DNA of 64,000 nucleotides, from NCBI GenBank assembly GCA_016870155.1, contig VGCE01000004.1:1-64000 (forward strand), written 5' to 3'. The stretch comes from Actinomycetota bacterium (GTDB taxonomy: Bacteria; Actinomycetota; Thermoleophilia; Miltoncostaeales; Miltoncostaeaceae). A program made the translations under genes and the position numbers. Below are positions 1 to 64,000 of the stretch, piece after piece. The notes beneath the pieces are model-generated. The model was not told where the DNA came from. It did no database searches and was given only the letters and a program-made list of their open reading frames with translations. Each line of letters starts with the position of its first letter. Positions within the stretch are counted from its first letter, which is position 1.

Positions 1-2
1 TC

Positions 3-617
3 CATCGCTGGGCCGCAGAGCACCACGGCAACCTGAGCAAGGCGAAGTTCACCAAGGCGGACCTTCGCGGCGCGGACTTCCGTGGCGCGGACCTTCGCGG
101 TGCGGACTTCCGGGGCGCGAAGCTGCGCCACGCGGACCTTCGGGGGGCGAGGCTCAAGGGTGCGCGGTTCGACGCGCCGCCGAAGACGGGGAAGCGGGCG
201 AACCAGACACCCTCGTGCGCCCCGAACTGCGAGGGCGCGGACCTCTACGGCGCGTACCTCACCGGCGCGAACCTCACCTTCGCGAACTTCACCTTCGCGA
301 ACCTCACCTTCGCGAACCTCACCGACGCGACCCTCGTCGGCGCGTACCTCGACGGCGCGACCCTCATCGACGCGAACCTCACCGACGCGACCCTCGTCGG
401 CGCGGACTTCTCGAACCTCGGCGGCTTGATGCAGATCGGCGCGAACCTCACCCGGGCGAACCTCTCCCGCGCGAACCTCAACGGCGCGGACCTCAGCGGC
501 GCGACCCTCACCGACGCGGACCTCACCGGCGCGGACCTCACCCGGGCGGACCTCGACGGCGCGATCTGGTCCGGTACCACCTGCCCCAACGGCACGGTGA
601 CCTCTACCGGCTGCTGA
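3..617 (+). CDS. Pentapeptide-repeat protein, 5' end outside window
   Basis: The visible 204 residues are built mostly from tandem A(D/N)Lxx units (ADLRG, ANLTF, ADLTG), the signature of a right-handed quadrilateral beta-helix. The frame is open to the left edge of the window, so the start is missing. A non-repeat linker near visible residues 52-75 carries two Cys (SCAPNCEG) and splits the repeats into two blocks; the C-terminus ends in a short tail with two more Cys (TTCPNGTVTSTGC). Pentapeptide-repeat proteins have varied roles, from DNA-mimic gyrase protection to unknown ones, and nothing here indicates which applies. No catalytic domain is visible in the portion present. Confidence 0.9.
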   Translation, partial: HRWAAEHHGNLSKAKFTKADLRGADFRGADLRGADFRGAKLRHADLRGARLKGARFDAPPKTGKRANQTPSCAPNCEGADLYGAYLTGANLTFANFTFANLTFANLTDATLVGAYLDGATLIDANLTDATLVGADFSNLGGLMQIGANLTRANLSRANLNGADLSGATLTDADLTGADLTRADLDGAIWSGTTCPNGTVTSTGC

Positions 618-628
618 CCGGCTGAGAG

Positions 629-931
629 ATGAAGCCCGAGCGCCTGGCGGAGCCGCGCGCGATTGCGCTGGTCTTCATCGTGCTTGTCGCCATCGCGGCG
701 CTTCTGATCGCGCTCGTGGGTATCGACGGTGCGCCCCGAGCCGCTGGCGCCATTCCCGCGCCGCTCGAGCGACCCGATCGCCTCCCGACCGTGGCAGAGG
801 GTGAGGCCGCAGCGCGCGCCTGCGAGGCAGCGGGCTCGTGGCGCGTGGGCGAGTGCGTGATCGCCGTGCTTGACAACTCACCGTTTGAGGATCGCCTGTT
901 CCAAGTAGAGGCGGAGGCGTGGGTGGAGTGA
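629..931 (+). CDS. Small single-pass membrane or secreted protein
   Basis: A 100-residue protein of no family I recognise. A charged N-terminus (MKPERLAEPRA) precedes one hydrophobic segment at about residues 12-32, which could be a signal anchor. The rest is acidic and holds two Cys (ARACEAAG and VGECVIA) that could pair outside the membrane. It begins 11 bases after the pentapeptide gene, with GAGAG directly before the ATG, so it is probably co-transcribed. The roughly 165 bases after it hold no convincing gene; a 51-codon GTG frame from 973 overlaps the hairpin at 1098-1123 and is not supported. Confidence 0.6.
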   Translation: MKPERLAEPRAIALVFIVLVAIAALLIALVGIDGAPRAAGAIPAPLERPDRLPTVAEGEAAARACEAAGSWRVGECVIAVLDNSPFEDRLFQVEAEAWVE

Positions 932-1097
932 CACGCGGATCGCTGAAGGTGCGGGCCAGGGTAGGAAGTCGGTGACCCGCGAGGTGGACGCACACGTCCT
1001 TCGCGATGAGCAACTCTGGCTTGTGCACGCGCTGGAATCGCAGACGCGTGGTGGCCGCGTGGTGTCCAGCACTAGCCCAATGATGTCCGAGAACGAG

Positions 1098-1123
1098 GAA
1101 AGGCCCGCACATGCGAGCCTTTC
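1098..1123 (-). terminator. Hairpin terminator after tRNA-Ala
   Basis: GAAAGGC and GCCTTTC arms enclose an inner CGCA/TGCG stem with one mismatch. On the minus strand the hairpin lies about 10 bases past the tRNA 3' end and is followed by a pyrimidine-rich stretch (CCTCGTTCTC). The stem is symmetric and could also end transcription coming from the plus-strand gene pair upstream. Confidence 0.55.
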
Positions 1124-1132
1124 GGTCTGAAA

Positions 1133-1205
1133 TGGAGGATACCGGGATCGAACCGGTGACCTCCTGCTTGCAAAGCAGGCGCTCTCCCAGCTGAGCTAAT
1201 CCCCC
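1133..1205 (-). tRNA. tRNA-Ala (anticodon TGC)
   Basis: On the minus strand the sequence begins GGGGGATTAGCTCAGCTGGG and folds as a standard 73-base tRNA. The acceptor stem GGGGGAT pairs with ATCCTCC (one G-U), the anticodon arm is CTGCT-TTGCAAG-type with anticodon TGC, and the T-arm carries GGTTCGATCCC. The discriminator is A. The CCA tail is not encoded, because the genomic bases after the discriminator are TTT. Confidence 0.97.
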
Positions 1206-1250
1206 GCGCGGACCGGACCGTACCACCCTGCGGCGGCGTATCGTGCGGGC

Positions 1251-1529
1251 ATGCCCGACGAGGTCCTCGCGCGCATCGACCAGCTACTGATGATGCAGCA
1301 GGAGCACCATCGCGAGCTCGCTGAGCTCATCGATCAGTACCGGGTGATGGTGTTCGACGCCGAGGAGAAAGGCCCCGACGACCTCTACAGAGTGGTCTCC
1401 GGGCTTCCGGGCGGTCGGTACCACGTGCTCACCACGCACCTGCGCGAGAGCTGGCTCACGCTGCAGGCCGACGTGGCGCGCATGATGCCGCAGCAGTCCG
1501 GCATCGACGGGGGCGGTGACGACGCCTAG
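1251..1529 (+). CDS. Hypothetical protein, 92 residues
   Basis: Not recognised. The first half is predicted helical and glutamine/histidine rich (LLMMQQEHHRELAELI), suggesting a short coiled coil; there is no signal peptide or membrane segment. The start is the ATG at 1251, 45 bases from the tRNA-Ala 5' end, with no strong ribosome binding site. Its TAG stop shares a CTAG with the stop codon of the convergent epimerase gene. Confidence 0.6.
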   Translation: MPDEVLARIDQLLMMQQEHHRELAELIDQYRVMVFDAEEKGPDDLYRVVSGLPGGRYHVLTTHLRESWLTLQADVARMMPQQSGIDGGGDDA

Positions 1530-2419
1530 GTGATGCGCGCGGCGAGCGAGGCGTCGATGTCGCCGTACGCCCAGCCGTAGTCGTGCGAGCGCGCCACCAG
1601 GGGATCGGTGCGGTGGCTGTCGGTCACCAGCACGGCGGCGTCGCCCAGGGTCATCTTCAGCGCGAGCGCGGGCGTGGGCACCACGGCCGGGCGCCCCACC
1701 GCGCGGCCGAAGGCCTTCGCCACCTCGGCCTGCCGCATGGGCTCGGGCGCCACGTTGTTGAAGGGCCCCTCCCAGCCGTCGTCATCGACCGCGCGCAGGA
1801 TCATCCCCACCACATCTGCGATGTCCACCCACGGCACCCACTGCCGGCCGCCGGCGAGGGGGCCCGCCATGCCGGCGCGCGCGAGCTTGGCGAGCCGGGG
1901 GATCACCCCGCCGTCCTCGGCGAACACCATCCCGGTGCGCGAGATGGCCACCCGTACCCCGCCTCGTGCGGCGGACATCGCCGCGGCCTCCCACGCCACC
2001 GCGACATCCGACAGGAACCCCTGCCCGGGTCCGGCCGACTCGGGCAGCAATTCGTCGTCGCGGTTGCCGTAATAGCCCGTGGCGCTGCCGCTCACCAGCA
2101 CGCGGGGGCCGTCACCCGCGGCGAGGGAATCGGCGATGCGGGTGGCGGTGATCACGCGGCTGTCGCGGATGAGCTTCTTCTGCTCGCGGTTCCAGCGCCC
2201 TTCGGCCACCGATGCCCCGGCCAGGTTGACAATGGCGTGCACGCCGTCAATCGCTGCTGCCGGCAGGTCGTCGAAAACCGGATCCCACGCCACGGTGGGC
2301 ACGCAATGCACATCGCCATTCGATCGCGACAGCGGCACGACCTCGTCGCCGCGATCGAGCAGGGCCCGTGTGAGATGATGGCCGACGAGGCCCGTGGCTC
2401 CTGTAATGGCGACGCGCAT
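1526..2419 (-). CDS. TIGR01777-type NAD(P)-dependent epimerase (YfcH/SDR39U1 family)
   Basis: An atypical extended SDR of 297 residues, the usual length for this family. The N-terminal Rossmann motif is TGATGLVGHHL (about residues 7-17), followed by the family-typical NLAGASVAEGRW (about residues 66-77). The active-site region near GSATGYYGNR keeps the Tyr of an SDR YxxxK-like site. A C-terminal segment with MRQAEVAKAFGRAVGRP is characteristic of the TIGR01777 C-terminal domain. Members resemble the bacterial cell-division-linked protein YfcH, but the substrate is unknown. The frame is short-spaced and monocistronic. Confidence 0.9.
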   Translation of the reverse strand: MRVAITGATGLVGHHLTRALLDRGDEVVPLSRSNGDVHCVPTVAWDPVFDDLPAAAIDGVHAIVNLAGASVAEGRWNREQKKLIRDSRVITATRIADSLAAGDGPRVLVSGSATGYYGNRDDELLPESAGPGQGFLSDVAVAWEAAAMSAARGGVRVAISRTGMVFAEDGGVIPRLAKLARAGMAGPLAGGRQWVPWVDIADVVGMILRAVDDDGWEGPFNNVAPEPMRQAEVAKAFGRAVGRPAVVPTPALALKMTLGDAAVLVTDSHRTDPLVARSHDYGWAYGDIDASLAARIT

Positions 2420-2475
2420 GACCCGATCATGCCGGGTGACGTGGCCACCGACCCGAAGAACGGACAGGAGGGCCG

Positions 2476-2883
2476 ATGGCCGCCGAGGAGGTCGAGGTAC
2501 GCGGGGTGGTGGTGAAGCGGCGCGGGGTGCTGGTGACCTGGCTGCTCATCATCGTGACCCTGGGCATCTACGCGCTGTTCCACTGGTACTACATCAACCG
2601 CGAGATGCGCGACATGTCCGACGCGCTCGGCAAGCCCTTCGGCAACTCACCGGGGCTCAGCGTGCTGGCCCTCTTCCCGGGCAGCTTCCTGATCGTGCCC
2701 GCCATCTGGACCTGGGTCACCACGGCGCGCCGCACGCGCGACCTGCGCGAGTTCGCGCTGGACGGCCGGCCCGGCGACCACACGTCGGTGGCGCTCGGGG
2801 TGATCCTCGGCTTCATCTACGCGCTGAACCACCCGTACCTGCAGTCGTCCCTCAACGGCACGTGGGAGATCCTGAAGGACTAG
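2476..2883 (+). CDS. DUF4234-like integral membrane protein
   Basis: 135 residues with two or three hydrophobic segments: about residues 18-38 (VLVTWLLIIVTLGIYALFHW), 58-78 (SVLALFPGSFLIVPAIW) and 104-118. The tract TLGIYALFHWYYINREM after a basic KRRG is typical of DUF4234 proteins, whose function is unknown. The gene starts 56 bases from the divergent epimerase gene, so the two may share a promoter region. Its stop overlaps that of the convergent aldo/keto reductase within a CTAG. Confidence 0.8.
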   Translation: MAAEEVEVRGVVVKRRGVLVTWLLIIVTLGIYALFHWYYINREMRDMSDALGKPFGNSPGLSVLALFPGSFLIVPAIWTWVTTARRTRDLREFALDGRPGDHTSVALGVILGFIYALNHPYLQSSLNGTWEILKD

Positions 2884-3875
2884 TCGCGGGGAGGTGGCTC
2901 GCCGTGCCCGTACTCTCGTGATGCGGCCGGGTAGTCGGCGAGCACCGCGTCGATGGCAGCCTCCTCGTCCGCGAACAGCGGCGCGCCCGCGAGGGCGGCC
3001 GCTCCACGCGCCTGGGCGGCGTCGTGCGCGCCCACGATGGCCGAGGAGACCTCCGGCCGGCGCAGCACCCAGGCCACCGCCATCTCGGCCACCCCGCCGG
3101 GGCGACCCGACTCGTCGGCGACCTGCTGCATGCGGCGCATCACCGCCACGCGGTCGGCGAAGTGCTCATCGGCGAAGAACTCGCTCTGCGCCCGCCAGTC
3201 GTTGGCGGGGAACGTGGTGCCCTCATCCATGCGCCCGGTGAGCAGGCCATGGGCCAGCGGCCCGTAGGCCAGCACGCCCACGCCGTGCTCGCGGCACCAC
3301 GGCAGCTCCGCGGCCTCGAGCTGGCGGCGCATCACGTGGTAGCCCACCTGCAGCGACACGAAGGGGCCCGCCGCATGCGCCGCCTCGAGGTCGGCCAGGT
3401 GGTAGTTCGACACCCCGATCCAGCGGATCTTCCCCTCGTCGCGCATCTTCACCAGCTCGGCGAAGGTGTCGTCGGCCGGCACGTCGCCCACGGGCCAGTG
3501 CACCTGATACAGGTCAACCGCGTCGAGGCCAAGCGCGGTGAGCGAGCGCTCGAGCGCCATGCGCAGGTACGCCCCCGACGCCTCGCGCCAGATGCGCATC
3601 CCGTCGCCGGTGACCTCCCATGCCACGCCGCCCTTGGTGGCCACGATCACCTCATCACCGCGATCGCGCAGCACCTTCCCCACCACCTGCTCGGCCCGCC
3701 CCTGCCCGTAGATGTCGGCGGTGTCGACCCAGTTGATGCCGGCGTCGAGCGCCGCGTGGCAGGCGGCCTCGCTGTGGGAGTCGTCGGCACCGCCCCACCG
3801 GCCGCCGAACTGCCAGGTGCCCAGCCCGATCACGGTGAGGTCGAGGTCCGATGCGCCGAGGCGACGGGTCTCCAT
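2880..3875 (-). CDS. Aldo/keto reductase
   Basis: 331 residues, the usual size for NADPH-dependent (alpha/beta)8 aldo/keto reductases. Catalytic tetrad elements are visible: Asp-Tyr in VDTADIYGQGRAE (about residues 50-62), Lys in IVATKGG (about 78-84) and His in YQVHWP (about 123-128). The NADPH-binding C-terminal part holds SSAIVGAH. It resembles the YghZ/IolS-like group, but the substrate cannot be read from sequence. It lies two bases downstream of the zinc-ribbon gene and is probably co-transcribed with it. Confidence 0.93.
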   Translation of the reverse strand: METRRLGASDLDLTVIGLGTWQFGGRWGGADDSHSEAACHAALDAGINWVDTADIYGQGRAEQVVGKVLRDRGDEVIVATKGGVAWEVTGDGMRIWREASGAYLRMALERSLTALGLDAVDLYQVHWPVGDVPADDTFAELVKMRDEGKIRWIGVSNYHLADLEAAHAAGPFVSLQVGYHVMRRQLEAAELPWCREHGVGVLAYGPLAHGLLTGRMDEGTTFPANDWRAQSEFFADEHFADRVAVMRRMQQVADESGRPGGVAEMAVAWVLRRPEVSSAIVGAHDAAQARGAAALAGAPLFADEEAAIDAVLADYPAASREYGHGEPPPRD

Positions 3876-3877
3876 GG

Positions 3878-4330
3878 CTATCCCCTCGTTTCGGGCGTGA
3901 GCGCCACCAGCAGCCCGCCGTCGTCATCGTACGCCGGGAAGATGTCCACCACGGCCTCGCGGTCGTCATCGAGGCCATAGGGCCGGAAGGTGCAGGGCTC
4001 CTGCAAAACGCGCACGCCCCACTCCAGGCTGCGCGCGAGCGGGTCGTCGGTGGCACCGGGAAAGCGCAGGCCCAGCGCCTCGGCCACCTCGTAGCCGATC
4101 ATCTCGCCCTCGGGCCATCCGGTCGTGGGCGCGGCCGCATGCCCCGCCACCAGCACGCGGCGCTCCCTGTCGCAGCACACCAGCGCCGTCAGCGGCCCCG
4201 CGTAGTAGTCGTCCATCATCTCGAATACGAACCCGAAGCCGCACTTGGGGCAGCCGCGCGGCTGGTGTCCCTCGGCGCGCTCGGCACCCGCCACCCGGTG
4301 GGCGCAGCGTGGACAGATGAAGACCGCCAT
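3878..4330 (-). CDS. Zinc-ribbon protein with PAS-like domain
   Basis: 150 residues. The N-terminus holds a probable zinc ribbon, CPRC near residue 6 and CPKCG near residue 28. The rest (FVFEMMDDYYAGPLTALVCCD, then GYEVAEALGL) has the order of a small PAS-like sensor fold, ending in GGLLVALTPETRG. It could be a cytoplasmic sensor or adaptor, but no output domain is present. Neighbours are the aldo/keto reductase downstream and the secreted hydrolase-like protein, of which it lies just past the stop. Confidence 0.6.
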   Translation of the reverse strand: MAVFICPRCAHRVAGAERAEGHQPRGCPKCGFGFVFEMMDDYYAGPLTALVCCDRERRVLVAGHAAAPTTGWPEGEMIGYEVAEALGLRFPGATDDPLARSLEWGVRVLQEPCTFRPYGLDDDREAVVDIFPAYDDDGGLLVALTPETRG

Positions 4331-4340
4331 GGCTCCCCGC

Positions 4341-6296
4341 CTACGGGCGGTACGCGCCCTCCCAGGGCGAGAGATCCTTCGTTCCCGGCACGCGCCACTT
4401 CCACGACGCGTGGCCGGTCTGGCCGCCGGCCATGCGCTGCACCATGCCGACGAACGGCACCAGGTCCATGGGCTCCACCAGCGATCCCGGGGTCATCGGG
4501 TCGGCGGCGAACGACAGCACCCTGCCCTTGCCCACCTGGCGCAGCACCGCCGCCGGACGGCCGTCGAGGTGCGTGGCCACCACCTGCGCGCCGGCGGGCA
4601 CGTCGGTGAACGCCCACGAGCGCCGGTCGGCAACCGGGAGCGAGTAGAGGTCGGGCGGGGTGGCCGGGCCGAGGGCGCCCCTACGCACGAACAGCACGCT
4701 GCCCGCGTCGCCGTCCAGGCGACCGCCCGTGAGCGCCGCGCCGATATCGGACAGGTCCTTGTTGTCGGGCGTGCGCGCGAAGGCCGTGGGATCGGTGACC
4801 ACCAGGAACCCGCCGGCACCCACCCAGTCGCGCAGTGCCTCGGCGAAGGGCCGCGACAGGGTGTCGCCGCGCGGCAGCCACACCACCTTGGCGCGCGACA
4901 GCCGCTGCCGCTCGGCCACCAGGCGCTCGTCGCTGTCGAACACGAACGGCGCGCCGTTGAGCTCGCCCAGCAGCGAGTGCGTGGTGTATATCGCGTCGCC
5001 CGACGTGCGGTAGCGCGAGTCGCCCCGCTTGTCGGGCTGGCCCTGGCCCTCGCTCATGAGCGAGTACACGACCACCGTCGATGGGTCGACGGGCATGTCG
5101 GGAAGCTGCAGCCCGCGCATGCGCGATGCCAGCGAGAGCATGCCGTCGTAGAGCTTGCGGTTGGTGAACCGGGGGTTGCCCTTGGCGTAGAAGGTGATGT
5201 GCGTGGCGCCCGCGCGAAGCGCCTGACTGGTCCAGGTCTCCACGTCGGCGATGCCCGGCGAGTAGCGGGCGTACGGGAAGGCCTGCACGATCACGCGCAC
5301 GGGCTTGCCCGTGAGGTCGGACATCAGCTTGGCGCCGAAGCCCGGGTTGTAGCGGCCACGACCGGCGTTGGCGCGCTCGGCGTACGACACGTAGGGATCG
5401 ACCTCGACGATGTCGGCGAACGTGCCGAGCTGCGAGTAGTCCCACGGCATGAAGCCGTCGATCATGTTGTAGTTGTTCGGCACCACGCGGGCGCCGGGAT
5501 CGAGCCGCCGGATGAGCGCCGCCTGCTCGGCCTTCATCGCGAAGAAGTTCTTGCTGGTCCACCGCGAGTAGGCCAGCCACTGCAGGCCGGCGATGGGCGA
5601 ATCGGTGCGCTTGGCACCCGAGCGCGGGGGCGCCCAGCCGTACTCGCGCTTGATCTGCGCGGCCTGCCGGCGCCACAGGGCGCTGCGCGTGGCCGGGCCT
5701 GTGGGCAGCACCACCTGGGGCTCGTCCGACCCGTTGTAGGCGAACACGTACGGCGCGCTGCGAAGGCGCGGAACGATGCGGCGGATCTCCGAGAGCGCCT
5801 TGCGCTGGTAGGCCGGGTCGAGGAGCGACATCCGGCGCGTGGGCGCCTTGGTGTCGGGCTGGAAGACGATGCCGGTGGGGCGGCAGGTCTTCGGCACGCG
5901 CGGGAAGATGCACAGGGCGTCCTTGGCCGCGCGGGCCTCCACGTTGGCGTCCCACGACAGGCCGGTGGCGTTGTAGAGCCTGAGGAAGTTGGCGGGGTTG
6001 CGCCACGACGACGGCTCGCGCGGCGACACCGGGATGTCGAACGGCAGCGACGCGAACCCGCTGCCCCACAGGTTGTTGGCGCCCTCGGTGAGAAGGATCT
6101 GGTTGACCATCGGCAGCCACTTGGCCCTGGGGATGGGCAGCGGTCCGTTGGGCTTCCAGCGCGGGTTCTGCTCCTGGTTGAGCTCGTGGTTCCAGTCGAA
6201 CACGTGGCCCATGGGGCGCGCGTCGGCCGTGGGCGTGATGATCGGCGCGGCCACCAAGGACGCGGCGATGGCGACGATGGGGGCGGGGCTGCGCAT
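4341..6296 (-). CDS. Secreted glycoside-hydrolase-like protein (TIM barrel plus GATase1-like domain)
   Basis: 651 residues from the chosen ATG at 6296, which gives a clean signal peptide (MRSPAPIVAIAASLVAAPI, cleavage near TADA). An in-frame start 39 bases upstream would add residues before the signal and overlap the preceding gene. The middle looks like an (alpha/beta)8 hydrolase: YNGSDEPQVV could hold an acidic catalytic residue, and VEVDPYVSYAERA and THITFYAKGNPRF resemble late barrel strands. Residues after about 410 (STVVVYSLMSEG, VVWLPRGDTLSRPFAEAL, GGFLVVTDPTAF) match the Rossmann-like trimerisation domain of GH42-type enzymes. The substrate is unknown; extracellular glycan processing is inferred. 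Confidence 0.65.
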   Translation of the reverse strand: MRSPAPIVAIAASLVAAPIITPTADARPMGHVFDWNHELNQEQNPRWKPNGPLPIPRAKWLPMVNQILLTEGANNLWGSGFASLPFDIPVSPREPSSWRNPANFLRLYNATGLSWDANVEARAAKDALCIFPRVPKTCRPTGIVFQPDTKAPTRRMSLLDPAYQRKALSEIRRIVPRLRSAPYVFAYNGSDEPQVVLPTGPATRSALWRRQAAQIKREYGWAPPRSGAKRTDSPIAGLQWLAYSRWTSKNFFAMKAEQAALIRRLDPGARVVPNNYNMIDGFMPWDYSQLGTFADIVEVDPYVSYAERANAGRGRYNPGFGAKLMSDLTGKPVRVIVQAFPYARYSPGIADVETWTSQALRAGATHITFYAKGNPRFTNRKLYDGMLSLASRMRGLQLPDMPVDPSTVVVYSLMSEGQGQPDKRGDSRYRTSGDAIYTTHSLLGELNGAPFVFDSDERLVAERQRLSRAKVVWLPRGDTLSRPFAEALRDWVGAGGFLVVTDPTAFARTPDNKDLSDIGAALTGGRLDGDAGSVLFVRRGALGPATPPDLYSLPVADRRSWAFTDVPAGAQVVATHLDGRPAAVLRQVGKGRVLSFAADPMTPGSLVEPMDLVPFVGMVQRMAGGQTGHASWKWRVPGTKDLSPWEGAYRP

Positions 6297-6306
6297 GACG
6301 TGCAGG

Positions 6307-7098
6307 CTAGATGCCCCCGCCGTCGGTGTGGCCAATCGGGGTCATGGTGAACAGGGTGTCTGCGCGCAGGCCCAGGCGAAGGGTCTCCAAGGGGATCACC
6401 TCATCGGGCGGGATGTTGCCCAGGTTCACGTTGGCGCCGAAGGCGCGCACGAACCACACCTGCTGCGACTTCTGGGGCGCCTCGAACAGCAGCCGGTGCA
6501 CGTCGATGGCATGCACGATCTCGTCGACGAGCCCCATGCGCAGCTCGCCATCGCCGCGGAACACGCCCGCGGTGCCGCTCTCGCGGGCCTCGGTGATGAC
6601 CTTCCAGGCACCGGCGCGAAGCTCGGCGTCGATCATCTCCACCCAGCGATAGGGGGCGATCACCACGTCGTTGTCCTTGGAGCCCACCTCCGAGAGCACG
6701 GTGAAGTCCTGCGCGTACTCCTCGATGTACTCGAGCTTCTTCTCATGGGGCAGTTCGACGGTGCCATCTGACACCTCCACGTGCCGCAGGCCGAGGTTGC
6801 CGACGAAGTCCTTCCACTCGGCGAGCCTGCCCTGCACCAGGCAGGCCTCCCAGAAGGTCCCCCCGAGCACCGTGGCCACGCCGTACGACTCATAGAGGCG
6901 GATCTTCTCCTCGAGGCCCTTGGTCACGTAGGCGGTGCCCCAGCCGAGCTTGACGATGTCGATGAAGTCGCCGCTGATGGCGAACATGTCGTCCACCTGG
7001 CGCAGCGACATGCCCTTGTCGATCACGTGCGTGAGCCCGAACTGGCGCGGCTTCTCGGGGCGCCCGGGCAGGGTGAGGAAGTCCGCCGCGCGGCTCAC
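6307..7098 (-). CDS. comA: Phosphosulfolactate synthase (ComA family)
   Basis: 263 residues, the usual length. Adds sulfite to phosphoenolpyruvate to form (2R)-phosphosulfolactate, the first step toward sulfolactate or coenzyme M. Family segments are clear: GLTHVIDKGM (about residues 21-30), DIVKLGWGTA (47-56), VLGGTFWEAC (77-86), VEVSDGTVELP (106-116) and a C-terminal PLETLRLGLRADT. It overlaps the FAD oxidoreductase gene by four bases, so the two are translationally coupled. No ComB phosphatase or ComC dehydrogenase is adjacent, so the end product is uncertain. Methanogen-style coenzyme M synthesis is unlikely in this background; sulfolactate production is an inference. Confidence 0.9.
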   Translation of the reverse strand: MSRAADFLTLPGRPEKPRQFGLTHVIDKGMSLRQVDDMFAISGDFIDIVKLGWGTAYVTKGLEEKIRLYESYGVATVLGGTFWEACLVQGRLAEWKDFVGNLGLRHVEVSDGTVELPHEKKLEYIEEYAQDFTVLSEVGSKDNDVVIAPYRWVEMIDAELRAGAWKVITEARESGTAGVFRGDGELRMGLVDEIVHAIDVHRLLFEAPQKSQQVWFVRAFGANVNLGNIPPDEVIPLETLRLGLRADTLFTMTPIGHTDGGGI

Positions 7099-8336
7099 GC
7101 CAGGGCCTCCCGCGCCGCGGCGTCACCGGCGATGCGCCCGAACACCACGGTGTCGAGCAGCGAGTTGCCCATGAGGCGGTTGGTGCCGTGCACCCCGCCG
7201 GTGATCTCGCCCGCGGCGTAGAGCCTCGGCAGCGTGGTGCGGCCCGAGGCATCGATGACGAGGCCACCGTTGCGGTAATGCAGCACCGGGTACACGAGTA
7301 CGCGCTCCGTGGTGATGTCCACTCCCTGCTTCAGGTAGCGGTTGTGCACGTAGGCAAGCCTCTCGGCCGTGAAGCCCGGGCCGTTGTCGCGGTCGATGGC
7401 CGCGGTGTCGAGCCAGATGCCCATGGTGCCATCCGGCGCGGCTGCTCCGCGCCCCTCGTCCACGACGCGGATGATGGCATCCGCCACCACATCGCGCGGC
7501 GCGAGCTCGTCCACGAACCTCTCCCCCGCCGCGTCGTGCAGCGTGGCGCCGTACGAGCGCGTGGTCTCGGGCAGGGCGTAGCCCGCGAGGCCCGGCGGCC
7601 ACACCGCCCCCGTGGGGTGGCGCTGCCACGAATCCAGGTCGCGCCCCTCGGCGCCCAGCGCCAGGGCCATCTCAAGCACCTCGGGCGTGGCGTCGGGGTG
7701 GTTGGTGCTCTTCTCGCCGATGCGGGCCGCCTCGCCGCCCAGCCCGCCCCCGGCGGCCAGCACCACGGCAGAGGTGGTGATGGTGGCCGTGGCGCCACGC
7801 CTGTCGCGGGTCACGGCGCGCCAGCCGCCGTCCGCGGGCCGCACGGCCTCCACCGCCTCGAGCGACTCGAGCGCCGTGGACTCGCGCACCTCGGCGCCGC
7901 TGGCACGCACGGCCGCGCGAAGGGCCTGCACCATCTCGGCCCCGGTGCGCTCTCCCGCCTGCAGCAGGCGGGGACGACGGGCGCCGCCGCACCGGATGAT
8001 GCGCAGGTCGCCATCGTCATCGGTGAAGGGCACGCCGATCGACCCCAGCCACGCGATGGCGTCGGGACCGCCCTCCACCAGCGTGCGCACCAGCGCCGGG
8101 TCGCCGTCGTCGTGGCCGGCCGCGAGGGTGTCCTCGAAGTGGTCCTCGGTGCTGTCGTCGGCGGCGATGGCGGCCTGGATGCCGCCCTGCGCGCGACCGG
8201 TGTTCGATGCCCCCAGCGCGGACTTGGTGATCACGATCACCGACGCCCCAGCCGCGCGGGCGGCCACGGCCGCGCTCATCCCTGCGCCGCCCGAGCCCAC
8301 CACCAGCACGTCGCAGCGCGCGCCTGTGGCCGTCAC
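7095..8336 (-). CDS. FAD-dependent oxidoreductase (fumarate reductase/aspartate oxidase family)
   Basis: 413 residues. The FAD-binding motif VVGSGGAGMSAA lies at about residues 12-23, and ALGASNTGRAQGG is the conserved second FAD contact. Family active-site elements are present: HPTGAVWP, the Arg-bearing HNRYLKQGVDIT and HYRNGGL, with a final HGTNRLMGNSLLD. It lacks the C-terminal helical domain of full NadB (about 530 residues), so it is a short paralog. Coupled to phosphosulfolactate synthase, it may oxidise or reduce a 2-hydroxy/2-oxo sulfonate such as sulfolactate; that is inference. Four-base overlaps join it to both neighbours. Confidence 0.85.
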   Translation of the reverse strand: MTATGARCDVLVVGSGGAGMSAAVAARAAGASVIVITKSALGASNTGRAQGGIQAAIAADDSTEDHFEDTLAAGHDDGDPALVRTLVEGGPDAIAWLGSIGVPFTDDDGDLRIIRCGGARRPRLLQAGERTGAEMVQALRAAVRASGAEVRESTALESLEAVEAVRPADGGWRAVTRDRRGATATITTSAVVLAAGGGLGGEAARIGEKSTNHPDATPEVLEMALALGAEGRDLDSWQRHPTGAVWPPGLAGYALPETTRSYGATLHDAAGERFVDELAPRDVVADAIIRVVDEGRGAAAPDGTMGIWLDTAAIDRDNGPGFTAERLAYVHNRYLKQGVDITTERVLVYPVLHYRNGGLVIDASGRTTLPRLYAAGEITGGVHGTNRLMGNSLLDTVVFGRIAGDAAAREALA

Positions 8337-9280
8337 GACTCCCCGGGCTCCCCGGGAGCCGCCGGCCCGTCGGCGGGCGGAATGAGATCGCCCAGGTGCT
8401 CGCGCGCATAGGCCTCGAAGCCCTCGCTCACCCGGCTGGGGGTGCGCCCGGAATGGCGCACCAGCGAGAAGTCGCGCGCCAGCACCGCGCCCTCGACCTC
8501 CACGGCCGCAAGGCGCCCCTCCGCGAGGTCACGCTCCACCGCCAGGCGCGAGATCACCGTGATGCCAAGGCCATCGAGCACCGCCACGCGCACCGACTGC
8601 TGCAGGCCGAGCTCGAGGGTGATGTCGAGGTCGCGCATGCGGATTCCCGCGGCGCGGAACGCCGACTCCAGCACGGCGCGCACACCCGACCCGCGCTGCT
8701 GCAGGATGATCGGCTGCGCAGCGAGGTCGGCCAGCTTGATGCGCTTCCTCTTCGCCAGCGGATGCCCCGGGGGGCAGATGACCACGAGCTCATCACGCAC
8801 GAAGGGCTCGAACACCAGCCCGCGGTGCGGCCGGGCCGCGCCCACCACGCCGAGCTCGATCTCATCCTCCAGCACCCGGTCGCACACCGTCTGGGTGTCC
8901 TGCACCAAGAGGGACACCTCCACCTCGGGGTTCTCGCGCTTGAAGCCCCCCAGCAGGTGCGGCAGCAAGAGCTCCCCGGGCCCGGTGGATGACCCCAGCA
9001 CGAGCGGCCCGGACAGGTGGTCGCAGAGCCCCGCGACATCGCGCAGCATCTCGTCCTCCAGCGTCAGCAGGCGCCGCGCATGCGAGTCGACCACGCGGCC
9101 GGCGTCGGTGAGGGTCACCCGCCTGCCGCTGCGGTCGAGCAGCCGCTGTCCGATGCGATCCTCGAGCGCCCGGATCTGGAACGACACCGCCGGCTGCGAG
9201 ATGCCGAGCTCCTCCGCCGCATGCGAGAACGAGCCCTTGTCCACCACCGTGCGGAGGGTCAGCAGTTGCCGCAAGTCCAT
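8333..9280 (-). CDS. LysR-family transcriptional regulator, CysB-like
   Basis: 315 residues. The N-terminal winged helix-turn-helix is typical (GSFSHAAEELGISQPAVS at about residues 16-33), followed by the linker helix and a two-lobe effector domain (SLLVQDTQ, LVVICPPGHPLAKR, GLGITVISR). It is the first gene of the operon with the FAD oxidoreductase and comA, unlike the usual divergent arrangement, so it probably controls its own transcript. The ligand is unknown; a sulfur or sulfonate compound is suggested by context only. The 112 bases upstream hold no gene and should carry the promoter and operator. Confidence 0.92.
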   Translation of the reverse strand: MDLRQLLTLRTVVDKGSFSHAAEELGISQPAVSFQIRALEDRIGQRLLDRSGRRVTLTDAGRVVDSHARRLLTLEDEMLRDVAGLCDHLSGPLVLGSSTGPGELLLPHLLGGFKRENPEVEVSLLVQDTQTVCDRVLEDEIELGVVGAARPHRGLVFEPFVRDELVVICPPGHPLAKRKRIKLADLAAQPIILQQRGSGVRAVLESAFRAAGIRMRDLDITLELGLQQSVRVAVLDGLGITVISRLAVERDLAEGRLAAVEVEGAVLARDFSLVRHSGRTPSRVSEGFEAYAREHLGDLIPPADGPAAPGEPGES

Positions 9281-9392
9281 AAGCGCACCTTATCGCGACG
9301 GACGGGTATGGCTGTTACCTCGTTTGCTCTCCGACACGGCGAGGGGGCAGGACATCGCCCACCCTCGGCCGTCGGGCACCGCAGGAGGAGGC

Positions 9393-9605
9393 CTACCTCT
9401 TGTCGGAGGTCAGGTGGTGCCGCCCCTCAGCGCACCAGTACACAAGGCCATCGCCGTCGGACCGACGCCCGACGCACTGGGCGTCGCACCTGTGGGTGGT
9501 GCAGGTGCGGCGCACGCGCGAGAGCACTCCGCCGGGGCGCACGTGCACGCAGCCCGCGGGCAGGATGTCCGGACCGGCCAGCGTGGTAACGGCTGCGGTG
9601 CTCAT
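9393..9605 (-). CDS. Small Cys/His-rich protein, 70 residues
   Basis: The ATG at 9605 was chosen because GGGAG lies just upstream and the ATG overlaps the stop of the dehydratase gene in an ATGA. A longer 98-residue reading runs deep into that gene. The sequence has Cys/His residues spaced as in a small metal-binding or disulfide protein (DILPAGCVHV, CTTHRCDAQCVG, YWCAEGRHHL). I do not recognise the family. Its position as last gene of the surface-glycan operon suggests co-expression with it, nothing more. Confidence 0.6.
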   Translation of the reverse strand: MSTAAVTTLAGPDILPAGCVHVRPGGVLSRVRRTCTTHRCDAQCVGRRSDGDGLVYWCAEGRHHLTSDKR

Positions 9606-11512
9606 CCTGCATCTCCCTCGTCGATTGCCTGTACGTCCTGAGGTTCGCCGGATGCCACCGGCTCCCTTCCGGCGCGCAGGGTGGCCCACAGGGCATCCGA
9701 TGCGTGCACCGGGTCGCCGGTGACCACCGCACGGCGCAGGGAAGCGATGCGGTCGGATAGCGCCACGGGGTCGAGCGCGGGTCGGGTGGCGCGGAGGATG
9801 CCCCCGTATCGCGTGGGCTTCACCTCCTCATCGAGGTTGAACAGCTCCTCGTGGAGCTTCTCGCCGGGGCGCACCCCGGTGACCGCCACCTGGATGTCGC
9901 GGCCGGGCTCCATCCCCGAGAGGCGGATCATGTTGTGCGCGAGGTCCATGATGCGCACGGGCTCGCCCATGTCGAGCACGAACACATCGCCGCCGTCGGC
10001 GATGCCCGTGGCCTCGATCACCAGCTGCACGGCCTCGGGAATCGTCATGAAGTAGCGCGTCATGTCCGGATGGGTGACTGTCACCGGTCCGCCCGCCGCG
10101 ATCTGGCGGCGGAAGATCGGCAGCACCGAACCGGACGAGCCCAGCACGTTGCCGAAGCGCACCGCGGCAAAGCGCGTGCCCGCGTCGTGGCCGTGCATCT
10201 CCACCACCCGCTCGGCCAGCGCCTTGGTGCCGCCCATCACGGTCTTGGGTTCCACGGCCTTATCCGTGGAGATGAGGCAGAAGCGCTCCACGCCCCGGCG
10301 CACCGCGAGGTCCGCCAGCGTTGCCGTGGCCAGCGCGTTGTTGGCGATCGCCTGGATGGGGTTGATCTCCATCATCGGCACGTGCTTGTAGGCGGCTGCG
10401 TGGAAGACGATCTCAGGGCGGTGCGCGCTGAAGACCTGCTCCATGAGTTCGGCGTCACGGCAGTCGGCCACCACCGGCACCGGCGCGTGGCCGCGGTCGC
10501 GCAGCTCGAGGTCGATCTCGAAGAGGTTGTTCTCGGCGTGATCCACGATCACCAGACTGCTCGGCCCCACGGCCGCCACCTGGCGGCAGAGCTCGGAGCC
10601 GATGGACCCCCCGGCACCGGTCACCAGCACGCGGCGCCCGTTGAGGTAGCGGGCCACCCGCGCCATGTCGATCTCCAGGGGCGTGCGGCCGAGGACATCC
10701 TCGACCTGCACCTCGCGCAGCCTCTGCACCGATACCTCACCGTTCATCAGCTCGGGCAGGCCGGGCAGGGTGGTCACCCGCACGTTGGCCGCTCGGCACT
10801 GCTCCACGATGTCGCGTCGCACGGCGCCGGGAGCCGACGGCATGGCGATGATCACCTCACGGGCACGGGTCTCGCGCAGGATGCGCGGCAGGTCGGCACG
10901 TGTGCCCAGCACCTTCACGCCGCCCACGCGAAGGCCCTTCTTGCGCGGGTCGTCGTCGATGAGGGCCACGGGCGTGTAGGCCAGGGCCGCGTTGGCGCGC
11001 ATGTCGCGCAGCAGCGAGTTGGCGGCGTTACCGGCGCCGCAGATGATCACCGACAGGCCCGACCCCACCGCCGGTCCGCGCGATGTGCGCTCCATGAAGG
11101 AGCGCACCACGAACCGCACGCCGCCGATGAGCACCACCGTGAACAGGAAGTCGAGCGCGAACACGCCGCGCGGCACGGCCTCGTAGCCGTCCGGGCGCCA
11201 CAGCGTGAGCGCCAGCGTGACGAGGCCACTGGCAACCAGGCAGGCGAGCAGGATCTGCTCGAGCTCCTGGATGCCGGTGAACCGCCACCAGCGGGTGTAA
11301 AGCCTGAAGGCGACGAACGTGAGCAGCTTGATGCCCACCACCACGCCCACGGTGACGAAGAACAGGCGCTCGTACCGGGCGGGCGGGTCGCCGTCGAAGC
11401 GCACCACGAAGGCCAGCCACCAGGCCAGCGCGATCAGCACAAGGTCCACCGAGACCTGGCCGAGGCGATGCAGGTACCCCCGCAGGGCGAGGCTTCCGAT
11501 GCGCGTGCTCAT
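9602..11512 (-). CDS. Membrane UDP-N-acetylhexosamine 4,6-dehydratase (CapD/WbpM/PglF-like)
   Basis: 636 residues, the full length of this two-part family. Four hydrophobic helices lie in residues ~15-135, then a CoA-binding-like Rossmann domain (SVIICGAGNAANSLLRDM), then the SDR catalytic domain with NAD motif GAGGSIGSELCRQ (about residue 295) and the active-site stretch STDKAVEPKTVMGGTK. There Met-Lys replaces the usual Tyr-Lys, as in WbpM/PglF. These enzymes start synthesis of 6-deoxy amino sugars such as diNAcBac. The next genes upstream in the operon encode a DegT aminotransferase and a glycosyltransferase-like protein, consistent with making and using a 4-amino sugar for a surface glycan. 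Confidence 0.93.
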   Translation of the reverse strand: MSTRIGSLALRGYLHRLGQVSVDLVLIALAWWLAFVVRFDGDPPARYERLFFVTVGVVVGIKLLTFVAFRLYTRWWRFTGIQELEQILLACLVASGLVTLALTLWRPDGYEAVPRGVFALDFLFTVVLIGGVRFVVRSFMERTSRGPAVGSGLSVIICGAGNAANSLLRDMRANAALAYTPVALIDDDPRKKGLRVGGVKVLGTRADLPRILRETRAREVIIAMPSAPGAVRRDIVEQCRAANVRVTTLPGLPELMNGEVSVQRLREVQVEDVLGRTPLEIDMARVARYLNGRRVLVTGAGGSIGSELCRQVAAVGPSSLVIVDHAENNLFEIDLELRDRGHAPVPVVADCRDAELMEQVFSAHRPEIVFHAAAYKHVPMMEINPIQAIANNALATATLADLAVRRGVERFCLISTDKAVEPKTVMGGTKALAERVVEMHGHDAGTRFAAVRFGNVLGSSGSVLPIFRRQIAAGGPVTVTHPDMTRYFMTIPEAVQLVIEATGIADGGDVFVLDMGEPVRIMDLAHNMIRLSGMEPGRDIQVAVTGVRPGEKLHEELFNLDEEVKPTRYGGILRATRPALDPVALSDRIASLRRAVVTGDPVHASDALWATLRAGREPVASGEPQDVQAIDEGDAG

Positions 11513-12564
11513 CGGGCATCCACTCTATTGGAGCGGCGGCGATTGCCCGCACGCCCCGTTGCAGACGCACCCAGGATGAGGTCGACGAGCATCTCCGGAT
11601 CCCTCATGGGCGGGGCGGACTCACGCCCGCGCTTCACCAGCGCCACCGCGGCGGGGTCGTCGAGGCGATGCAGGCGCCCTTCGTCGATGAGGTGCACGTC
11701 CACCGCGCCCAGGCGTCCGGCGAATGGGCTGTAGGCGGGCACGCCGAGGGCCACCGCCTCGCGGTTCATGGTGCCCCCCGCGCTGATCACCAGGTCGGAC
11801 GCCGCGATGAGGCCGGGCCCGTCCACGGCCTGCTCGGGCACGATCATGCCGCGACCGCGAAGCGCCTGTCGCTGCTCGTCGATGCGCGGCAGCGCCACCA
11901 CCTGCACGCTGTCGGACTGCGCCTCGAGCATGTCCACCACCTGCGCGAAGACGTCGGCGGAGGCCCCGCGGTGATAGAGCGTGACCTCCGGCGCTGGGCG
12001 CAGTACCACGATCACCTTCTGCTCGTCGAGCCCCAGCTCCTCCTCCACCGCCGCGGGGTCGGGCGGGTAGTCGGCCAGGTAGTACTCCTCCTTGAGTCCC
12101 GGGTATCGGATGAGCTTCGGCGGGCGTATTCCGTAACGGGCCAGCGCCGACTCGGGGATGGCGTCGGGCACCAGCACCCGAGACGCCAGTCGGCCGTTCG
12201 AGTGGTGCATGGCGGCGGCGTGCTCGTAGTCGAACATCGTCACCTGGGGGATGCCCGCGAGCCGCGCCACCAGGGGCTGGTCGGTGCTGCCATGTGCCAC
12301 GGCCACGTCGAAGCGCTCCGATCGCACCATGCGGGCCAGCTGCGCCGATCGCGATGTCATGGCCCGGGCCTTGCCCGCGAGGCCTCCCCCGCCATGCGCG
12401 CCCATGGTGCGGTGCGCGATTCCGTACCTGTCGAGCAGCCCGATGGTCTGCGCGAAGTCGCGCGAGGTGACCACCACCTCGTGCCCCCGGTCTTCCATGC
12501 GCCGTATGAGCGGACGGAAGATCAGCACGTGCGGTGAGTTGGTGCAGTCGACCCAGACCCGCAT
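11509..12564 (-). CDS. DUF354 protein (GT-B fold, glycosyltransferase-like)
   Basis: 351 residues, the usual DUF354 length. The first strand and loop read VDCTNSPHVLIFRPLIRRM; later VAVAHGSTDQPLVA and the donor-site-like LVISAGGTMNREAVALGVP match the GT-B/UDP-GlcNAc 2-epimerase-like architecture. The function of the family is not settled; members commonly sit in polysaccharide clusters. Here it lies between the aminotransferase and the sugar dehydratase and overlaps the latter by four bases, so a role in transferring or modifying the amino sugar is likely but inferred. Confidence 0.85.
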   Translation of the reverse strand: MRVWVDCTNSPHVLIFRPLIRRMEDRGHEVVVTSRDFAQTIGLLDRYGIAHRTMGAHGGGGLAGKARAMTSRSAQLARMVRSERFDVAVAHGSTDQPLVARLAGIPQVTMFDYEHAAAMHHSNGRLASRVLVPDAIPESALARYGIRPPKLIRYPGLKEEYYLADYPPDPAAVEEELGLDEQKVIVVLRPAPEVTLYHRGASADVFAQVVDMLEAQSDSVQVVALPRIDEQRQALRGRGMIVPEQAVDGPGLIAASDLVISAGGTMNREAVALGVPAYSPFAGRLGAVDVHLIDEGRLHRLDDPAAVALVKRGRESAPPMRDPEMLVDLILGASATGRAGNRRRSNRVDAR

Positions 12565-12582
12565 GGGCCTCCCCCGGTCGTC

Positions 12583-13689
12583 CTAGATGCGCTCGACGGC
12601 GCGGCCCACGGCCGCGACCACCTCGTCCACCTGCTCGCGCGTGAGGTTCGGGTGCATGGGCAGGGCAAGCCCGGTGTCGGCCCACTCCTCGGCCACCGGC
12701 AGGGCGCCCTTCGAATAGCCCAGCCCCGCGAACACCGGCTGCAGGTGCATGGGCGTGCCGTAGTAGACCACCGCGCCGACGCCATCCTCCACCAGCAGCT
12801 CGCGCAGGCGGTCACGCTCGGGGTGGCGCACCACGTACAGGTGGTAGATGTGGCGCACCCCATCGCGCTCCCCGGGAAGCGTGACGTACTGCCCCAGCCC
12901 CGCCTCGCGATACCAGTCGGCCACCTGGCGGCGCCGGTCGTTCCAGTCGTCCACGTGCGGCAGGAAGATGTTCACGGCCGCGGCCTGGATCTCGTCGAGG
13001 CGCGAGTTGTAGCCGACCTCGAGGAAGGTCTGCTTGTCGTCCGACCCGTGGAAGCGCAGGCGCCGCACCTGATGGGCAAGGTCGGCGTCGCGGCAGGCAA
13101 CCATGCCGCCGTCGCCGATGCCGGGGAAGTTCTTGGTGGGGAAGAACGAGATGGTGGCGATGTCGCCCATGGTGCCCACGGCCCACTCGCCGTCGGCCGA
13201 GCCAAACGCCTGAGCGGCGTCCTCGATCACCGACAGGCCGTACTCGGCGGCCGTGGTGAGGGTCGACGTCATCGGGGCGGCGTGGCCGAAGATGTGCACC
13301 GGGATGACCGCCTTGGTCTTCTCGGTGACCTTCTCCTCGATCAGGTCCGGGTCGAGGCAGGCGCCTACCGGCTCGACGTCCACGAACACGGGGGTCGCGC
13401 CATGACGCGCGATGGCCTCCGCGGTGGCGTAGAAGGTATACGGCGTCGTGATGACCTCATCGCCCGGCCCCACCCCGAGGGCCTGCAGGGCGATGATGAG
13501 GGCGTCCGTCCCGTTGGCCACGCCGACGCACGGGCGATTGTCGAGGCGGGTCGCGACGGCTTCCTCGATCCTCGTCACCTGCGGGCCAAGAATGAAGCTG
13601 CCGCTGTCGAGGATCTCGGCGAGCGCCGCGTCGAGCTCTCCGCGAAGGGGCGCGTACTGCGCCCTGATGTCCATGAGCGGAATGGCCAT
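12583..13689 (-). CDS. DegT/DnrJ/EryC1 sugar aminotransferase
   Basis: 368 residues from the ATG at 13689; a TTG 18 bases upstream is possible but would overlap the kinase gene. A PLP-dependent fold type I enzyme: GVANGTDALIIAL (phosphate-binding region), VIEDAAQAFG (Asp contacting the PLP nitrogen) and SFFPTKNFPGIGDGG with the Schiff-base Lys. Such enzymes transaminate 4-keto-6-deoxy or 3-keto nucleotide sugars. The linked CapD-like dehydratase would supply a 4-keto sugar nucleotide, so the pair probably makes a 4-amino-4,6-dideoxy sugar. Confidence 0.93.
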   Translation of the reverse strand: MAIPLMDIRAQYAPLRGELDAALAEILDSGSFILGPQVTRIEEAVATRLDNRPCVGVANGTDALIIALQALGVGPGDEVITTPYTFYATAEAIARHGATPVFVDVEPVGACLDPDLIEEKVTEKTKAVIPVHIFGHAAPMTSTLTTAAEYGLSVIEDAAQAFGSADGEWAVGTMGDIATISFFPTKNFPGIGDGGMVACRDADLAHQVRRLRFHGSDDKQTFLEVGYNSRLDEIQAAAVNIFLPHVDDWNDRRRQVADWYREAGLGQYVTLPGERDGVRHIYHLYVVRHPERDRLRELLVEDGVGAVVYYGTPMHLQPVFAGLGYSKGALPVAEEWADTGLALPMHPNLTREQVDEVVAAVGRAVERI

Positions 13690-13700
13690 GCCGCGTGACG

Positions 13701-14900
13701 TTACCAACGCGGGCGGGCGCCGGAACCCTGCCCGGCCCCACCGGGGACGTCGGTCACCGGGCGGTCGGCGACCGGGATGCGCGCGGTGACGATGGTGCCG
13801 AAGCCCTCGCGCGAGGTGATGGATGCCGAACCGCCCAGTCGCTCGGTGACGTGCTTGACGATCGAGAGCCCGAGCCCGGTGCCGCCGAGGCGCCGTGATC
13901 GCGACGGATCCGCGCGGTAGAAGCGCTCGAACACATGCGGGACGTCCTTCTCGGGAATGCCCGGGCCATCGTCCTGCACCTCCACCACCACCATGTCGCC
14001 GTCACGCCCCACGCGCACGGTGGCGGTGGACCCGGTGCCGGCGTAGCGCACGGCGTTCTCGGCGAGGTTGCGCACCACGGTGTGCGCCATGCGCTCGGTG
14101 AGCGCGGTCAGCGCGCCATCGGTGGCCTCCACCGCAAGCGTCACGCCCTGCTCGCCGGCCTCGCCCTCGAGCTCGGAGGCCACCTCGCGCGCCACGGCGC
14201 CCATGTCGGTGCGCTCGCCGGTGGGGTCACCCTGCGCCGCCTCGAGCTCGGACAGGAACAGGATGTCGTCGACGAGCGCCTCGAGGCGCTCGGTCTCGAA
14301 GCGCGAGCGTCGCACGAAGTCGGCGCGGATGTCGGCGGGCATCTGCGGGTCATCCAGCGCCTCGAGCATGCCGCGAAGCCCCGTGAGCGGCGTGCGCAGC
14401 TCGTGCGAGACGTTGGCGACGAACTGCGAGCGCAGGTCCTGGTAGGCCACCGCCTGCGTGGCGTCGATCAGGGTGAGCACGGCTCCTGGCTCGCCGTCCG
14501 CCGAGAACGGCACCACCTGCACACGGAACGTGCGCCTGCCCTCGACAAAGAGCCTGAGCTCGAACTCGGCGTCGCGGCCGGTGTCGAGGGCCTCGCGCAC
14601 CCGCGCAGCCAGCATGTGGTCGCCGAAGGCCTCCAGCACGCTCACCCCGGCGCGCAGAAAGGGGAACGCCCGGAGCGCAGCGGGGTTCACGCGCTCCACC
14701 TCTGCGCCCGGGCCCACGAGCACCGCGGTGGTGGGCAGCGCCTCGAATGCGGCGTCCAGCCGGCCGGCATCGCCGTCGACCGGCGGGTGCTGGGCCTCGG
14801 GCAGCTGGGCGTCGGCCGAGCGCTCGCGACGCAGCGCCACCACCGCGCCGGTCATCACCACCACGGCGAGGGCGGCGATGACCCACGCAAGGGCACTCAC
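13701..14900 (-). CDS. PhoR/SenX3-like sensor histidine kinase (orphan here)
   Basis: 399 residues from the GTG at 14900, which forms a GTGA overlap with the dedA stop. One N-terminal membrane helix (about residues 3-22) is followed by a PAS-like domain (LPTTAVLVGPGAEVERVN), a dimerisation/phosphoacceptor domain with FVANVSHELRTPL (His about residue 170) and a complete ATPase domain: N box NLAENAVRYA, G1 DDGPGIPE, G2 GGTGLGLSIVKH. There is almost no extracellular loop, so it probably senses a membrane or cytoplasmic signal, or a partner. No response regulator is encoded anywhere in the window, and no phosphate-transport genes are adjacent. Confidence 0.93.
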   Translation of the reverse strand: MSALAWVIAALAVVVMTGAVVALRRERSADAQLPEAQHPPVDGDAGRLDAAFEALPTTAVLVGPGAEVERVNPAALRAFPFLRAGVSVLEAFGDHMLAARVREALDTGRDAEFELRLFVEGRRTFRVQVVPFSADGEPGAVLTLIDATQAVAYQDLRSQFVANVSHELRTPLTGLRGMLEALDDPQMPADIRADFVRRSRFETERLEALVDDILFLSELEAAQGDPTGERTDMGAVAREVASELEGEAGEQGVTLAVEATDGALTALTERMAHTVVRNLAENAVRYAGTGSTATVRVGRDGDMVVVEVQDDGPGIPEKDVPHVFERFYRADPSRSRRLGGTGLGLSIVKHVTERLGGSASITSREGFGTIVTARIPVADRPVTDVPGGAGQGSGARPRW

Positions 14901-15511
14901 GCCGCGGCCCCCTTGCGCCGGTAGCGCACCACCACCCACGCGAGGGCCAGCAGGATCGCCGCGGCCACCGCGGAGTCGAACCCGTGCAGCTGCTTCTGCA
15001 GGGTCTCCCAGTTGTCACCCACCGCGAGCCCCGCGTAGGCAAAGAGCAGGCACCAGGGAATGCAGCCGATGAGCGTGAGCACCGAGAACCGCCAGAACGG
15101 CATGCGCGCCACGCCCGCCGGCAGCGAGATGAAGGTGCGGATGATGGGCAGGCAGCGCGACATGAGCACTGGCCCGTCATCGTACTTCCCGAACCACCGG
15201 CCCGCGGCGTCCAGCGGCGCAGGCGTGATGTGCAGCCAGTGCCACCTGAGCGCCCACTCGCGGTCCTTGGTGGCCCCCACCCAGTGGGCGATCCACGATC
15301 CCACGAGGTTGCCGCCCACTCCTGCGGCGACCACCGCCCAGAGGGCCACCTTGCCCTGCCCGGCGAGGAAGCCGCCGAACACCATGATGGCCTCGCTCGG
15401 CACCGGGATGCAGGCGCTCTCGAGGATCATGAGGATGAACACCGCCCACGCGCCGTACGAGCCCACGACGTCGGTGGCGAAGTTCACCAGCGGTGCGGTG
15501 ATACCGGGCAC
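14897..15511 (-). CDS. DedA-family membrane protein
   Basis: 204 residues with about five hydrophobic segments. The family region is intact: ILESACIPVPSEAIMVFGG (about residues 30-48), SRCLPIIRTFISLPAG with the conserved Arg residues, and ARMPFWRFSVLTLIGCIPW. DedA proteins include undecaprenyl-phosphate and phospholipid flippases/scramblases tied to envelope homeostasis. The gene is translationally coupled to the downstream histidine kinase and precedes surface-glycan genes that would need undecaprenyl-phosphate recycling, so a lipid-carrier role is plausible here. Confidence 0.92.
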   Translation of the reverse strand: MPGITAPLVNFATDVVGSYGAWAVFILMILESACIPVPSEAIMVFGGFLAGQGKVALWAVVAAGVGGNLVGSWIAHWVGATKDREWALRWHWLHITPAPLDAAGRWFGKYDDGPVLMSRCLPIIRTFISLPAGVARMPFWRFSVLTLIGCIPWCLLFAYAGLAVGDNWETLQKQLHGFDSAVAAAILLALAWVVVRYRRKGAAA

Positions 15512-15562
15512 GGCTCAGCGCCCCACGCGCGCGGCAGGGGGCGTAGCGGGAATCGCCGTCAC

Positions 15563-15811
15563 CTATTCGGGGATGGCGTCGATCTCAGCCTGCAGGGCCT
15601 TCATCTCGGTCACGAGGCGGTTCACCTCGTCGTCCAGTCCCCGCATGCCCTGGTGCTGGCGGTACACCACGTGGCCGAGCTCCTCGGCAGACGCGTTGAG
15701 CTTGCGCTGCAGCATGAGCTTCTCGCCCATGTCGCGGGCATCCTTGGCGCCCTTCTGCGCGGCATCGGCCGTCTTGTTGGCGAGTTCCCTCGCCTTGTCG
15801 GTGAATCCCAT
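15563..15811 (-). CDS. Small helical (coiled-coil) cytoplasmic protein
   Basis: 82 residues, almost entirely predicted helix, opening with MGFTDKARELANKTADAAQK and followed by heptad-like segments (LQRKLNASAEELGHVVY, DDEVNRLVTEMKALQAEID). No membrane segment or recognised domain. The length and composition resemble small phage-shock-like or stress helical proteins of actinobacteria, but no homology is claimed. It sits between the tetraspan array and dedA in the same direction. Confidence 0.7.
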   Translation of the reverse strand: MGFTDKARELANKTADAAQKGAKDARDMGEKLMLQRKLNASAEELGHVVYRQHQGMRGLDDEVNRLVTEMKALQAEIDAIPE

Positions 15812-15824
15812 GACCCCTCCCGGA

Positions 15825-16199
15825 TCAGGCCCGGTCGGCTCTCCACGTGCCCCAGGCGATGAACGTGGAGGCGATCGAGACGATAAGAGACACGATGATG
15901 CCCCATGACTGGTCGCGGATGTCCATGAGGGCGATGACCGTGTAGACGAGTGTGATCGACGTCAGGTAGGCGGCCACGCCCGCACCCGGAAGCCTCGGCA
16001 CCTCGTAGTCGAAGGCATCGGCCAGCGAGATGAGGCCCGCGAAGAGCGCCGCGAGGAACGCCAGCCACACCGAGTCGGCATCCCATGCGCGGGCGCCGCC
16101 TGCGCCCCACTCGAAGAACAGGCTGATGATGAAGACGCCGTTGAGGATCGCCACGGCGATGAGCCGCTCCCGGCGATCGAGTGACTTGAGGTAATTCAC
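15825..16199 (-). CDS. Tetraspan membrane protein, array copy 3
   Basis: 124 residues from a GTG at 16199 preceded by AAAGGA; longer readings overlap the preceding gene. Four hydrophobic helices: about residues 13-30, 43-60, 75-92 and 98-116. It ends in a basic WRADRA tail. Shared landmarks with the two upstream neighbours are IISLFFEW at the end of helix 1, an acidic-aromatic pair near LADAFDYEVPRLP after helix 2, and a Gly-rich start of helix 4. The family is unknown to me. Confidence 0.75.
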   Translation of the reverse strand: MNYLKSLDRRERLIAVAILNGVFIISLFFEWGAGGARAWDADSVWLAFLAALFAGLISLADAFDYEVPRLPGAGVAAYLTSITLVYTVIALMDIRDQSWGIIVSLIVSIASTFIAWGTWRADRA

Positions 16200-16210
16200 T
16201 GGCGTCCTTT

Positions 16211-16603
16211 CTAGCCGCGCCGGTCGATGGCCCAGGCCATTGCGGTGAACACCACCGCGCCGGCCGACAGACCGAGGGCCACCCAGGCCCCGTACATGAG
16301 GTTGTCGCCCGCGATGAGGAACAGCGCGGTGTAGAAGAGCCCGATGGGCATGAGGAAGGTGCTGAAGGCCGGCACGGGCAGGGATCGCAGGCCATCCACG
16401 GTGATGGCGTCGAGCAGCAGCAGCGCCGATGCCACCGCCATGATCACCAGCGGCAGCCACGACGAGTCGATCATGTTGGCCCCGGTGAGGTCGCCGTCCA
16501 CGCCGCCCATGCCGAACCACGGCAGGAAGAGCGCACCGCACCACAGCCCGCCGAGGGCGGCGGCCAGGATCTCCACGCGCTCGAGGGCTCCCAGACGAGG
16601 CAC
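16211..16603 (-). CDS. Tetraspan membrane protein, array copy 2
   Basis: 130 residues with four predicted helices and a short basic tail (AIDRRG). Helix 1 ends ALFLPWFGMGG, helix 2 runs WLPLVIMAVASALLLLDAI, followed by DGLRSLPVPAF, and helix 4 opens YGAWVALGLSAG. The layout matches copies 1 and 3, though identity is low. It starts 41 bases downstream of copy 1 and ends 11 bases before copy 3. No catalytic motif is visible; a sensor, chaperone or scaffold role in the membrane is possible but unproven. Confidence 0.75.
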   Translation of the reverse strand: MPRLGALERVEILAAALGGLWCGALFLPWFGMGGVDGDLTGANMIDSSWLPLVIMAVASALLLLDAITVDGLRSLPVPAFSTFLMPIGLFYTALFLIAGDNLMYGAWVALGLSAGAVVFTAMAWAIDRRG

Positions 16604-16644
16604 CGGCCGAGTCTACGCATGCGCTCGGCGAGCCCGAGCCGGTG

Positions 16645-17031
16645 TTACCGAGTGTCCTGGCGGTACACCGAGAACGTCAGCACGAGGCCGATCACCGAGA
16701 AGATCAGGGCCAGCCACACCCCGTACGAGAGCCCGTCGATCGCGAAGATGAAAACGATCACGTAGAAGACGAGCAGCGACATCAGGTAGGTGGCCAAGGA
16801 CGTCGGGTTCATGCGGCGCAGGGGGATCTCCATGCGCAGGCCGTCGGCCGCCACGATGCCTCCGGCCACCAGGGCGATGATGAGCACCAGCGGCCACGAG
16901 CCCAGGTCGGCGCCCGAGCCGGATATCGGCCCGAAGCTCTGCCACTTCAGGAACAGCGAGATGATGAAGAGCAGCATGCAGACGGCTGCACCCATCTCCT
17001 TCTGCTCGCGTGAGATCCCCTGTAGGTCCAC
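16645..17031 (-). CDS. Tetraspan membrane protein, array copy 1
   Basis: 128 residues starting at a GTG preceded by AAGGAG at good spacing. Four helices (about 12-27, 44-60, 77-94, 101-118) and a basic tail (YRQDTR). Landmarks shared with copies 2 and 3: IISLFLKW closing helix 1, ADGLRMEIPLRRM after helix 2, SYGVWLALIFSVIG as helix 4. It is the first gene of the minus-strand run that continues into dedA, the histidine kinase and the surface-glycan genes, and a TACAAT box lies just upstream. Confidence 0.75.
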   Translation of the reverse strand: MDLQGISREQKEMGAAVCMLLFIISLFLKWQSFGPISGSGADLGSWPLVLIIALVAGGIVAADGLRMEIPLRRMNPTSLATYLMSLLVFYVIVFIFAIDGLSYGVWLALIFSVIGLVLTFSVYRQDTR

Positions 17032-17048
17032 CGGTGCTCCTTGGACGG

Positions 17049-17054
17049 ATTGTA
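17049..17054 (-). promoter_or_regulatory. Candidate -10 box (TACAAT) for the tetraspan/dedA run
   Basis: On the minus strand TACAAT lies 18 bases before the GTG of tetraspan copy 1, giving a very short leader. No good -35 match is visible at 16-18 bases, so this is a weak call based on the -10 match and position. Confidence 0.3.
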
Positions 17055-17103
17055 ACGTGACGCCTTTCGACGCCGCCTGCCGCCGTCCCTTCCCGCGGAT
17101 TCC

Positions 17104-17814
17104 CTATGGAATGGCGAAGGGCGCGTAGTGGCCCGGCACCACGAGTGCGGGGGCGCGGTCGCGGATCATGCGCCACGCGGCCAAGTGCTCATCGCGGTTA
17201 TCGAGCCCCTCGGGTGCCGACATCTCGCCGAACCATGCGGGGTCGGGACCCAGGGTGTCCCCCGCGATGATCACCCTGGCATCGTCGCACTCGGCCACCA
17301 CGGCCACGTGCCCGGGCGCATGGCCCGGGGTGTGGAACCACGTCAGGCCCTCGCGGATCGTGCCCCCGGCGCCATCCATCACCACCACTGGGGCGTCGTC
17401 CACAATGCCGCGCTGCCGCCGGGCCCACGGGGTGCCCAGCTCATCACGGTGCGCCCACACCTCGGTGACCCCCGGCAACTGCGGCAGGGCGCTCAGGTGA
17501 TCGGAGTGCAGGTGGGTCATCACCACGGTGCGCACGTCGGCCGGCTCGATGCCGCGGGCGCGCAGCGCGCCGTCCAGCATGTCGCCCTGGGTCTGGTAGC
17601 CGGGGTCCACCACCACGGCCTCGGGGCCGCTGAGCAGCACGGTGTTGGGCCAGGCGATCATGCCGGGCACCGCGCCCTCGAGCCGCCGGTACGCGGCGAA
17701 GGTGCCCTCGGCCGTGGCCGCCCGGCTCTCCACCACCTCATCCCCGAGCAGGCCGAACACGATGCGGTGCGCGGGCACCAGCAGCTCCCATCGCCACGGG
17801 CCGCCCGCCGCCAT
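17104..17814 (-). CDS. Metallo-beta-lactamase-fold hydrolase
   Basis: 236 residues. The dinuclear metal site is complete: THLHSDHL (HxHxDH, about residues 99-106), HTPGHAPGHV, IAGDTLGPDP (bridging Asp) and the final His in VPGHYAPF. The order and size fit glyoxalase II- or lactonase-like MBL enzymes, but the substrate cannot be assigned. It ends the minus-strand pair with the small protein and GYD protein gene upstream (spacing 3 and 4 bases). Confidence 0.9.
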   Translation of the reverse strand: MAAGGPWRWELLVPAHRIVFGLLGDEVVESRAATAEGTFAAYRRLEGAVPGMIAWPNTVLLSGPEAVVVDPGYQTQGDMLDGALRARGIEPADVRTVVMTHLHSDHLSALPQLPGVTEVWAHRDELGTPWARRQRGIVDDAPVVVMDGAGGTIREGLTWFHTPGHAPGHVAVVAECDDARVIIAGDTLGPDPAWFGEMSAPEGLDNRDEHLAAWRMIRDRAPALVVPGHYAPFAIP

Positions 17815-17817
17815 GGC

Positions 17818-18021
17818 CTATGGCTCCCGGCGTTCGCCCGCGCCGGGCTCGGGACGCGCGTGGCAGGGCGCCTCGAGGAAGGGCTCGACGGGGTCGGGCG
17901 ACCGGCGCCGTGCGCGCTCGATGCGCACCCGCACCGCCTGGCGCAGCGGCGCGGCAAGCGGGGACGCCGCGAGGCCCACGAGCCCCACGCCGATGATCAG
18001 GCCGCGCCGGGGAGCGGCCAC
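17818..18021 (-). CDS. Small membrane-anchored protein, 67 residues
   Basis: The N-terminus is basic then hydrophobic (MAAPRRGLIIGVGLVGLAAS), likely one membrane helix, followed by an Arg-rich segment (RVRIERARRRS) and a Pro/Glu-rich tail. No recognised family. It sits 4 bases after the GYD gene and 3 bases before the MBL-fold gene, in line with co-transcription. Short length and composition leave some doubt that it is translated. Confidence 0.45.
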   Translation of the reverse strand: MAAPRRGLIIGVGLVGLAASPLAAPLRQAVRVRIERARRRSPDPVEPFLEAPCHARPEPGAGERREP

Positions 18022-18025
18022 CGCG

Positions 18026-18310
18026 CTACTTGAGGAGCGAGAGGAACTCGTCGACCGGGATGGCGGTCAACGTCTGGAAGTGCGCGGTGCCACGCGCCGC
18101 GAGCTCCACCGAGACGCGGGCGATCACCTTCTCGTCGGGCGCCTCGACGATGTTCACGAAGTCGTAGGGACCGAGCACCGCCCACTGCTGGACGACCTTG
18201 GCGCCCATCTGCTCGATCTCCTGGTTCACTTCCTTCACGCGCTGCGGGTTGGCCTTGATGGTGCCCGCGCCGTGTGGGCTGAGCGTGCTGAGCAGGATGT
18301 AGGTCGGCAC
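18026..18310 (-). CDS. GYD-domain protein
   Basis: 94 residues from a GTG at 18310 with a strong AGGAGG upstream; the in-frame start 90 bases further upstream lacks one. The domain matches GYD (PF08734): YILLSTLSPHGAGTI, GAKVVQQWAVLGPYDFVNIVEAPD and TLTAIPVDEFLSLL. These are small ferredoxin-like alpha/beta proteins of unknown function, possibly binding a small ligand. It heads the operon with the small membrane protein and the MBL-fold hydrolase. Confidence 0.85.
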   Translation of the reverse strand: MPTYILLSTLSPHGAGTIKANPQRVKEVNQEIEQMGAKVVQQWAVLGPYDFVNIVEAPDEKVIARVSVELAARGTAHFQTLTAIPVDEFLSLLK

Positions 18311-18372
18311 CCGTCCTCCTAGGGTCCTTGCCGGTCTCGGTGAGCGTACCAGCGTGCGGATAGGATGACCCC

Positions 18373-18822
18373 ATGGCAACCGGGGCCCAGGCGCGCGCAA
18401 CCCGTGGGACGGTTCCCGCCATCGTCGCGATCGCGTCGCTCATCCTGGCCATCGGCGTGTTCCTGCCGTGGTACACGGCCGACGTCGCGCCGCCGTTCAC
18501 GCCCGAGGCCACCTCCGGATGGGACGCCACGCTGCTGGCGCGCATCGCCTTCGCCATGGCGGTGATCGCCCTCATCGCGTCGGCGCTCATCTGGCTCGAC
18601 GTGCGCGGGTTCCTGCCCATCGACGCCGACATCGTGCGAGCGCTGGCGTGGACCTGCCTGGTGCTCGCGATCGCCGCGACGGCGCTGGTGGCCTGGCGCC
18701 TGGTGCGCCCGCCCGGGCCCGCGGAATTCCTGGCCCGTGACATCGGGCTGTTCATCGCCCAGGCCGCCGCCATCGTGGCGCTGGTGGCATCGATCGGCGC
18801 CGTGCGCCCGAGGAACCCATGA
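18373..18822 (+). CDS. Tetraspan membrane protein, distant relative of the 15.8-17.0 kb array
   Basis: 149 residues with four hydrophobic helices (about 14-32, 56-75, 88-106, 123-142). Helix 1 ends in IGVFLPWYTAD, comparable to ALFLPWFG in array copy 2, and helix 2 leads into IWLDVRGFLP, comparable to the D-x-x-x-x-x-L-P segment of the array. The relation is inferred by eye and needs alignment. It is divergent from the GYD operon and overlaps the SRPBCC gene in an ATGA, so the two are coupled. Confidence 0.75.
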   Translation: MATGAQARATRGTVPAIVAIASLILAIGVFLPWYTADVAPPFTPEATSGWDATLLARIAFAMAVIALIASALIWLDVRGFLPIDADIVRALAWTCLVLAIAATALVAWRLVRPPGPAEFLARDIGLFIAQAAAIVALVASIGAVRPRNP

Positions 18823-19268
18823 TCCATGTATCCCGCACCATCACCGTCCCCATGGCCCGCGACGCGGCCTTCGCGCAGGTGGCCCGGTTCGGGCGCGCGT
18901 CGGAATGGGACCCGGGCCTGGTGGAGTCGCGTCAGGAGACCCCCGGCGAGCCGGGGCTCGGCACGGTGTTCCCCATCGTGGCCGAGTTCCGCGGCAAGCG
19001 CACGCCGATGACCTACGAGATCACCGAGTGGGAGCCCACCACGCGCATGGTCATCGAGGGCACCGGCGAGAAGGCCTTCGCCCGCGACGAGATCATCTTC
19101 CGCGACGCCCAGGGCGGCGGCTGCGAGATCACCTACACGGCCGCCCTCGGCATGAAGGGCGCGCTCAAACTGGCCGAGCCGTTCCTCAAGGGCACCTTCA
19201 ACCACATGGGTGACGAGGCCGTGGCCGGCCTCGCACGCTGGCTCGGCGCGGGGTCCCCCGCCGCCTGA
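18819..19268 (+). CDS. SRPBCC (START-like) domain protein
   Basis: 149 residues with the helix-grip pattern of polyketide cyclase/dehydrase-like proteins: a first strand ISVSRTITVP-like segment at the N-terminus, SEWDPGLVESRQE after the first helices, MTYEITEWEPTTRMVIEG, CEITYTAAL and a long C-terminal helix ending in ARWLGAG. Such proteins bind hydrophobic ligands in a deep cavity. Translationally coupled to a membrane tetraspan, it might carry a lipid for it, but no ligand can be named. Confidence 0.85.
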   Translation: MIHVSRTITVPMARDAAFAQVARFGRASEWDPGLVESRQETPGEPGLGTVFPIVAEFRGKRTPMTYEITEWEPTTRMVIEGTGEKAFARDEIIFRDAQGGGCEITYTAALGMKGALKLAEPFLKGTFNHMGDEAVAGLARWLGAGSPAA

Positions 19269-19273
19269 ACCAC

Positions 19274-19308
19274 GGAGGGGCGGCCCCGGTGTCCGGGACC
19301 GCCCCTCC
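19274..19308 (+). terminator. Hairpin terminator after the SRPBCC gene
   Basis: GGAGGGGCGG and CCGCCCCTCC arms, extended inward by CCCGG/CCGGG with a small mismatch, around a TGT loop, 5 bases past the stop codon. There is no T-run, as is common in G+C-rich genomes. Confidence 0.65.
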
Positions 19309-19327
19309 ACATGCGCGCAACCGACCG

Positions 19328-19354
19328 GTGACTGTCACCCGTGGTGACTGTCAC
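19328..19354. repeat. Tandem palindromes GTGACTGTCAC x2 between convergent genes
   Basis: Two copies of the 11-base near-palindrome GTGACTGTCAC start 16 bases apart. The whole can also fold as a single hairpin with 12-bp arms and one T-T mismatch around CGT. It lies 13 bases past the clpB stop (minus strand) and beyond the SRPBCC terminator, so it may act as the clpB terminator or as a protein-binding site. Confidence 0.6.
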
Positions 19355-19367
19355 CCCCCGGCTCGGG

Positions 19368-21958
<2,591 letters not shown>

Positions 21959-21959
<1 letters not shown>

Positions 21960-22432
21960 TAGCTGGACCTCCTCGGGTCTCGTGAATCTGTGACGCGGGG
22001 CACCGGTCGGAGCCCCGCGGGAATGACGTGCTTGATGGGCACGGCGGGCGGACCCGACGCGCGGCGCAGGTGGACGATCTCGGTGGACATCGAGCCCCGC
22101 GAGGCGTCGATGGCGCGCTCGTGCTCGGCCATGCGGGCCTGCACCTCGCGCTCGAGGTCGCGCACGCGGCGCATGGCCTGCTCGAGCTGCTGCTCGAGGT
22201 CGAGCACGCGCTCGATGCCGGCCAGGTTGAGTCCGGTCTCGCCCAGCACCTGAATGCGGCGCAGGCGGGCGAGGTCGGCCTCGGAATACAGGCGGGTGCG
22301 GCCCTTGGTGCGGCCCGGCTGCACCAGGCCCCGGCGCTCGTACATGCGCAGGGTCTGGGGGTGCATGCCGGCCATCTCGGCGGCGACGCCGATCATGAAC
22401 ACCGGCCGCGTCTCGTCGCGCTCGAGGCTCAT
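21959..22432 (-). CDS. hspR: Heat-shock repressor HspR (MerR family)
   Basis: 157 residues. MerR-type winged helix near the N-terminus ([20 protein letters not shown] at about residues 12-31, then [19 protein letters not shown]), followed by a dimerisation coiled coil ([18 protein letters not shown]). HspR in actinobacteria represses dnaK and clpB with DnaK as co-repressor, binding HAIR inverted repeats; one such site lies upstream of dnaK here. The ATG overlaps the dnaJ stop (ATGA). It has a longer C-terminal tail ([12 protein letters not shown]) than many HspR proteins. Confidence 0.95.
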
Positions 22433-23523
22433 CGGAAGAGCTTCTCCCGCGGGTCGGCGCCACCCAGCGCCGCGAAGGCCTCGAGGGCCTCCTTCTGCTC
22501 GTCGCTGAGCGACGACGGCACAGTGAGCCTGAGCCTGGCCAAGAGCGATCCGTTGCCCGATCCGCTGAGCTTGGGAGCGCCCTTGCCCGGCACGCGCAGG
22601 GTGCGGCCGTCCTGACTGCCGGGCGGCACGGTGATCTTCACCCGGCCGTCGAGCGTGGGCACCTCGATCTTCGCGCCGAGCGCGGCCTCGCTGAAGGTGA
22701 CGGGCACCTCGATCACCAGGTCGTCGCCCTTGCGGGTGTACACCGGGCTGGGCATGACGCGCGTGATCACGTGCAGGTCGCCCGCCGGGCCGCCGCGCAT
22801 GCCGGCGCCGCCCTTGCCCTTGAGCTTGATGCGGGTGCCGTCCTTCGCGCCGGCCGGGATGCGCACGCGAATGCGCCGCTCGGCCGACCGCACGCCCGAG
22901 CCGTGGCAGTCGGGGCATGGGTCCTCGATGATCGTGCCGGCCCCGCCGCATTCCGGGCAGGTCTCGGGTATCGAGAAGCCGCCGATGTCGCGCCCCACCT
23001 GGCCGCGGCCATCACAGGCCGTGCACAGACGCGGGCTCGTGCCCGGCTTGGCACCCGATCCCGAGCACGTGGCGCAGGCCTCGGTCTTCTCGAGCGTCAC
23101 CGGCACCTCGGCGCCGGCCATCGCCTGGTCGAACGACAGCGTCACCTCCACCTCGAGGTCCTGGCCGCGCCGGGCACCGCCCGACTGGCCACGGCCGCCG
23201 CGGCGTCCGCCGCCGCCCCCGAACATCGATCCGAAGATGTCGCCGAAGCCGCCGGCCCCGCCGCCGGTGCCATCGCCGAAGCCGCCGTAGCCGCCACCCA
23301 TGCGGGCGAACTGGCGCGCGGCGTCGTATTCACTGCGCTTCTCGGCGTCGGACAGCACGTCGTGCGCGTGCGATACCTCCTTGAAGCGCTCCTCCGCGGA
23401 TGCGTCATCCGGGTTGGCGTCGGGGTGGTACCTGCGCGCAAGGGCCCGGTAGGCCCTCTTGATGGCCTCGTCGTCGGCGTCCTCGGGCACACCGAGAACC
23501 GCATAGAGGTCCGTGTCGTTCAG
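22429..23523 (-). CDS. dnaJ: Chaperone DnaJ (apparent CTG start)
   Basis: 364 residues if started at CTG 23523. The J-domain needs residues [12 protein letters not shown], which lie upstream of the first GTG at 23490, and the frame has no ATG, GTG or TTG nearby upstream. The CTG has GGAGG at 8-base spacing and overlaps the grpE TGA. Domains: J-domain with ARRYHPDAN, Gly/Phe-rich linker, four CxxCxGxG zinc repeats ([32 protein letters not shown]) and the substrate-binding C-terminus. It delivers clients to DnaK and stimulates its ATPase. Confidence 0.95.
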
Positions 23524-24086
23524 CGGGTGCCCCCTCCCTGGGAAACCACCACGCGCGCCGGCCGGATGACCGCGTCGGACATCCGGTAGCCGCGCTCCAC
23601 CACCGCCACGACCGTCCCCTCGGGGTGGTCGGGCGAGGGCACGCTCTGCACGGCCTCGTGCACGGTCGGGTCGAACGCCTCGCCGTGGGCGGGGATCTCC
23701 TGAACCCCACGGCCCACCAGCAGCGCGCCGAGCTGCTGGCGCACCATGTCCACGCCCGCGACGATGCCGTGGGCACCCTCATCGTCCGTGGCCACCAGGG
23801 CCTCGAGCGCCCGTTCGAGGTTGTCGAGCACGGGCAGCAGCTCGCCCACGAGGTCCCGCACGCCGGCCACGGCCAGCATGGGGCTCTCGCGCTCGACGCG
23901 CTTGCGGTAGTTGTCGAAGTCGGCCCGGGCGCGCTGCAGCTGGTCGAGGTAGTCGTCCCGCTCGGCGCTCACCCGCGCTAGGTCGTCGTTGGTCTGGTCC
24001 ACGCCCTCGGGGCCCGGGGCACCCGCCTCATCGGCGGGCACCACGGGCTCCTCGGGAGCGACGTCGGTGTTGGTTGGGTCGGTCAA
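23520..24086 (-). CDS. grpE: Nucleotide exchange factor GrpE
   Basis: 188 residues. An acidic disordered N-terminus is followed by the long helix (YLDQLQRARADFDNYRKRVE, about residues 46-65) and the C-terminal beta wing (GVQEIPAHGEAFDPTVHEA, EGTVVAVVERGYRM), all family-typical. It releases ADP from DnaK. It lies 10 bases downstream of dnaK and overlaps the dnaJ start by four bases. Confidence 0.96.
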   Translation of the reverse strand: MTDPTNTDVAPEEPVVPADEAGAPGPEGVDQTNDDLARVSAERDDYLDQLQRARADFDNYRKRVERESPMLAVAGVRDLVGELLPVLDNLERALEALVATDDEGAHGIVAGVDMVRQQLGALLVGRGVQEIPAHGEAFDPTVHEAVQSVPSPDHPEGTVVAVVERGYRMSDAVIRPARVVVSQGGGTR

Positions 24087-24096
24087 CGGGATTCCC

Positions 24097-25992
<1,896 letters not shown>

Positions 25993-26074
25993 GGAAGTAA
26001 TTGCCTCCTGATGCGTTACGTGGAAATGGCCCGGTTCATTCCGGGCCGGTCTGATCACGAGGGGCATGCAACAA

Positions 26075-26095
26075 CATGAGTCACCCCATATCAAG
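26075..26095 (-). promoter_or_regulatory. HspR operator (HAIR-like inverted repeat) upstream of dnaK
   Basis: The minus-strand sequence CTTGATA-N7-ACTCATG matches the HAIR consensus CTTGAGT-N7-ACTCAAG at 5 of 7 and 6 of 7 positions with exact spacing. It lies about 80 bases before the dnaK ATG. With hspR in the same operon, this is the expected autoregulatory site. The dnaK promoter itself was not pinned down. Confidence 0.7.
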
Positions 26096-26106
26096 TCATC
26101 TGCGTT

Positions 26107-26123
26107 ATGGCTTAGTAAGTCAT
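26107..26123. repeat. Short palindrome next to the HspR operator
   Basis: ATGGCTTA-G-TAAGTCAT, arms matching at 7 of 8 positions, 11 bases from the HAIR-like site on the side away from dnaK. It could be a second regulator site on the dnaK promoter; it does not match HAIR. Confidence 0.4.
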
Positions 26124-26129
26124 GAAGGG

Positions 26130-26214
26130 GCCGCCAACCCCGGTGTCAGGCACTTAACCGAGGGTGTCAGCATGCGCGCGGGTCGGTTAAGTGCCTGACA
26201 CCGGGGTTGGCGGC
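26130..26214. repeat. Perfect 32-bp inverted repeat with 21-base loop
   Basis: Arms at 26130-26161 and 26183-26214 are exact reverse complements, each containing GGTGTCAGGCACTTAACC or its complement. The 21-base loop carries a partial third copy (GGTGTCAG). It lies between the bioY terminator and the dnaK regulatory region. Arm length and perfection are far beyond a normal terminator and suggest a small non-autonomous palindromic element; no transposase is nearby. Confidence 0.85.
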
Positions 26215-26225
26215 GCACCAACGCG

Positions 26226-26250
26226 AAAGGGCCCGCTCAGCGGGCCCTTT
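26226..26250 (-). terminator. bioY terminator
   Basis: Perfect 11-bp stem AAAGGGCCCGC / GCGGGCCCTTT with a three-base loop, 38 bases past the bioY stop on the minus strand. The stem ends in TTT on either strand, so it may work in both directions. Confidence 0.8.
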
Positions 26251-26287
26251 CCGGTTACGCGTGCCCCATGCCGGGGCGGTCTGGCGC

Positions 26288-26944
26288 CTAGACGATGCCG
26301 GCGGGCGGGCCGTCCTCCTCGCGGTTCTTGCCGAAGCCCGTGCGCTGCAGCAGCGCCCAGCCCGCGGGCAGGATCGCCGCGACGACCGCCAGCTTCAGCA
26401 GGTCACCCAGGATGAACGGCTGCACGCCGAGCTCGTAGGCCTGCGACCACCCCAGCGTCACGCCGTCGCCCGCGGGCGACCAGTTGGCCAGCCAGGGCAG
26501 GCCGATGGCGTAGATGAGCACGTTCCCCAGCAGCAGCACGCCGATCATGGGCACCACCCGGCGGTCGGCGCCGCGCTCGCACAGCCATCCCACCACGGCG
26601 GCGGCGAGGATGAAGCCGATGATGTAGCCGCCCGTGGCGCCCGTGATGATGTCCCAGCCACCGGACTGGTCGCTGAAGATCGGGGCACCGAGCGCGCCGA
26701 TGGCGAAGTACAGCACCAGCGACAGCGCGCCGCGCCACGCGCCCAGCATGCCGCCCACCAGCAGCACGGCGAGGGTCTGCCCGGTGAACGGCACCGGGTA
26801 CCAGGGGATCGATACCTGCGCCAGCAGCGACACCACGGCCGTGCCGGCGAGGACCAGCAGGATGTCGCGGACGAGCGTGCTTGCCCGGCTCTGGCCGCGG
26901 GGGACGACGCGATCGACGATCGCCCCGTAGCGAACTGCATGCAT
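26288..26944 (-). CDS. bioY: Biotin transporter substrate-binding subunit BioY
   Basis: 218 residues with about six membrane helices. Family signatures: WYPVPFTGQTLAVLLVGG (about residues 48-65), GALGAPIF, GATGGYIIGF and the ANWSPAGDGV loop. BioY is the S component of ECF transporters and captures biotin; with no ATPase or T-component nearby it must use a shared energising module or act alone. No biotin synthesis genes are adjacent. Upstream, the gene shares a 105-base divergent region with phoU. Confidence 0.92.
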   Translation of the reverse strand: MHAVRYGAIVDRVVPRGQSRASTLVRDILLVLAGTAVVSLLAQVSIPWYPVPFTGQTLAVLLVGGMLGAWRGALSLVLYFAIGALGAPIFSDQSGGWDIITGATGGYIIGFILAAAVVGWLCERGADRRVVPMIGVLLLGNVLIYAIGLPWLANWSPAGDGVTLGWSQAYELGVQPFILGDLLKLAVVAAILPAGWALLQRTGFGKNREEDGPPAGIV

Positions 26945-27049
26945 TCGGCGGTGCTCCTCGGAAAAACGATGGGAAAACTGCGTGCTCCGGTGATGCTAGC
27001 GATGGCGTGACAGGCAGGGACCGAGGCACGGGTGTCATACACTCGTTCC

Positions 27050-27706
27050 ATGGCAACGGAGTCGGCAAGCGGCATAAGCGGCGGAATCGACCAGCTTCGC
27101 AACGGGCTGATCGAGGTGGCGAGCGTGATCGTCGGGCAGGTGGAGCGCGCCGTGGACGCCTGGGAGAACCAGGACCACGCCGAGGCCGCCGCGGTGATCG
27201 CCGGCGACGACGAGGTGGACGCCCGCTGTAAGGACCTGGAGCGCCTGGCGTTCGACCTGGTGCTGCTGCAGGCTCCCAAGGCCCACGACCTGCGCCTCAT
27301 CCACACCGGCCTCATCATCACCGTGGCACTCGAGCGCGTGGGTGACCTCGCCGTGGCAATCGCCCACCGGGTGGAGGCCATGGAGCCCTCGCGTCCCATC
27401 CCCGAGGTGGACGCCCTGCTCAAGCGCATGGAGCCGCGCGCCATCAGCGCCCTCTCGCAGGCCGTGCAGGCCTTCGCCCGCGAGGACACCGGCCTGGCCA
27501 TCGTGGCCCGGTCCGACGCCCGCAGCGTGCAGGACCTCCTCGAGGGCGTGATGCAGGCGGCATCGCACCACGCCGCCGACCAGGACAGCGCCCCGTGGCT
27601 CGCCAGCGCCGTGCTGCTCGCCCGCCACCTAGAGCGGGTGTCCAACAACGCGGCCGAGATCGCCGGCCGCGTGAGGTTCGTCGCCGAGGGCGGCGACCCG
27701 ATCTAG
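27050..27706 (+). CDS. phoU: PhoU-like phosphate-signalling regulator
   Basis: 218 residues from the ATG at 27050; a GTG 18 bases upstream is an alternative. Two PhoU repeats of three helices are visible, each with an acidic metal-binding motif: DDEVDARCKDLERLAFDLV then ALERVGDLAVAIAHR in the first, and a weaker second half ending ARHLERVSNNAAEIAGRVRF. PhoU links phosphate transport to PhoR signalling. No pst or phoR/phoB genes are adjacent; the PhoR-like kinase at 13.7-14.9 kb is the only kinase in the window, but any link is speculative. Confidence 0.92.
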   Translation: MATESASGISGGIDQLRNGLIEVASVIVGQVERAVDAWENQDHAEAAAVIAGDDEVDARCKDLERLAFDLVLLQAPKAHDLRLIHTGLIITVALERVGDLAVAIAHRVEAMEPSRPIPEVDALLKRMEPRAISALSQAVQAFAREDTGLAIVARSDARSVQDLLEGVMQAASHHAADQDSAPWLASAVLLARHLERVSNNAAEIAGRVRFVAEGGDPI

Positions 27707-27712
27707 CCGGGC

Positions 27713-27730
27713 CGCCGCCCCCGGGCGGCG
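27713..27730. terminator. Hairpin between convergent phoU and secreted-protein genes
   Basis: Perfect 8-bp stem CGCCGCCC / GGGCGGCG with a CC loop, 7 bases past the phoU stop. A second, weaker stem (AGTCGC / GCGACT) follows and reaches the stop codon of the convergent gene. Probably terminates both transcripts. Confidence 0.6.
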
Positions 27731-27750
27731 ATCAGTCGCGCGTCAGGCGA

Positions 27751-28407
27751 CTAGCACTGCAGGTTGAGCCAGAAGCTGGCCGCGTTCTGCACAGTGGCGC
27801 CGCCCCCGCCGAGGGTCGTGCTGTACGTGGTGACGACCCACTGGGTGTTCTGCGTGCCCGCGGCCACGGTGGCCGAGCCCGTGGTCGTGGTCGGGTCCGT
27901 GAAGGTCTGCAGCGTCACCTGCGGCGCGCATGCGCTGACATTGCTCGGGAACGTGACCGTGTAGGTCGAGGTGCCAGTCTTCGCAACGGTGACGGTGACG
28001 CCGCTCGTCGACGAGGTCACCGTGCCGCCGAAGGCGATGAAGGCGAAGTACGCCGGGTTCGACATCTGCGTGTGCGTCACGGCGCCATTGGCGATCTTGG
28101 CCGTGGTGATCGCCTGGTTGGCGATCTGCGTGGTGGTCCACCCCTGGCCGGCGCCCGCCACCTTGCTGAGCGGGGTCACGCCGTTGGCGCCGGTGTTGGC
28201 GGCATCGGTCGTGGTGGTGCGGATGGGCGCCAGGTAGTTCAGCGATGAGTTCGAGCGCTTCACCGCGGCCTGCGAGATGCGCTGGTTGATCAGCAGCTGC
28301 TGGCTGGCGGTGGTGCTGTTCTCGTTGGCAGCCATGCCTGAACCGACCAGCAGTCCGGCGGCGCCGAGCACCGCCACCGACGCGATGGCAAAGGGATACA
28401 CCTTCAT
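27751..28407 (-). CDS. Secreted low-complexity Thr/Ala/Asn-rich protein
   Basis: 218 residues from the ATG at 28407, which has GGAGG upstream. The signal peptide is clear (MKVYPFAIASVAVLGAAGLL, cleavage near GMAANE). The mature part has a helical start (ASQQLLINQRISQAAVKRSN), a TTQIANQAITTAKIANGAV repeat-like tract common in surface or tail-fibre-like beta structures, and a Thr/Ser-rich C-terminal domain with two Cys (SACAPQV and the last residue), possibly a disulfide. No family recognised. Likely an exported or surface structural protein. Confidence 0.8.
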   Translation of the reverse strand: MKVYPFAIASVAVLGAAGLLVGSGMAANENSTTASQQLLINQRISQAAVKRSNSSLNYLAPIRTTTTDAANTGANGVTPLSKVAGAGQGWTTTQIANQAITTAKIANGAVTHTQMSNPAYFAFIAFGGTVTSSTSGVTVTVAKTGTSTYTVTFPSNVSACAPQVTLQTFTDPTTTTGSATVAAGTQNTQWVVTTYSTTLGGGGATVQNAASFWLNLQC

Positions 28408-28561
28408 GAGGAGGCCTCCATGTGTTGGGGATGAGCCGCGGCGCACGTTAGGCGGGTCGCCGCGGGATGCTGACCGAAATTTACGCAATCCTTGCGAGTG
28501 CGTTGCGGAACCTCCTGCACATGATCGAAAAGAGCCGTACCGGTGATAGCGTGCCCGCCCT

Positions 28562-29482
28562 ATGAGCGCTCCCACCCGTCTCGAAAGCGCCCTCGCGGAG
28601 GGCCGTTTCGCCGTCACCAGCGAAATGGGCCCGCCCAAGAGCGCCGATCCCTCGGTGATCGCCGAGAAGGCCCGCCTGCTGGGGCCGGTGACCGACGCGG
28701 TGAACATCACCGACAACCAGACGGCGCAGTCGCGCATGTGCCCGCTGGCATCGGGGCGCATCGCGCTCGACAACGGCGCCGAGCCGGTGATGCAGATGAC
28801 CGTGCGCGACCGCAACCGCATGGCGCTCAGCAGCGACATCCTGGGCGCGTCGGCGCTGGGGATCCACAACACGCTGTGCATGAGCGGCGACCCCATCCAC
28901 ATCGGCAACCACCCCGACGCCGCCGTGGTGAACGACATCGACACCATGGCGCTGCTGCGCCTGCAGGCGTCCCTGCGCAACGGCCGCTTCATGAACGAGG
29001 CCGAGGAGGAGCTGGCCGGCGAGCCGCCGCACCTGGTGATCGGCGCCACGGCCCACCCTGCCGCCGACGACCCCGACGTGGAGATCTCGAAGATCCGCGC
29101 CAAGATGGAGGCGGGCGCCGACTTCTTCCAGACCCAGCTGGTGTACGAGCCCGAGCGCGTGGCGGCCTTCATGAGCCGCCTCGAGGCCGCCGACCTTCCC
29201 GCCCTGCCCAAGCTGCTCATCGGCGTGGGCCCCTTCAAGCACCTGCGCATGGCCGAGCACATGCGCGACAAGGTGTGGGGCGTCACGGTGCCCGACGCGC
29301 TCATCACCCGCATGCAGCAGGCCGATGATGAGGGCGAGACCGGCATGGACATCTGCGTGGAGGTCATCCAGGCCCTGCGCGAGATCCCGGGCGTTGCCGG
29401 CGTGCATGTGATGGCGATCGCCTGGGAAACGTCGGTGCCGGAGATCCTCTCGCGCGCCGGCTTGGTGCCCGCCGCCCGCTAG
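28562..29482 (+). CDS. Methylenetetrahydrofolate reductase family protein (MetF-like)
   Basis: 306 residues, a (beta/alpha)8 flavoprotein. The catalytic Glu position is in FAVTSEMGPPKSAD (about residue 21), and the flavin/folate contact is in CMSGDPIH. DFFQTQLVYEP matches the conserved FxxTQ of MetF. It diverges from E. coli MetF and is closer to the shorter forms found in anaerobes and actinobacteria, so the electron donor is uncertain. It is divergently oriented from the secreted-protein gene across 154 bases that hold no gene. Confidence 0.85.
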   Translation: MSAPTRLESALAEGRFAVTSEMGPPKSADPSVIAEKARLLGPVTDAVNITDNQTAQSRMCPLASGRIALDNGAEPVMQMTVRDRNRMALSSDILGASALGIHNTLCMSGDPIHIGNHPDAAVVNDIDTMALLRLQASLRNGRFMNEAEEELAGEPPHLVIGATAHPAADDPDVEISKIRAKMEAGADFFQTQLVYEPERVAAFMSRLEAADLPALPKLLIGVGPFKHLRMAEHMRDKVWGVTVPDALITRMQQADDEGETGMDICVEVIQALREIPGVAGVHVMAIAWETSVPEILSRAGLVPAAR

Positions 29483-29500
29483 AGCGCGTCGCCCTTCCCG

Positions 29501-30343
29501 CTAGGGCGCGTCGTCTCCCAGCAGGTCGCCGAGGTCCGCGAGGCCCTCGGCACCATCCATGTCGCCGCCCCCGCCGTCCCCGTCCACCTCAGCGGTGGCG
29601 ATGTCGATGGCGTCCTCGGCCAGCACGATCACCGTGGCGGTCCAGAGGGGGTCCTCGGCAGGGTCGTCCGGCACCGGCCCCTCGGCCAGGCGCTTGATCG
29701 ACGCCAGGGCCATGGGGGGCGCGGGCACGTCAAGTGCGAGCAGCGACTCACGGGCCCAGGCACGTATCTCGTCATCGCCGGTGGCGCGGGCCAGGCGCGG
29801 GGTGGCGACCTCAGGCGAGGTGCCGGCGTCGGCGTAGTCGGCGATCTCCGGCCCGAAGTCCTCGGGGTCGAGGTCGAGCAGGTCCACCACGGTGCGGCCT
29901 GCCGTAGTGGCCAGCGCGATCAGGGCCTCGGGGCGCTCGGGGTCGGTGCCCTGCGTGGCGGCCAGCACCTCGAGGCGATCGAGTGCCCGGGCACGGGCCG
30001 CGGCCAGGTCGAGCCCCGCGCGCTCGGCCAGCGCGAGGGCCAGGGGGTTGTGGGGGTCCGCATCGGCCGCGAACTCCTCGGCCACGACCAGGGAGCGGTC
30101 ATCGGCCGCGTCGTCGGACCGCTCCGCGCGCGAGAGCGCCGCGGCCATGGGGCCCTGCAGCACCGGCCACTGCGCGGTGGCCACCTGCTTGATGAGCGCG
30201 TCCACCTCGTCGCGGTCGGGCGCGCCCGCGCCGATGGCCGCGGCGAGCTGGGTGGCCTCGGGCCCCAGCAGCCCGCGCGGGAACGCCATGCCGGTCATGG
30301 CGATCACGCGCCGCATGGCGGCCATGTCGCGCTCGGTGCTCAC
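29501..30343 (-). CDS. Hypothetical protein, helical repeat-like, 280 residues
   Basis: Not recognised. The sequence is acidic and Ala/Asp-rich, largely helical (e.g. LALALAERAGLDLAAARARAL, PEALIALATTAGRTVVDLL), and ends in a Gly/Asp-rich disordered tail. No signal peptide, membrane segment or catalytic motif. The start ATG at 30343 lies 24 bases after the FAH-family gene, so it is probably co-transcribed with it. A HEAT/TPR-like scaffold is conceivable but not shown. Confidence 0.65.
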   Translation of the reverse strand: MSTERDMAAMRRVIAMTGMAFPRGLLGPEATQLAAAIGAGAPDRDEVDALIKQVATAQWPVLQGPMAAALSRAERSDDAADDRSLVVAEEFAADADPHNPLALALAERAGLDLAAARARALDRLEVLAATQGTDPERPEALIALATTAGRTVVDLLDLDPEDFGPEIADYADAGTSPEVATPRLARATGDDEIRAWARESLLALDVPAPPMALASIKRLAEGPVPDDPAEDPLWTATVIVLAEDAIDIATAEVDGDGGGGDMDGAEGLADLGDLLGDDAP

Positions 30344-30367
30344 GGCGTCGTCCTCACGGGGTCATCC

Positions 30368-31174
30368 TCACGGCAGAACGATCTCATGCTCGATCGCGCC
30401 CAGCCGGCTGATCTCGATGCGCACGATGTCCCCGGGCTGAAGGAACCGCATGGGGTCCATCCCCACGCCCACGCCCTGCGGGGTGCCGGTGGTGATCACG
30501 TCGCCTGGCTCCAGCGGGAACACATGCGATGCGAACGACACCAGCTCGGCGACGGTGAAGATCATGTCCTCGGTGCTGGTGTCCTGGCGCAGCTCGCCGT
30601 TCACCCATGTGCGGATGCGCATGTCCTGGGGGTCGCCGGCCTCCCCATTCGAGGTGATCCACGGACCCATGGGCATGAACCCCCACCCGCTCTTGGCGCG
30701 GATCCACTGCGGCTCGCTCTTCTGCCGGTCGCGGGCGCTGACGTCGTTGACCACCGTGTACCCGAACACGTGCTCGAGTGCGCGGTCCACCGGCACGCGG
30801 TGCGCCCGCGGGCCGATCACCACACCAAGCTCGCCCTCGTAGTCGAGGCAGCGCGTCCACTCGGGGTGCACCACCGGGCCCGACGGCCGGTTCACCGTGC
30901 CGCGCATCTTGGCGAACAGCACCGGCTCGTCGGGCGGCTCCTTGCCCGTCTCCGCCGCGTGCGCCCGGTAGTTGAGCCCGATGCCGAAGGCATTGCCCGG
31001 CACCACCGGGGCCTCGAGCACCACCCACGACAGCGGCACGGGATCGCCCGCTGGCACGGGGTCTGCCCCGCGAATGACGTCGAGGGCGTCGGCCACGGCG
31101 AGAGGCACCACGGTGTCCCCTTCGACCAGTCCGGGAACGGTCCCGTCGGGGCCGCGGAAGGAGCACAGGCGCAT
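30368..31174 (-). CDS. Fumarylacetoacetate hydrolase family protein
   Basis: 268 residues. The FAH-fold metal site is present: DYEGELGVVIG (two Glu, about residues 112-122) and the later Asp in TVVNDVSARDRQ. An N-terminal GTVPGLVEGDTVVPL and the substrate-loop GLNYRAHAAETG are typical of the 2-hydroxyhepta-2,4-diene-1,7-dioate isomerase/acylpyruvase group. Those enzymes cleave or decarboxylate 2-oxo acids in aromatic or pyruvate metabolism; the exact substrate is undetermined. Confidence 0.92.
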   Translation of the reverse strand: MRLCSFRGPDGTVPGLVEGDTVVPLAVADALDVIRGADPVPAGDPVPLSWVVLEAPVVPGNAFGIGLNYRAHAAETGKEPPDEPVLFAKMRGTVNRPSGPVVHPEWTRCLDYEGELGVVIGPRAHRVPVDRALEHVFGYTVVNDVSARDRQKSEPQWIRAKSGWGFMPMGPWITSNGEAGDPQDMRIRTWVNGELRQDTSTEDMIFTVAELVSFASHVFPLEPGDVITTGTPQGVGVGMDPMRFLQPGDIVRIEISRLGAIEHEIVLP

Positions 31175-31298
31175 CGGCCGCTATCCTACGGACCTCCCGC
31201 CGGCCCTTGCGTGGCCGTCACCTGACCACGGAAGGGGCCCTATCTCTCCGCGCACTGATGACACCCGCACCGACGGGAACCCCGCAGCGCGGCAGGCC

Positions 31299-31901
31299 GT
31301 GTCCGAGGGGGTCCGCGGATTCTTCGCCCCCTTCGTGCGGTTCCTGGTGCGCATGGGCGTCACGCCCAATGCCATCACGGTGTTCGGCTTCGTGCTGGCT
31401 ATCGCGACGGCGGTGCTCGCCGGCCTCCAGCTGTGGATCTGGGCGGCGGTCGTGGGGATCATCGGGGGGTTGAGCGACCTGTTCGACGGCTCGGTGGCCC
31501 GCCTCAGCGGCAAGGCCAGCCGCTTCGGGGCGTTCCTCGACTCCAACCTCGACCGCCTCGGCGAGGGCCTCGTGCTCGGGGGCATCGGCGTGGCCATGGC
31601 CAGCGACGGCCGCACCTACGCCGTCGCCATGATCTTCCTCGCGCTCACCGGGGCATTCCTGGTGTCGTACACCCGCGCACGCGCCGAGGGGCTGGGCATC
31701 GACTCCAACAAGGGCGGGCTGTTCAGCCGCACCGAGCGACTGATCCTCATCGGCTTCGCGCTGCTGCTGGGCGGCTGGGGAATCACCATCGAGGTCATTA
31801 TGACCATCCTCGCCGTGGGGACTCTCATCACCTTCGCCCAGCGCCTTTTCTACGTACACTCCGTGCTCCGGGATGCCGACGGGCCCCCGGACACCAGGTA
31901 A
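31299..31901 (+). CDS. CDP-alcohol phosphatidyltransferase (probable phosphatidylinositol phosphate synthase)
   Basis: 200 residues from the GTG at 31299. The frame is open well upstream without a better canonical start; an ATC at 31242 behind GGAAGGGG is an alternative. The catalytic signature DGxxARx8GxxxDxxxD is complete in [20 protein letters not shown] continuing SNLD, after the first helix, and about five further helices follow. The adjacent inositol-1-phosphate synthase points to inositol phosphate as the alcohol, i.e. the actinobacterial PI route; this is inference. It ends 22 bases before the synthase start. Confidence 0.9.
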
Positions 31902-31923
31902 ACAACGGGGGAGACCCGATCTC

Positions 31924-33018
31924 GTGGGCAAGTCGGTCAACGTGGCCATCATCGGCGTGGGCAACTGCGCCTCGTCGTTCGTCCAGGGCGTGCAGTACTA
32001 CAAGGACGCCGGCAAGGACGACTTCGTCCCCGGCCTCATGCATTCGGTGCTGGGCGGCTACCACGTGAAGGACATCAACTTCACCGCGGCGATCGACATC
32101 GACGTCAACAAGGTGGGCCTCGACCTGGCCGACGCGATCTTCACCGAGCCCAACAACACCATCAAGTTCTCGGACGTCCCCGAGACCGGCGTGCACGTGT
32201 CGCGCGGCATGACCCACGACGGGCTGGGCAAGTACCTCTCGGAGGTCATCGAGAAGGCGCCGGGCGAGACTGCCGACATCACCGGGCTGCTTAAGAGCAC
32301 CAAGACCGACGTGGTGGTGTCGTACCTGCCGGTGGGTTCCGAGCAGGCCACCAAGTGGTATGTGGAGCACATCCTGGCCGCGGGCTGCGGGTTCGTGAAC
32401 TGCGTGCCGGTGTTCATCGGCCGCGAGCACTACTGGCAGGAGCGCTTCCGCGAGGCCGGCGCGCCGATCGTGGGCGACGACATCAAGAGCCAGGTGGGCG
32501 CCACCATCGTGCACCGCCAGCTCACCCGCCTCATGCGCGAGCGCGGCGTGCGCCTCAAGCACACTACGCAGCTCAACTTCGGCGGCAACACCGACTTCCT
32601 CAACATGCTCGAGCGCGAGCGCCTCGAGAGCAAGAAGATCAGCAAGACCAACGCCGTCACCTCGATGCTCGACTACGAGATGGACCCCAAGGACATCCAC
32701 ATCGGGCCGAGCGACTACGTGCCGTGGCTCACCGACCGCAAGTGGGCGCACATCCGCCTTGAGGGCCAGGCGTTCGGTGACGTGCCGCTCAACATCGAGC
32801 TCAAGCTCGAGGTGTGGGACTCCCCCAACTCGGCCGGCGTGGTGATCGACGCCGTGCGCTGCTGCAAGCTGGCCAGGGACCGCGGCATCTCGGGCACGCT
32901 CGAGGGTCCGTCGTCGTACTTCATGAAGAGCCCGCCCATCCAGCACCCGGACGACGTCGCCCGCCAGATGACCGAGGAGTTCATCAGCGGCGAGAGCGAC
33001 GCCGCCCTGCCCAGGTAG
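31924..33018 (+). CDS. ino1: Inositol-1-phosphate synthase
   Basis: 364 residues from the GTG at 31924 with GGGGGAG upstream, the usual size of the actinobacterial form. Converts glucose 6-phosphate to 1L-myo-inositol 1-phosphate with NAD. The Rossmann motif is [17 protein letters not shown]; the active-site region includes [22 protein letters not shown] with the catalytic Lys, and [18 protein letters not shown]. It supplies inositol phosphate to the phosphatidyltransferase before it, and probably to the glycosylated lipid made by the next gene. Confidence 0.96.
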
Positions 33019-33031
33019 GGCGGGGCCCGCG

Positions 33032-34849
33032 GTGAGCGACTCACCGCTCAGGATCGCCCTGGTATCGCCCCACGCGTTCCCCCCGGGGGACGACGTGGGG
33101 CACGCGGTTGCCGCCGAGGCCGAGGCCCTGGCGCGCCGCGGGCATGCGGTGACGATCCTCGCCCCCGGCAAGGGCCGGCAGGCAGCCGACGCGGGCCGGC
33201 GGCGCATCGAGGCGCTGGAGGCCGGCGACGCCGACGCCGTGGCCGCAGGTCCCGGCGGGCCGCCCCTGCTGGTGGCCACCTCACGGGCCATCCGCAAGAG
33301 CAGCAAGGGCACCGGGCGCCGCCTCGGCGGGCCCATCGAATCGGCATCGGGGCTCGAGATCGCCCTTGGCCTGGGCGGCTTCGACGTGGCCCACCTGCAC
33401 GAGCCCCTGGCCCCGTCGCCCGCGCTGGCCGCGCTGCGCCATGCCACCGGCATTCGGGCGGTCACCTTCCACCGCACCGCGCCACTGGCCGGCGTGGCGT
33501 TCGTGCGGCCCCTCGTGGACCGCGCCCTGGCGCAGGCCGATCTTCGCATCGCGCTCTCGCCCGCCGCACGCCACGTGCTGGCCGGGGTGCTCCCCGGCGA
33601 GTACGAGGTGGTGCCCGAGGGGCTCGACCCGGCGCTGTTCGGGCCGCCCGCCGATCATCCCGGCATCGTGGTGGTGGCCCGCGATCGCGATCGCACCGGG
33701 CTGCGCTTCGTGCTGCGCGCGCTGGTGGGCACCGACCCCGCGCAGACCGGCCCCATCACCATCATCGGGCCGCCCGACGCGCCCCAGCGCACGCGCACGG
33801 CGGTGCCCAAGGCGCTGCGTGACCGCGTGCGGGTGGTGCCCGACGCCGGAGCGGTCAGCCGCGCCGAGGCCCTGCGCGAGGGGCGCATCGCACTGTTCCC
33901 CACCGACGAGGAGGCTGGTAGCCCCGTGCTGCGCGAGGCCATGGCCGCATCGATGTGCGTGCTGGCCGCGCGCTGCCCCGATGCGGACGATGCGCTCGGC
34001 ACCGACGCCGGCATGACCCTTCCCCCCTTCAACGCCGAGGCGTGGGCCGATGCCGTGGCGTCGTGCCTCGCCAACCCGGCGCGGGTGGCGTTGTTCGGCG
34101 CCGCGGCCGAGGTCCGGGGGCGCGCGCGCGCGTGGGACGACGTGGCCGTCGACCTCGAACAGTTGTACCGCGGCGCGGTGGCCCGCCCCGCAGAGGCGGC
34201 CGCCGCGGGCGCCGAGCCGCCGGTGTTCGCCGATCTTCGCGTGCGCACGGGCCCCGGACTCGGGCCGCGCGAGATCGTGGCCACGGCCGTGGAGCGCGAC
34301 ATCCGCGTCGTGGCGGTCGCGGCCCCGGGCGGCATCGAGCCGGCACTCGAGGTGCACCGCGCAGCGCCCGAGCGCGTGCGGGTGATCGTGGGGCAGGAGA
34401 TCGACACCCGCGAGGGCGTGATCGTGGGACTGTTCCTCACGCACTCGGTGCCCGACGGCCTGGCGCTGGATGACTCGCTGCGCCGCGTGCGCGACCAAGG
34501 CGGCATCACCGTGATTCCCCACCCCGACTCCGCCATCGCGCCGCCGGCCGAGTCGCTGCGCGGCGCGCAGCACCTGATCGACTGCCACGAGGGGCTCACG
34601 CCCATGCGCCCGGCCGCGCAGGCCACCGATGCCGCACTGCTTCTGCAGCGAGCGGGCCTGGTGGTGACCGCGGGAAGCGCCGCGGCGGCCCCCGCCGAGA
34701 TGGGCACGGCCGGCGTGCTCATGCGGCCCTTCGCCGGCCCCGAGGAGTTCCTGGCCGCGCTGGGCGACGCCCGCCCGGTGCGCCGGCGCCGCGGCCTTCG
34801 CGGCCGGAGCGCGCGTTCCTCGCGCCGCGCGTCGCAGCAGGATGCCTAG
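33032..34849 (+). CDS. GT4 glycosyltransferase fused to degenerate PHP domain
   Basis: 605 residues. Residues ~1-385 are a GT-B retaining glycosyltransferase of family 4: an N-terminal SPHAFPPGDDVGHAVAAEAE, VAHLHEPLAPSPAL and the donor site DEEAGSPVLREAMAASM (E-x7-E type). Residues ~395-575 follow the PHP order (FADLRVRTGPGLGPREIV, VGQEIDTREGVIVGLFLTH, VIPHPDS), but the first metal ligands are changed: HxH is RVR and the usual DH is AAP. The tail is Arg-rich. Starting 13 bases after ino1, it may mannosylate or glycosylate phosphatidylinositol (PimA-like); that is inferred from context. Confidence 0.85.
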   Translation: MSDSPLRIALVSPHAFPPGDDVGHAVAAEAEALARRGHAVTILAPGKGRQAADAGRRRIEALEAGDADAVAAGPGGPPLLVATSRAIRKSSKGTGRRLGGPIESASGLEIALGLGGFDVAHLHEPLAPSPALAALRHATGIRAVTFHRTAPLAGVAFVRPLVDRALAQADLRIALSPAARHVLAGVLPGEYEVVPEGLDPALFGPPADHPGIVVVARDRDRTGLRFVLRALVGTDPAQTGPITIIGPPDAPQRTRTAVPKALRDRVRVVPDAGAVSRAEALREGRIALFPTDEEAGSPVLREAMAASMCVLAARCPDADDALGTDAGMTLPPFNAEAWADAVASCLANPARVALFGAAAEVRGRARAWDDVAVDLEQLYRGAVARPAEAAAAGAEPPVFADLRVRTGPGLGPREIVATAVERDIRVVAVAAPGGIEPALEVHRAAPERVRVIVGQEIDTREGVIVGLFLTHSVPDGLALDDSLRRVRDQGGITVIPHPDSAIAPPAESLRGAQHLIDCHEGLTPMRPAAQATDAALLLQRAGLVVTAGSAAAAPAEMGTAGVLMRPFAGPEEFLAALGDARPVRRRRGLRGRSARSSRRASQQDA

Positions 34850-34915
34850 GTTGCAACGCTCGCTGCGGGCTCCGGGGAGGAACCGCATGCGAGCACCACG
34901 AAACGTCATGCGCTG

Positions 34916-35563
34916 ATGAGCGCCGAGTCACCCGCCACTCCCGAGCCCGGTCCCGACGAGGGACGGTCCGTCCCGCGCATCGAGGATGCCTACCTTGATC
35001 GGGCGATCCGTGAGATGCACCTGCTCGAGGAGCGCATGGACGCCTGCATGGGCTGCGCCGCCTCGGGCACGTTCCCGGTGAAGGCATCGGGATCGCCCAC
35101 CGCGGACATCATGCTCATCAAGTGGCAGTCGTCGCTCTCGGAGCGCCAGGAGGGCGTGTCGTTCTACGGGCGATCGGGCGAGGCCGTGCGCCGCAGCGTG
35201 GAGCGCCTGCACGTGGACCCCTCCGCGCTCTACGGCACCCTGGTGCTCAAGTGCCCGCACGCCGACCCGTCGGGGCCCATGGGCGACGAGCTCGAGTGGC
35301 TGGCCGAGGAGATCCGCATCGTGCGCCCGCGGCTCATCGTGGTGATGGGCGACCGCAGCATCGGCGCCGTTGACGCCCTGAAGTTCCCCATGGCCGAGCC
35401 CCTGCCCGTGGAGCAGGGCGTGGTCACCCGCTGGACGCCGTCCATCGAGGCGCTGGTCACCCCGGACATCGACGACTCCCTCGACGAGCAGGACGCCAAG
35501 CGCCGCTTCTGGGCCGCCTTCCGGGCCCTCGGCGACTGGTACGCAGCCGAGCCCCCCTGGTAG
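34916..35563 (+). CDS. Uracil-DNA-glycosylase-superfamily protein lacking the catalytic motif
   Basis: 215 residues. The family 4/5 UDG order is visible: CMGCAASG at the position of the first cluster Cys pair, FYGRSGEAVRRSVERL matching the PFVGRAG loop and helix, YGTLVLKCPHADP matching the NVVKCRPP region, and RPRLIVVMGDRSI. The usual GEAPG water-activating motif is replaced by IKWQSSLSER, and the second cluster Cys pair is incomplete, so base excision activity is doubtful. It lies 66 bases after the glycosyltransferase on the same strand. Role unknown. Confidence 0.7.
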   Translation: MSAESPATPEPGPDEGRSVPRIEDAYLDRAIREMHLLEERMDACMGCAASGTFPVKASGSPTADIMLIKWQSSLSERQEGVSFYGRSGEAVRRSVERLHVDPSALYGTLVLKCPHADPSGPMGDELEWLAEEIRIVRPRLIVVMGDRSIGAVDALKFPMAEPLPVEQGVVTRWTPSIEALVTPDIDDSLDEQDAKRRFWAAFRALGDWYAAEPPW

Positions 35564-35569
35564 GCGTCC

Positions 35570-35586
35570 CGGCGGGCCGCCCGCCG
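35570..35586 (+). terminator. Hairpin after the UDG-like gene
   Basis: Perfect 7-bp stem CGGCGGG / CCCGCCG with a three-base loop, 6 bases past the stop, no T-run. Likely ends the plus-strand lipid/glycosyltransferase transcript. Confidence 0.55.
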
Positions 35587-35627
35587 TACTGCGGGCATGG
35601 GCCACGCCGGTCGGGCAGACTCAATTC

Positions 35628-36479
35628 ATGAAAACACCTCTGCGCCTCCTCGCAGCGGCCTCAGCTGCCGCGCTCGCCATCACCGTTGTCGGCTGCGGCT
35701 CCTCCGACTACGCATCGTCACCCGACGCCGCTGCCGAGACCGCCCCGTCCGCGGACACCACCGCGGCGCCCGACGCCGACGGCAACCTCGCCACCTTCAT
35801 GAAGGACGTCGGCGAGGAGCTCAACGCCTACTGGGCCGCCGACTGGGGCGAGGGCTGGAAGAACGCGGTGGTGAAGATTCCCGAGGACGCCGCCGAGACC
35901 GCGTGCGGCACCATCGACGCCAACGAGGTGGGGCCCGCGTACTGCGGCGCCGACTTCACCATGGTGCTGCCCGTGGCCTTCTTCCGCGACGAGATCATCC
36001 GCGCCGATGAGGACCTGAATAACGACGCCGCCGTGGCTGCCGTTATCGGCCACGAGTTCGGGCACCACATCCAGGAGCTCGCCGGCGTGGGCGAGGCCGT
36101 CTCCGGGGCGCAGGCCGACGTCCCCGAGATCGCCAACCTGCTGTCGGTGGCCAATGAGCTGCACGCCGACTGCCTGATGGGCGAGTGGATGTCGTCCGTG
36201 AACGGCGAGAGTCGCCTCGAGCCCGGCGACCTCGACGAGGTGCTTACCGTCCTGGAGAAGATCGGCGACGACAAGCTGTCGGAGAGCGTCGGGGAGCAGG
36301 CAGACCCTGAGACCTTCGACCACGGCACCGCCGAGCAGCGACAGACATGGTTCGGCGTCGGCTTCGAGACGCGGGACATCGAGGCGTGCAACAAGGTGTA
36401 CGACGACCTGGCCGACGGCACGCTGTCCGAGGAGGTTCAGGCGGGCGCAGACGCGGTGAATGAATCACGCACTGATTGA
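35628..36479 (+). CDS. Lipoprotein neutral zinc metallopeptidase (YpfJ family)
   Basis: 283 residues. The N-terminus is a lipoprotein signal with lipobox around TVVGCGSS (acylated Cys about residue 23), followed by an Ala/Asp/Pro-rich linker. The catalytic HExxH is HEFGHHIQ (about residues 142-149), and the third ligand lies in NELHADCLMGEW, as in PF04228. Four Cys outside the lipobox (TACGTI, AYCGAD, HADC, EACN) may form disulfides. The target is unknown. Start ATG 35628; the gene appears monocistronic. Confidence 0.92.
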   Translation: MKTPLRLLAAASAAALAITVVGCGSSDYASSPDAAAETAPSADTTAAPDADGNLATFMKDVGEELNAYWAADWGEGWKNAVVKIPEDAAETACGTIDANEVGPAYCGADFTMVLPVAFFRDEIIRADEDLNNDAAVAAVIGHEFGHHIQELAGVGEAVSGAQADVPEIANLLSVANELHADCLMGEWMSSVNGESRLEPGDLDEVLTVLEKIGDDKLSESVGEQADPETFDHGTAEQRQTWFGVGFETRDIEACNKVYDDLADGTLSEEVQAGADAVNESRTD

Positions 36480-36524
36480 CCTGACCGAGCTCGCCCGTCA
36501 AGGGCCCTGCAGCCCGCGAGGCGG

Positions 36525-37919
36525 CTACCCGCGCGTGAAGCGGGCGACGGCCTCGATGTGGGGCGTCTGCGGGAACATGTCCACCGGCTGCACCCACTCC
36601 AGCCGGTAGCCGCCGTCCACCAACCGCTTGGCGTTGTCGGCGAAGGTGGCGGGCTGGCACGACACGTACACCAAGGTCTTGGGCGCCAGCTCCACGATTC
36701 GCCGGCAGGCACCGCCCGAGAGACCCGCGCGCGGAGGATCGACGATCGCCACGTCGGGCTCGGGCAGGTGACCGCGGTGCTCGCGCAGCACCACGCGCAC
36801 GTCGCCGGCCATGGCCGTGTGGTTGGCGATGCCGTTGCGCTCGGCGTTGCCGCGGGCATCCTCCACGGCCTCGGGCATGAGCTCGATGGCCACTACGTGC
36901 CTGCTCAGCGCGCCCAGGGCCACGCCGATGCTGCCCACGCCGGCGAACAGGTCGTACAGCACCTCGCCGCCCGTGAGCCCTGCGGCCTCGGCCGCGCGAC
37001 GGTAGAGGTGACCGGTCATGCGCGAGTTGGTCTGGAAGAACGACCCGGCTGAGAGGCGCAGGGTCACCGGCCGACCCGGGTCCACCTCCACGGCCTCCTC
37101 GAACCAGTCCTGCCCCCACACGGTGCGACTGGGAAGCCCGCCGGTTACCTCGGACATCCCGTCGTTTACCGCATGCACGATGCCCACGAGCCCGGGCACC
37201 TGCGCCGGCAGGCGGTCGGCCAGCCGGTCCACGGCTTCATCGGGACCCGGCGCGGTGACCACCGTCACCAGCACCTGACCCGTGAGCACCCCTTCACGCA
37301 CCACCACGTGGCGCAGCACCCCCAACTGCGCGCGCTGGTCATACGGCGCAAGGCCCTCGTCCACCGCCCAGGCACGCACGGCCTCACGGGCCACATTGCC
37401 GGTGGACGTGGCCAGCAGGCAGGCGTCGATGTCCACCACCTCGTCCCACCGGCCACGGCGGTGGAACCCCAGGCGCATCTCGCCATCCGGCCCCGGCGAG
37501 GCGGAGTACTCCATCTTGTTGCGATAGCCGAAGTGATCGATTGCCGGGTCGGCCTCGCGCACGTCAACGCCTTCCAGCCCGCCGATGCGCGCCAGGTGCT
37601 CGGCCACCTGCCGCCGCTTGGCGTCGAGCACCACGTCGTAGTCCACCTGCTGCAGCCGGCACCCGCCGCACTCGGGCACGAAGGCGCAGGGCGGGGCGAT
37701 GCGCCCCGGCCCCGGCTCGAGCACCTCCACCAGTTCGGCCTCGCCGAAGCGCCTGCGCACCCTTCGAAGCCGCACCCGCGCGCGGTCGCCCGGGGCGGTA
37801 TCGGGCGTGAACACCACGAACCCATCGGCACGCGACACGCCCCGGCCGCCGAAGGCCAGGTCGTCAACGGTCACGTCGATCTCATCGCCGCGCTTGGGTC
37901 GCTGCACAGCGCGCGACAC
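36525..37919 (-). CDS. RNA 5-methyluridine methyltransferase (RumA/TrmA family)
   Basis: 464 residues from a GTG that overlaps the nitrilase stop (TAGTG); a second GTG 12 bases in is possible. N-terminal TRAM domain (VDDLAFGGRGVSR), then the [4Fe-4S] Cys set CAFVPECGGC plus DIDACLL, then a Rossmann methyltransferase domain: FFQTNSRM, LYDLFAGVGSIGVAL (SAM), DPPRAGLSGG and the catalytic nucleophile in YVSCQPATFADN. It forms m5U in rRNA or tRNA; which site cannot be told from sequence. Confidence 0.93.
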   Translation of the reverse strand: MSRAVQRPKRGDEIDVTVDDLAFGGRGVSRADGFVVFTPDTAPGDRARVRLRRVRRRFGEAELVEVLEPGPGRIAPPCAFVPECGGCRLQQVDYDVVLDAKRRQVAEHLARIGGLEGVDVREADPAIDHFGYRNKMEYSASPGPDGEMRLGFHRRGRWDEVVDIDACLLATSTGNVAREAVRAWAVDEGLAPYDQRAQLGVLRHVVVREGVLTGQVLVTVVTAPGPDEAVDRLADRLPAQVPGLVGIVHAVNDGMSEVTGGLPSRTVWGQDWFEEAVEVDPGRPVTLRLSAGSFFQTNSRMTGHLYRRAAEAAGLTGGEVLYDLFAGVGSIGVALGALSRHVVAIELMPEAVEDARGNAERNGIANHTAMAGDVRVVLREHRGHLPEPDVAIVDPPRAGLSGGACRRIVELAPKTLVYVSCQPATFADNAKRLVDGGYRLEWVQPVDMFPQTPHIEAVARFTRG

Positions 37920-38731
37920 TAGGGCAGGCGCCGGTGCGAGAGCACGGGGAGTGCGCGGCGAAGCCGCGCCTGCTCGGCCAGGTCGAGATCGGCGCAGGCG
38001 ATGCCCTCGCCATCCGGCACCTCGGCCAGCACCGTGCCCCAGGGATCCACGACCATCGAGTGCCCCCACGCGCCCTCGCCGGTGGCGTGCTCGCCGCACT
38101 GCCCCGCGGCGAGCACGAAGCACTGGTCCTCGATCGCCCGTGCGCGCAACAGCACCTGCCAGTGGGCCTCGCCGGTGGGCACGGTGAAGTTGGCGGGCAC
38201 CGCCAGGGCGGTGGCGCCGGAGGCCGTGAGCGACCGGTACAGCTCGGGGAAGCGCAGGTCGTAGCACACGCTGAGGCCGAGCCGGATCCCCGCCGCATCG
38301 CCCAGCGCCAGCGACTCGCCGGGCTCCACGGCATCCGACTCCCGGTACTCATGGCCGTCCACGATCACGTCGAACAGGTGCACCTTGCGGTAGATGGCCA
38401 TGTCGCGGCCATCGGGCGCGATGAGCACGCTGGTGTTGAACGCACGGGATCCATCGCCGATGGCCTCGAGCACGCTGCCCGCCAGCACCAATACCCCGAG
38501 CTCGCGCGCCCACGCCCGGGCGGCCGACAGCGACGGCCCGTCGAGCGCCTCGGCGCCCTCCGCCGTGCGCGACGCCGGTCCCCACCAGTTCCACTTCTCG
38601 GGCAGCACCACCAGCTGCGCGCCCGACACCACGGCGGCCTGCACCAGCTCGCCGGCCCGGACGATGTTGCGCGGGGTGTCCTCATCGGCCAGCAGTTGAA
38701 CCACGGCCGCGCGCACGGTGTCAGGTGGCAC
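37919..38731 (-). CDS. Carbon-nitrogen hydrolase (nitrilase/omega-amidase family)
   Basis: 270 residues, the normal length. The Glu-Lys-Cys triad is complete: Glu in VVLPEKW (about residue 45), Lys in YRKVHLFD (about 115), Cys in SVCYDLRFPELY (about 154). The last motif resembles Nit1/omega-amidase enzymes that repair or degrade dicarboxylic monoamides (e.g. deaminated glutathione). It is translationally coupled with the RNA methyltransferase gene, but no functional link is evident. Confidence 0.92.
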   Translation of the reverse strand: MPPDTVRAAVVQLLADEDTPRNIVRAGELVQAAVVSGAQLVVLPEKWNWWGPASRTAEGAEALDGPSLSAARAWARELGVLVLAGSVLEAIGDGSRAFNTSVLIAPDGRDMAIYRKVHLFDVIVDGHEYRESDAVEPGESLALGDAAGIRLGLSVCYDLRFPELYRSLTASGATALAVPANFTVPTGEAHWQVLLRARAIEDQCFVLAAGQCGEHATGEGAWGHSMVVDPWGTVLAEVPDGEGIACADLDLAEQARLRRALPVLSHRRLP

Positions 38732-38784
38732 CGGCCACCCCCCGCGCTACCATTGAGCGCGTCGCCACGCGAACCGGAGGACCC

Positions 38785-39021
38785 ATGGCAGACGTCGCAA
38801 CCCTTACCCGTATCGAGGACGTCCTGGAGCGCATCCGCCCCGCTCTGCACGCGGACGGCGGAGACGTGGAGCTCGTGGACTTCGACGACGAGGGCTTCGT
38901 CCACCTGCACATGCTCGGCGCCTGCGGCGGCTGCCCCATGAGCACGGCCACCCTCACCCTGGGAATCGAGGCGGAGCTGCGCCGCGAGGTGCCCGAGGTC
39001 GAGGGCGTCGTCACCGTCTGA
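38785..39021 (+). CDS. NifU C-terminal domain protein (Nfu-type Fe-S carrier)
   Basis: 78 residues from the ATG at 38785, preceded by GGAGG; earlier in-frame starts have no ribosome binding site. The Nfu domain is complete, with RIRPALHADGGDVELVD and the cluster-binding GACGGCPMSTATL (CxxC). It assembles or transfers [4Fe-4S] clusters as a dimer. It diverges from the nitrilase gene across 53 bases. It could serve the window's putative Fe-S enzymes, such as the RNA methyltransferase, but is a general housekeeping factor. Confidence 0.95.
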   Translation: MADVATLTRIEDVLERIRPALHADGGDVELVDFDDEGFVHLHMLGACGGCPMSTATLTLGIEAELRREVPEVEGVVTV

Positions 39022-39030
39022 CCTGACCGG

Positions 39031-39462
39031 CTAGGGCAGTAGCGAGGGGCCCACCGACCCCACGCCCCCATCCCGGTGCACCTGACGGGTGCAGAGGTCC
39101 TCGGCGAACGCCAGGCCGGCCGAGGTGGCGATGTCACGGGCCTCATCGCTCACGCATCCCGGCTGCAACCACAGCGACGCTGCCCCGATCGCCACGGCCT
39201 CGCGGGCGATCCCCGGCGCCGCCTCGGACTTCCTGAACACATCCACCATGTGGACGGGCTCATCGATCTCGGCGAGTGAGTTGACCACCGGAATGCCCAG
39301 CACGTCGCCGTCTCCGGGCCGCACGGGGATCACCTTGTAGCCCTGCTCCAGCAGGTACCGCATCACGCCATGTGACGGCTTCTCAGGGTCAGGCGAGGCA
39401 CCGATCATCGCGATTGTGCAGGTGGCGGCCAGGATCTCCGCAGGAGTGGAATCGGGCCCCAT
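39031..39462 (-). CDS. CoA-binding protein (YccU-like)
   Basis: 143 residues from the ATG at 39462 behind GAGGGGAG. Small Rossmann CoA-binding domain: CTIAMIGASPDPEKPSHGV (about residues 15-33), YKVIPVRPGDGDVLG, PVHMVDVFRKSEAA and SLWLQPGCVSDEA, all in the family order. The role is unknown, possibly sensing acyl-CoA. It lies just downstream of tRNA-Pro on the same strand. Confidence 0.92.
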   Translation of the reverse strand: MGPDSTPAEILAATCTIAMIGASPDPEKPSHGVMRYLLEQGYKVIPVRPGDGDVLGIPVVNSLAEIDEPVHMVDVFRKSEAAPGIAREAVAIGAASLWLQPGCVSDEARDIATSAGLAFAEDLCTRQVHRDGGVGSVGPSLLP

Positions 39463-39496
39463 CTCGTCTCCCCTCTCGACCGCGGAAATCGCTTCA

Positions 39497-39570
39497 TCGG
39501 GGTGCCCGGATTTGAACCGGGGACCTCTCCGTCCCGAACGGAGCGCGCTACCAAGCTGCGCCACACCCCG
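39497..39570 (-). tRNA. tRNA-Pro (anticodon CGG)
   Basis: On the minus strand the molecule starts CGGGGTGTGGCGCAGCTTGG. The acceptor stem CGGGGTG pairs with CACCCCG, the anticodon stem CTCCG/CGGAG encloses TTCGGGA (anticodon CGG) and the T-arm has GGTTCAAATCC. Length 74 with an A discriminator; CCA is not encoded. The immediate 5' leader CGCTTCAT is complementary to the 3' trailer ATGAAGCG (the first base of which is the discriminator), so the precursor can extend its acceptor stem. Confidence 0.97.
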
Positions 39571-39793
39571 CGATGAAGCGAGGGGCATCCTAGCCCATGG
39601 CCTCATCTTTTCAGCGCTCTTTGCGGCCCCGCGCCCTTGCCGCGTCCGTGCCCGGGCGTATCGTCCTGCCATGGACGCGCACGGAGCATCCGGACATTGA
39701 CCCTCCGGCCACACCGCGCGCGCTGACCTGCGACCCGCATGCCCTCCGGCTGCGGGTCGTCGTCGTTCTGGGACAAGACACGGGAGGCATGAG

Positions 39794-39991
39794 ATGGCAA
39801 ACCACCTGACCCCGGACGAGATGGCGAATGCCATCGGCATGCGCACCGATCGCCTGGTGCGCTACTGCTTGGAGCAGTCGATCCCCATCTACCACGGGCG
39901 GGTGGACAAGACGCTGGTGATCACCAGCCTCCTCGCGACGGGCCATCGGTTCCCCGATGACACCGACGCCGAGCAGATGCTGGCCGCCTGA
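39794..39991 (+). CDS. Small hypothetical protein, 65 residues
   Basis: The ATG has GGAGG six bases upstream, a strong ribosome binding site, which supports translation. The sequence (MANHLTPDEMANAIGMRTDRL, then IPIYHGRVDKTLVITSLLA) suggests a small winged or helical DNA-binding-like fold of the excisionase/MerR type, but this is weak. The 223 bases before it, up to tRNA-Pro, hold no supported gene. A hairpin follows its stop. Confidence 0.6.
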   Translation: MANHLTPDEMANAIGMRTDRLVRYCLEQSIPIYHGRVDKTLVITSLLATGHRFPDDTDAEQMLAA

Positions 39992-40000
39992 TGTCGTGAC

Positions 40001-40031
40001 GGCCCCGGCGGCCCCTGCGGGCGCCGGGGCC
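40001..40031 (+). terminator. Hairpin after the 65-residue gene
   Basis: Perfect 10-bp stem GGCCCCGGCG / CGCCGGGGCC with an 11-base loop, 10 bases past the stop and before the DD-peptidase start. No T-run. May terminate, or attenuate into the next gene. Confidence 0.5.
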
Positions 40032-40052
40032 GCCGCTAGCCTGCGGCATGTC

Positions 40053-44142
<4,090 letters not shown>

Positions 44143-44146
44143 CGGC

Positions 44147-44953
44147 TCAGGACACCCCTGCAACCGACTGCAGCAGCGCGTCGAGTTCCCAGCGGGCCAT
44201 GCGGTCCATGCCCTCGAGATCGGTGAGGTCGAAGTGCAGGGGCGTGACCGACAGGATGTTGTCATCAATGGCCGAGAGATCGGTGCCCGGCTGCATGTCG
44301 TGGCTCATGGGCTCGCCGTAGATGCGGAAGTGGCGCGAGGTGCCTTGCGAGGCCTCGAGCACCAGGGAGTCGCCGTACACCCGGCGCCCCAGGCGCGTGA
44401 CCCTTGCCCCGGCGAGAGTGGCCGGCAGCACTCCCGGGCCGTTGACGTTGAAGATCACATTCCGCGGGAACCGCTCCTCGCAGGCCAGCGGCACCAGCTT
44501 GGCGGCGAAGGCCGTGGCCGCCGAGAAGTCGTACTCGAGCCCGGGCCCGCTGCCGCCGCCGAGTGCGTCCTGGCTCACGGCGATGGCGGGAAGCCCCAGC
44601 ATGACCCCCTCCAGCGCCGCGGCCACGGTGCCCGAATAGGTGACATCGTCACCGAGGTTGAGCCCGAGGTTCGCACCGCTGAGCACCACGTCGGGCGGCT
44701 CACCGATGAGCCCGAGCGCTCCGAGCCGCACGCAGTCGACGGGTGTGCCGCTCACGGCAAGGGCGGGATACCCATCGGCCATCTCCACGTCGTCCACTAC
44801 CAGGGGATCGTGGATCGTGATGCCCCGGGCAATCGCACTGCGATTGGCATCGGGGGCGATGACGAACACCTCGCCCAGGTGATCCACGGCCTGCCTGAGG
44901 GCGAGGATGCCCGGCGCCTGCACGCCGTCGTCGTTGGTCACGAGGATCCTCAC
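44147..44953 (-). CDS. surE: 5'/3'-nucleotidase SurE
   Basis: 268 residues, usual length. Metal-binding motif TNDDGVQAPG at about residues 6-15, FVIAPDANRSAIARGIT, SGTPVDCVRLG and SGANLGLNLGDDV all match SurE. It dephosphorylates nucleoside monophosphates and has a role in stationary-phase survival. It is first in the minus-strand run surE-HAD-ligA. The 250 bases upstream, shared with the divergent toxin-antitoxin genes, contain a large hairpin. Confidence 0.95.
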   Translation of the reverse strand: MRILVTNDDGVQAPGILALRQAVDHLGEVFVIAPDANRSAIARGITIHDPLVVDDVEMADGYPALAVSGTPVDCVRLGALGLIGEPPDVVLSGANLGLNLGDDVTYSGTVAAALEGVMLGLPAIAVSQDALGGGSGPGLEYDFSAATAFAAKLVPLACEERFPRNVIFNVNGPGVLPATLAGARVTRLGRRVYGDSLVLEASQGTSRHFRIYGEPMSHDMQPGTDLSAIDDNILSVTPLHFDLTDLEGMDRMARWELDALLQSVAGVS

Positions 44954-45009
44954 CGGACTGCCATGGTAGCCCCCGTGCCGGAGGATTCCGCGGGGCCACG
45001 GACGGCGGA

Positions 45010-45112
45010 GGGCCGGGGTGTTCCCGTAGGGAAGACCACTGCCGCGATGTCATCCCGGGCAGAGCTCGGGTTGCCTGCGCTGCCGTGGCGACCACGGGAA
45101 CACCCCCGGCCC
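45010..45112. repeat. Long hairpin (18-bp inverted repeat, 66-base loop) upstream of surE
   Basis: Arm GGGCCGGGGTGTTCCCGT at 45010-45027 pairs with 45094-45112, leaving one bulged C. A second inverted pair, GCCACGG (44995-45001) and CCGTGGC (45083-45089), crosses it and could pair instead or form a pseudoknot. It fills most of the gap between surE and the toxin-antitoxin module and has no coding potential that I can support. Confidence 0.6.
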
Positions 45113-45173
45113 TTTGCCGCATCAGCGACGCGCGACAGAAGCGACAGCCTCTCGGCACTGTGCGCACAACTGC

Positions 45174-45190
45174 CGTACGTTTTCCGTACG
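45174..45190. promoter_or_regulatory. Paired CGTACG palindromes: probable antitoxin operator
   Basis: Two CGTACG palindromes start 11 bases apart, one helical turn, within 40 bases of the antitoxin start. Ribbon-helix-helix antitoxins usually bind such paired palindromes to repress their own operon. Confidence 0.55.
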
Positions 45191-45212
45191 AACGCTTTGA
45201 GGAGTGGAAACC

Positions 45213-45452
45213 GTGGCACCCAAGAAGACCGAGCGCATCGAGATCCGCGTGACGCCCGAGCAGCGGCAGGTGCTCGAGCAGGCTGCGTGGCTGGACGAGA
45301 GCACGCTGAGCGCGTTCATGCTGCGCGTGGTGATGGAGCGCGCGGAAGAGATGACCGATGCCTTCCGGGGCACCGTGGTGTCGCCCGAGACGTTCGATGA
45401 GTTGCTCGCGTGGCTCGATCAGCCGCCTGTGCTCGACGAGAAGCTCGTCTAG
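45213..45452 (+). CDS. Ribbon-helix-helix antitoxin (DUF1778/TacA-like), probably truncated
   Basis: 79 residues from the GTG at 45213, chosen for GAGGAG at proper spacing; another GTG lies 9 bases upstream. The RHH domain is RIEIRVTPEQRQVLEQAAW (about residues 8-26) with SAFMLRVVMERAEEM, and the tail EELLAWLDQ-like region (FDELLAWLDQPPVLDEKLV) is typical of DUF1778. The frame stays open past the TAG for 17 codons (GFRQLRKFHDDPGAFLK) and ends in a TGA overlapping the toxin GTG, so the original antitoxin probably included them. Confidence 0.8.
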   Translation: MAPKKTERIEIRVTPEQRQVLEQAAWLDESTLSAFMLRVVMERAEEMTDAFRGTVVSPETFDELLAWLDQPPVLDEKLV

Positions 45453-45502
45453 GGGTTCCGCCAGCTGCGGAAGTTCCATGACGATCCGGGCGCGTTCCTG
45501 AA

Positions 45503-46000
45503 GTGAGCGGGTTCGTGCCGGTGAACCGCGCGCTCGATCTCTCGCAACTCGACTGCGGTAACGCCTCGCTCGACCGCTGGCTCCGTACACGTGCGCTCCA
45601 GACCGAGACCATGCGAACCGTGCGCACATTCGTATGGGATGCCGACGGCGTGGTGGTGGCCTACTACGCCGTGGCCGCCCACTCACTGCCGCGCCACTCG
45701 CTTCCGCCGAAGCTTGCGCACGGGGCACCTTCCGTGATCCCGGCGTACCTCCTGGCGAAGCTGGCCCTCTCCCGACGCCTGCAGGGGCGCGGCCTTGGTG
45801 CATTGGTACTCGGGGAGGCTCTCAACCGCTGCCTGCACGCGGGCATCCATGCCGGGGCGCGGCTGGTGGTGGTGGACGCCATCGATCATGACGCAGTCCG
45901 GTTCTACGGGTCGCAGGGCTTCACCCGCACGCTCATCCCCGGCCGCATGGCGCGCAAGCTGAGCGATGTGGCCGAGGCCTACCTGGCGTCCGGCGGGTAG
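45503..46000 (+). CDS. GNAT acetyltransferase toxin (TacT/AtaT-like)
   Basis: 165 residues from a GTG. The N-terminal motif LSQLDCGNASLDRWLRTRA (about residues 13-31) and the acetyl-CoA site LSRRLQGRGLGALVLGEAL (about 89-107) are those of tRNA-acetylating GNAT toxins, and VVVDAIDHDAVRFYGSQGF near the end carries the catalytic-region Tyr. Such toxins acetylate aminoacyl-tRNA and stop translation. It pairs with the preceding RHH antitoxin. Its 3' end overlaps truA, convergent, by 22 bases. Confidence 0.88.
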   Translation: MSGFVPVNRALDLSQLDCGNASLDRWLRTRALQTETMRTVRTFVWDADGVVVAYYAVAAHSLPRHSLPPKLAHGAPSVIPAYLLAKLALSRRLQGRGLGALVLGEALNRCLHAGIHAGARLVVVDAIDHDAVRFYGSQGFTRTLIPGRMARKLSDVAEAYLASGG

Positions 46001-46758
46001 CGCACCGCCACGAGGGTCAGCGCATGAGCCGGGGCCGTGGGGCCTGCGGCCGACCGGGGCGCTCCGTCGAGCAGCGCGGTGAACCACGCGAGGTCGTGCT
46101 TTCCGCGGCTGACCTCCAGCATGGTGCCCACGATCACCCGCACCATGTGACGAAGGAAGGCATCGGCCTCGATGCGAAGGATCAGCTCATCGCCGGCCTC
46201 GCCGCCATCGCGCCACGCGCATGCGAGCACGGTGCGGTCGAAGAACACGTGCTGGGTGTCGGTGGGGGTGAAGGCGGTGAAGTCGTGCCGGCCCACCGTG
46301 GCGGCCGCGCAGGCGTCAAGCGCCGCGCGGTCGAGCGGCGGACCCGTGTGGCGCAGGGTGCGATCGCGGCGCAGGGGCGACGGCGGGCCAGTGAGGATGC
46401 GGTAGTCGTATGCGCGGCTGAGGGCATCGGCGCGCGCGTCGAAGCCGTCGGGCGCCTGCGACACCGCGCGCACCGCGACGCCGTCGGGCAGCAGTCCGTT
46501 GAGGGAGCGCATCAGCCGCTGGGCATCCGGCGGCACGCGCGACCGCGCCGTTCCGGCGGGCACCTCGAGGCTCACCACCTGGGCGGTGGCGTGCACGCCG
46601 GCATCGGTGCGGCCGGCCACGCGCACCTCGGGCCGTCGGCCCAGGACGACCTCGAGGGCGTCCCGCAGGATGCCCTCGATCGTCCTCTGGCCGGGCTGCT
46701 CGGCCCAGCCCGCGAAGCCCACGCCGTCGTACTCGATGCCGAGCCGCAGCGTTGGCAC
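45979..46758 (-). CDS. truA: tRNA pseudouridine synthase A (TruA)
   Basis: 259 residues from the GTG at 46758; the frame runs further upstream but TruA homology begins at PTLRLGIEYDGVGFAGW. Modifies U38-40 in the tRNA anticodon arm. The catalytic Asp is in VAGRTDAGVHATAQV (about residue 52), with DARADALSRAYDYRI and FLRHMVRVIVGTMLEV further on. It is the last gene of the ribosomal run. It lies 11 bases after the secreted-protein gene. Confidence 0.94.
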   Translation of the reverse strand: MPTLRLGIEYDGVGFAGWAEQPGQRTIEGILRDALEVVLGRRPEVRVAGRTDAGVHATAQVVSLEVPAGTARSRVPPDAQRLMRSLNGLLPDGVAVRAVSQAPDGFDARADALSRAYDYRILTGPPSPLRRDRTLRHTGPPLDRAALDACAAATVGRHDFTAFTPTDTQHVFFDRTVLACAWRDGGEAGDELILRIEADAFLRHMVRVIVGTMLEVSRGKHDLAWFTALLDGAPRSAAGPTAPAHALTLVAVRYPPDAR

Positions 46759-46769
46759 GCGCGATGGGC

Positions 46770-47504
46770 TTACTGGAAGGCGCCGGCCGGCGTCAGCCCG
46801 AACGAGCTGGCCCGGAAGCCGTAGACGCTGTAGAGGGCGGTGGCCGACTTCAGCACCTGCGCCGAGCCCCACTGGTTGGTCATGTTCAGCGTGGCGTACG
46901 CGCTGCCCGGCTTGGTCACCGTGCTCCAGCTCCAGCCGTTGGTGGCGCCAAGGCGGCGTTCGGTCACCTTCACGCCGTTGGTCTGCTGCAGGCTCACGTA
47001 CACGCTGGCCTGGTTGCTGGTCCTGCTGCGGCGCTGGGCCGTGATGACCAGGCGGTAGAGACCGTTGCTGGCCGACGCGATGGTGCCCTTGGTGCTGATG
47101 GGGGCGCACTGCGCGCCGCCCGGGAACAGGTCGTTCTCGACCGCCGGCGGGATGGACGCCACGTTGTCGCAGAAGTTCACGCCGCCGTCCACCACGGTCC
47201 AGCTCGATCCCGCGCCGGTGAGCACGGTCCACTGGGCGGGGACGACCCCGACGTTCTTCGACGTCGGCACGATCTGCGCGCGGGCGAAGGTCGGGTTGAC
47301 CGACGAGAGCGCGATGTTCTGCACGGTGTAGTCGGAGTAGGTGTAGCCCTGCGTCTGGGTGGTCCAGGCATTGACGGCGTTGACGATGCCGTTGATCTGG
47401 ACCTGGGTGGCGGCCATGACGGCCGCGGCCTGCGATGCGCCGACTGCGATGCCCCCGAGGGAGATCGCGGCGCCGGCGAGGAGGAGGGTGCGGAAGCGAT
47501 TCAC
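46770..47504 (-). CDS. Secreted protein of unknown function, inserted between rplQ and truA
   Basis: 244 residues from a GTG. A signal peptide (NRFRTLLLAGAAISLGGIAV, cleavage near SQAAA) exports it. The mature part opens with a helix (QVQINGIVNAVNAWTTQ), then WTVLTGAGSSWTVVDGGVNFCDN and a second Cys in FPGGAQCAP; the pair probably forms a disulfide. The C-terminal half is beta-rich (LYRLVITAQRRSR, SVYVSLQQTNGVK). No family recognised. The ribosome binding site AAAGG can pair with CCTTT just before the GTG (AAAGGATCCCTTT), which may lower translation. The gene is tightly packed on both sides. Confidence 0.82.
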   Translation of the reverse strand: MNRFRTLLLAGAAISLGGIAVGASQAAAVMAATQVQINGIVNAVNAWTTQTQGYTYSDYTVQNIALSSVNPTFARAQIVPTSKNVGVVPAQWTVLTGAGSSWTVVDGGVNFCDNVASIPPAVENDLFPGGAQCAPISTKGTIASASNGLYRLVITAQRRSRTSNQASVYVSLQQTNGVKVTERRLGATNGWSWSTVTKPGSAYATLNMTNQWGSAQVLKSATALYSVYGFRASSFGLTPAGAFQ

Positions 47505-47524
47505 AAAGGGATCCTTTACTGCCG

Positions 47525-47911
47525 CTAGGCGGTGGTGGGCGAGGTGGACGCGGGCACCTCGCGCGAGAGCTCGAGCAGCACCATGGGCGCGGCATCGCCC
47601 TGGCGGGGACCGAGCTTGGTCACACGCGTGTAGCCACCCGGGACGTCCTTGAACACCGGGGCGATATCATCGAACAGCCGGTAGGTGATCGGCTTGTTGC
47701 GCAGCAGGGCGATCGCCTGGCGACGGGCGTGCAGGGTGCCCTGCTTGCCGAGCGTGATCGCGCGCTCGGCCGTCCGGCGGGCCAGCCTGGCCTTGGCCTC
47801 GGTGGTCTGGATGCGCCCGTGCTCGAGCAGCGCCACGGCCATGTTGGCCGCCATCGACTTGCGATGTGCACTGTCACGATTGAGCTTGGGGCCGCGCCTG
47901 CGGTGTCGCAT
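47525..47911 (-). CDS. rplQ: 50S ribosomal protein L17
   Basis: 128 residues with the canonical MRHRRRGPKLNRDSAHRKSM start and TTEAKARLARRTAERAITL. A large-subunit protein near the tunnel exit. The C-terminal part (PMVLLELSREVPAS) is normal. It follows rpoA by 30 bases; the secreted-protein gene begins 20 bases after its stop. Confidence 0.98.
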   Translation of the reverse strand: MRHRRRGPKLNRDSAHRKSMAANMAVALLEHGRIQTTEAKARLARRTAERAITLGKQGTLHARRQAIALLRNKPITYRLFDDIAPVFKDVPGGYTRVTKLGPRQGDAAPMVLLELSREVPASTSPTTA

Positions 47912-47941
47912 TGGTATCTCCGGTTGGCGGTTCGGTCGCTA

Positions 47942-48877
47942 TCAGTCGTCGCGGAGCGCCAGGCCGTGGCGGGCAAGGTTCTCCTTGACCTCTTCGACGC
48001 TCTTCTTCCCGAAGTTCGGGATGGCCGAGAGGTCGTCCTCGCTCTTCGAGATGAGGTCGCCGATGGTCTCGACGCCCACGCGCTTGAGGCAGTTGTACGA
48101 GCGCACGCCCAACTCGAGCTCCTCGATGAGGATGTTGGCCATCTCGCCGCCGGGCTGCGGAGGCTCGGGCTCCTCCTCGGCCAGCAGGCGGATGTCCTTG
48201 GGGTCGGCGAAGATCGCCAGGCGCTCGATGAGGATCGCCGAGGCCTGGGCCACCGCGGTGCGGGGGTCAACCGAGCCGTCGGTCTCCACCTCGAGGGTGA
48301 GCTTGTCATAGTCGGTACGCTGGCCCACGCGGGCGGCCCCCACCTCGTAGCGCACGCGGCGCACGGGCGAGAAGTTGCTGTCCACCGGGATGACACCGAT
48401 GCTGGTGCCCGGGCCCTTGTTCTGCTCGGCCGGCACGTAGCCGCGGCCGCGGGCGATGGTGAGCACCATGTCCAGCGAGGCACCGGCCTCGAGGTTGGCG
48501 ATCTCCAGCTCGGGGTTGAGGATCTCCAGGTCGGACGGGCAGGCGATGTCGCCGGCCGTGGCCACGCCCGGGCCCTGACGGCTGAGCTCAACCTCGATCT
48601 CGTCGGCCTCGCCGACGAGGCGGCACACGAGGCCGCGCAGGTTGAGGATGATGTCCGTGACGTCCTCGCGCACGCCCGCCACCGTGGTGAACTCGTGCTG
48701 CACGCCGTCAATCTTGATCGACGTGACGGCCGCTCCCTCGAGCGACGACAGCAGCACGCGGCGAAGCGAGTTGCCGAAGGTGTGTCCGAAGCCGCGGTCG
48801 AGCGGCTCCACCTCGATCTGCCCGAAGATGTCGGACTCGGGCTCGTAGGACATGCGCGGGGTCTGGATGTCGAGCAC
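47942..48877 (-). CDS. rpoA: RNA polymerase alpha subunit
   Basis: 311 residues. The N-terminal dimerisation domain shows FGHTFGNSLRRVLLSSLEGAA (about residues 30-50) and the C-terminal domain the DNA- and activator-binding ELGVRSYNCLKRVGVETIGDL and GKKSVEEVKENLARHGL. It sits between rpsD and rplQ as in most bacteria. The 126 bases between rpsD and rpoA hold no gene; they are G+C-rich and could carry an internal promoter. Confidence 0.98.
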   Translation of the reverse strand: MLDIQTPRMSYEPESDIFGQIEVEPLDRGFGHTFGNSLRRVLLSSLEGAAVTSIKIDGVQHEFTTVAGVREDVTDIILNLRGLVCRLVGEADEIEVELSRQGPGVATAGDIACPSDLEILNPELEIANLEAGASLDMVLTIARGRGYVPAEQNKGPGTSIGVIPVDSNFSPVRRVRYEVGAARVGQRTDYDKLTLEVETDGSVDPRTAVAQASAILIERLAIFADPKDIRLLAEEEPEPPQPGGEMANILIEELELGVRSYNCLKRVGVETIGDLISKSEDDLSAIPNFGKKSVEEVKENLARHGLALRDD

Positions 48878-49003
48878 TTGGGCTGCTCCTCCCGGCCCTG
48901 TGGCCGGCTATGCGGTGAACGCGGAACCGGGTCCGGCGGCCTCGGCCGAGGCCCCCGCGTCAGGGGCGCCCCGCCATCGCCCGTGCCGGGCCCGGGATGC
49001 TGC

Positions 49004-49624
49004 TTACTTCGAGTAGAGCTCCACGATGAGCTGCTCGCGCACCGGGGTGTCGATCTCGGTGCGGTCGGGTGCCTTGAGCACCTTGCCGGACAGCGACTCG
49101 TGGTCGGCCTGCAGCCACGGGGCCACCGACGCGCCGATCTCGGTGGCGCCGCGCACGGTCTGCTCGGCACCGGAGTCGGGCTTGATGGTGATGATGTCGT
49201 CGGGCCGGCACTGGTAGGACGGGATGTCCACACGCTTGCCGTTAACCATGATGTGGCCATGGCGCACCAGCTGGCGGCCCTGGCGGCGCGAGGCCGCGAA
49301 GCCCAGGCGGGTGACCACGTTGTCGAGCCGCAGCTCGAGCAGGCGCAGCAGGTTCTCGCCCGTGATGCCGGGCTGGCGGCTGGCCTTCTCGTAGTAGCGG
49401 CGGAACTGCTTCTCGAGCACGCCGTAGTAGCGACGGGCCCGCTGCTTCTCGCGCAGCTGGATCAGGTACTCCGACTGGCGGATGCGCCCGCGGCCGTGGT
49501 GGCCGGGCGGGTAGTTACGGCGCTCGATGGCGCACTTCTCGGTGAGGCAGCGCGAGCCCTTGAGGAAGAGCTTCTCCCCCTCGCGGCGGCACTGCTTGCA
49601 CTGCGGGTCACGGTCGCGAGCCAC
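49004..49624 (-). CDS. rpsD: 30S ribosomal protein S4 (zinc-binding form)
   Basis: 206 residues. A primary 16S rRNA-binding protein. The N-terminus has four Cys (CKQCRREGEK and CLTEKC), the zinc-binding C+ version. The S4 domain is RLDNVVTRLGFAASRRQGRQ then GHIMVNGKRVDIPS. It lies 9 bases after rpsK. S4 often represses its own operon, but no specific leader structure is visible. Confidence 0.98.
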   Translation of the reverse strand: MARDRDPQCKQCRREGEKLFLKGSRCLTEKCAIERRNYPPGHHGRGRIRQSEYLIQLREKQRARRYYGVLEKQFRRYYEKASRQPGITGENLLRLLELRLDNVVTRLGFAASRRQGRQLVRHGHIMVNGKRVDIPSYQCRPDDIITIKPDSGAEQTVRGATEIGASVAPWLQADHESLSGKVLKAPDRTEIDTPVREQLIVELYSK

Positions 49625-49633
49625 GTCGGTCTC

Positions 49634-50032
49634 CTAGACGCGGCGCCGCTTGCGGGGGCGGCAGCCGTTATGGGGAACGGGGCTCACGTCGGTGACGGAG
49701 GTGACTTCCAGGCCCGCGGCCTGCAGCGAGCGGATGGCCGTCTCGCGGCCCGAGCCGGGGCCCTTCACGAAGACGTCCACCTTCTGCAGGCCGTGCTCCA
49801 TGCCCTTGCGGGCGGCGGCATCGGCCGTGACCTGCGCGGCGAACGGCGTGCTCTTGCGGGATCCCTTGAACCCGGCCGAGCCGGCGGTCTCCCAGGCGAT
49901 CACGTTGCCCGCGCGGTCGGTGAGGGTGACGATCGTGTTGTTGAAGGAGGTCTTGATATGCGCGTGCCCTGCCGCGATGTTCTTGCGGGCCCTTCGGCGG
50001 GTACGGCCTCGGGTGGCCTTCTGGCGTGCCAT
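49634..50032 (-). CDS. rpsK: 30S ribosomal protein S11
   Basis: 132 residues with [32 protein letters not shown] and the conserved C-terminus [17 protein letters not shown]. Binds the platform of the small subunit. It follows rpsM by 18 bases. The N-terminus ([11 protein letters not shown]) is more Arg-rich than in many relatives. Confidence 0.98.
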
Positions 50033-50050
50033 GTGCTCCTTACGCTCCGG

Positions 50051-50422
50051 CTAGCTCTTGCGCTGCTTGCCGACGGTGCGCTTCGGACCCTTGCGCGTGC
50101 GGGCGTTGGTCTTGGTGCGCTGGCCGTTCACCGGGAGACCGCGCCGGTGGCGCAGACCGCGGTAGCAGCCGATGTCCATGAGGCGCTTGATGTTGTTGGC
50201 GCGCTCGCGGCGGAGGTCGCCCTCCACGATGTAGTCGCGCTCGATCACCTCGCGGAGCTGGCCCACCTCTTCCTCGGTCAGGTCACGGACGTAGGTGTCC
50301 CTGCTGATGCCGACCTTGCCGAGGATCTCGTTGGCCGTGGTGCGGCCGATCCCGTAGACGTAGGTGAGGCCGATCTCCACCCGCTTCTCGCGGGGGATGT
50401 TGACTCCGGCGATTCGCGCCAC
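50051..50422 (-). CDS. rpsM: 30S ribosomal protein S13
   Basis: 123 residues from a GTG start three bases after the rpmJ stop. Family residues [20 protein letters not shown], the helix-hairpin-helix [14 protein letters not shown] and a basic tail ([14 protein letters not shown]) are complete. It sits at the subunit interface at the head of the small subunit. Confidence 0.98.
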
Positions 50423-50425
50423 TGA

Positions 50426-50539
50426 CTACCCCTGGGTCTGCTTGTGTCGAGGATTGCTGCAGATCACGAGCACCTTGCCGCGGCGCTTGATGACCCGGCA
50501 CTTCTCGCACATCGGCTTCACGGACGGACGGACCTTCAC
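50426..50539 (-). CDS. rpmJ: 50S ribosomal protein L36
   Basis: 37 residues from a GTG with GAGGAG upstream. The sequence [20 protein letters not shown] continues to [11 protein letters not shown], giving the CxxC ... C ... H zinc site of the C+ form of L36. It is the first gene after the promoter at 50695-50724 and is spaced three bases from rpsM. Confidence 0.97.
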
Positions 50540-50694
50540 GAAATGCTCCTCACTGGGTGACCCGGGGACGACTGGACCCGGCGCGAGGCCGGCTGGGCCG
50601 CGACGCCCCCGCGAAGCACGTGGTGACGGAAGCAGGTCGCAGGGCCCATGAGGCGCAGCATGACCTCCGCGTTCCGTTGCACGCGCAGCAGCGG

Positions 50695-50724
50695 AAGATA
50701 GCAGGAACCGGGGCTCATCGGTAA
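50695..50724 (-). promoter_or_regulatory. Probable promoter for rpmJ-rpsM-rpsK-rpsD-rpoA-rplQ
   Basis: On the minus strand -35 TTACCG and -10 TATCTT are separated by 18 bases, with a TGC just before the -10. This leaves a leader of about 150 bases before the rpmJ GTG. It lies in the gap where infA often occurs; that gap contains no IF-1 reading frame. Confidence 0.45.
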
Positions 50725-50773
50725 CCGTCCGTCATCCGCCGGCGGATGGTCGGGGCGGGGCTCCGATCAGCGC

Positions 50774-51589
50774 TCATGCGCCCGCCCGCGTGAGGATCCG
50801 GGGGCCTGATGCCGTGATGGCCACGGTGTGCTCGAAGTGCGCGGCCAGGCCGCTGTCGCGGGTGGACACCACCCAGCCGTCGCCGCCCAGCACCACCTCG
50901 GGGTCGTTCTCGGTGACCATGGGCTCGATGGCGATCACCACGCCCTCCTCCAGCAGCACGCCGCTGCCGGCGGACCCGAAGTTCGGCACCTGCGGCTCCT
51001 CGTGCATGCTGCGGCCCACGCCATGGCCCACCAGGGTGCGCACCACGTTGAAGCCGGCGCGCTCGACCACCTGCTGCACCGCGGAGCCGATGTCGCCTGT
51101 GCGGTTTCCCACGCGGGCCTGCGCGATGCCCGCGGCCAGCGATCGCCGGGTGGCGTCCATGAGGTCGGCGGCCACCGGGCTCACCGCGCCCACGGCGATC
51201 GTCCGCGCGGAGTCGCTCACCCAGCCGTCCAGCGTCACGCCGCAGTCGATCGAGACGATGTCGCCCTCGCCCAGCGCGTACGAGCCGGGGATCGCGTGCA
51301 CCACCTCCTCGTTCACCGAGGGGCAGATCGTGCCGGGGAACCCGTGATAGCCCTTGAACGACGGCACGCCGCCGCGCGACAGGATGAATTCCTCGGCCAT
51401 CTCGTCGAGCGCCAGGGTGGTGACGCCCGGGGCCACGGCGGCCTCGAGCATGTCAAGGCATGCGGCCAGCACGGCGCCGCTCGCCGCCATGGCGTCGATC
51501 TCGTCGGGCGTCTTTGGGGTCGGCCCCGTGCGCGGGGGGGCCGGGGCCTCGGCGTCGGGCGCGCCCTTCCTACGCGAGCGCTTCGACAA
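50774..51589 (-). CDS. map: Methionine aminopeptidase, type I
   Basis: 271 residues from a TTG at 51589; no other canonical start lies between it and the first conserved residues (PKTPDEIDAMAASG). Removes N-terminal Met. The dimetal ligands are all present: two Asp in DCGVTLDGWVSDSART, His in LVGHGVGRSMHEEP, Glu in AIEPMVTEND and Glu in FEHTVAI. The start overlaps adk by 20 bases. The 22-residue Pro/Ala-rich N-terminus is longer than in E. coli. Confidence 0.93.
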   Translation of the reverse strand: MSKRSRRKGAPDAEAPAPPRTGPTPKTPDEIDAMAASGAVLAACLDMLEAAVAPGVTTLALDEMAEEFILSRGGVPSFKGYHGFPGTICPSVNEEVVHAIPGSYALGEGDIVSIDCGVTLDGWVSDSARTIAVGAVSPVAADLMDATRRSLAAGIAQARVGNRTGDIGSAVQQVVERAGFNVVRTLVGHGVGRSMHEEPQVPNFGSAGSGVLLEEGVVIAIEPMVTENDPEVVLGGDGWVVSTRDSGLAAHFEHTVAITASGPRILTRAGA

Positions 51590-52208
51590 CCTGCGCCTGC
51601 ACCTCGTCGAGCGATAGGGCGCCATCCACCCGGCGCAGCAGCCCCCGCGACGCGTAGTACTCGATGAGCGGGGATGTCTGCGCGTCATACACGTCAAGGC
51701 GGTTGGCCACGGCCTCGGGGCGGTCGTCGTCGCGCTGGTAGAGGTCGCACTCGGCGCCTGGCGCCGAACACGTCGAGCCATCGTAGGGGTTGCTCACCTC
51801 GTGGAACGAGCGCCCGCAGCCCCGGCAGATCCAGCGGCCGCCCAGGCGGCGCACCAGCTCCTCGCGCGGCACCTCGAACGAGATGACCGCGTCGATGGGC
51901 GCGCCCACCTCGGCCAGCGTGGCGTCGAGGGCCTCGGCCTGGAGGATGGTGCGGGGGAAGCCGTCAAGCATGAAGTCGTCGGTGCGTCCGGTGAGGCCCT
52001 CGCGGATCATGCCGATCACCACGGCGTCGGGCACCAGGTCGCCGGCGTCCATGTAGGCCTTGGCCTCCAGGCCAAGCGGGGTGCCCTGCGTCACGGCCGC
52101 GCGAAGCAGGTCGCCCGTGGACAGGTGCAGCAGGCCGCGCTCCTTGAGGAGCTCCGCCTGGGTGCCCTTGCCGGCACCGGGAGGCCCGAACAGGACGAGG
52201 CGCGCTAT
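51570..52208 (-). CDS. adk: Adenylate kinase (apparent ATA start)
   Basis: 212 residues. Balances ATP, ADP and AMP. Walker A GPPGAGKGTQAELL is at the N-terminus, the LID carries a four-Cys zinc site (CRGCGRSF ... CSAPGAEC), and DGFPRTILQAEAL is the AMP-binding segment. The protein should begin at the residue before ARLVLFG, but that codon is ATA, sharing ATAG with the secY stop. No ATG, GTG or TTG lies in frame nearby, upstream or before the P-loop; GAAGG lies 9 bases before the ATA. Confidence 0.95.
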   Translation of the reverse strand: MARLVLFGPPGAGKGTQAELLKERGLLHLSTGDLLRAAVTQGTPLGLEAKAYMDAGDLVPDAVVIGMIREGLTGRTDDFMLDGFPRTILQAEALDATLAEVGAPIDAVISFEVPREELVRRLGGRWICRGCGRSFHEVSNPYDGSTCSAPGAECDLYQRDDDRPEAVANRLDVYDAQTSPLIEYYASRGLLRRVDGALSLDEVQAQVVEALA

Positions 52209-53470
52209 TGGAGGAAACCTTCGTACGAGCGCATCATCAGCTGGGCCTCCATCTGGCGCATGGTGTCGAGCGCCACGCCGACCACGATCAGGATCGACGT
52301 GCCACCGAAGAGCCCGAAGAACACGTTCGACTCCGGCAGGTACCGGAAGATGATGTTCGGGAACTCGGCCACCAGTGCCAGGTAGATGGCGCCGGGCAGG
52401 GTGAGGCGGCTGACCACGCGGTCGAGGTAGATGGCCGTGGGCCGTCCGGGGCGCACGCCGGGGATGAAGCCCCCGTACTTCTTCAGGTTGTCGGCCTGAT
52501 CGGTGGGGTTGAACTGCACGGCGGTGTAGAAGTACGTGAACAGCACGATCAGCAGGCCCTCGAAGGCGATGAACCACCAGGAGCCCGGCGACAGGAAGTC
52601 GGCCACGCCCTGGGCCCAGCCGGTGCCGCCCGCCAGCTCGGCGATGGTGGGCGGCAGGATCGTGATGGACGCCGCGAAGATGACCGGGATGACGCCGGCC
52701 ATGTTCACGCGGATCGGCATGTATGTGGTGCCACCTGATGTCATTCGGCGTCCCACCTGCCGCTTGGCGTACTGGATGGGGATGCGGCGCACGCCCTCGT
52801 TCACGAAGACGATGCCCACCACGATGGCGAACGCGATGATGCCGATGATCACCGCGGTGACCGGCGGCAGGCCGAGCCAGCCGCGGATGGCATCGGGCAG
52901 CGCCGACACGATCGACACGAAGATGAGCAGCGAGATGCCGTTGCCGACGCCGTGCTGCGTGATGAGCTCGCCGATCCACATCACCAGCGTGGTGCCCGCG
53001 GTGAGCGTGATGATGATCAGGAAGGTGCGCGACCATCCAACCCCGGGCAGGGCGTCCTGCGAGCGGAAGTACATGACATAGGCGAACGACTGCAGGAACG
53101 CCAGGCCCACCGTCATGTAGCGGGTGTACTGGGTGATCTTGGCGTAGCCCGACTCGCCCTCCTTCTGGAGGCGCTCGAGAGACGGAATCACCACGGTGAG
53201 CAGCTGCATGATGATGCTCGCGGTGATGTACGGCATGATCCCCAGCGCGAACACGGCGAAGCGCGTGAGCGCACCCCCCGCGAACAGGTTGAGGAAGTTC
53301 AGGATGTTCGTGGTGCCCTGGTTCTCCAGGGCCGCCGCGAGCTTCTCGGGCTCCACGCCGGGCACGGGCACATACGAGCCGAAGCGGAACACCAGCAGCA
53401 TGGCCGCGGTGAACCACAGCTTCTTGCGCAGCTCCGGGGACCGGAGCGAGTTGAGCATGGCCTGGAGCAT
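52205..53470 (-). CDS. secY: Protein translocase subunit SecY
   Basis: 421 residues with ten membrane helices. The plug and pore regions are normal: FRFGSYVPVPGVEP near helix 1, GIMPYITASIIMQLLTVVIP, EGLLIVLFTYFYTAVQFNP and NLKKYGGFIPGVRPGRPTA (the ribosome/SecA-binding loop C5). It forms the Sec channel. It starts 24 bases after rplO. Confidence 0.98.
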   Translation of the reverse strand: MLQAMLNSLRSPELRKKLWFTAAMLLVFRFGSYVPVPGVEPEKLAAALENQGTTNILNFLNLFAGGALTRFAVFALGIMPYITASIIMQLLTVVIPSLERLQKEGESGYAKITQYTRYMTVGLAFLQSFAYVMYFRSQDALPGVGWSRTFLIIITLTAGTTLVMWIGELITQHGVGNGISLLIFVSIVSALPDAIRGWLGLPPVTAVIIGIIAFAIVVGIVFVNEGVRRIPIQYAKRQVGRRMTSGGTTYMPIRVNMAGVIPVIFAASITILPPTIAELAGGTGWAQGVADFLSPGSWWFIAFEGLLIVLFTYFYTAVQFNPTDQADNLKKYGGFIPGVRPGRPTAIYLDRVVSRLTLPGAIYLALVAEFPNIIFRYLPESNVFFGLFGGTSILIVVGVALDTMRQMEAQLMMRSYEGFLQ

Positions 53471-53494
53471 CAGCGGGCGGTGCCCGGGGCCCTC

Positions 53495-54037
53495 CTACTC
53501 GGTGCCGGCGCCGCCGACCAGCTCGACGCGGCCACCGGCCGCCTCGATCTTGGCCACGGCCGCCGCAGACGCCTGATCCACCCGCACGGTGAGCGCGTGG
53601 GTGATCTCTCCGCCGCCGAGCAGCTTCACGGGGTACGCGCGGTTGGCGTTGTTCTTCACCAGGCCCACGTTCACGAGGGCCTCGGAGTCCACCGTGTCAC
53701 CCGCCGCGAAGGCCTTGGCCAGCGCGCCGACGTTCACGGGCACGGAGTTCGTGCGGAACGGCCCGATGGGCATCGACTTCTTGTGGTTCGGGCCGCGCAG
53801 CTTGCCCTTCTGCATGTGGATCGGGATGGTGCCGCCGCGGTAGCCGGGGCGCGGGCCGGGACCCGAGCGGGCGCCGGCGCCCTTCATGCCGCGACCGCAG
53901 GTCTTGCCCTTGCCCGAGCCGGGGCCACGCCCCACCCGCTTGCGGCGGTGCTTGGCGCCGGGGTTGGGACCGAGGCTCTCGAGGCGGACCTCCTCGGGGT
54001 CCACGCCTCCGCCCACGGCTGGCTCGTCAGCTGCCAC
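53495..54037 (-). CDS. rplO: 50S ribosomal protein L15
   Basis: 180 residues from a GTG with GGAGG upstream, overlapping rpmD by 11 bases. Glycine-rich rRNA-binding N-terminus (KRVGRGPGSGKGKTCGRGMK) and C-terminal domain with VGLVKNNANRAYPVKLLGGG. The first ~20 residues are an acidic extension. Assembles late on the large subunit. Confidence 0.97.
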   Translation of the reverse strand: MAADEPAVGGGVDPEEVRLESLGPNPGAKHRRKRVGRGPGSGKGKTCGRGMKGAGARSGPGPRPGYRGGTIPIHMQKGKLRGPNHKKSMPIGPFRTNSVPVNVGALAKAFAAGDTVDSEALVNVGLVKNNANRAYPVKLLGGGEITHALTVRVDQASAAAVAKIEAAGGRVELVGGAGTE

Positions 54038-54218
54038 TGCGGACCTCCTCCACCTGCACGAGGTTCGCCACCTTGCGGATGGCGCCCTGGAGCGCCGGCG
54101 AGTCCTCGTGGACCGCCGTCTTGCCGATGCGGCCGAGGCCCAACGCGCGCAGGGTGCCGCGGTGACGCTCGGAGCTCCCGATCTGGGACCGCACCTGGGT
54201 GATCTTCAGGGTGCTCAC
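54027..54218 (-). CDS. rpmD: 50S ribosomal protein L30
   Basis: 63 residues: [20 protein letters not shown], then [20 protein letters not shown], the usual small ferredoxin-like fold. It overlaps rpsE by four bases (ATGA) and rplO by 11. Confidence 0.97.
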
Positions 54219-54805
54219 GCGGTGACCTCCTCCGAGGCATCCGCGGCCTCGGCCACGACCTCGTCGGCGGGCTTGGTGGACCCGCCGGAGGTGCCCAGCA
54301 CCTCGGCCACGGTCTTGCCGCGCAGTTGGGCCACCTGCTCAGGCGTGCGAAGGCTCTTGAGCCCGGCCACGGTGGCGGCCACGAGGTTCACGGGGTTGGT
54401 GGTGCCGAGCGACTTGCTGAGGATGTCGCGCACGCCCGCGAGCTCGAGCACCGCGCGCACCCCGCCGCCGGCGATGACGCCGGTACCGGGCGCGGCCGGC
54501 TTGAGCAGCACGCGGCCCGCGCCGTGGTGGCCGATGACCTCATGCGTGATCGTGGATCCGTAGCGCGGCACGCGGAACATGTTCTTCCTGGCGTCGTCCA
54601 CGGCCTTCTGGATGGCCAGCGGGACCTCGTTGGCCTTGCCGTGGCCCACGCCCACCGCATCCACCTCGTTGCCCACCACCACCAGGGCCGAGAACGAGAA
54701 GCGGCGGCCGCCCTTGACGACCTTGGCCACGCGGTTCACCTGCACCACGCGCTCCGAGAGCTCTGCGCCCTCTGCCTGCACCCTGTCGCGACTGCGCTCT
54801 GCCAT
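54215..54805 (-). CDS. rpsE: 30S ribosomal protein S5
   Basis: 196 residues from the ATG at 54805. The double-stranded-RNA-binding-like N domain includes [19 protein letters not shown] and [14 protein letters not shown]; the C-terminal domain includes [17 protein letters not shown]. It acts in decoding fidelity and helicase activity at the mRNA entry. A Glu/Ala-rich tail of about 25 residues ([18 protein letters not shown]) exceeds most relatives. Confidence 0.97.
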
Positions 54806-54824
54806 GTGCCTCGTCCCCGGTTCC

Positions 54825-55178
54825 CTAAAACTCGAGCCCGCCCTCGCGGGCGCCGTCGGCAAGGGACTTGACCCTGCCGTGGTACAGGTAGCCGCCACGA
54901 TCGAAGACCACGCTGCTCACGCCCGCGGCCTTTCCGCGCTCGGCGATGAGCCTGCCCACCTCGGTGGCGGCCGGGCCCTTTGCCAGGCCCTTCAGCCCGG
55001 CCTCGTGCGATCCGGCGGCGGCCAGCGTGTGGCCGCGGTCGTCGTCGATGAGCTGCGCGTAGATGCGCAGGTTCGAACGCGACACCGACAGGCGCGGACG
55101 CCCGGCGGTGCCATGGACCTTGCCGCGGACGCGGCGGTGACGACGCGCGCGGGCGTCCGGTGTGCTGATCTTGCCCAT
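54825..55178 (-). CDS. rplR: 50S ribosomal protein L18
   Basis: 117 residues. 5S rRNA-binding: [20 protein letters not shown], then [17 protein letters not shown] and the C-terminus [20 protein letters not shown]. Spaced 19 bases from rpsE and 5 from rplF. Confidence 0.98.
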
Positions 55179-55183
55179 CTCTC

Positions 55184-55717
55184 CTAGGCCCTCTTCCCGA
55201 CCTTGCGCCTGACGACCTCGCCCTCGTAGCGAATGCCCTTGCCCTTGTAGGGCTCCGGCGGACGCACGCGGCGGATCTCGGACGCGATCTGGCCGACCTG
55301 CTGCTTGTCGATGCCGGTGACCACGATCTGCGTGGGCTCGGGCACCTCGAACGTGATGCCCTCCGGCGGCTCGAACGTGACCGGGTGCGAGAAGCCCACG
55401 GCCAGCTCGAGATTCTTGCCCTTGAGCTGGGCACGGTAACCCACGCCCACCAGCTCGAGGCGGCGCTCGAAGCCCGCGGTGACGCCAGCGACCATGTTGG
55501 CCACGAGGCTGCGCGACAGGCCGTGCAGGGCGCGGTGCGGGCCACGATCGGTGGGACGGGTCACCACGAGCGTGCCGTCCTCCTGCGCCACGCGGATGGG
55601 CTCCGCCACCACGTGCTGGAGCTCGCCCCTGGGGCCCTTCACCGAGACCCTCTGGCCCGAGATGTCCACGGTGACCCCGTCGGGGACCGGAATGGGTGCG
55701 CGTCCGATGCGGCTCAC
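55184..55717 (-). CDS. rplF: 50S ribosomal protein L6
   Basis: 177 residues from the GTG at 55717 behind GGGAGGAG; longer readings overlap rpsH. Two repeats of the L6 fold, with [16 protein letters not shown] at the start and the signature [19 protein letters not shown] at the end. Binds near the factor site of the large subunit. Confidence 0.98.
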
Positions 55718-55730
55718 GGTCGCTCCTCCC

Positions 55731-56126
55731 CTACCAGACCGTGCACAGGACCTCGCCGCCGACTCCGCGGCGACGGGCCTCATGGCCCGTGAGGAGACCC
55801 TGGGAGGTCGAGATGATGGCGACGCCCATGCCCCCCAGGACCTTGGGCAGCGAGTCCTTGTCGGCGTACACGCGGCGACCCGGCTTGGACACGCGGCTGA
55901 GGCCGGTGATCACGCGGCGGCGGTCATCGTCGTACTTGAGCTTCACGGTGAGCGTGGCGCGGGTGCCGTCGCTGCTGGTCTCCCAGCCGGCGATGTAGCC
56001 CTGCTCCTCGAGCACGCGGGCGACGTCGGCCTTGAGGCGGCTGCCGGGCATCTCCACGGTGTCGTGCAGCGCCATGTTGGCGTTGCGGATGCGCGTGAGC
56101 ATGTCTGCGATGGGATCGGTCAGCAT
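55731..56126 (-). CDS. rpsH: 30S ribosomal protein S8
   Basis: 131 residues: [20 protein letters not shown] at the N-terminus and [20 protein letters not shown] at the C-terminus are the two conserved blocks. Binds the central domain of 16S rRNA and in E. coli represses the spc operon. Four bases from rpsN. Confidence 0.98.
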
Positions 56127-56130
56127 CGGG

Positions 56131-56316
56131 CTACCAGCTGGACTTGGTCATGCCGGGGATGTGGCCGGCGTGGGCCTCGTCGCGCAGGCAGATGCGGCAC
56201 AGGCCGAACTTGCGGAACACCGCGCGCGAGCGACCGCACCGGTGGCACCGGGTATACGCCTGCGTGCGGTACTTGGGGGGCCGTGAGGCCTTCACCTTGA
56301 GGGACGTCTTCGCCAC
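56131..56316 (-). CDS. rpsN: 30S ribosomal protein S14, zinc type (type Z)
   Basis: 61 residues with the zinc site [20 protein letters not shown], the short C+ version of S14 seen in Gram-positive bacteria. Followed by [18 protein letters not shown]. It lies between rplE and rpsH as normal. Confidence 0.98.
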
Positions 56317-56334
56317 GTGCTCCTGGACCTTCCT

Positions 56335-56976
56335 CTATCGCCTGCGGCCGCGGCCGCCGTACTTGCGCATCTTCTTGCGTCGACGAGCCGCGCGCTCCTC
56401 GGCCGTGTAGCCCTGCTCGCGGAACGGCATGCCCAGCTCCTGCAGCAGGGCCTTGGCCTCCTCGTCGGTGCCGGCCGTCGTCGTGATGGTGACGTTCAGC
56501 CCGCGCACCGCCCCGACCTTGTCGTAGTCGATCTCCGGGAAGATCGTCTGCTCGCGCAGGCCGAGGTTGTAGTTGCCGCGCCCGTCGAACCCGTCGGGGT
56601 TGATCCCGCGGAAGTCGCGGATGCGCGGGAGCGCGACCGTGTTGAGGCGGTCGAGGAACTCCCACATGCGCACGCCGCGCAGCGTGACCTTCGCGCCGAT
56701 GGGCATGCCCTCGCGCAGCTTGAACTGGGCGATGGACTTGCGGGCGCGGGTGATCGCCGGGCGCTGGCCCGAGATGATCGCGAGCTCCTCCACGGCGTCG
56801 TCGAGCGCCTTGGAGTTCGCCTTTGCGTCGCCTACGCCCATGTTGAGCGTGATCTTCTCGACGCGCGGGTGCTGCATCGGCGATGAGTAGCCGAAGCGCT
56901 CCTGCAGCTTCGGGCGCACCTCGTCCTCGTAGCGCTGCTTGAGGCGCGCGGGCGGAGTGGCGGTCTCGGTGCTCAA
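56335..56976 (-). CDS. rplE: 50S ribosomal protein L5
   Basis: 213 residues from a TTG at 56976 that overlaps the rplX stop (TTGA). 5S rRNA-binding protein: [35 protein letters not shown] and [20 protein letters not shown]. It carries a basic C-terminal extension of about 20 residues ([16 protein letters not shown]) beyond the usual end. Confidence 0.97.
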
Positions 56977-57287
56977 TCCAGGGCCGTCCCGGTGCGGGCG
57001 GACACGCGAATGCGTTCTCCGTCCTTCTCCTCGATGCGGACCCGGCACGGCTTCTTGTCGGACGGGTCGACCGGCATGACGTTGGAGATGTGCATGGGGG
57101 CCGGCTTCTCGATGATGCCACCCGGGTCGTCGGGCGGACGCGCCTTGGTGTGGCGCTTCACCATGTTGAGGCCCTCCACGAGCACGCGCTCGTCCTTGGG
57201 GCTCACCTCGAGCACGGTGCCGGTGCGGCCCGTGTCCTTGCCCGCGATGCACATGACCTCGTCGCCCTTCCTGATGCGCGCGGGCAC
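56973..57287 (-). CDS. rplX: 50S ribosomal protein L24
   Basis: 104 residues. KOW motif region [20 protein letters not shown] at the N-terminus, then [19 protein letters not shown], as in L24. Early-assembly large-subunit protein. Overlaps rplN by one base and rplE by four. Confidence 0.98.
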
Positions 57288-57655
57288 TACAGCACCTCCG
57301 GCGCCAGGGAGACGATCTTCATGAACTGCTTCTCGCGCAGCTCACGGGCCACGGGCCCGAAGATGCGGGTGCCGCGCGGGTTCTGGGCGTTGTCGATGAT
57401 GACGGCGGCGTTCTCGTCGAAGGCGATGGACGTACCGTCCTCGCGCGGGTGCGCCTTCTTGGTACGCACCACCACGGCCTTCACCACGTCGCCCTTCTTC
57501 ACCGCGCCGTTCGGCGTGGCCTGCTTGACGGTAGCCACGATGGTGTCGCCCACGTGCGCGTAGCGGCGCTTGCTGCCGCCGAGCACGCGGATGCACAGGA
57601 GCTCCCTGGCCCCCGTGTTGTCCGCGACGCGGAGTCGTGATTCGTTCTGGATCAT
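57287..57655 (-). CDS. rplN: 50S ribosomal protein L14
   Basis: 122 residues, exact family length. [20 protein letters not shown] and the signature [20 protein letters not shown] are complete. It contacts the small subunit. Confidence 0.99.
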
Positions 57656-57664
57656 CGCGTGCTC

Positions 57665-57937
57665 CTAGTCGGCCTTCTCGACGATCTCGACGAGGCGCCA
57701 GCGCTTCTGCTTCGACGTCGGACGCGTCTCGGCCACGCGCACCACGTCTCCCACGGCGGCCTCGTTGCGCTCGTCGTGCGCGTGCAGCTTCGACGAGCTG
57801 CGTACGGTCTTGCCGTAGACCGGATGACGGCGCGAGATGTCCACGCGAACGGTGATGGTGCGGTCCCGGGCGTCGCTCGTGACGATGCCCTGGCGCACCT
57901 TGCGCCGGGCCACGCTCTCCTGGGGCGTCTCAGCCAT
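57665..57937 (-). CDS. rpsQ: 30S ribosomal protein S17
   Basis: 90 residues from the ATG at 57937, overlapping rpmC by 8 bases. OB-fold: [20 protein letters not shown] and [20 protein letters not shown]. Binds 16S rRNA early. A longer frame start lies within rpmC and is not supported. Confidence 0.97.
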
Positions 57938-58151
57938 TCGCCATCTCCTCCTGGGCGATCTCGCGCTCACGGGCAACCGTGAGGATCTGCGCGATCTCGC
58001 GCCTGCGCACACCGATCTCGCTCGTGCGCTCCAGCGCCCCGGTGGGCAGTTGGAAACGCAGGTTGAAGAGCGCCTGGCGCGCCTCCTCGAGCCTGAGGGC
58101 GAGCTGGTCATCTGACAGCTCGCGGAGTTCACTGACCTTCTGGGTCGGCAT
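57930..58151 (-). CDS. rpmC: 50S ribosomal protein L29
   Basis: 73 residues: two long helices, [20 protein letters not shown] and [14 protein letters not shown], family-typical. Located at the tunnel exit near SRP and trigger factor binding sites. Three bases after rplP. Confidence 0.98.
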
Positions 58152-58154
58152 TGC

Positions 58155-58568
58155 CTAGGCGTCCTCGCGCGTCACGAACCGGCACTTCACGGGCAGCTTC
58201 ATCGCGGCGAGGCGCATGGCCTCGCGCGCGGTCTCCTCCGGCACGCCGGAGAGCTCGAACATCACCGTGCCGGGCTTCACCACGGCCACCCAGGCCTCGG
58301 GCGAGCCCTTACCCGATCCCATGCGGGTCTCGGCCGGCTTCTTGGTGACGGGAAGGTGAGGGAACAGGTTGATCCACACCTTGCCCTGGCGCTTGATGTA
58401 GCGGGTCATCGCCACACGGGCGCTCTCGATCTGGCGGTTGGTGATCCAGCCGTTCTCGAGGGCCTTCAGGCCGTACTGGCCGAAGTGGACCTCCTGGTGG
58501 CCCTTGGCCTCGCCACGGCGACGGCCACGGTGCGCCTTGCGGTACTTGGTGCGCTTGGGCATCAACAT
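58155..58568 (-). CDS. rplP: 50S ribosomal protein L16
   Basis: 137 residues. The N-terminus [20 protein letters not shown] is normal, which supports the ATG at 58568 over the second ATG two codons in. [20 protein letters not shown] and [17 protein letters not shown] complete the family pattern. Lies near the A site. Confidence 0.98.
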
Positions 58569-58571
58569 GGC

Positions 58572-59371
<800 letters not shown>

Positions 59372-59372
<1 letters not shown>

Positions 59373-59878
59373 CAGGCACGTCCCTCCGCCTCGGAGCCGT
59401 ACGGGCCAAGGCCGATCGTGATGTGGCAGGTGCGCTTGTTGATGCGCGATGCGCGGCCCTGGGCACGCGGACGGAATCGCCGCATGGTGGGGCCCTCGTC
59501 GATGGTCACGCGCGTGAGGTAGAGCTCGCGCACGTCGAGTCCGGCGTTGTGATCGGCGTTGGCCATGGCCGACTCCAGCACCTTGCGGATCGGCTCGGCG
59601 GCCGCGCGGGTGGAGAACGCCAGGATCGCCTGTGCGTCGGGCACCGACTTGCCGCGAATCAGATCAGCGACGAGGCGTCCCTTGCGGGCCGACACGCGCA
59701 CGAACTTGGCCGTGGCCTGCGCGCGCGCGGGCTTGCGGTTGCGCACCTTGTCGGAGCGCGCGGGCTCGTTGGTGGTGGCCTCGGGGGCCTCCACCTCAGC
59801 GCCCTCGGCGTCGGTGGCCTTTACGTCGGGAGCCTCCACCTCGGCCTCGGTCACCTCTGCTGTGGTCTCGGTGCTCAC
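59372..59878 (-). CDS. rplV: 50S ribosomal protein L22 with acidic N-terminal extension
   Basis: 168 residues from the GTG at 59878, which sits one base after the rpsS stop with GAGG upstream; an ATG at 59911 would overlap rpsS. The core ([20 protein letters not shown] to [20 protein letters not shown]) is normal L22, which lines the exit tunnel. Before it are about 45 residues rich in Thr, Glu, Ala and Asp ([20 protein letters not shown]), unusual for an rRNA-binding protein. Confidence 0.95.
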
Positions 59879-59879
59879 G

Positions 59880-60158
59880 TCAACGCCTCGAGGTCTGACG
59901 GTCGTCGCCATGGCCCTTGTAGGAGCGCGTGGGGGCGAACTCGCCGAGCTTGTGGCCCACCATGCTCTCGGAGATGAACACCGGGACGTGCTTGCGGCCG
60001 TCGTGGACGGCGATCGTGTGGCCCACCATCTCCGGGAAGATCGTGGATGAACGCGACCATGTGCGCAGCATGCGCTTCTCGTTGGAGGTGTTCATCTCCT
60101 CGATGCGGGCAATCAGCTTGGGGTCGACGAACGGACCCTTCTTGAGGCTCCTGCTCAT
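59880..60158 (-). CDS. rpsS: 30S ribosomal protein S19
   Basis: 92 residues: [20 protein letters not shown], and the signature [20 protein letters not shown] then [19 protein letters not shown]. Head of the small subunit, with S13. Four-base overlap with rplB. Confidence 0.98.
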
Positions 60159-61003
60159 CGGCCTTCCGTGTGCTTGCCGCGCTTGCGGCCGCGGACGATC
60201 AGCTTCTGGCTCGCCTTCTTCGGGTCACGCGTGCGGTAACCGTTGGTCGGCTTGCCCCAGGGGGTCACCGGGTGGCGACCCGAGTTGCTCTTGCCCTCGC
60301 CACCGCCGTGCGGGTGGTCCACCGGGTTCATGGCGGAACCGCGGACAGTCGGGCGCACGCCGCGCCAACGACTGCGGCCGGCTTTCCCGCCTACCTCGTT
60401 GGCGTGCGAGGAGTTGCCGAGCTGGCCCACGGTGGCGCGGCAGTCGACGTGCACCATGCGCATCTCGGTGCTCGGCAGGCGCAGGGTGGCGTAGTCACCC
60501 TCCTTCGCCACGAGCTGGGCACCGGTGCCGGCCGAGCGGCACATCTGGCCACCGCGGCCGATCTGCAGCTCGATGTTATGCACGATCGTTCCCGTCGGGA
60601 TGTCCCTGAGGGCCAGGGCGTTGCCCGGACGGATGTCCGCCCCCGGACCGCTTATGACGGTGTCGCCCACCTCGAGCCGCTGCGGCGCGAGGATGTAGCG
60701 CTTCTCGCCGTCGGCGTAGTGCAGCAGCGCGATGCGGGCGGTGCGATTGGGGTCGTACTCGATGGCGGCCACGCGTGCGGGCACGCCATCCTTGGTGCGC
60801 TTGAAGTCGATCACCCGATAACGGCGCTTGTGCCCACCGCCCTTGTGCCGGGTGGTGATGCGACCGTTGTTGTTGCGCCCGCCGGTCTTGTGGATCGGCT
60901 CGAGCAGCGACTTCTCGGGAGTGCTCCTCGTGACCTCGGCGAAGTCGGAGCTGGCGACGAAACGGCGGCCCGGCGAGGTGGGCTTGTGCTTGCGGATACC
61001 CAT
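60155..61003 (-). CDS. rplB: 50S ribosomal protein L2
   Basis: 282 residues. Needed for subunit joining and the peptidyl-transferase center. [14 protein letters not shown], the central [20 protein letters not shown] and the conserved [20 protein letters not shown] with the key His are present. One-base overlap with rplW. Confidence 0.98.
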
Positions 61004-61314
61004 CAGGCGCCCTCGAAGATGTCGATGGAGTCGCCGGGAACGAGCTCGACGATGGCCTTCTTCCAGCCGGGGCGGGTGCCCATGCTGCGCCCGCGCCGCT
61101 TGGGCTTGGGCTGCACCTTGACGATGCGCACGTCGGTGACCGTCACGTCGAAGAGCTCCTCGACGGCCTGGCGGATCTCCACCTTGTGGGCGTCGTCCAG
61201 CACGCGGAAGGTGTACTGGTTGTGCGCCTGCACCAGCAGGTAGCTCTTCTCGGAGACGACGGGGCTCACGATGGCCCGGCGCACGTCTGCGCGCAGATCA
61301 TTGCCGGTGCTCAC
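61003..61314 (-). CDS. rplW: 50S ribosomal protein L23
   Basis: 103 residues. [19 protein letters not shown] near the N-terminus and [20 protein letters not shown] in the extended loop are typical. Docking site for trigger factor and SRP at the tunnel exit. Four-base overlap with rplD. Confidence 0.98.
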
Positions 61315-61970
61315 GCGTCATCCTCCCCGGCGTCGGTCGCAGGGGCGGCGGCGCCGTTCCAGCGGTCCCACACCTCGCGCTCCACCAGCACCGAGCGGCC
61401 GGCCATGACGTCGACGGTGTCGATGTCGCGGGCCTCGAGCACGCGCACGTCGCGCATGTTCCGGAACGACAGCGCCTCGGGCGACGACGATTCGGTCACC
61501 ACCACCAGCAGCGGGCGGGCCGCGAGCGCGGCGGGGGCCTTCGACAGGTACTGCGCGGCGCGCTTGGTGGACGGCGCGTCCCAGCCGGTGGGGCCCATCA
61601 CCGCGATGGTGCCGCGCTCGACATGGGCCTTGATCGCCGAGCGGAAGGCCTGCCGGTACGCCTTGCGGTTCACCTTTCCGCCGTAGCTGCGCGGGTGGGG
61701 GCCGAAGGTAACGCCGCCACCGGTCCAGATCGGCGAGCGGTTGGAGCCGGCGCGGGCACGGCCGGTGCCCTTCTGGCGCCACGGCTTCGCGCCGCCGCCG
61801 CGGACGTCGGTGCGGGTCTTGGTGCTGGCGGTGCCGGCGCGGCGCCATGCCATCTCGGCCGTCACGACCTCGTGGATGAGGTGCGGCTTGATGGCCTGGG
61901 CCTCCATCTCGGCGCCGAGGTCGGCGGATCCGGATGCCTTGCCGGTCTTGGTGAGGAGGTGCGCAGCCAT
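61311..61970 (-). CDS. rplD: 50S ribosomal protein L4
   Basis: 219 residues from the ATG at 61970, one base into the rplC stop. The tunnel loop GGAKPWRQKGTGRARAGSNR then SPIWTGGGVTFGPHPRSYGG is canonical. In E. coli L4 also represses the S10 operon. It has a short acidic C-terminus (ATDAGEDDA). Confidence 0.97.
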   Translation of the reverse strand: MAAHLLTKTGKASGSADLGAEMEAQAIKPHLIHEVVTAEMAWRRAGTASTKTRTDVRGGGAKPWRQKGTGRARAGSNRSPIWTGGGVTFGPHPRSYGGKVNRKAYRQAFRSAIKAHVERGTIAVMGPTGWDAPSTKRAAQYLSKAPAALAARPLLVVVTESSSPEALSFRNMRDVRVLEARDIDTVDVMAGRSVLVEREVWDRWNGAAAPATDAGEDDA

Positions 61971-62602
61971 CAGTCGGGCCTCACGTAGACGATCGAGCCG
62001 ACGGCGCCGGGCACCGCGCCCTTGACCAGCAGGATGTTGCGCTCGGGGTCGCGGTCGACCACCTGGAGGCCGCGCTGGGTGACCTGGCGCGCGCCCATGT
62101 GGCCGGCCATGCGCATGCCCTTGAACACGCGGGCCGGGTAGGCGGCGGCGCCGATCGAGCCCGGGCGGCGCACATTGTGCGAGCCGTGGCTCTTGGGGCC
62201 GCTGGCGAAGTTGTGGCGCTTGATCGTGCCGGCGTAGCCCTTGCCCTTCGAGGTGCCGGTCACCTTCACGTACGAGCCGGGCACGAAGGAGTCGACGGTG
62301 ACGACCTGCCCCTCGGCGAGCTCCTCGCCCTCCTCCAGGCCCAGCTCGTCGGGCGAGAACTCGTGAAGGTGGCGCATGAGCGGCGCGCCGGCCTTCTCGA
62401 GGTGGCCCTGCTCGGGCTTGTTGATGTGCTTGTCCTTCGCCGCGCCGAAGCCGAGCTGCACGGCCGCGTAGCCGTCGCGCTCGTCGGTCTTCACCTGCAC
62501 CACGGGGCATGGGCCGGCCTCGATTACGGTGAGTGGAACCCGCGCGCCGTCCTCGGCGAAGATCTGGGTCATCCCGACCTTGCGTCCGATGATCGCCGCC
62601 AC
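61970..62602 (-). CDS. rplC: 50S ribosomal protein L3
   Basis: 210 residues from the GTG at 62602, two bases after the rpsJ stop. IIGRKVGMTQIFAEDGARVP and the central FKGMRMAGHMGARQVTQRGL with SKGKGYAGTIKRHNFASGPK identify L3, near the peptidyl-transferase center. Confidence 0.97.
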   Translation of the reverse strand: MAAIIGRKVGMTQIFAEDGARVPLTVIEAGPCPVVQVKTDERDGYAAVQLGFGAAKDKHINKPEQGHLEKAGAPLMRHLHEFSPDELGLEEGEELAEGQVVTVDSFVPGSYVKVTGTSKGKGYAGTIKRHNFASGPKSHGSHNVRRPGSIGAAAYPARVFKGMRMAGHMGARQVTQRGLQVVDRDPERNILLVKGAVPGAVGSIVYVRPD

Positions 62603-62604
62603 GG

Positions 62605-62916
62605 TCAGACCTTGATCTCGATGTCGACGCCGGCGGGCAGGTCGAGGCGCATAAGCGAGTCGACCGTCTTGGGGGTGGGCGAGAAGATGTCGATGAGGCG
62701 CTTGTGGGTGCGCACCTCGAAGTGCTCCCGCGAGTCCTTGTCCTTGAACGGGCCCTTGATGACGCAGTAGCGGTGGCACTCGGTGGGAAGCGGAACCGGG
62801 CCGGAGATGGTCGCGCCACTCCGCTGGGCCGTCTCCACGATGGAGGCCGCGCTCTTGTCGATCAGCTCATGGTCATAGGCCTTGAGCCTGATGCGGATCT
62901 TGTTCTGCGTGATCAA
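62605..62916 (-). CDS. rpsJ: 30S ribosomal protein S10
   Basis: 103 residues from a TTG start. [20 protein letters not shown] and the signature [20 protein letters not shown] are complete. It is the first gene of the S10 operon and is also a Nus factor in antitermination. The ~50 bases before it, down to the tuf terminator, should carry any promoter; none is obvious. Confidence 0.97.
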
Positions 62917-62965
62917 GGTTCGGTCTTCTCGTTCTGCGTCGTCGGGTGCTGCTCGGGGAAAGCGA

Positions 62966-63000
62966 GGGCCCCGCCCCCCTGCTGCGGGGTGACGGGGCCC
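62966..63000 (-). terminator. Hairpin terminator after tuf
   Basis: Arms GGGCCCCG / CGGGGCCC plus an inner CCCC/GGGG pairing, 16 bases past the tuf stop on the minus strand, followed by TCGCTTTCC. It separates the tuf transcript from the S10 operon, perhaps only partly. Confidence 0.6.
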
Positions 63001-63015
63001 GTACTGCCGGTGCCG

Positions 63016-64000
63016 CTACTCCAGGATCTGCTCCACGACCCCGGCGCCCACGGTGCGGCCGCCCTCGCGAATGGCGAATCGGAGGCCGTCCTCCATGGCG
63101 ATCGGGACGATCAGGTCCACCTCGAGCACGGCGTTGTCGCCCGGCATGATCATCTCGGCCCCGTCGAGGAGCTGGATGACGCCGGTCACGTCGGTCGTGC
63201 GGAAGTAGAACTGCGGGCGGTAGCCGTTGACGAACGGCGTGTGACGGCCGCCCTCCTCCTTGGAGAGCACGTAAACCTGCGCCTTGAACTTCGTGTGCGG
63301 GGTGATGCTGCCGGGAGCGGCCAGCACCTGACCACGCTGGATGTCCTCGCGCTTGACGCCGCGCAGCAGCGCGCCGATGTTGTCACCGGCCTGGCCCTGG
63401 TCGAGCAGCTTGCGGAACATCTCGACGCCGGTCACGACGGTCTTCTCGATCTCGGTCTGCATGCCTACGACCTCGACCTCGTCATTCACGTTGATGATCC
63501 CGCGCTCCACGCGACCAGTGGCGACGGTGCCGCGACCGGTGATGGTGAAGACGTCCTCGACGGGCATCAGGAACGGCTTGTCCACGTCGCGCTCCGGGAG
63601 CGGCACGTAGTCGTCCACGGCCTGCATCAGCTCGAGGATCTGCTCCTGGGCTGCGGCGTCGCCGTTGAGCGCATTGAGCGCTGAGACCTTGACCACGGGG
63701 ATGTCGTCGCCTGGGAACTCGTACTCGGTGAGCAACTCACGGACCTCGAGCTCCACGAGCTCGAGCAGCTCCTCGTCGTCCACCATGTCGGCCTTGTTGA
63801 GGGCCACCACGATGTACGGCACGCCCACCTGGCGGGCGAGCAGGATGTGCTCGCGGGTCTGCGGCATCGGGCCGTCTGCGGCCGACACCACCAGGATCGC
63901 CCCGTCCATCTGGGCGGCACCCGTGATCATGTTCTTGATGTAATCAGCGTGACCCGGGCAGTCGACGTGGGCATAGTGACGGCCCTCCGTCTCATACTCC
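63016..64000 (-). CDS. tuf: Elongation factor Tu, 5' end outside window
   Basis: 328 codons are visible, opening with the [20 protein letters not shown] segment, so roughly the first 65-70 residues lie beyond the window. G-domain motifs DCPGHADY (G3), NKADMVD (G4) and VSALNAL (G5) are complete, followed by domain 2 ([20 protein letters not shown]) and domain 3 ([16 protein letters not shown]). Delivers aminoacyl-tRNA to the ribosome. Upstream neighbours (typically rpsL, rpsG, fusA) are not in view. Confidence 0.98.

Follow-up and report, generated by a model that had tools for sequence, protein, structure and literature searches.

A hairpin repeat between bioY and dnaK as a probable RAYT-recognised mobile dimer in an actinobacterial lineage

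The perfect inverted repeat that separates bioY from dnaK is very probably a non-autonomous mobile dimer of terminal inverted repeats, TIRtron/REPIN-like in its organization and recognised by a RAYT encoded elsewhere in the genome, which was later inherited for the most part vertically. We regard it as an already known type of element that now turns up in a new bacterial lineage, and whose evolution in place is unusually clear.

The hairpin at dnaK and its dispersed family

In the window, by which we mean the whole stretch of 64,000 nucleotides analysed here, the arms at positions 26130-26161 and 26183-26214 are 32 nt long each, 100% complementary and separated by a 21-nt loop, in agreement with the perfect repeat that the initial annotation had reported beside dnaK. 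By our own estimate, a perfect 32-bp match at one offset has a chance of ~0.29^32 or ~1e-17 at a G+C content of ~70%, which excludes a chance origin of the arms over 64 kb. The whole structure, with its G+C-rich arms, is predicted to adopt one long fold (-46.7 kcal/mol in the fold computed by our script), and a single arm alone has weak self-complementarity (about -2 kcal/mol).

Comparison with the 21 other paired copies in the genome and with orthologous sites delimits the element proper to 26136..26208 (73 bp, no strand), with the organization AACCCC-GGTGTCAGGCACTTAACC-loop-GGTTAAGTGCCTGACACC-GGGGTT. Based on comparison of the arms among paired copies, the family part of the left arm is AACCCCGGTGTCAGGCACTTAACCGA (26136..26161, + strand), and the right arm (26183..26208, - strand) is the left-arm sequence inverted; the only part of each arm that recurs in other copies is AACCCCGGTGTCAGGCACTTAACC(GA). 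The variable loop (26162..26182, no strand) extends over 26160-26184 if the 18-bp arm core is taken as its limit, which places it in the 25-nt class. The initial annotation had pointed to a partial third copy of the repeat in the loop. GGTGTCAG is indeed found there, at 26163-26170, but other copies lack it at this place; it is fortuitous and no feature of the family. The outer 6 bp that extend the arms, GCCGCC at 26130..26135 on the left and GGCGGC at 26209..26214 on the right, lie outside the family consensus and are missing from other copies. This outward extension, peculiar to the dnaK-site copy, may stem from chance or from a template switch at the hairpin.

A search for dispersed copies in the 1.81-Mb genome (hereafter G000), as the initial annotation had suggested, returned 51 matches to the 18-mer GGTGTCAGGCACTTAACC with at most 2 mismatches (26 forward and 25 reverse), against 0 for the reversed pattern used as a control in the same genome. 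Most arm matches form inverted pairs that span 46-86 bp, most commonly 61, and the family amounts to about two dozen units, the paired copies having variable loops. According to an ORF/GC3 heuristic, the copies are intergenic and usually lie against the 3′ end of a gene (8 convergent, 11 tandem and 3 divergent contexts). Rfam gave only sub-threshold matches, to families of long hairpins (MIR918, Ms1 and others) and far under the gathering scores; they reflect the shape of the hairpin.

Three other repeats were noted alongside this family. The loop of the copy at L052 990-1060 (G000:C7:995-1056) is a terminator-like hairpin, AAAGGGCCCGCCGGAGCGGGCCCTTT, which resembles the hairpin downstream of bioY, and the orthologue of this copy in G007 carries a longer version of the loop hairpin. 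At L038 (G000:C2:51622-51696), GGTGTCAGGCACCGGGGCCG plus one base makes up a 21-bp unit that is present in four tandem copies. A second palindromic repeat, GGTGACTGTCACC, is present in the window at 10073-10085, 19327-19339 and 19343-19355 and at 68 sites of the genome, often paired; its copies flank a second RAYT gene (G000:C2:239058-239597).

The two neighbouring genes, dnaK (24097..25992, ATG at 25992) and bioY (26288..26944, orthologues 76-95% identical within the genus), are ORFs on the - strand. The spacer between them also contains, outside the element, a GC-rich hairpin downstream of bioY (26220..26256, - strand) and, upstream of dnaK, a HAIR/HspR-like box of the GACTTGATATGGGGTGACTCATG type (26075..26099, - strand). 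A separate terminator had been placed next to the repeat by the initial annotation: the GC-rich hairpin exists and is kept in relatives, but a simple U-tract scan makes no terminator call for it. It is probably the bioY terminator, independent of the element. Among the relatives compared, with and without the element, nearly all have the hairpin after bioY and all have a similar box upstream of dnaK; the element is dispensable for both, because relatives that lack it keep them.

An element occupies this position also in three relatives, G007, G011 and G014 (loops of 38 nt versus 25 nt in G000), and is therefore no recent arrival at dnaK. Relatives without the insertion, a comparison proposed at the outset, were found as well: G031, G013, G008, G006 and G001 have no element at dnaK. 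At the position where it would lie, the spacer of G031 reads GAACC joined directly to GGGGTACC, and G031 likely lost its copy, judging from the element present in its nearest relatives. The spacers of G009 and G010 have different hairpins, unrelated to the element: a long one with GGTGCCAGACCCCTCACC arms in G009 (L096) and, in G010 (L104), arms of ~30 bp, GGCCGGGCGCGGTGTGCGGTGGCGGAC, that enclose an inner hairpin. The bioY-dnaK spacer seems to be a repeat-tolerant site.

A RAYT gene between the same inverted repeats

The ACCCC...AACC part of the left arm is identical to the inverted repeats of an arm pair, G000:C3:216128 and 216826, that encloses one gene, coding for a RAYT/Y1 HUH transposase, in a unit of 709 bp. 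The perfect arms around this gene measure 23 bp (ACCCC...AACC) in G000 and 26 bp in G011, which has an orthologue in the same place (78% identical). The product matches Pfam Y1_Tnp (PF01797) over the cut-off. The model that describes it best is NF047646 (REP-associated tyrosine transposase, REP_Tyr_transpos), with a score of 78.6 bits, just under the cut-off of 80; nine of nine members of the genus match this model (best E 2.5e-26). The HUH motif and the catalytic Tyr (Y---NP), represented by H60, H62, Y119, N123 and P124, are invariant in alignment A1. A sequence search of solved structures with the RAYT returned no match. When 60 RAYT relatives from named genomes of diverse phyla were examined, flanking inverted repeats were present in 53, many with GGGG[AT]CA, and 27 of these 53 match the widened motif GG[GT]GN[CG]A[CG].

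Within the genus, RAYT genes occur at the same chromosomal locus and there is also a second RAYT type, each with its own flanking variant: GGTGTCAGGCACTTAACC in G000 and G011, GGTGCCAGGCACTTAACC in G005, GGTGACAGGCACC in G012, GCTGACAGGCACC in G002/3/4/18, GGTGCCAGACACC in G010, GGTGACAGTCACC at the second RAYT of G000 and in G015, and GGGGTCAGTCCCC at the second RAYT of G003/G018. Genome-wide, arms of the TC variant number 47 in G000, with 1 CC, and those of the CC variant 16 in G005, with 1 TC; arms are also TC in G007 and G011, and mostly TC in G014. The variants of the arm are specific to each genome and correspond to the ends that the local transposase unit itself carries. At a shared site, E5, the arms are CC in G005, CC-like in the eroded copy of G031 and TC in G000 and G011, a distribution, drawn from few sites, which suggests that TC arms probably replaced CC arms in place, with independent re-insertion as the rival reading.

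The RAYT site is empty in two relatives, reading ACCCGGGGT in G009 and AGCCCGGGGT in G014. Sites without element or unit often show ACC(C/CC) joined to GGGGT (the dnaK site of G031 and the RAYT site of G009 and G014), a scar predicted both by precise excision and by CCGG-repeat slippage at the foot of the hairpin, so that these two events are indistinguishable at empty sites. About two dozen arms are kept in G014 despite its empty RAYT site and an assembly in which no RAYT could be detected; to make arm integrity depend solely on a RAYT being present is therefore too simple an explanation.

Other observations concern the RAYT loci. In G016, G031 and G013 (L235-L237), the locus holds other inserts of ~580-860 bp with no recognisable RAYT; it is a small hotspot. 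Three records titled Bifidobacterium breve (L152, L154, L163) encode RAYTs whose identity to those of this lineage is close to that observed among genus members, and their isolate names are lake-like; the species names on these records are probably wrong. Finally, a uracil-DNA-glycosylase-like gene at C2:82798-83774 lies between two arms and resembled a composite element formed by cargo capture. This candidate was rejected because relatives have the gene in the corresponding place, likewise beside an arm; two neighbouring single arms are probably what is seen there.

These data bear on two other explanations of the hairpin. A regulatory or terminator structure, under selection for its effect on both dnaK and bioY, would agree with a site conserved in four species (G000, G007, G011 and G014), with a very stable hairpin and with copies at the 3′ ends of genes, as for structures that are tolerated or used as RNA 3′ ends. 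We nonetheless consider it very unlikely given that about two dozen further copies stand beside unrelated genes and that both the length and the sequence of the loop vary at the dnaK site itself. Furthermore, G031, G013, G006 and G001, which lack the element, retain the GC-rich hairpin and the promoter box, for which reason dnaK regulation was discarded as the main explanation, and a role as intrinsic terminator was dismissed as well since the U-tract scan finds none after the element. The initial annotation favored a REP/MITE-type mobile palindrome, which is accurate with regard to a dispersed repeat with copies and empty sites, but the element is neither a MITE of a DDE transposase nor a canonical GTAG-tagged REP. 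A classical MITE, whose terminal inverted repeats would be recognised by a DDE transposase, is the least plausible of all the explanations that we considered: the element is short, with long inverted repeats and no coding capacity, yet the same repeats enclose, elsewhere in the genome, the gene of a Y1 HUH RAYT, and no consistent target-site duplication could be read by eye around the paired copies.

Evolution of the copies at orthologous sites

Copies from G007, G011, G014 and G005 were paired with those of G000 by their flanks, which yielded 30 orthologous pairs at 17 of the 21 compact G000 sites. The arm cores are identical in 18 of the 30 pairs and at 1054/1080 positions overall (97.6%), a value biased upwards since orthologous copies were found by their arms (<=3 mismatches per arm) and strongly decayed ones were missed. 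Across pairs, identity amounts to 63% for loops taken in their best orientation, to 72% for the 40 bp adjoining each side of the element, and to 89.5% for those parts of the 400-bp flanks that align. This comparison points to arms that are maintained while their surroundings change. Verification of seven G000 sites by flanks alone revealed that G031 lost or eroded its copies. All relatives are represented by draft assemblies only, often broken at these repeats.

With respect to the fixed flanks, the loop is inverted between species at three or more sites, that of dnaK among them. The dnaK site is the cleanest case, with 31/38 positions matching between G007 and G014 in the inverted orientation and 16 in the forward orientation, a result reached by 0/20,000 shuffles. 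The same holds, each time with 0/20,000 shuffles, for E16 in G007 and G014 (25/25 inverted, 18 forward) and for E5 in G000 and G011 (23/25 inverted, 18 forward), two sites at which the forward scores are raised too because the loops are partly palindromic. The signal is weaker at E3 between G000 and G007 (18/25 inverted, 13 forward), where 2/20,000 shuffles reach the score. Loops are plainly forward at E1 and E6.

Such patterns could conceivably result from insertions that hit the same hotspots repeatedly and independently in the different species, instead of one ancestral insertion that evolved in place. This alternative, which we judge rather unlikely, would account for loop classes that differ within a site (25 nt in G000 versus 38 nt in its three sisters at dnaK; 12 versus 25 at E10), for loops of opposite orientation at one site, and for the CCC(C)GGGG core common to empty sites, which could be a target. 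It is difficult to reconcile with a 38-nt loop found, among the copies collected, only at the dnaK site and in three species, with forward-orthologous loops that persist at E1, E6 and E13, and with the eroded remnant at the shared E5 site of G031. Somewhat less likely again is an active maintenance of the copies by the RAYT, in which the enzyme, or repair after its nicking, would rewrite old fixed arms to its own ends. Were this the case, concerted evolution would proceed at fixed positions (including E5 and the RAYT unit) while loops drift and flip, and RAYTs would be homogenising enzymes rather than mainly mobilising ones.

The likeliest process in our opinion combines template switching between the arms with RAYT-linked homogenisation. 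Template switching homogenises arms and inverts the spacer, and would by itself, with no transposase involved, account for arms that match and loops that flip. It is insufficient for a single genome-wide arm variant that differs between genomes along with the RAYT's own ends, which would call either for turnover through copying or for selection by way of RAYT specificity. We propose that the arm, folded as a single strand, is the substrate of a RAYT-type (TIRYT) Y1 HUH transposase, and that this enzyme brought the 73-bp unit into the spacer between bioY and dnaK when the clade had not yet diverged from its ancestor. The site would then have been inherited mostly vertically, template switching between the inverted arms keeping them matched and occasionally flipping a loop that otherwise drifts, while a slower turnover, probably transposase-linked, would keep arms alike genome-wide. 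At dnaK, the element would be a passenger, tolerated in the interval from the bioY hairpin to the dnaK promoter. The evidence of movement consists of presence or absence between species, and the fact that most copies are shared with sister species weighs against recent mobility in G000.

Relation to known RAYT-associated repeats

The TIRYT/TIRtron units described in a 2013 study of GTAG- and CGTC-tagged repeats (PMC3733652) consist of a RAYT-like gene within long terminal inverted repeats, with no GTAG tag, these repeats being dispersed as singles or dimers. The 709-bp unit found here has the same organization, a RAYT within long perfect terminal inverted repeats without GTAG tag, and its repeats are likewise dispersed as singles and dimers. 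Compared to the published TIR consensus, GGGGWSAS (PMC3733652), GGTGTCAG has one mismatch, and the sister RAYT of G003/G018 has an exact match, GGGGTCAG. The present family differs by its occurrence in a small-genome actinobacterial lineage, and by between-species arm co-evolution and loop inversion, neither of which is described in the passages of PMC3733652 consulted.

REPINs also have two inverted conserved ends and a variable spacer, form a long hairpin, are extragenic and are linked to a RAYT (Bertels & Rainey 2011, PMC3116915), and their populations have reportedly lasted for millions of years (PMC8049555). The dnaK-type element shares the inverted conserved ends, the variable spacer, the hairpin fold, the extragenic location and a genomic RAYT. 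It departs from REPINs in that the 85-bp structure contains no GTAG/GTGG guide tag or its complement and that its arm folds weakly alone, and from CGTC-tagged REPs in that neither CGTC nor GACG is found in the element; with about two dozen units, the family is also smaller than classical ones. A phylogenomic survey of 2018 (PMC6006769) assigns 20/26 TIRYTs to TnpAREP subclass 2.1 / RAYT group 1 and reports that genes of subclass 2.1 lack neighbouring REP-like sequences. The RAYTs described here, candidate members of this subclass, have the HUH and Y---NP motifs of class 2 but are flanked by clear repeat pairs. As for template switching at short inverted repeats, homogenisation of arms and inversion of the spacer were both described in yeast genes (PMC8604942), and both patterns are observed here in dispersed bacterial repeats.

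RAYT-linked repeats are an old puzzle, with transposases that look domesticated, repeat populations that persist and little visible movement. The word Actinobacteria is absent from the main text of both PMC3733652 and PMC6006769, and our results extend TIR-type RAYT repeats to a lineage that is unnamed there. Because the family is countable, at about two dozen units, and its sites are recognisable across sister species, each site can be read separately for insertion in an ancestor, for homogenisation of its arms, for inversion of its loop and for loss.
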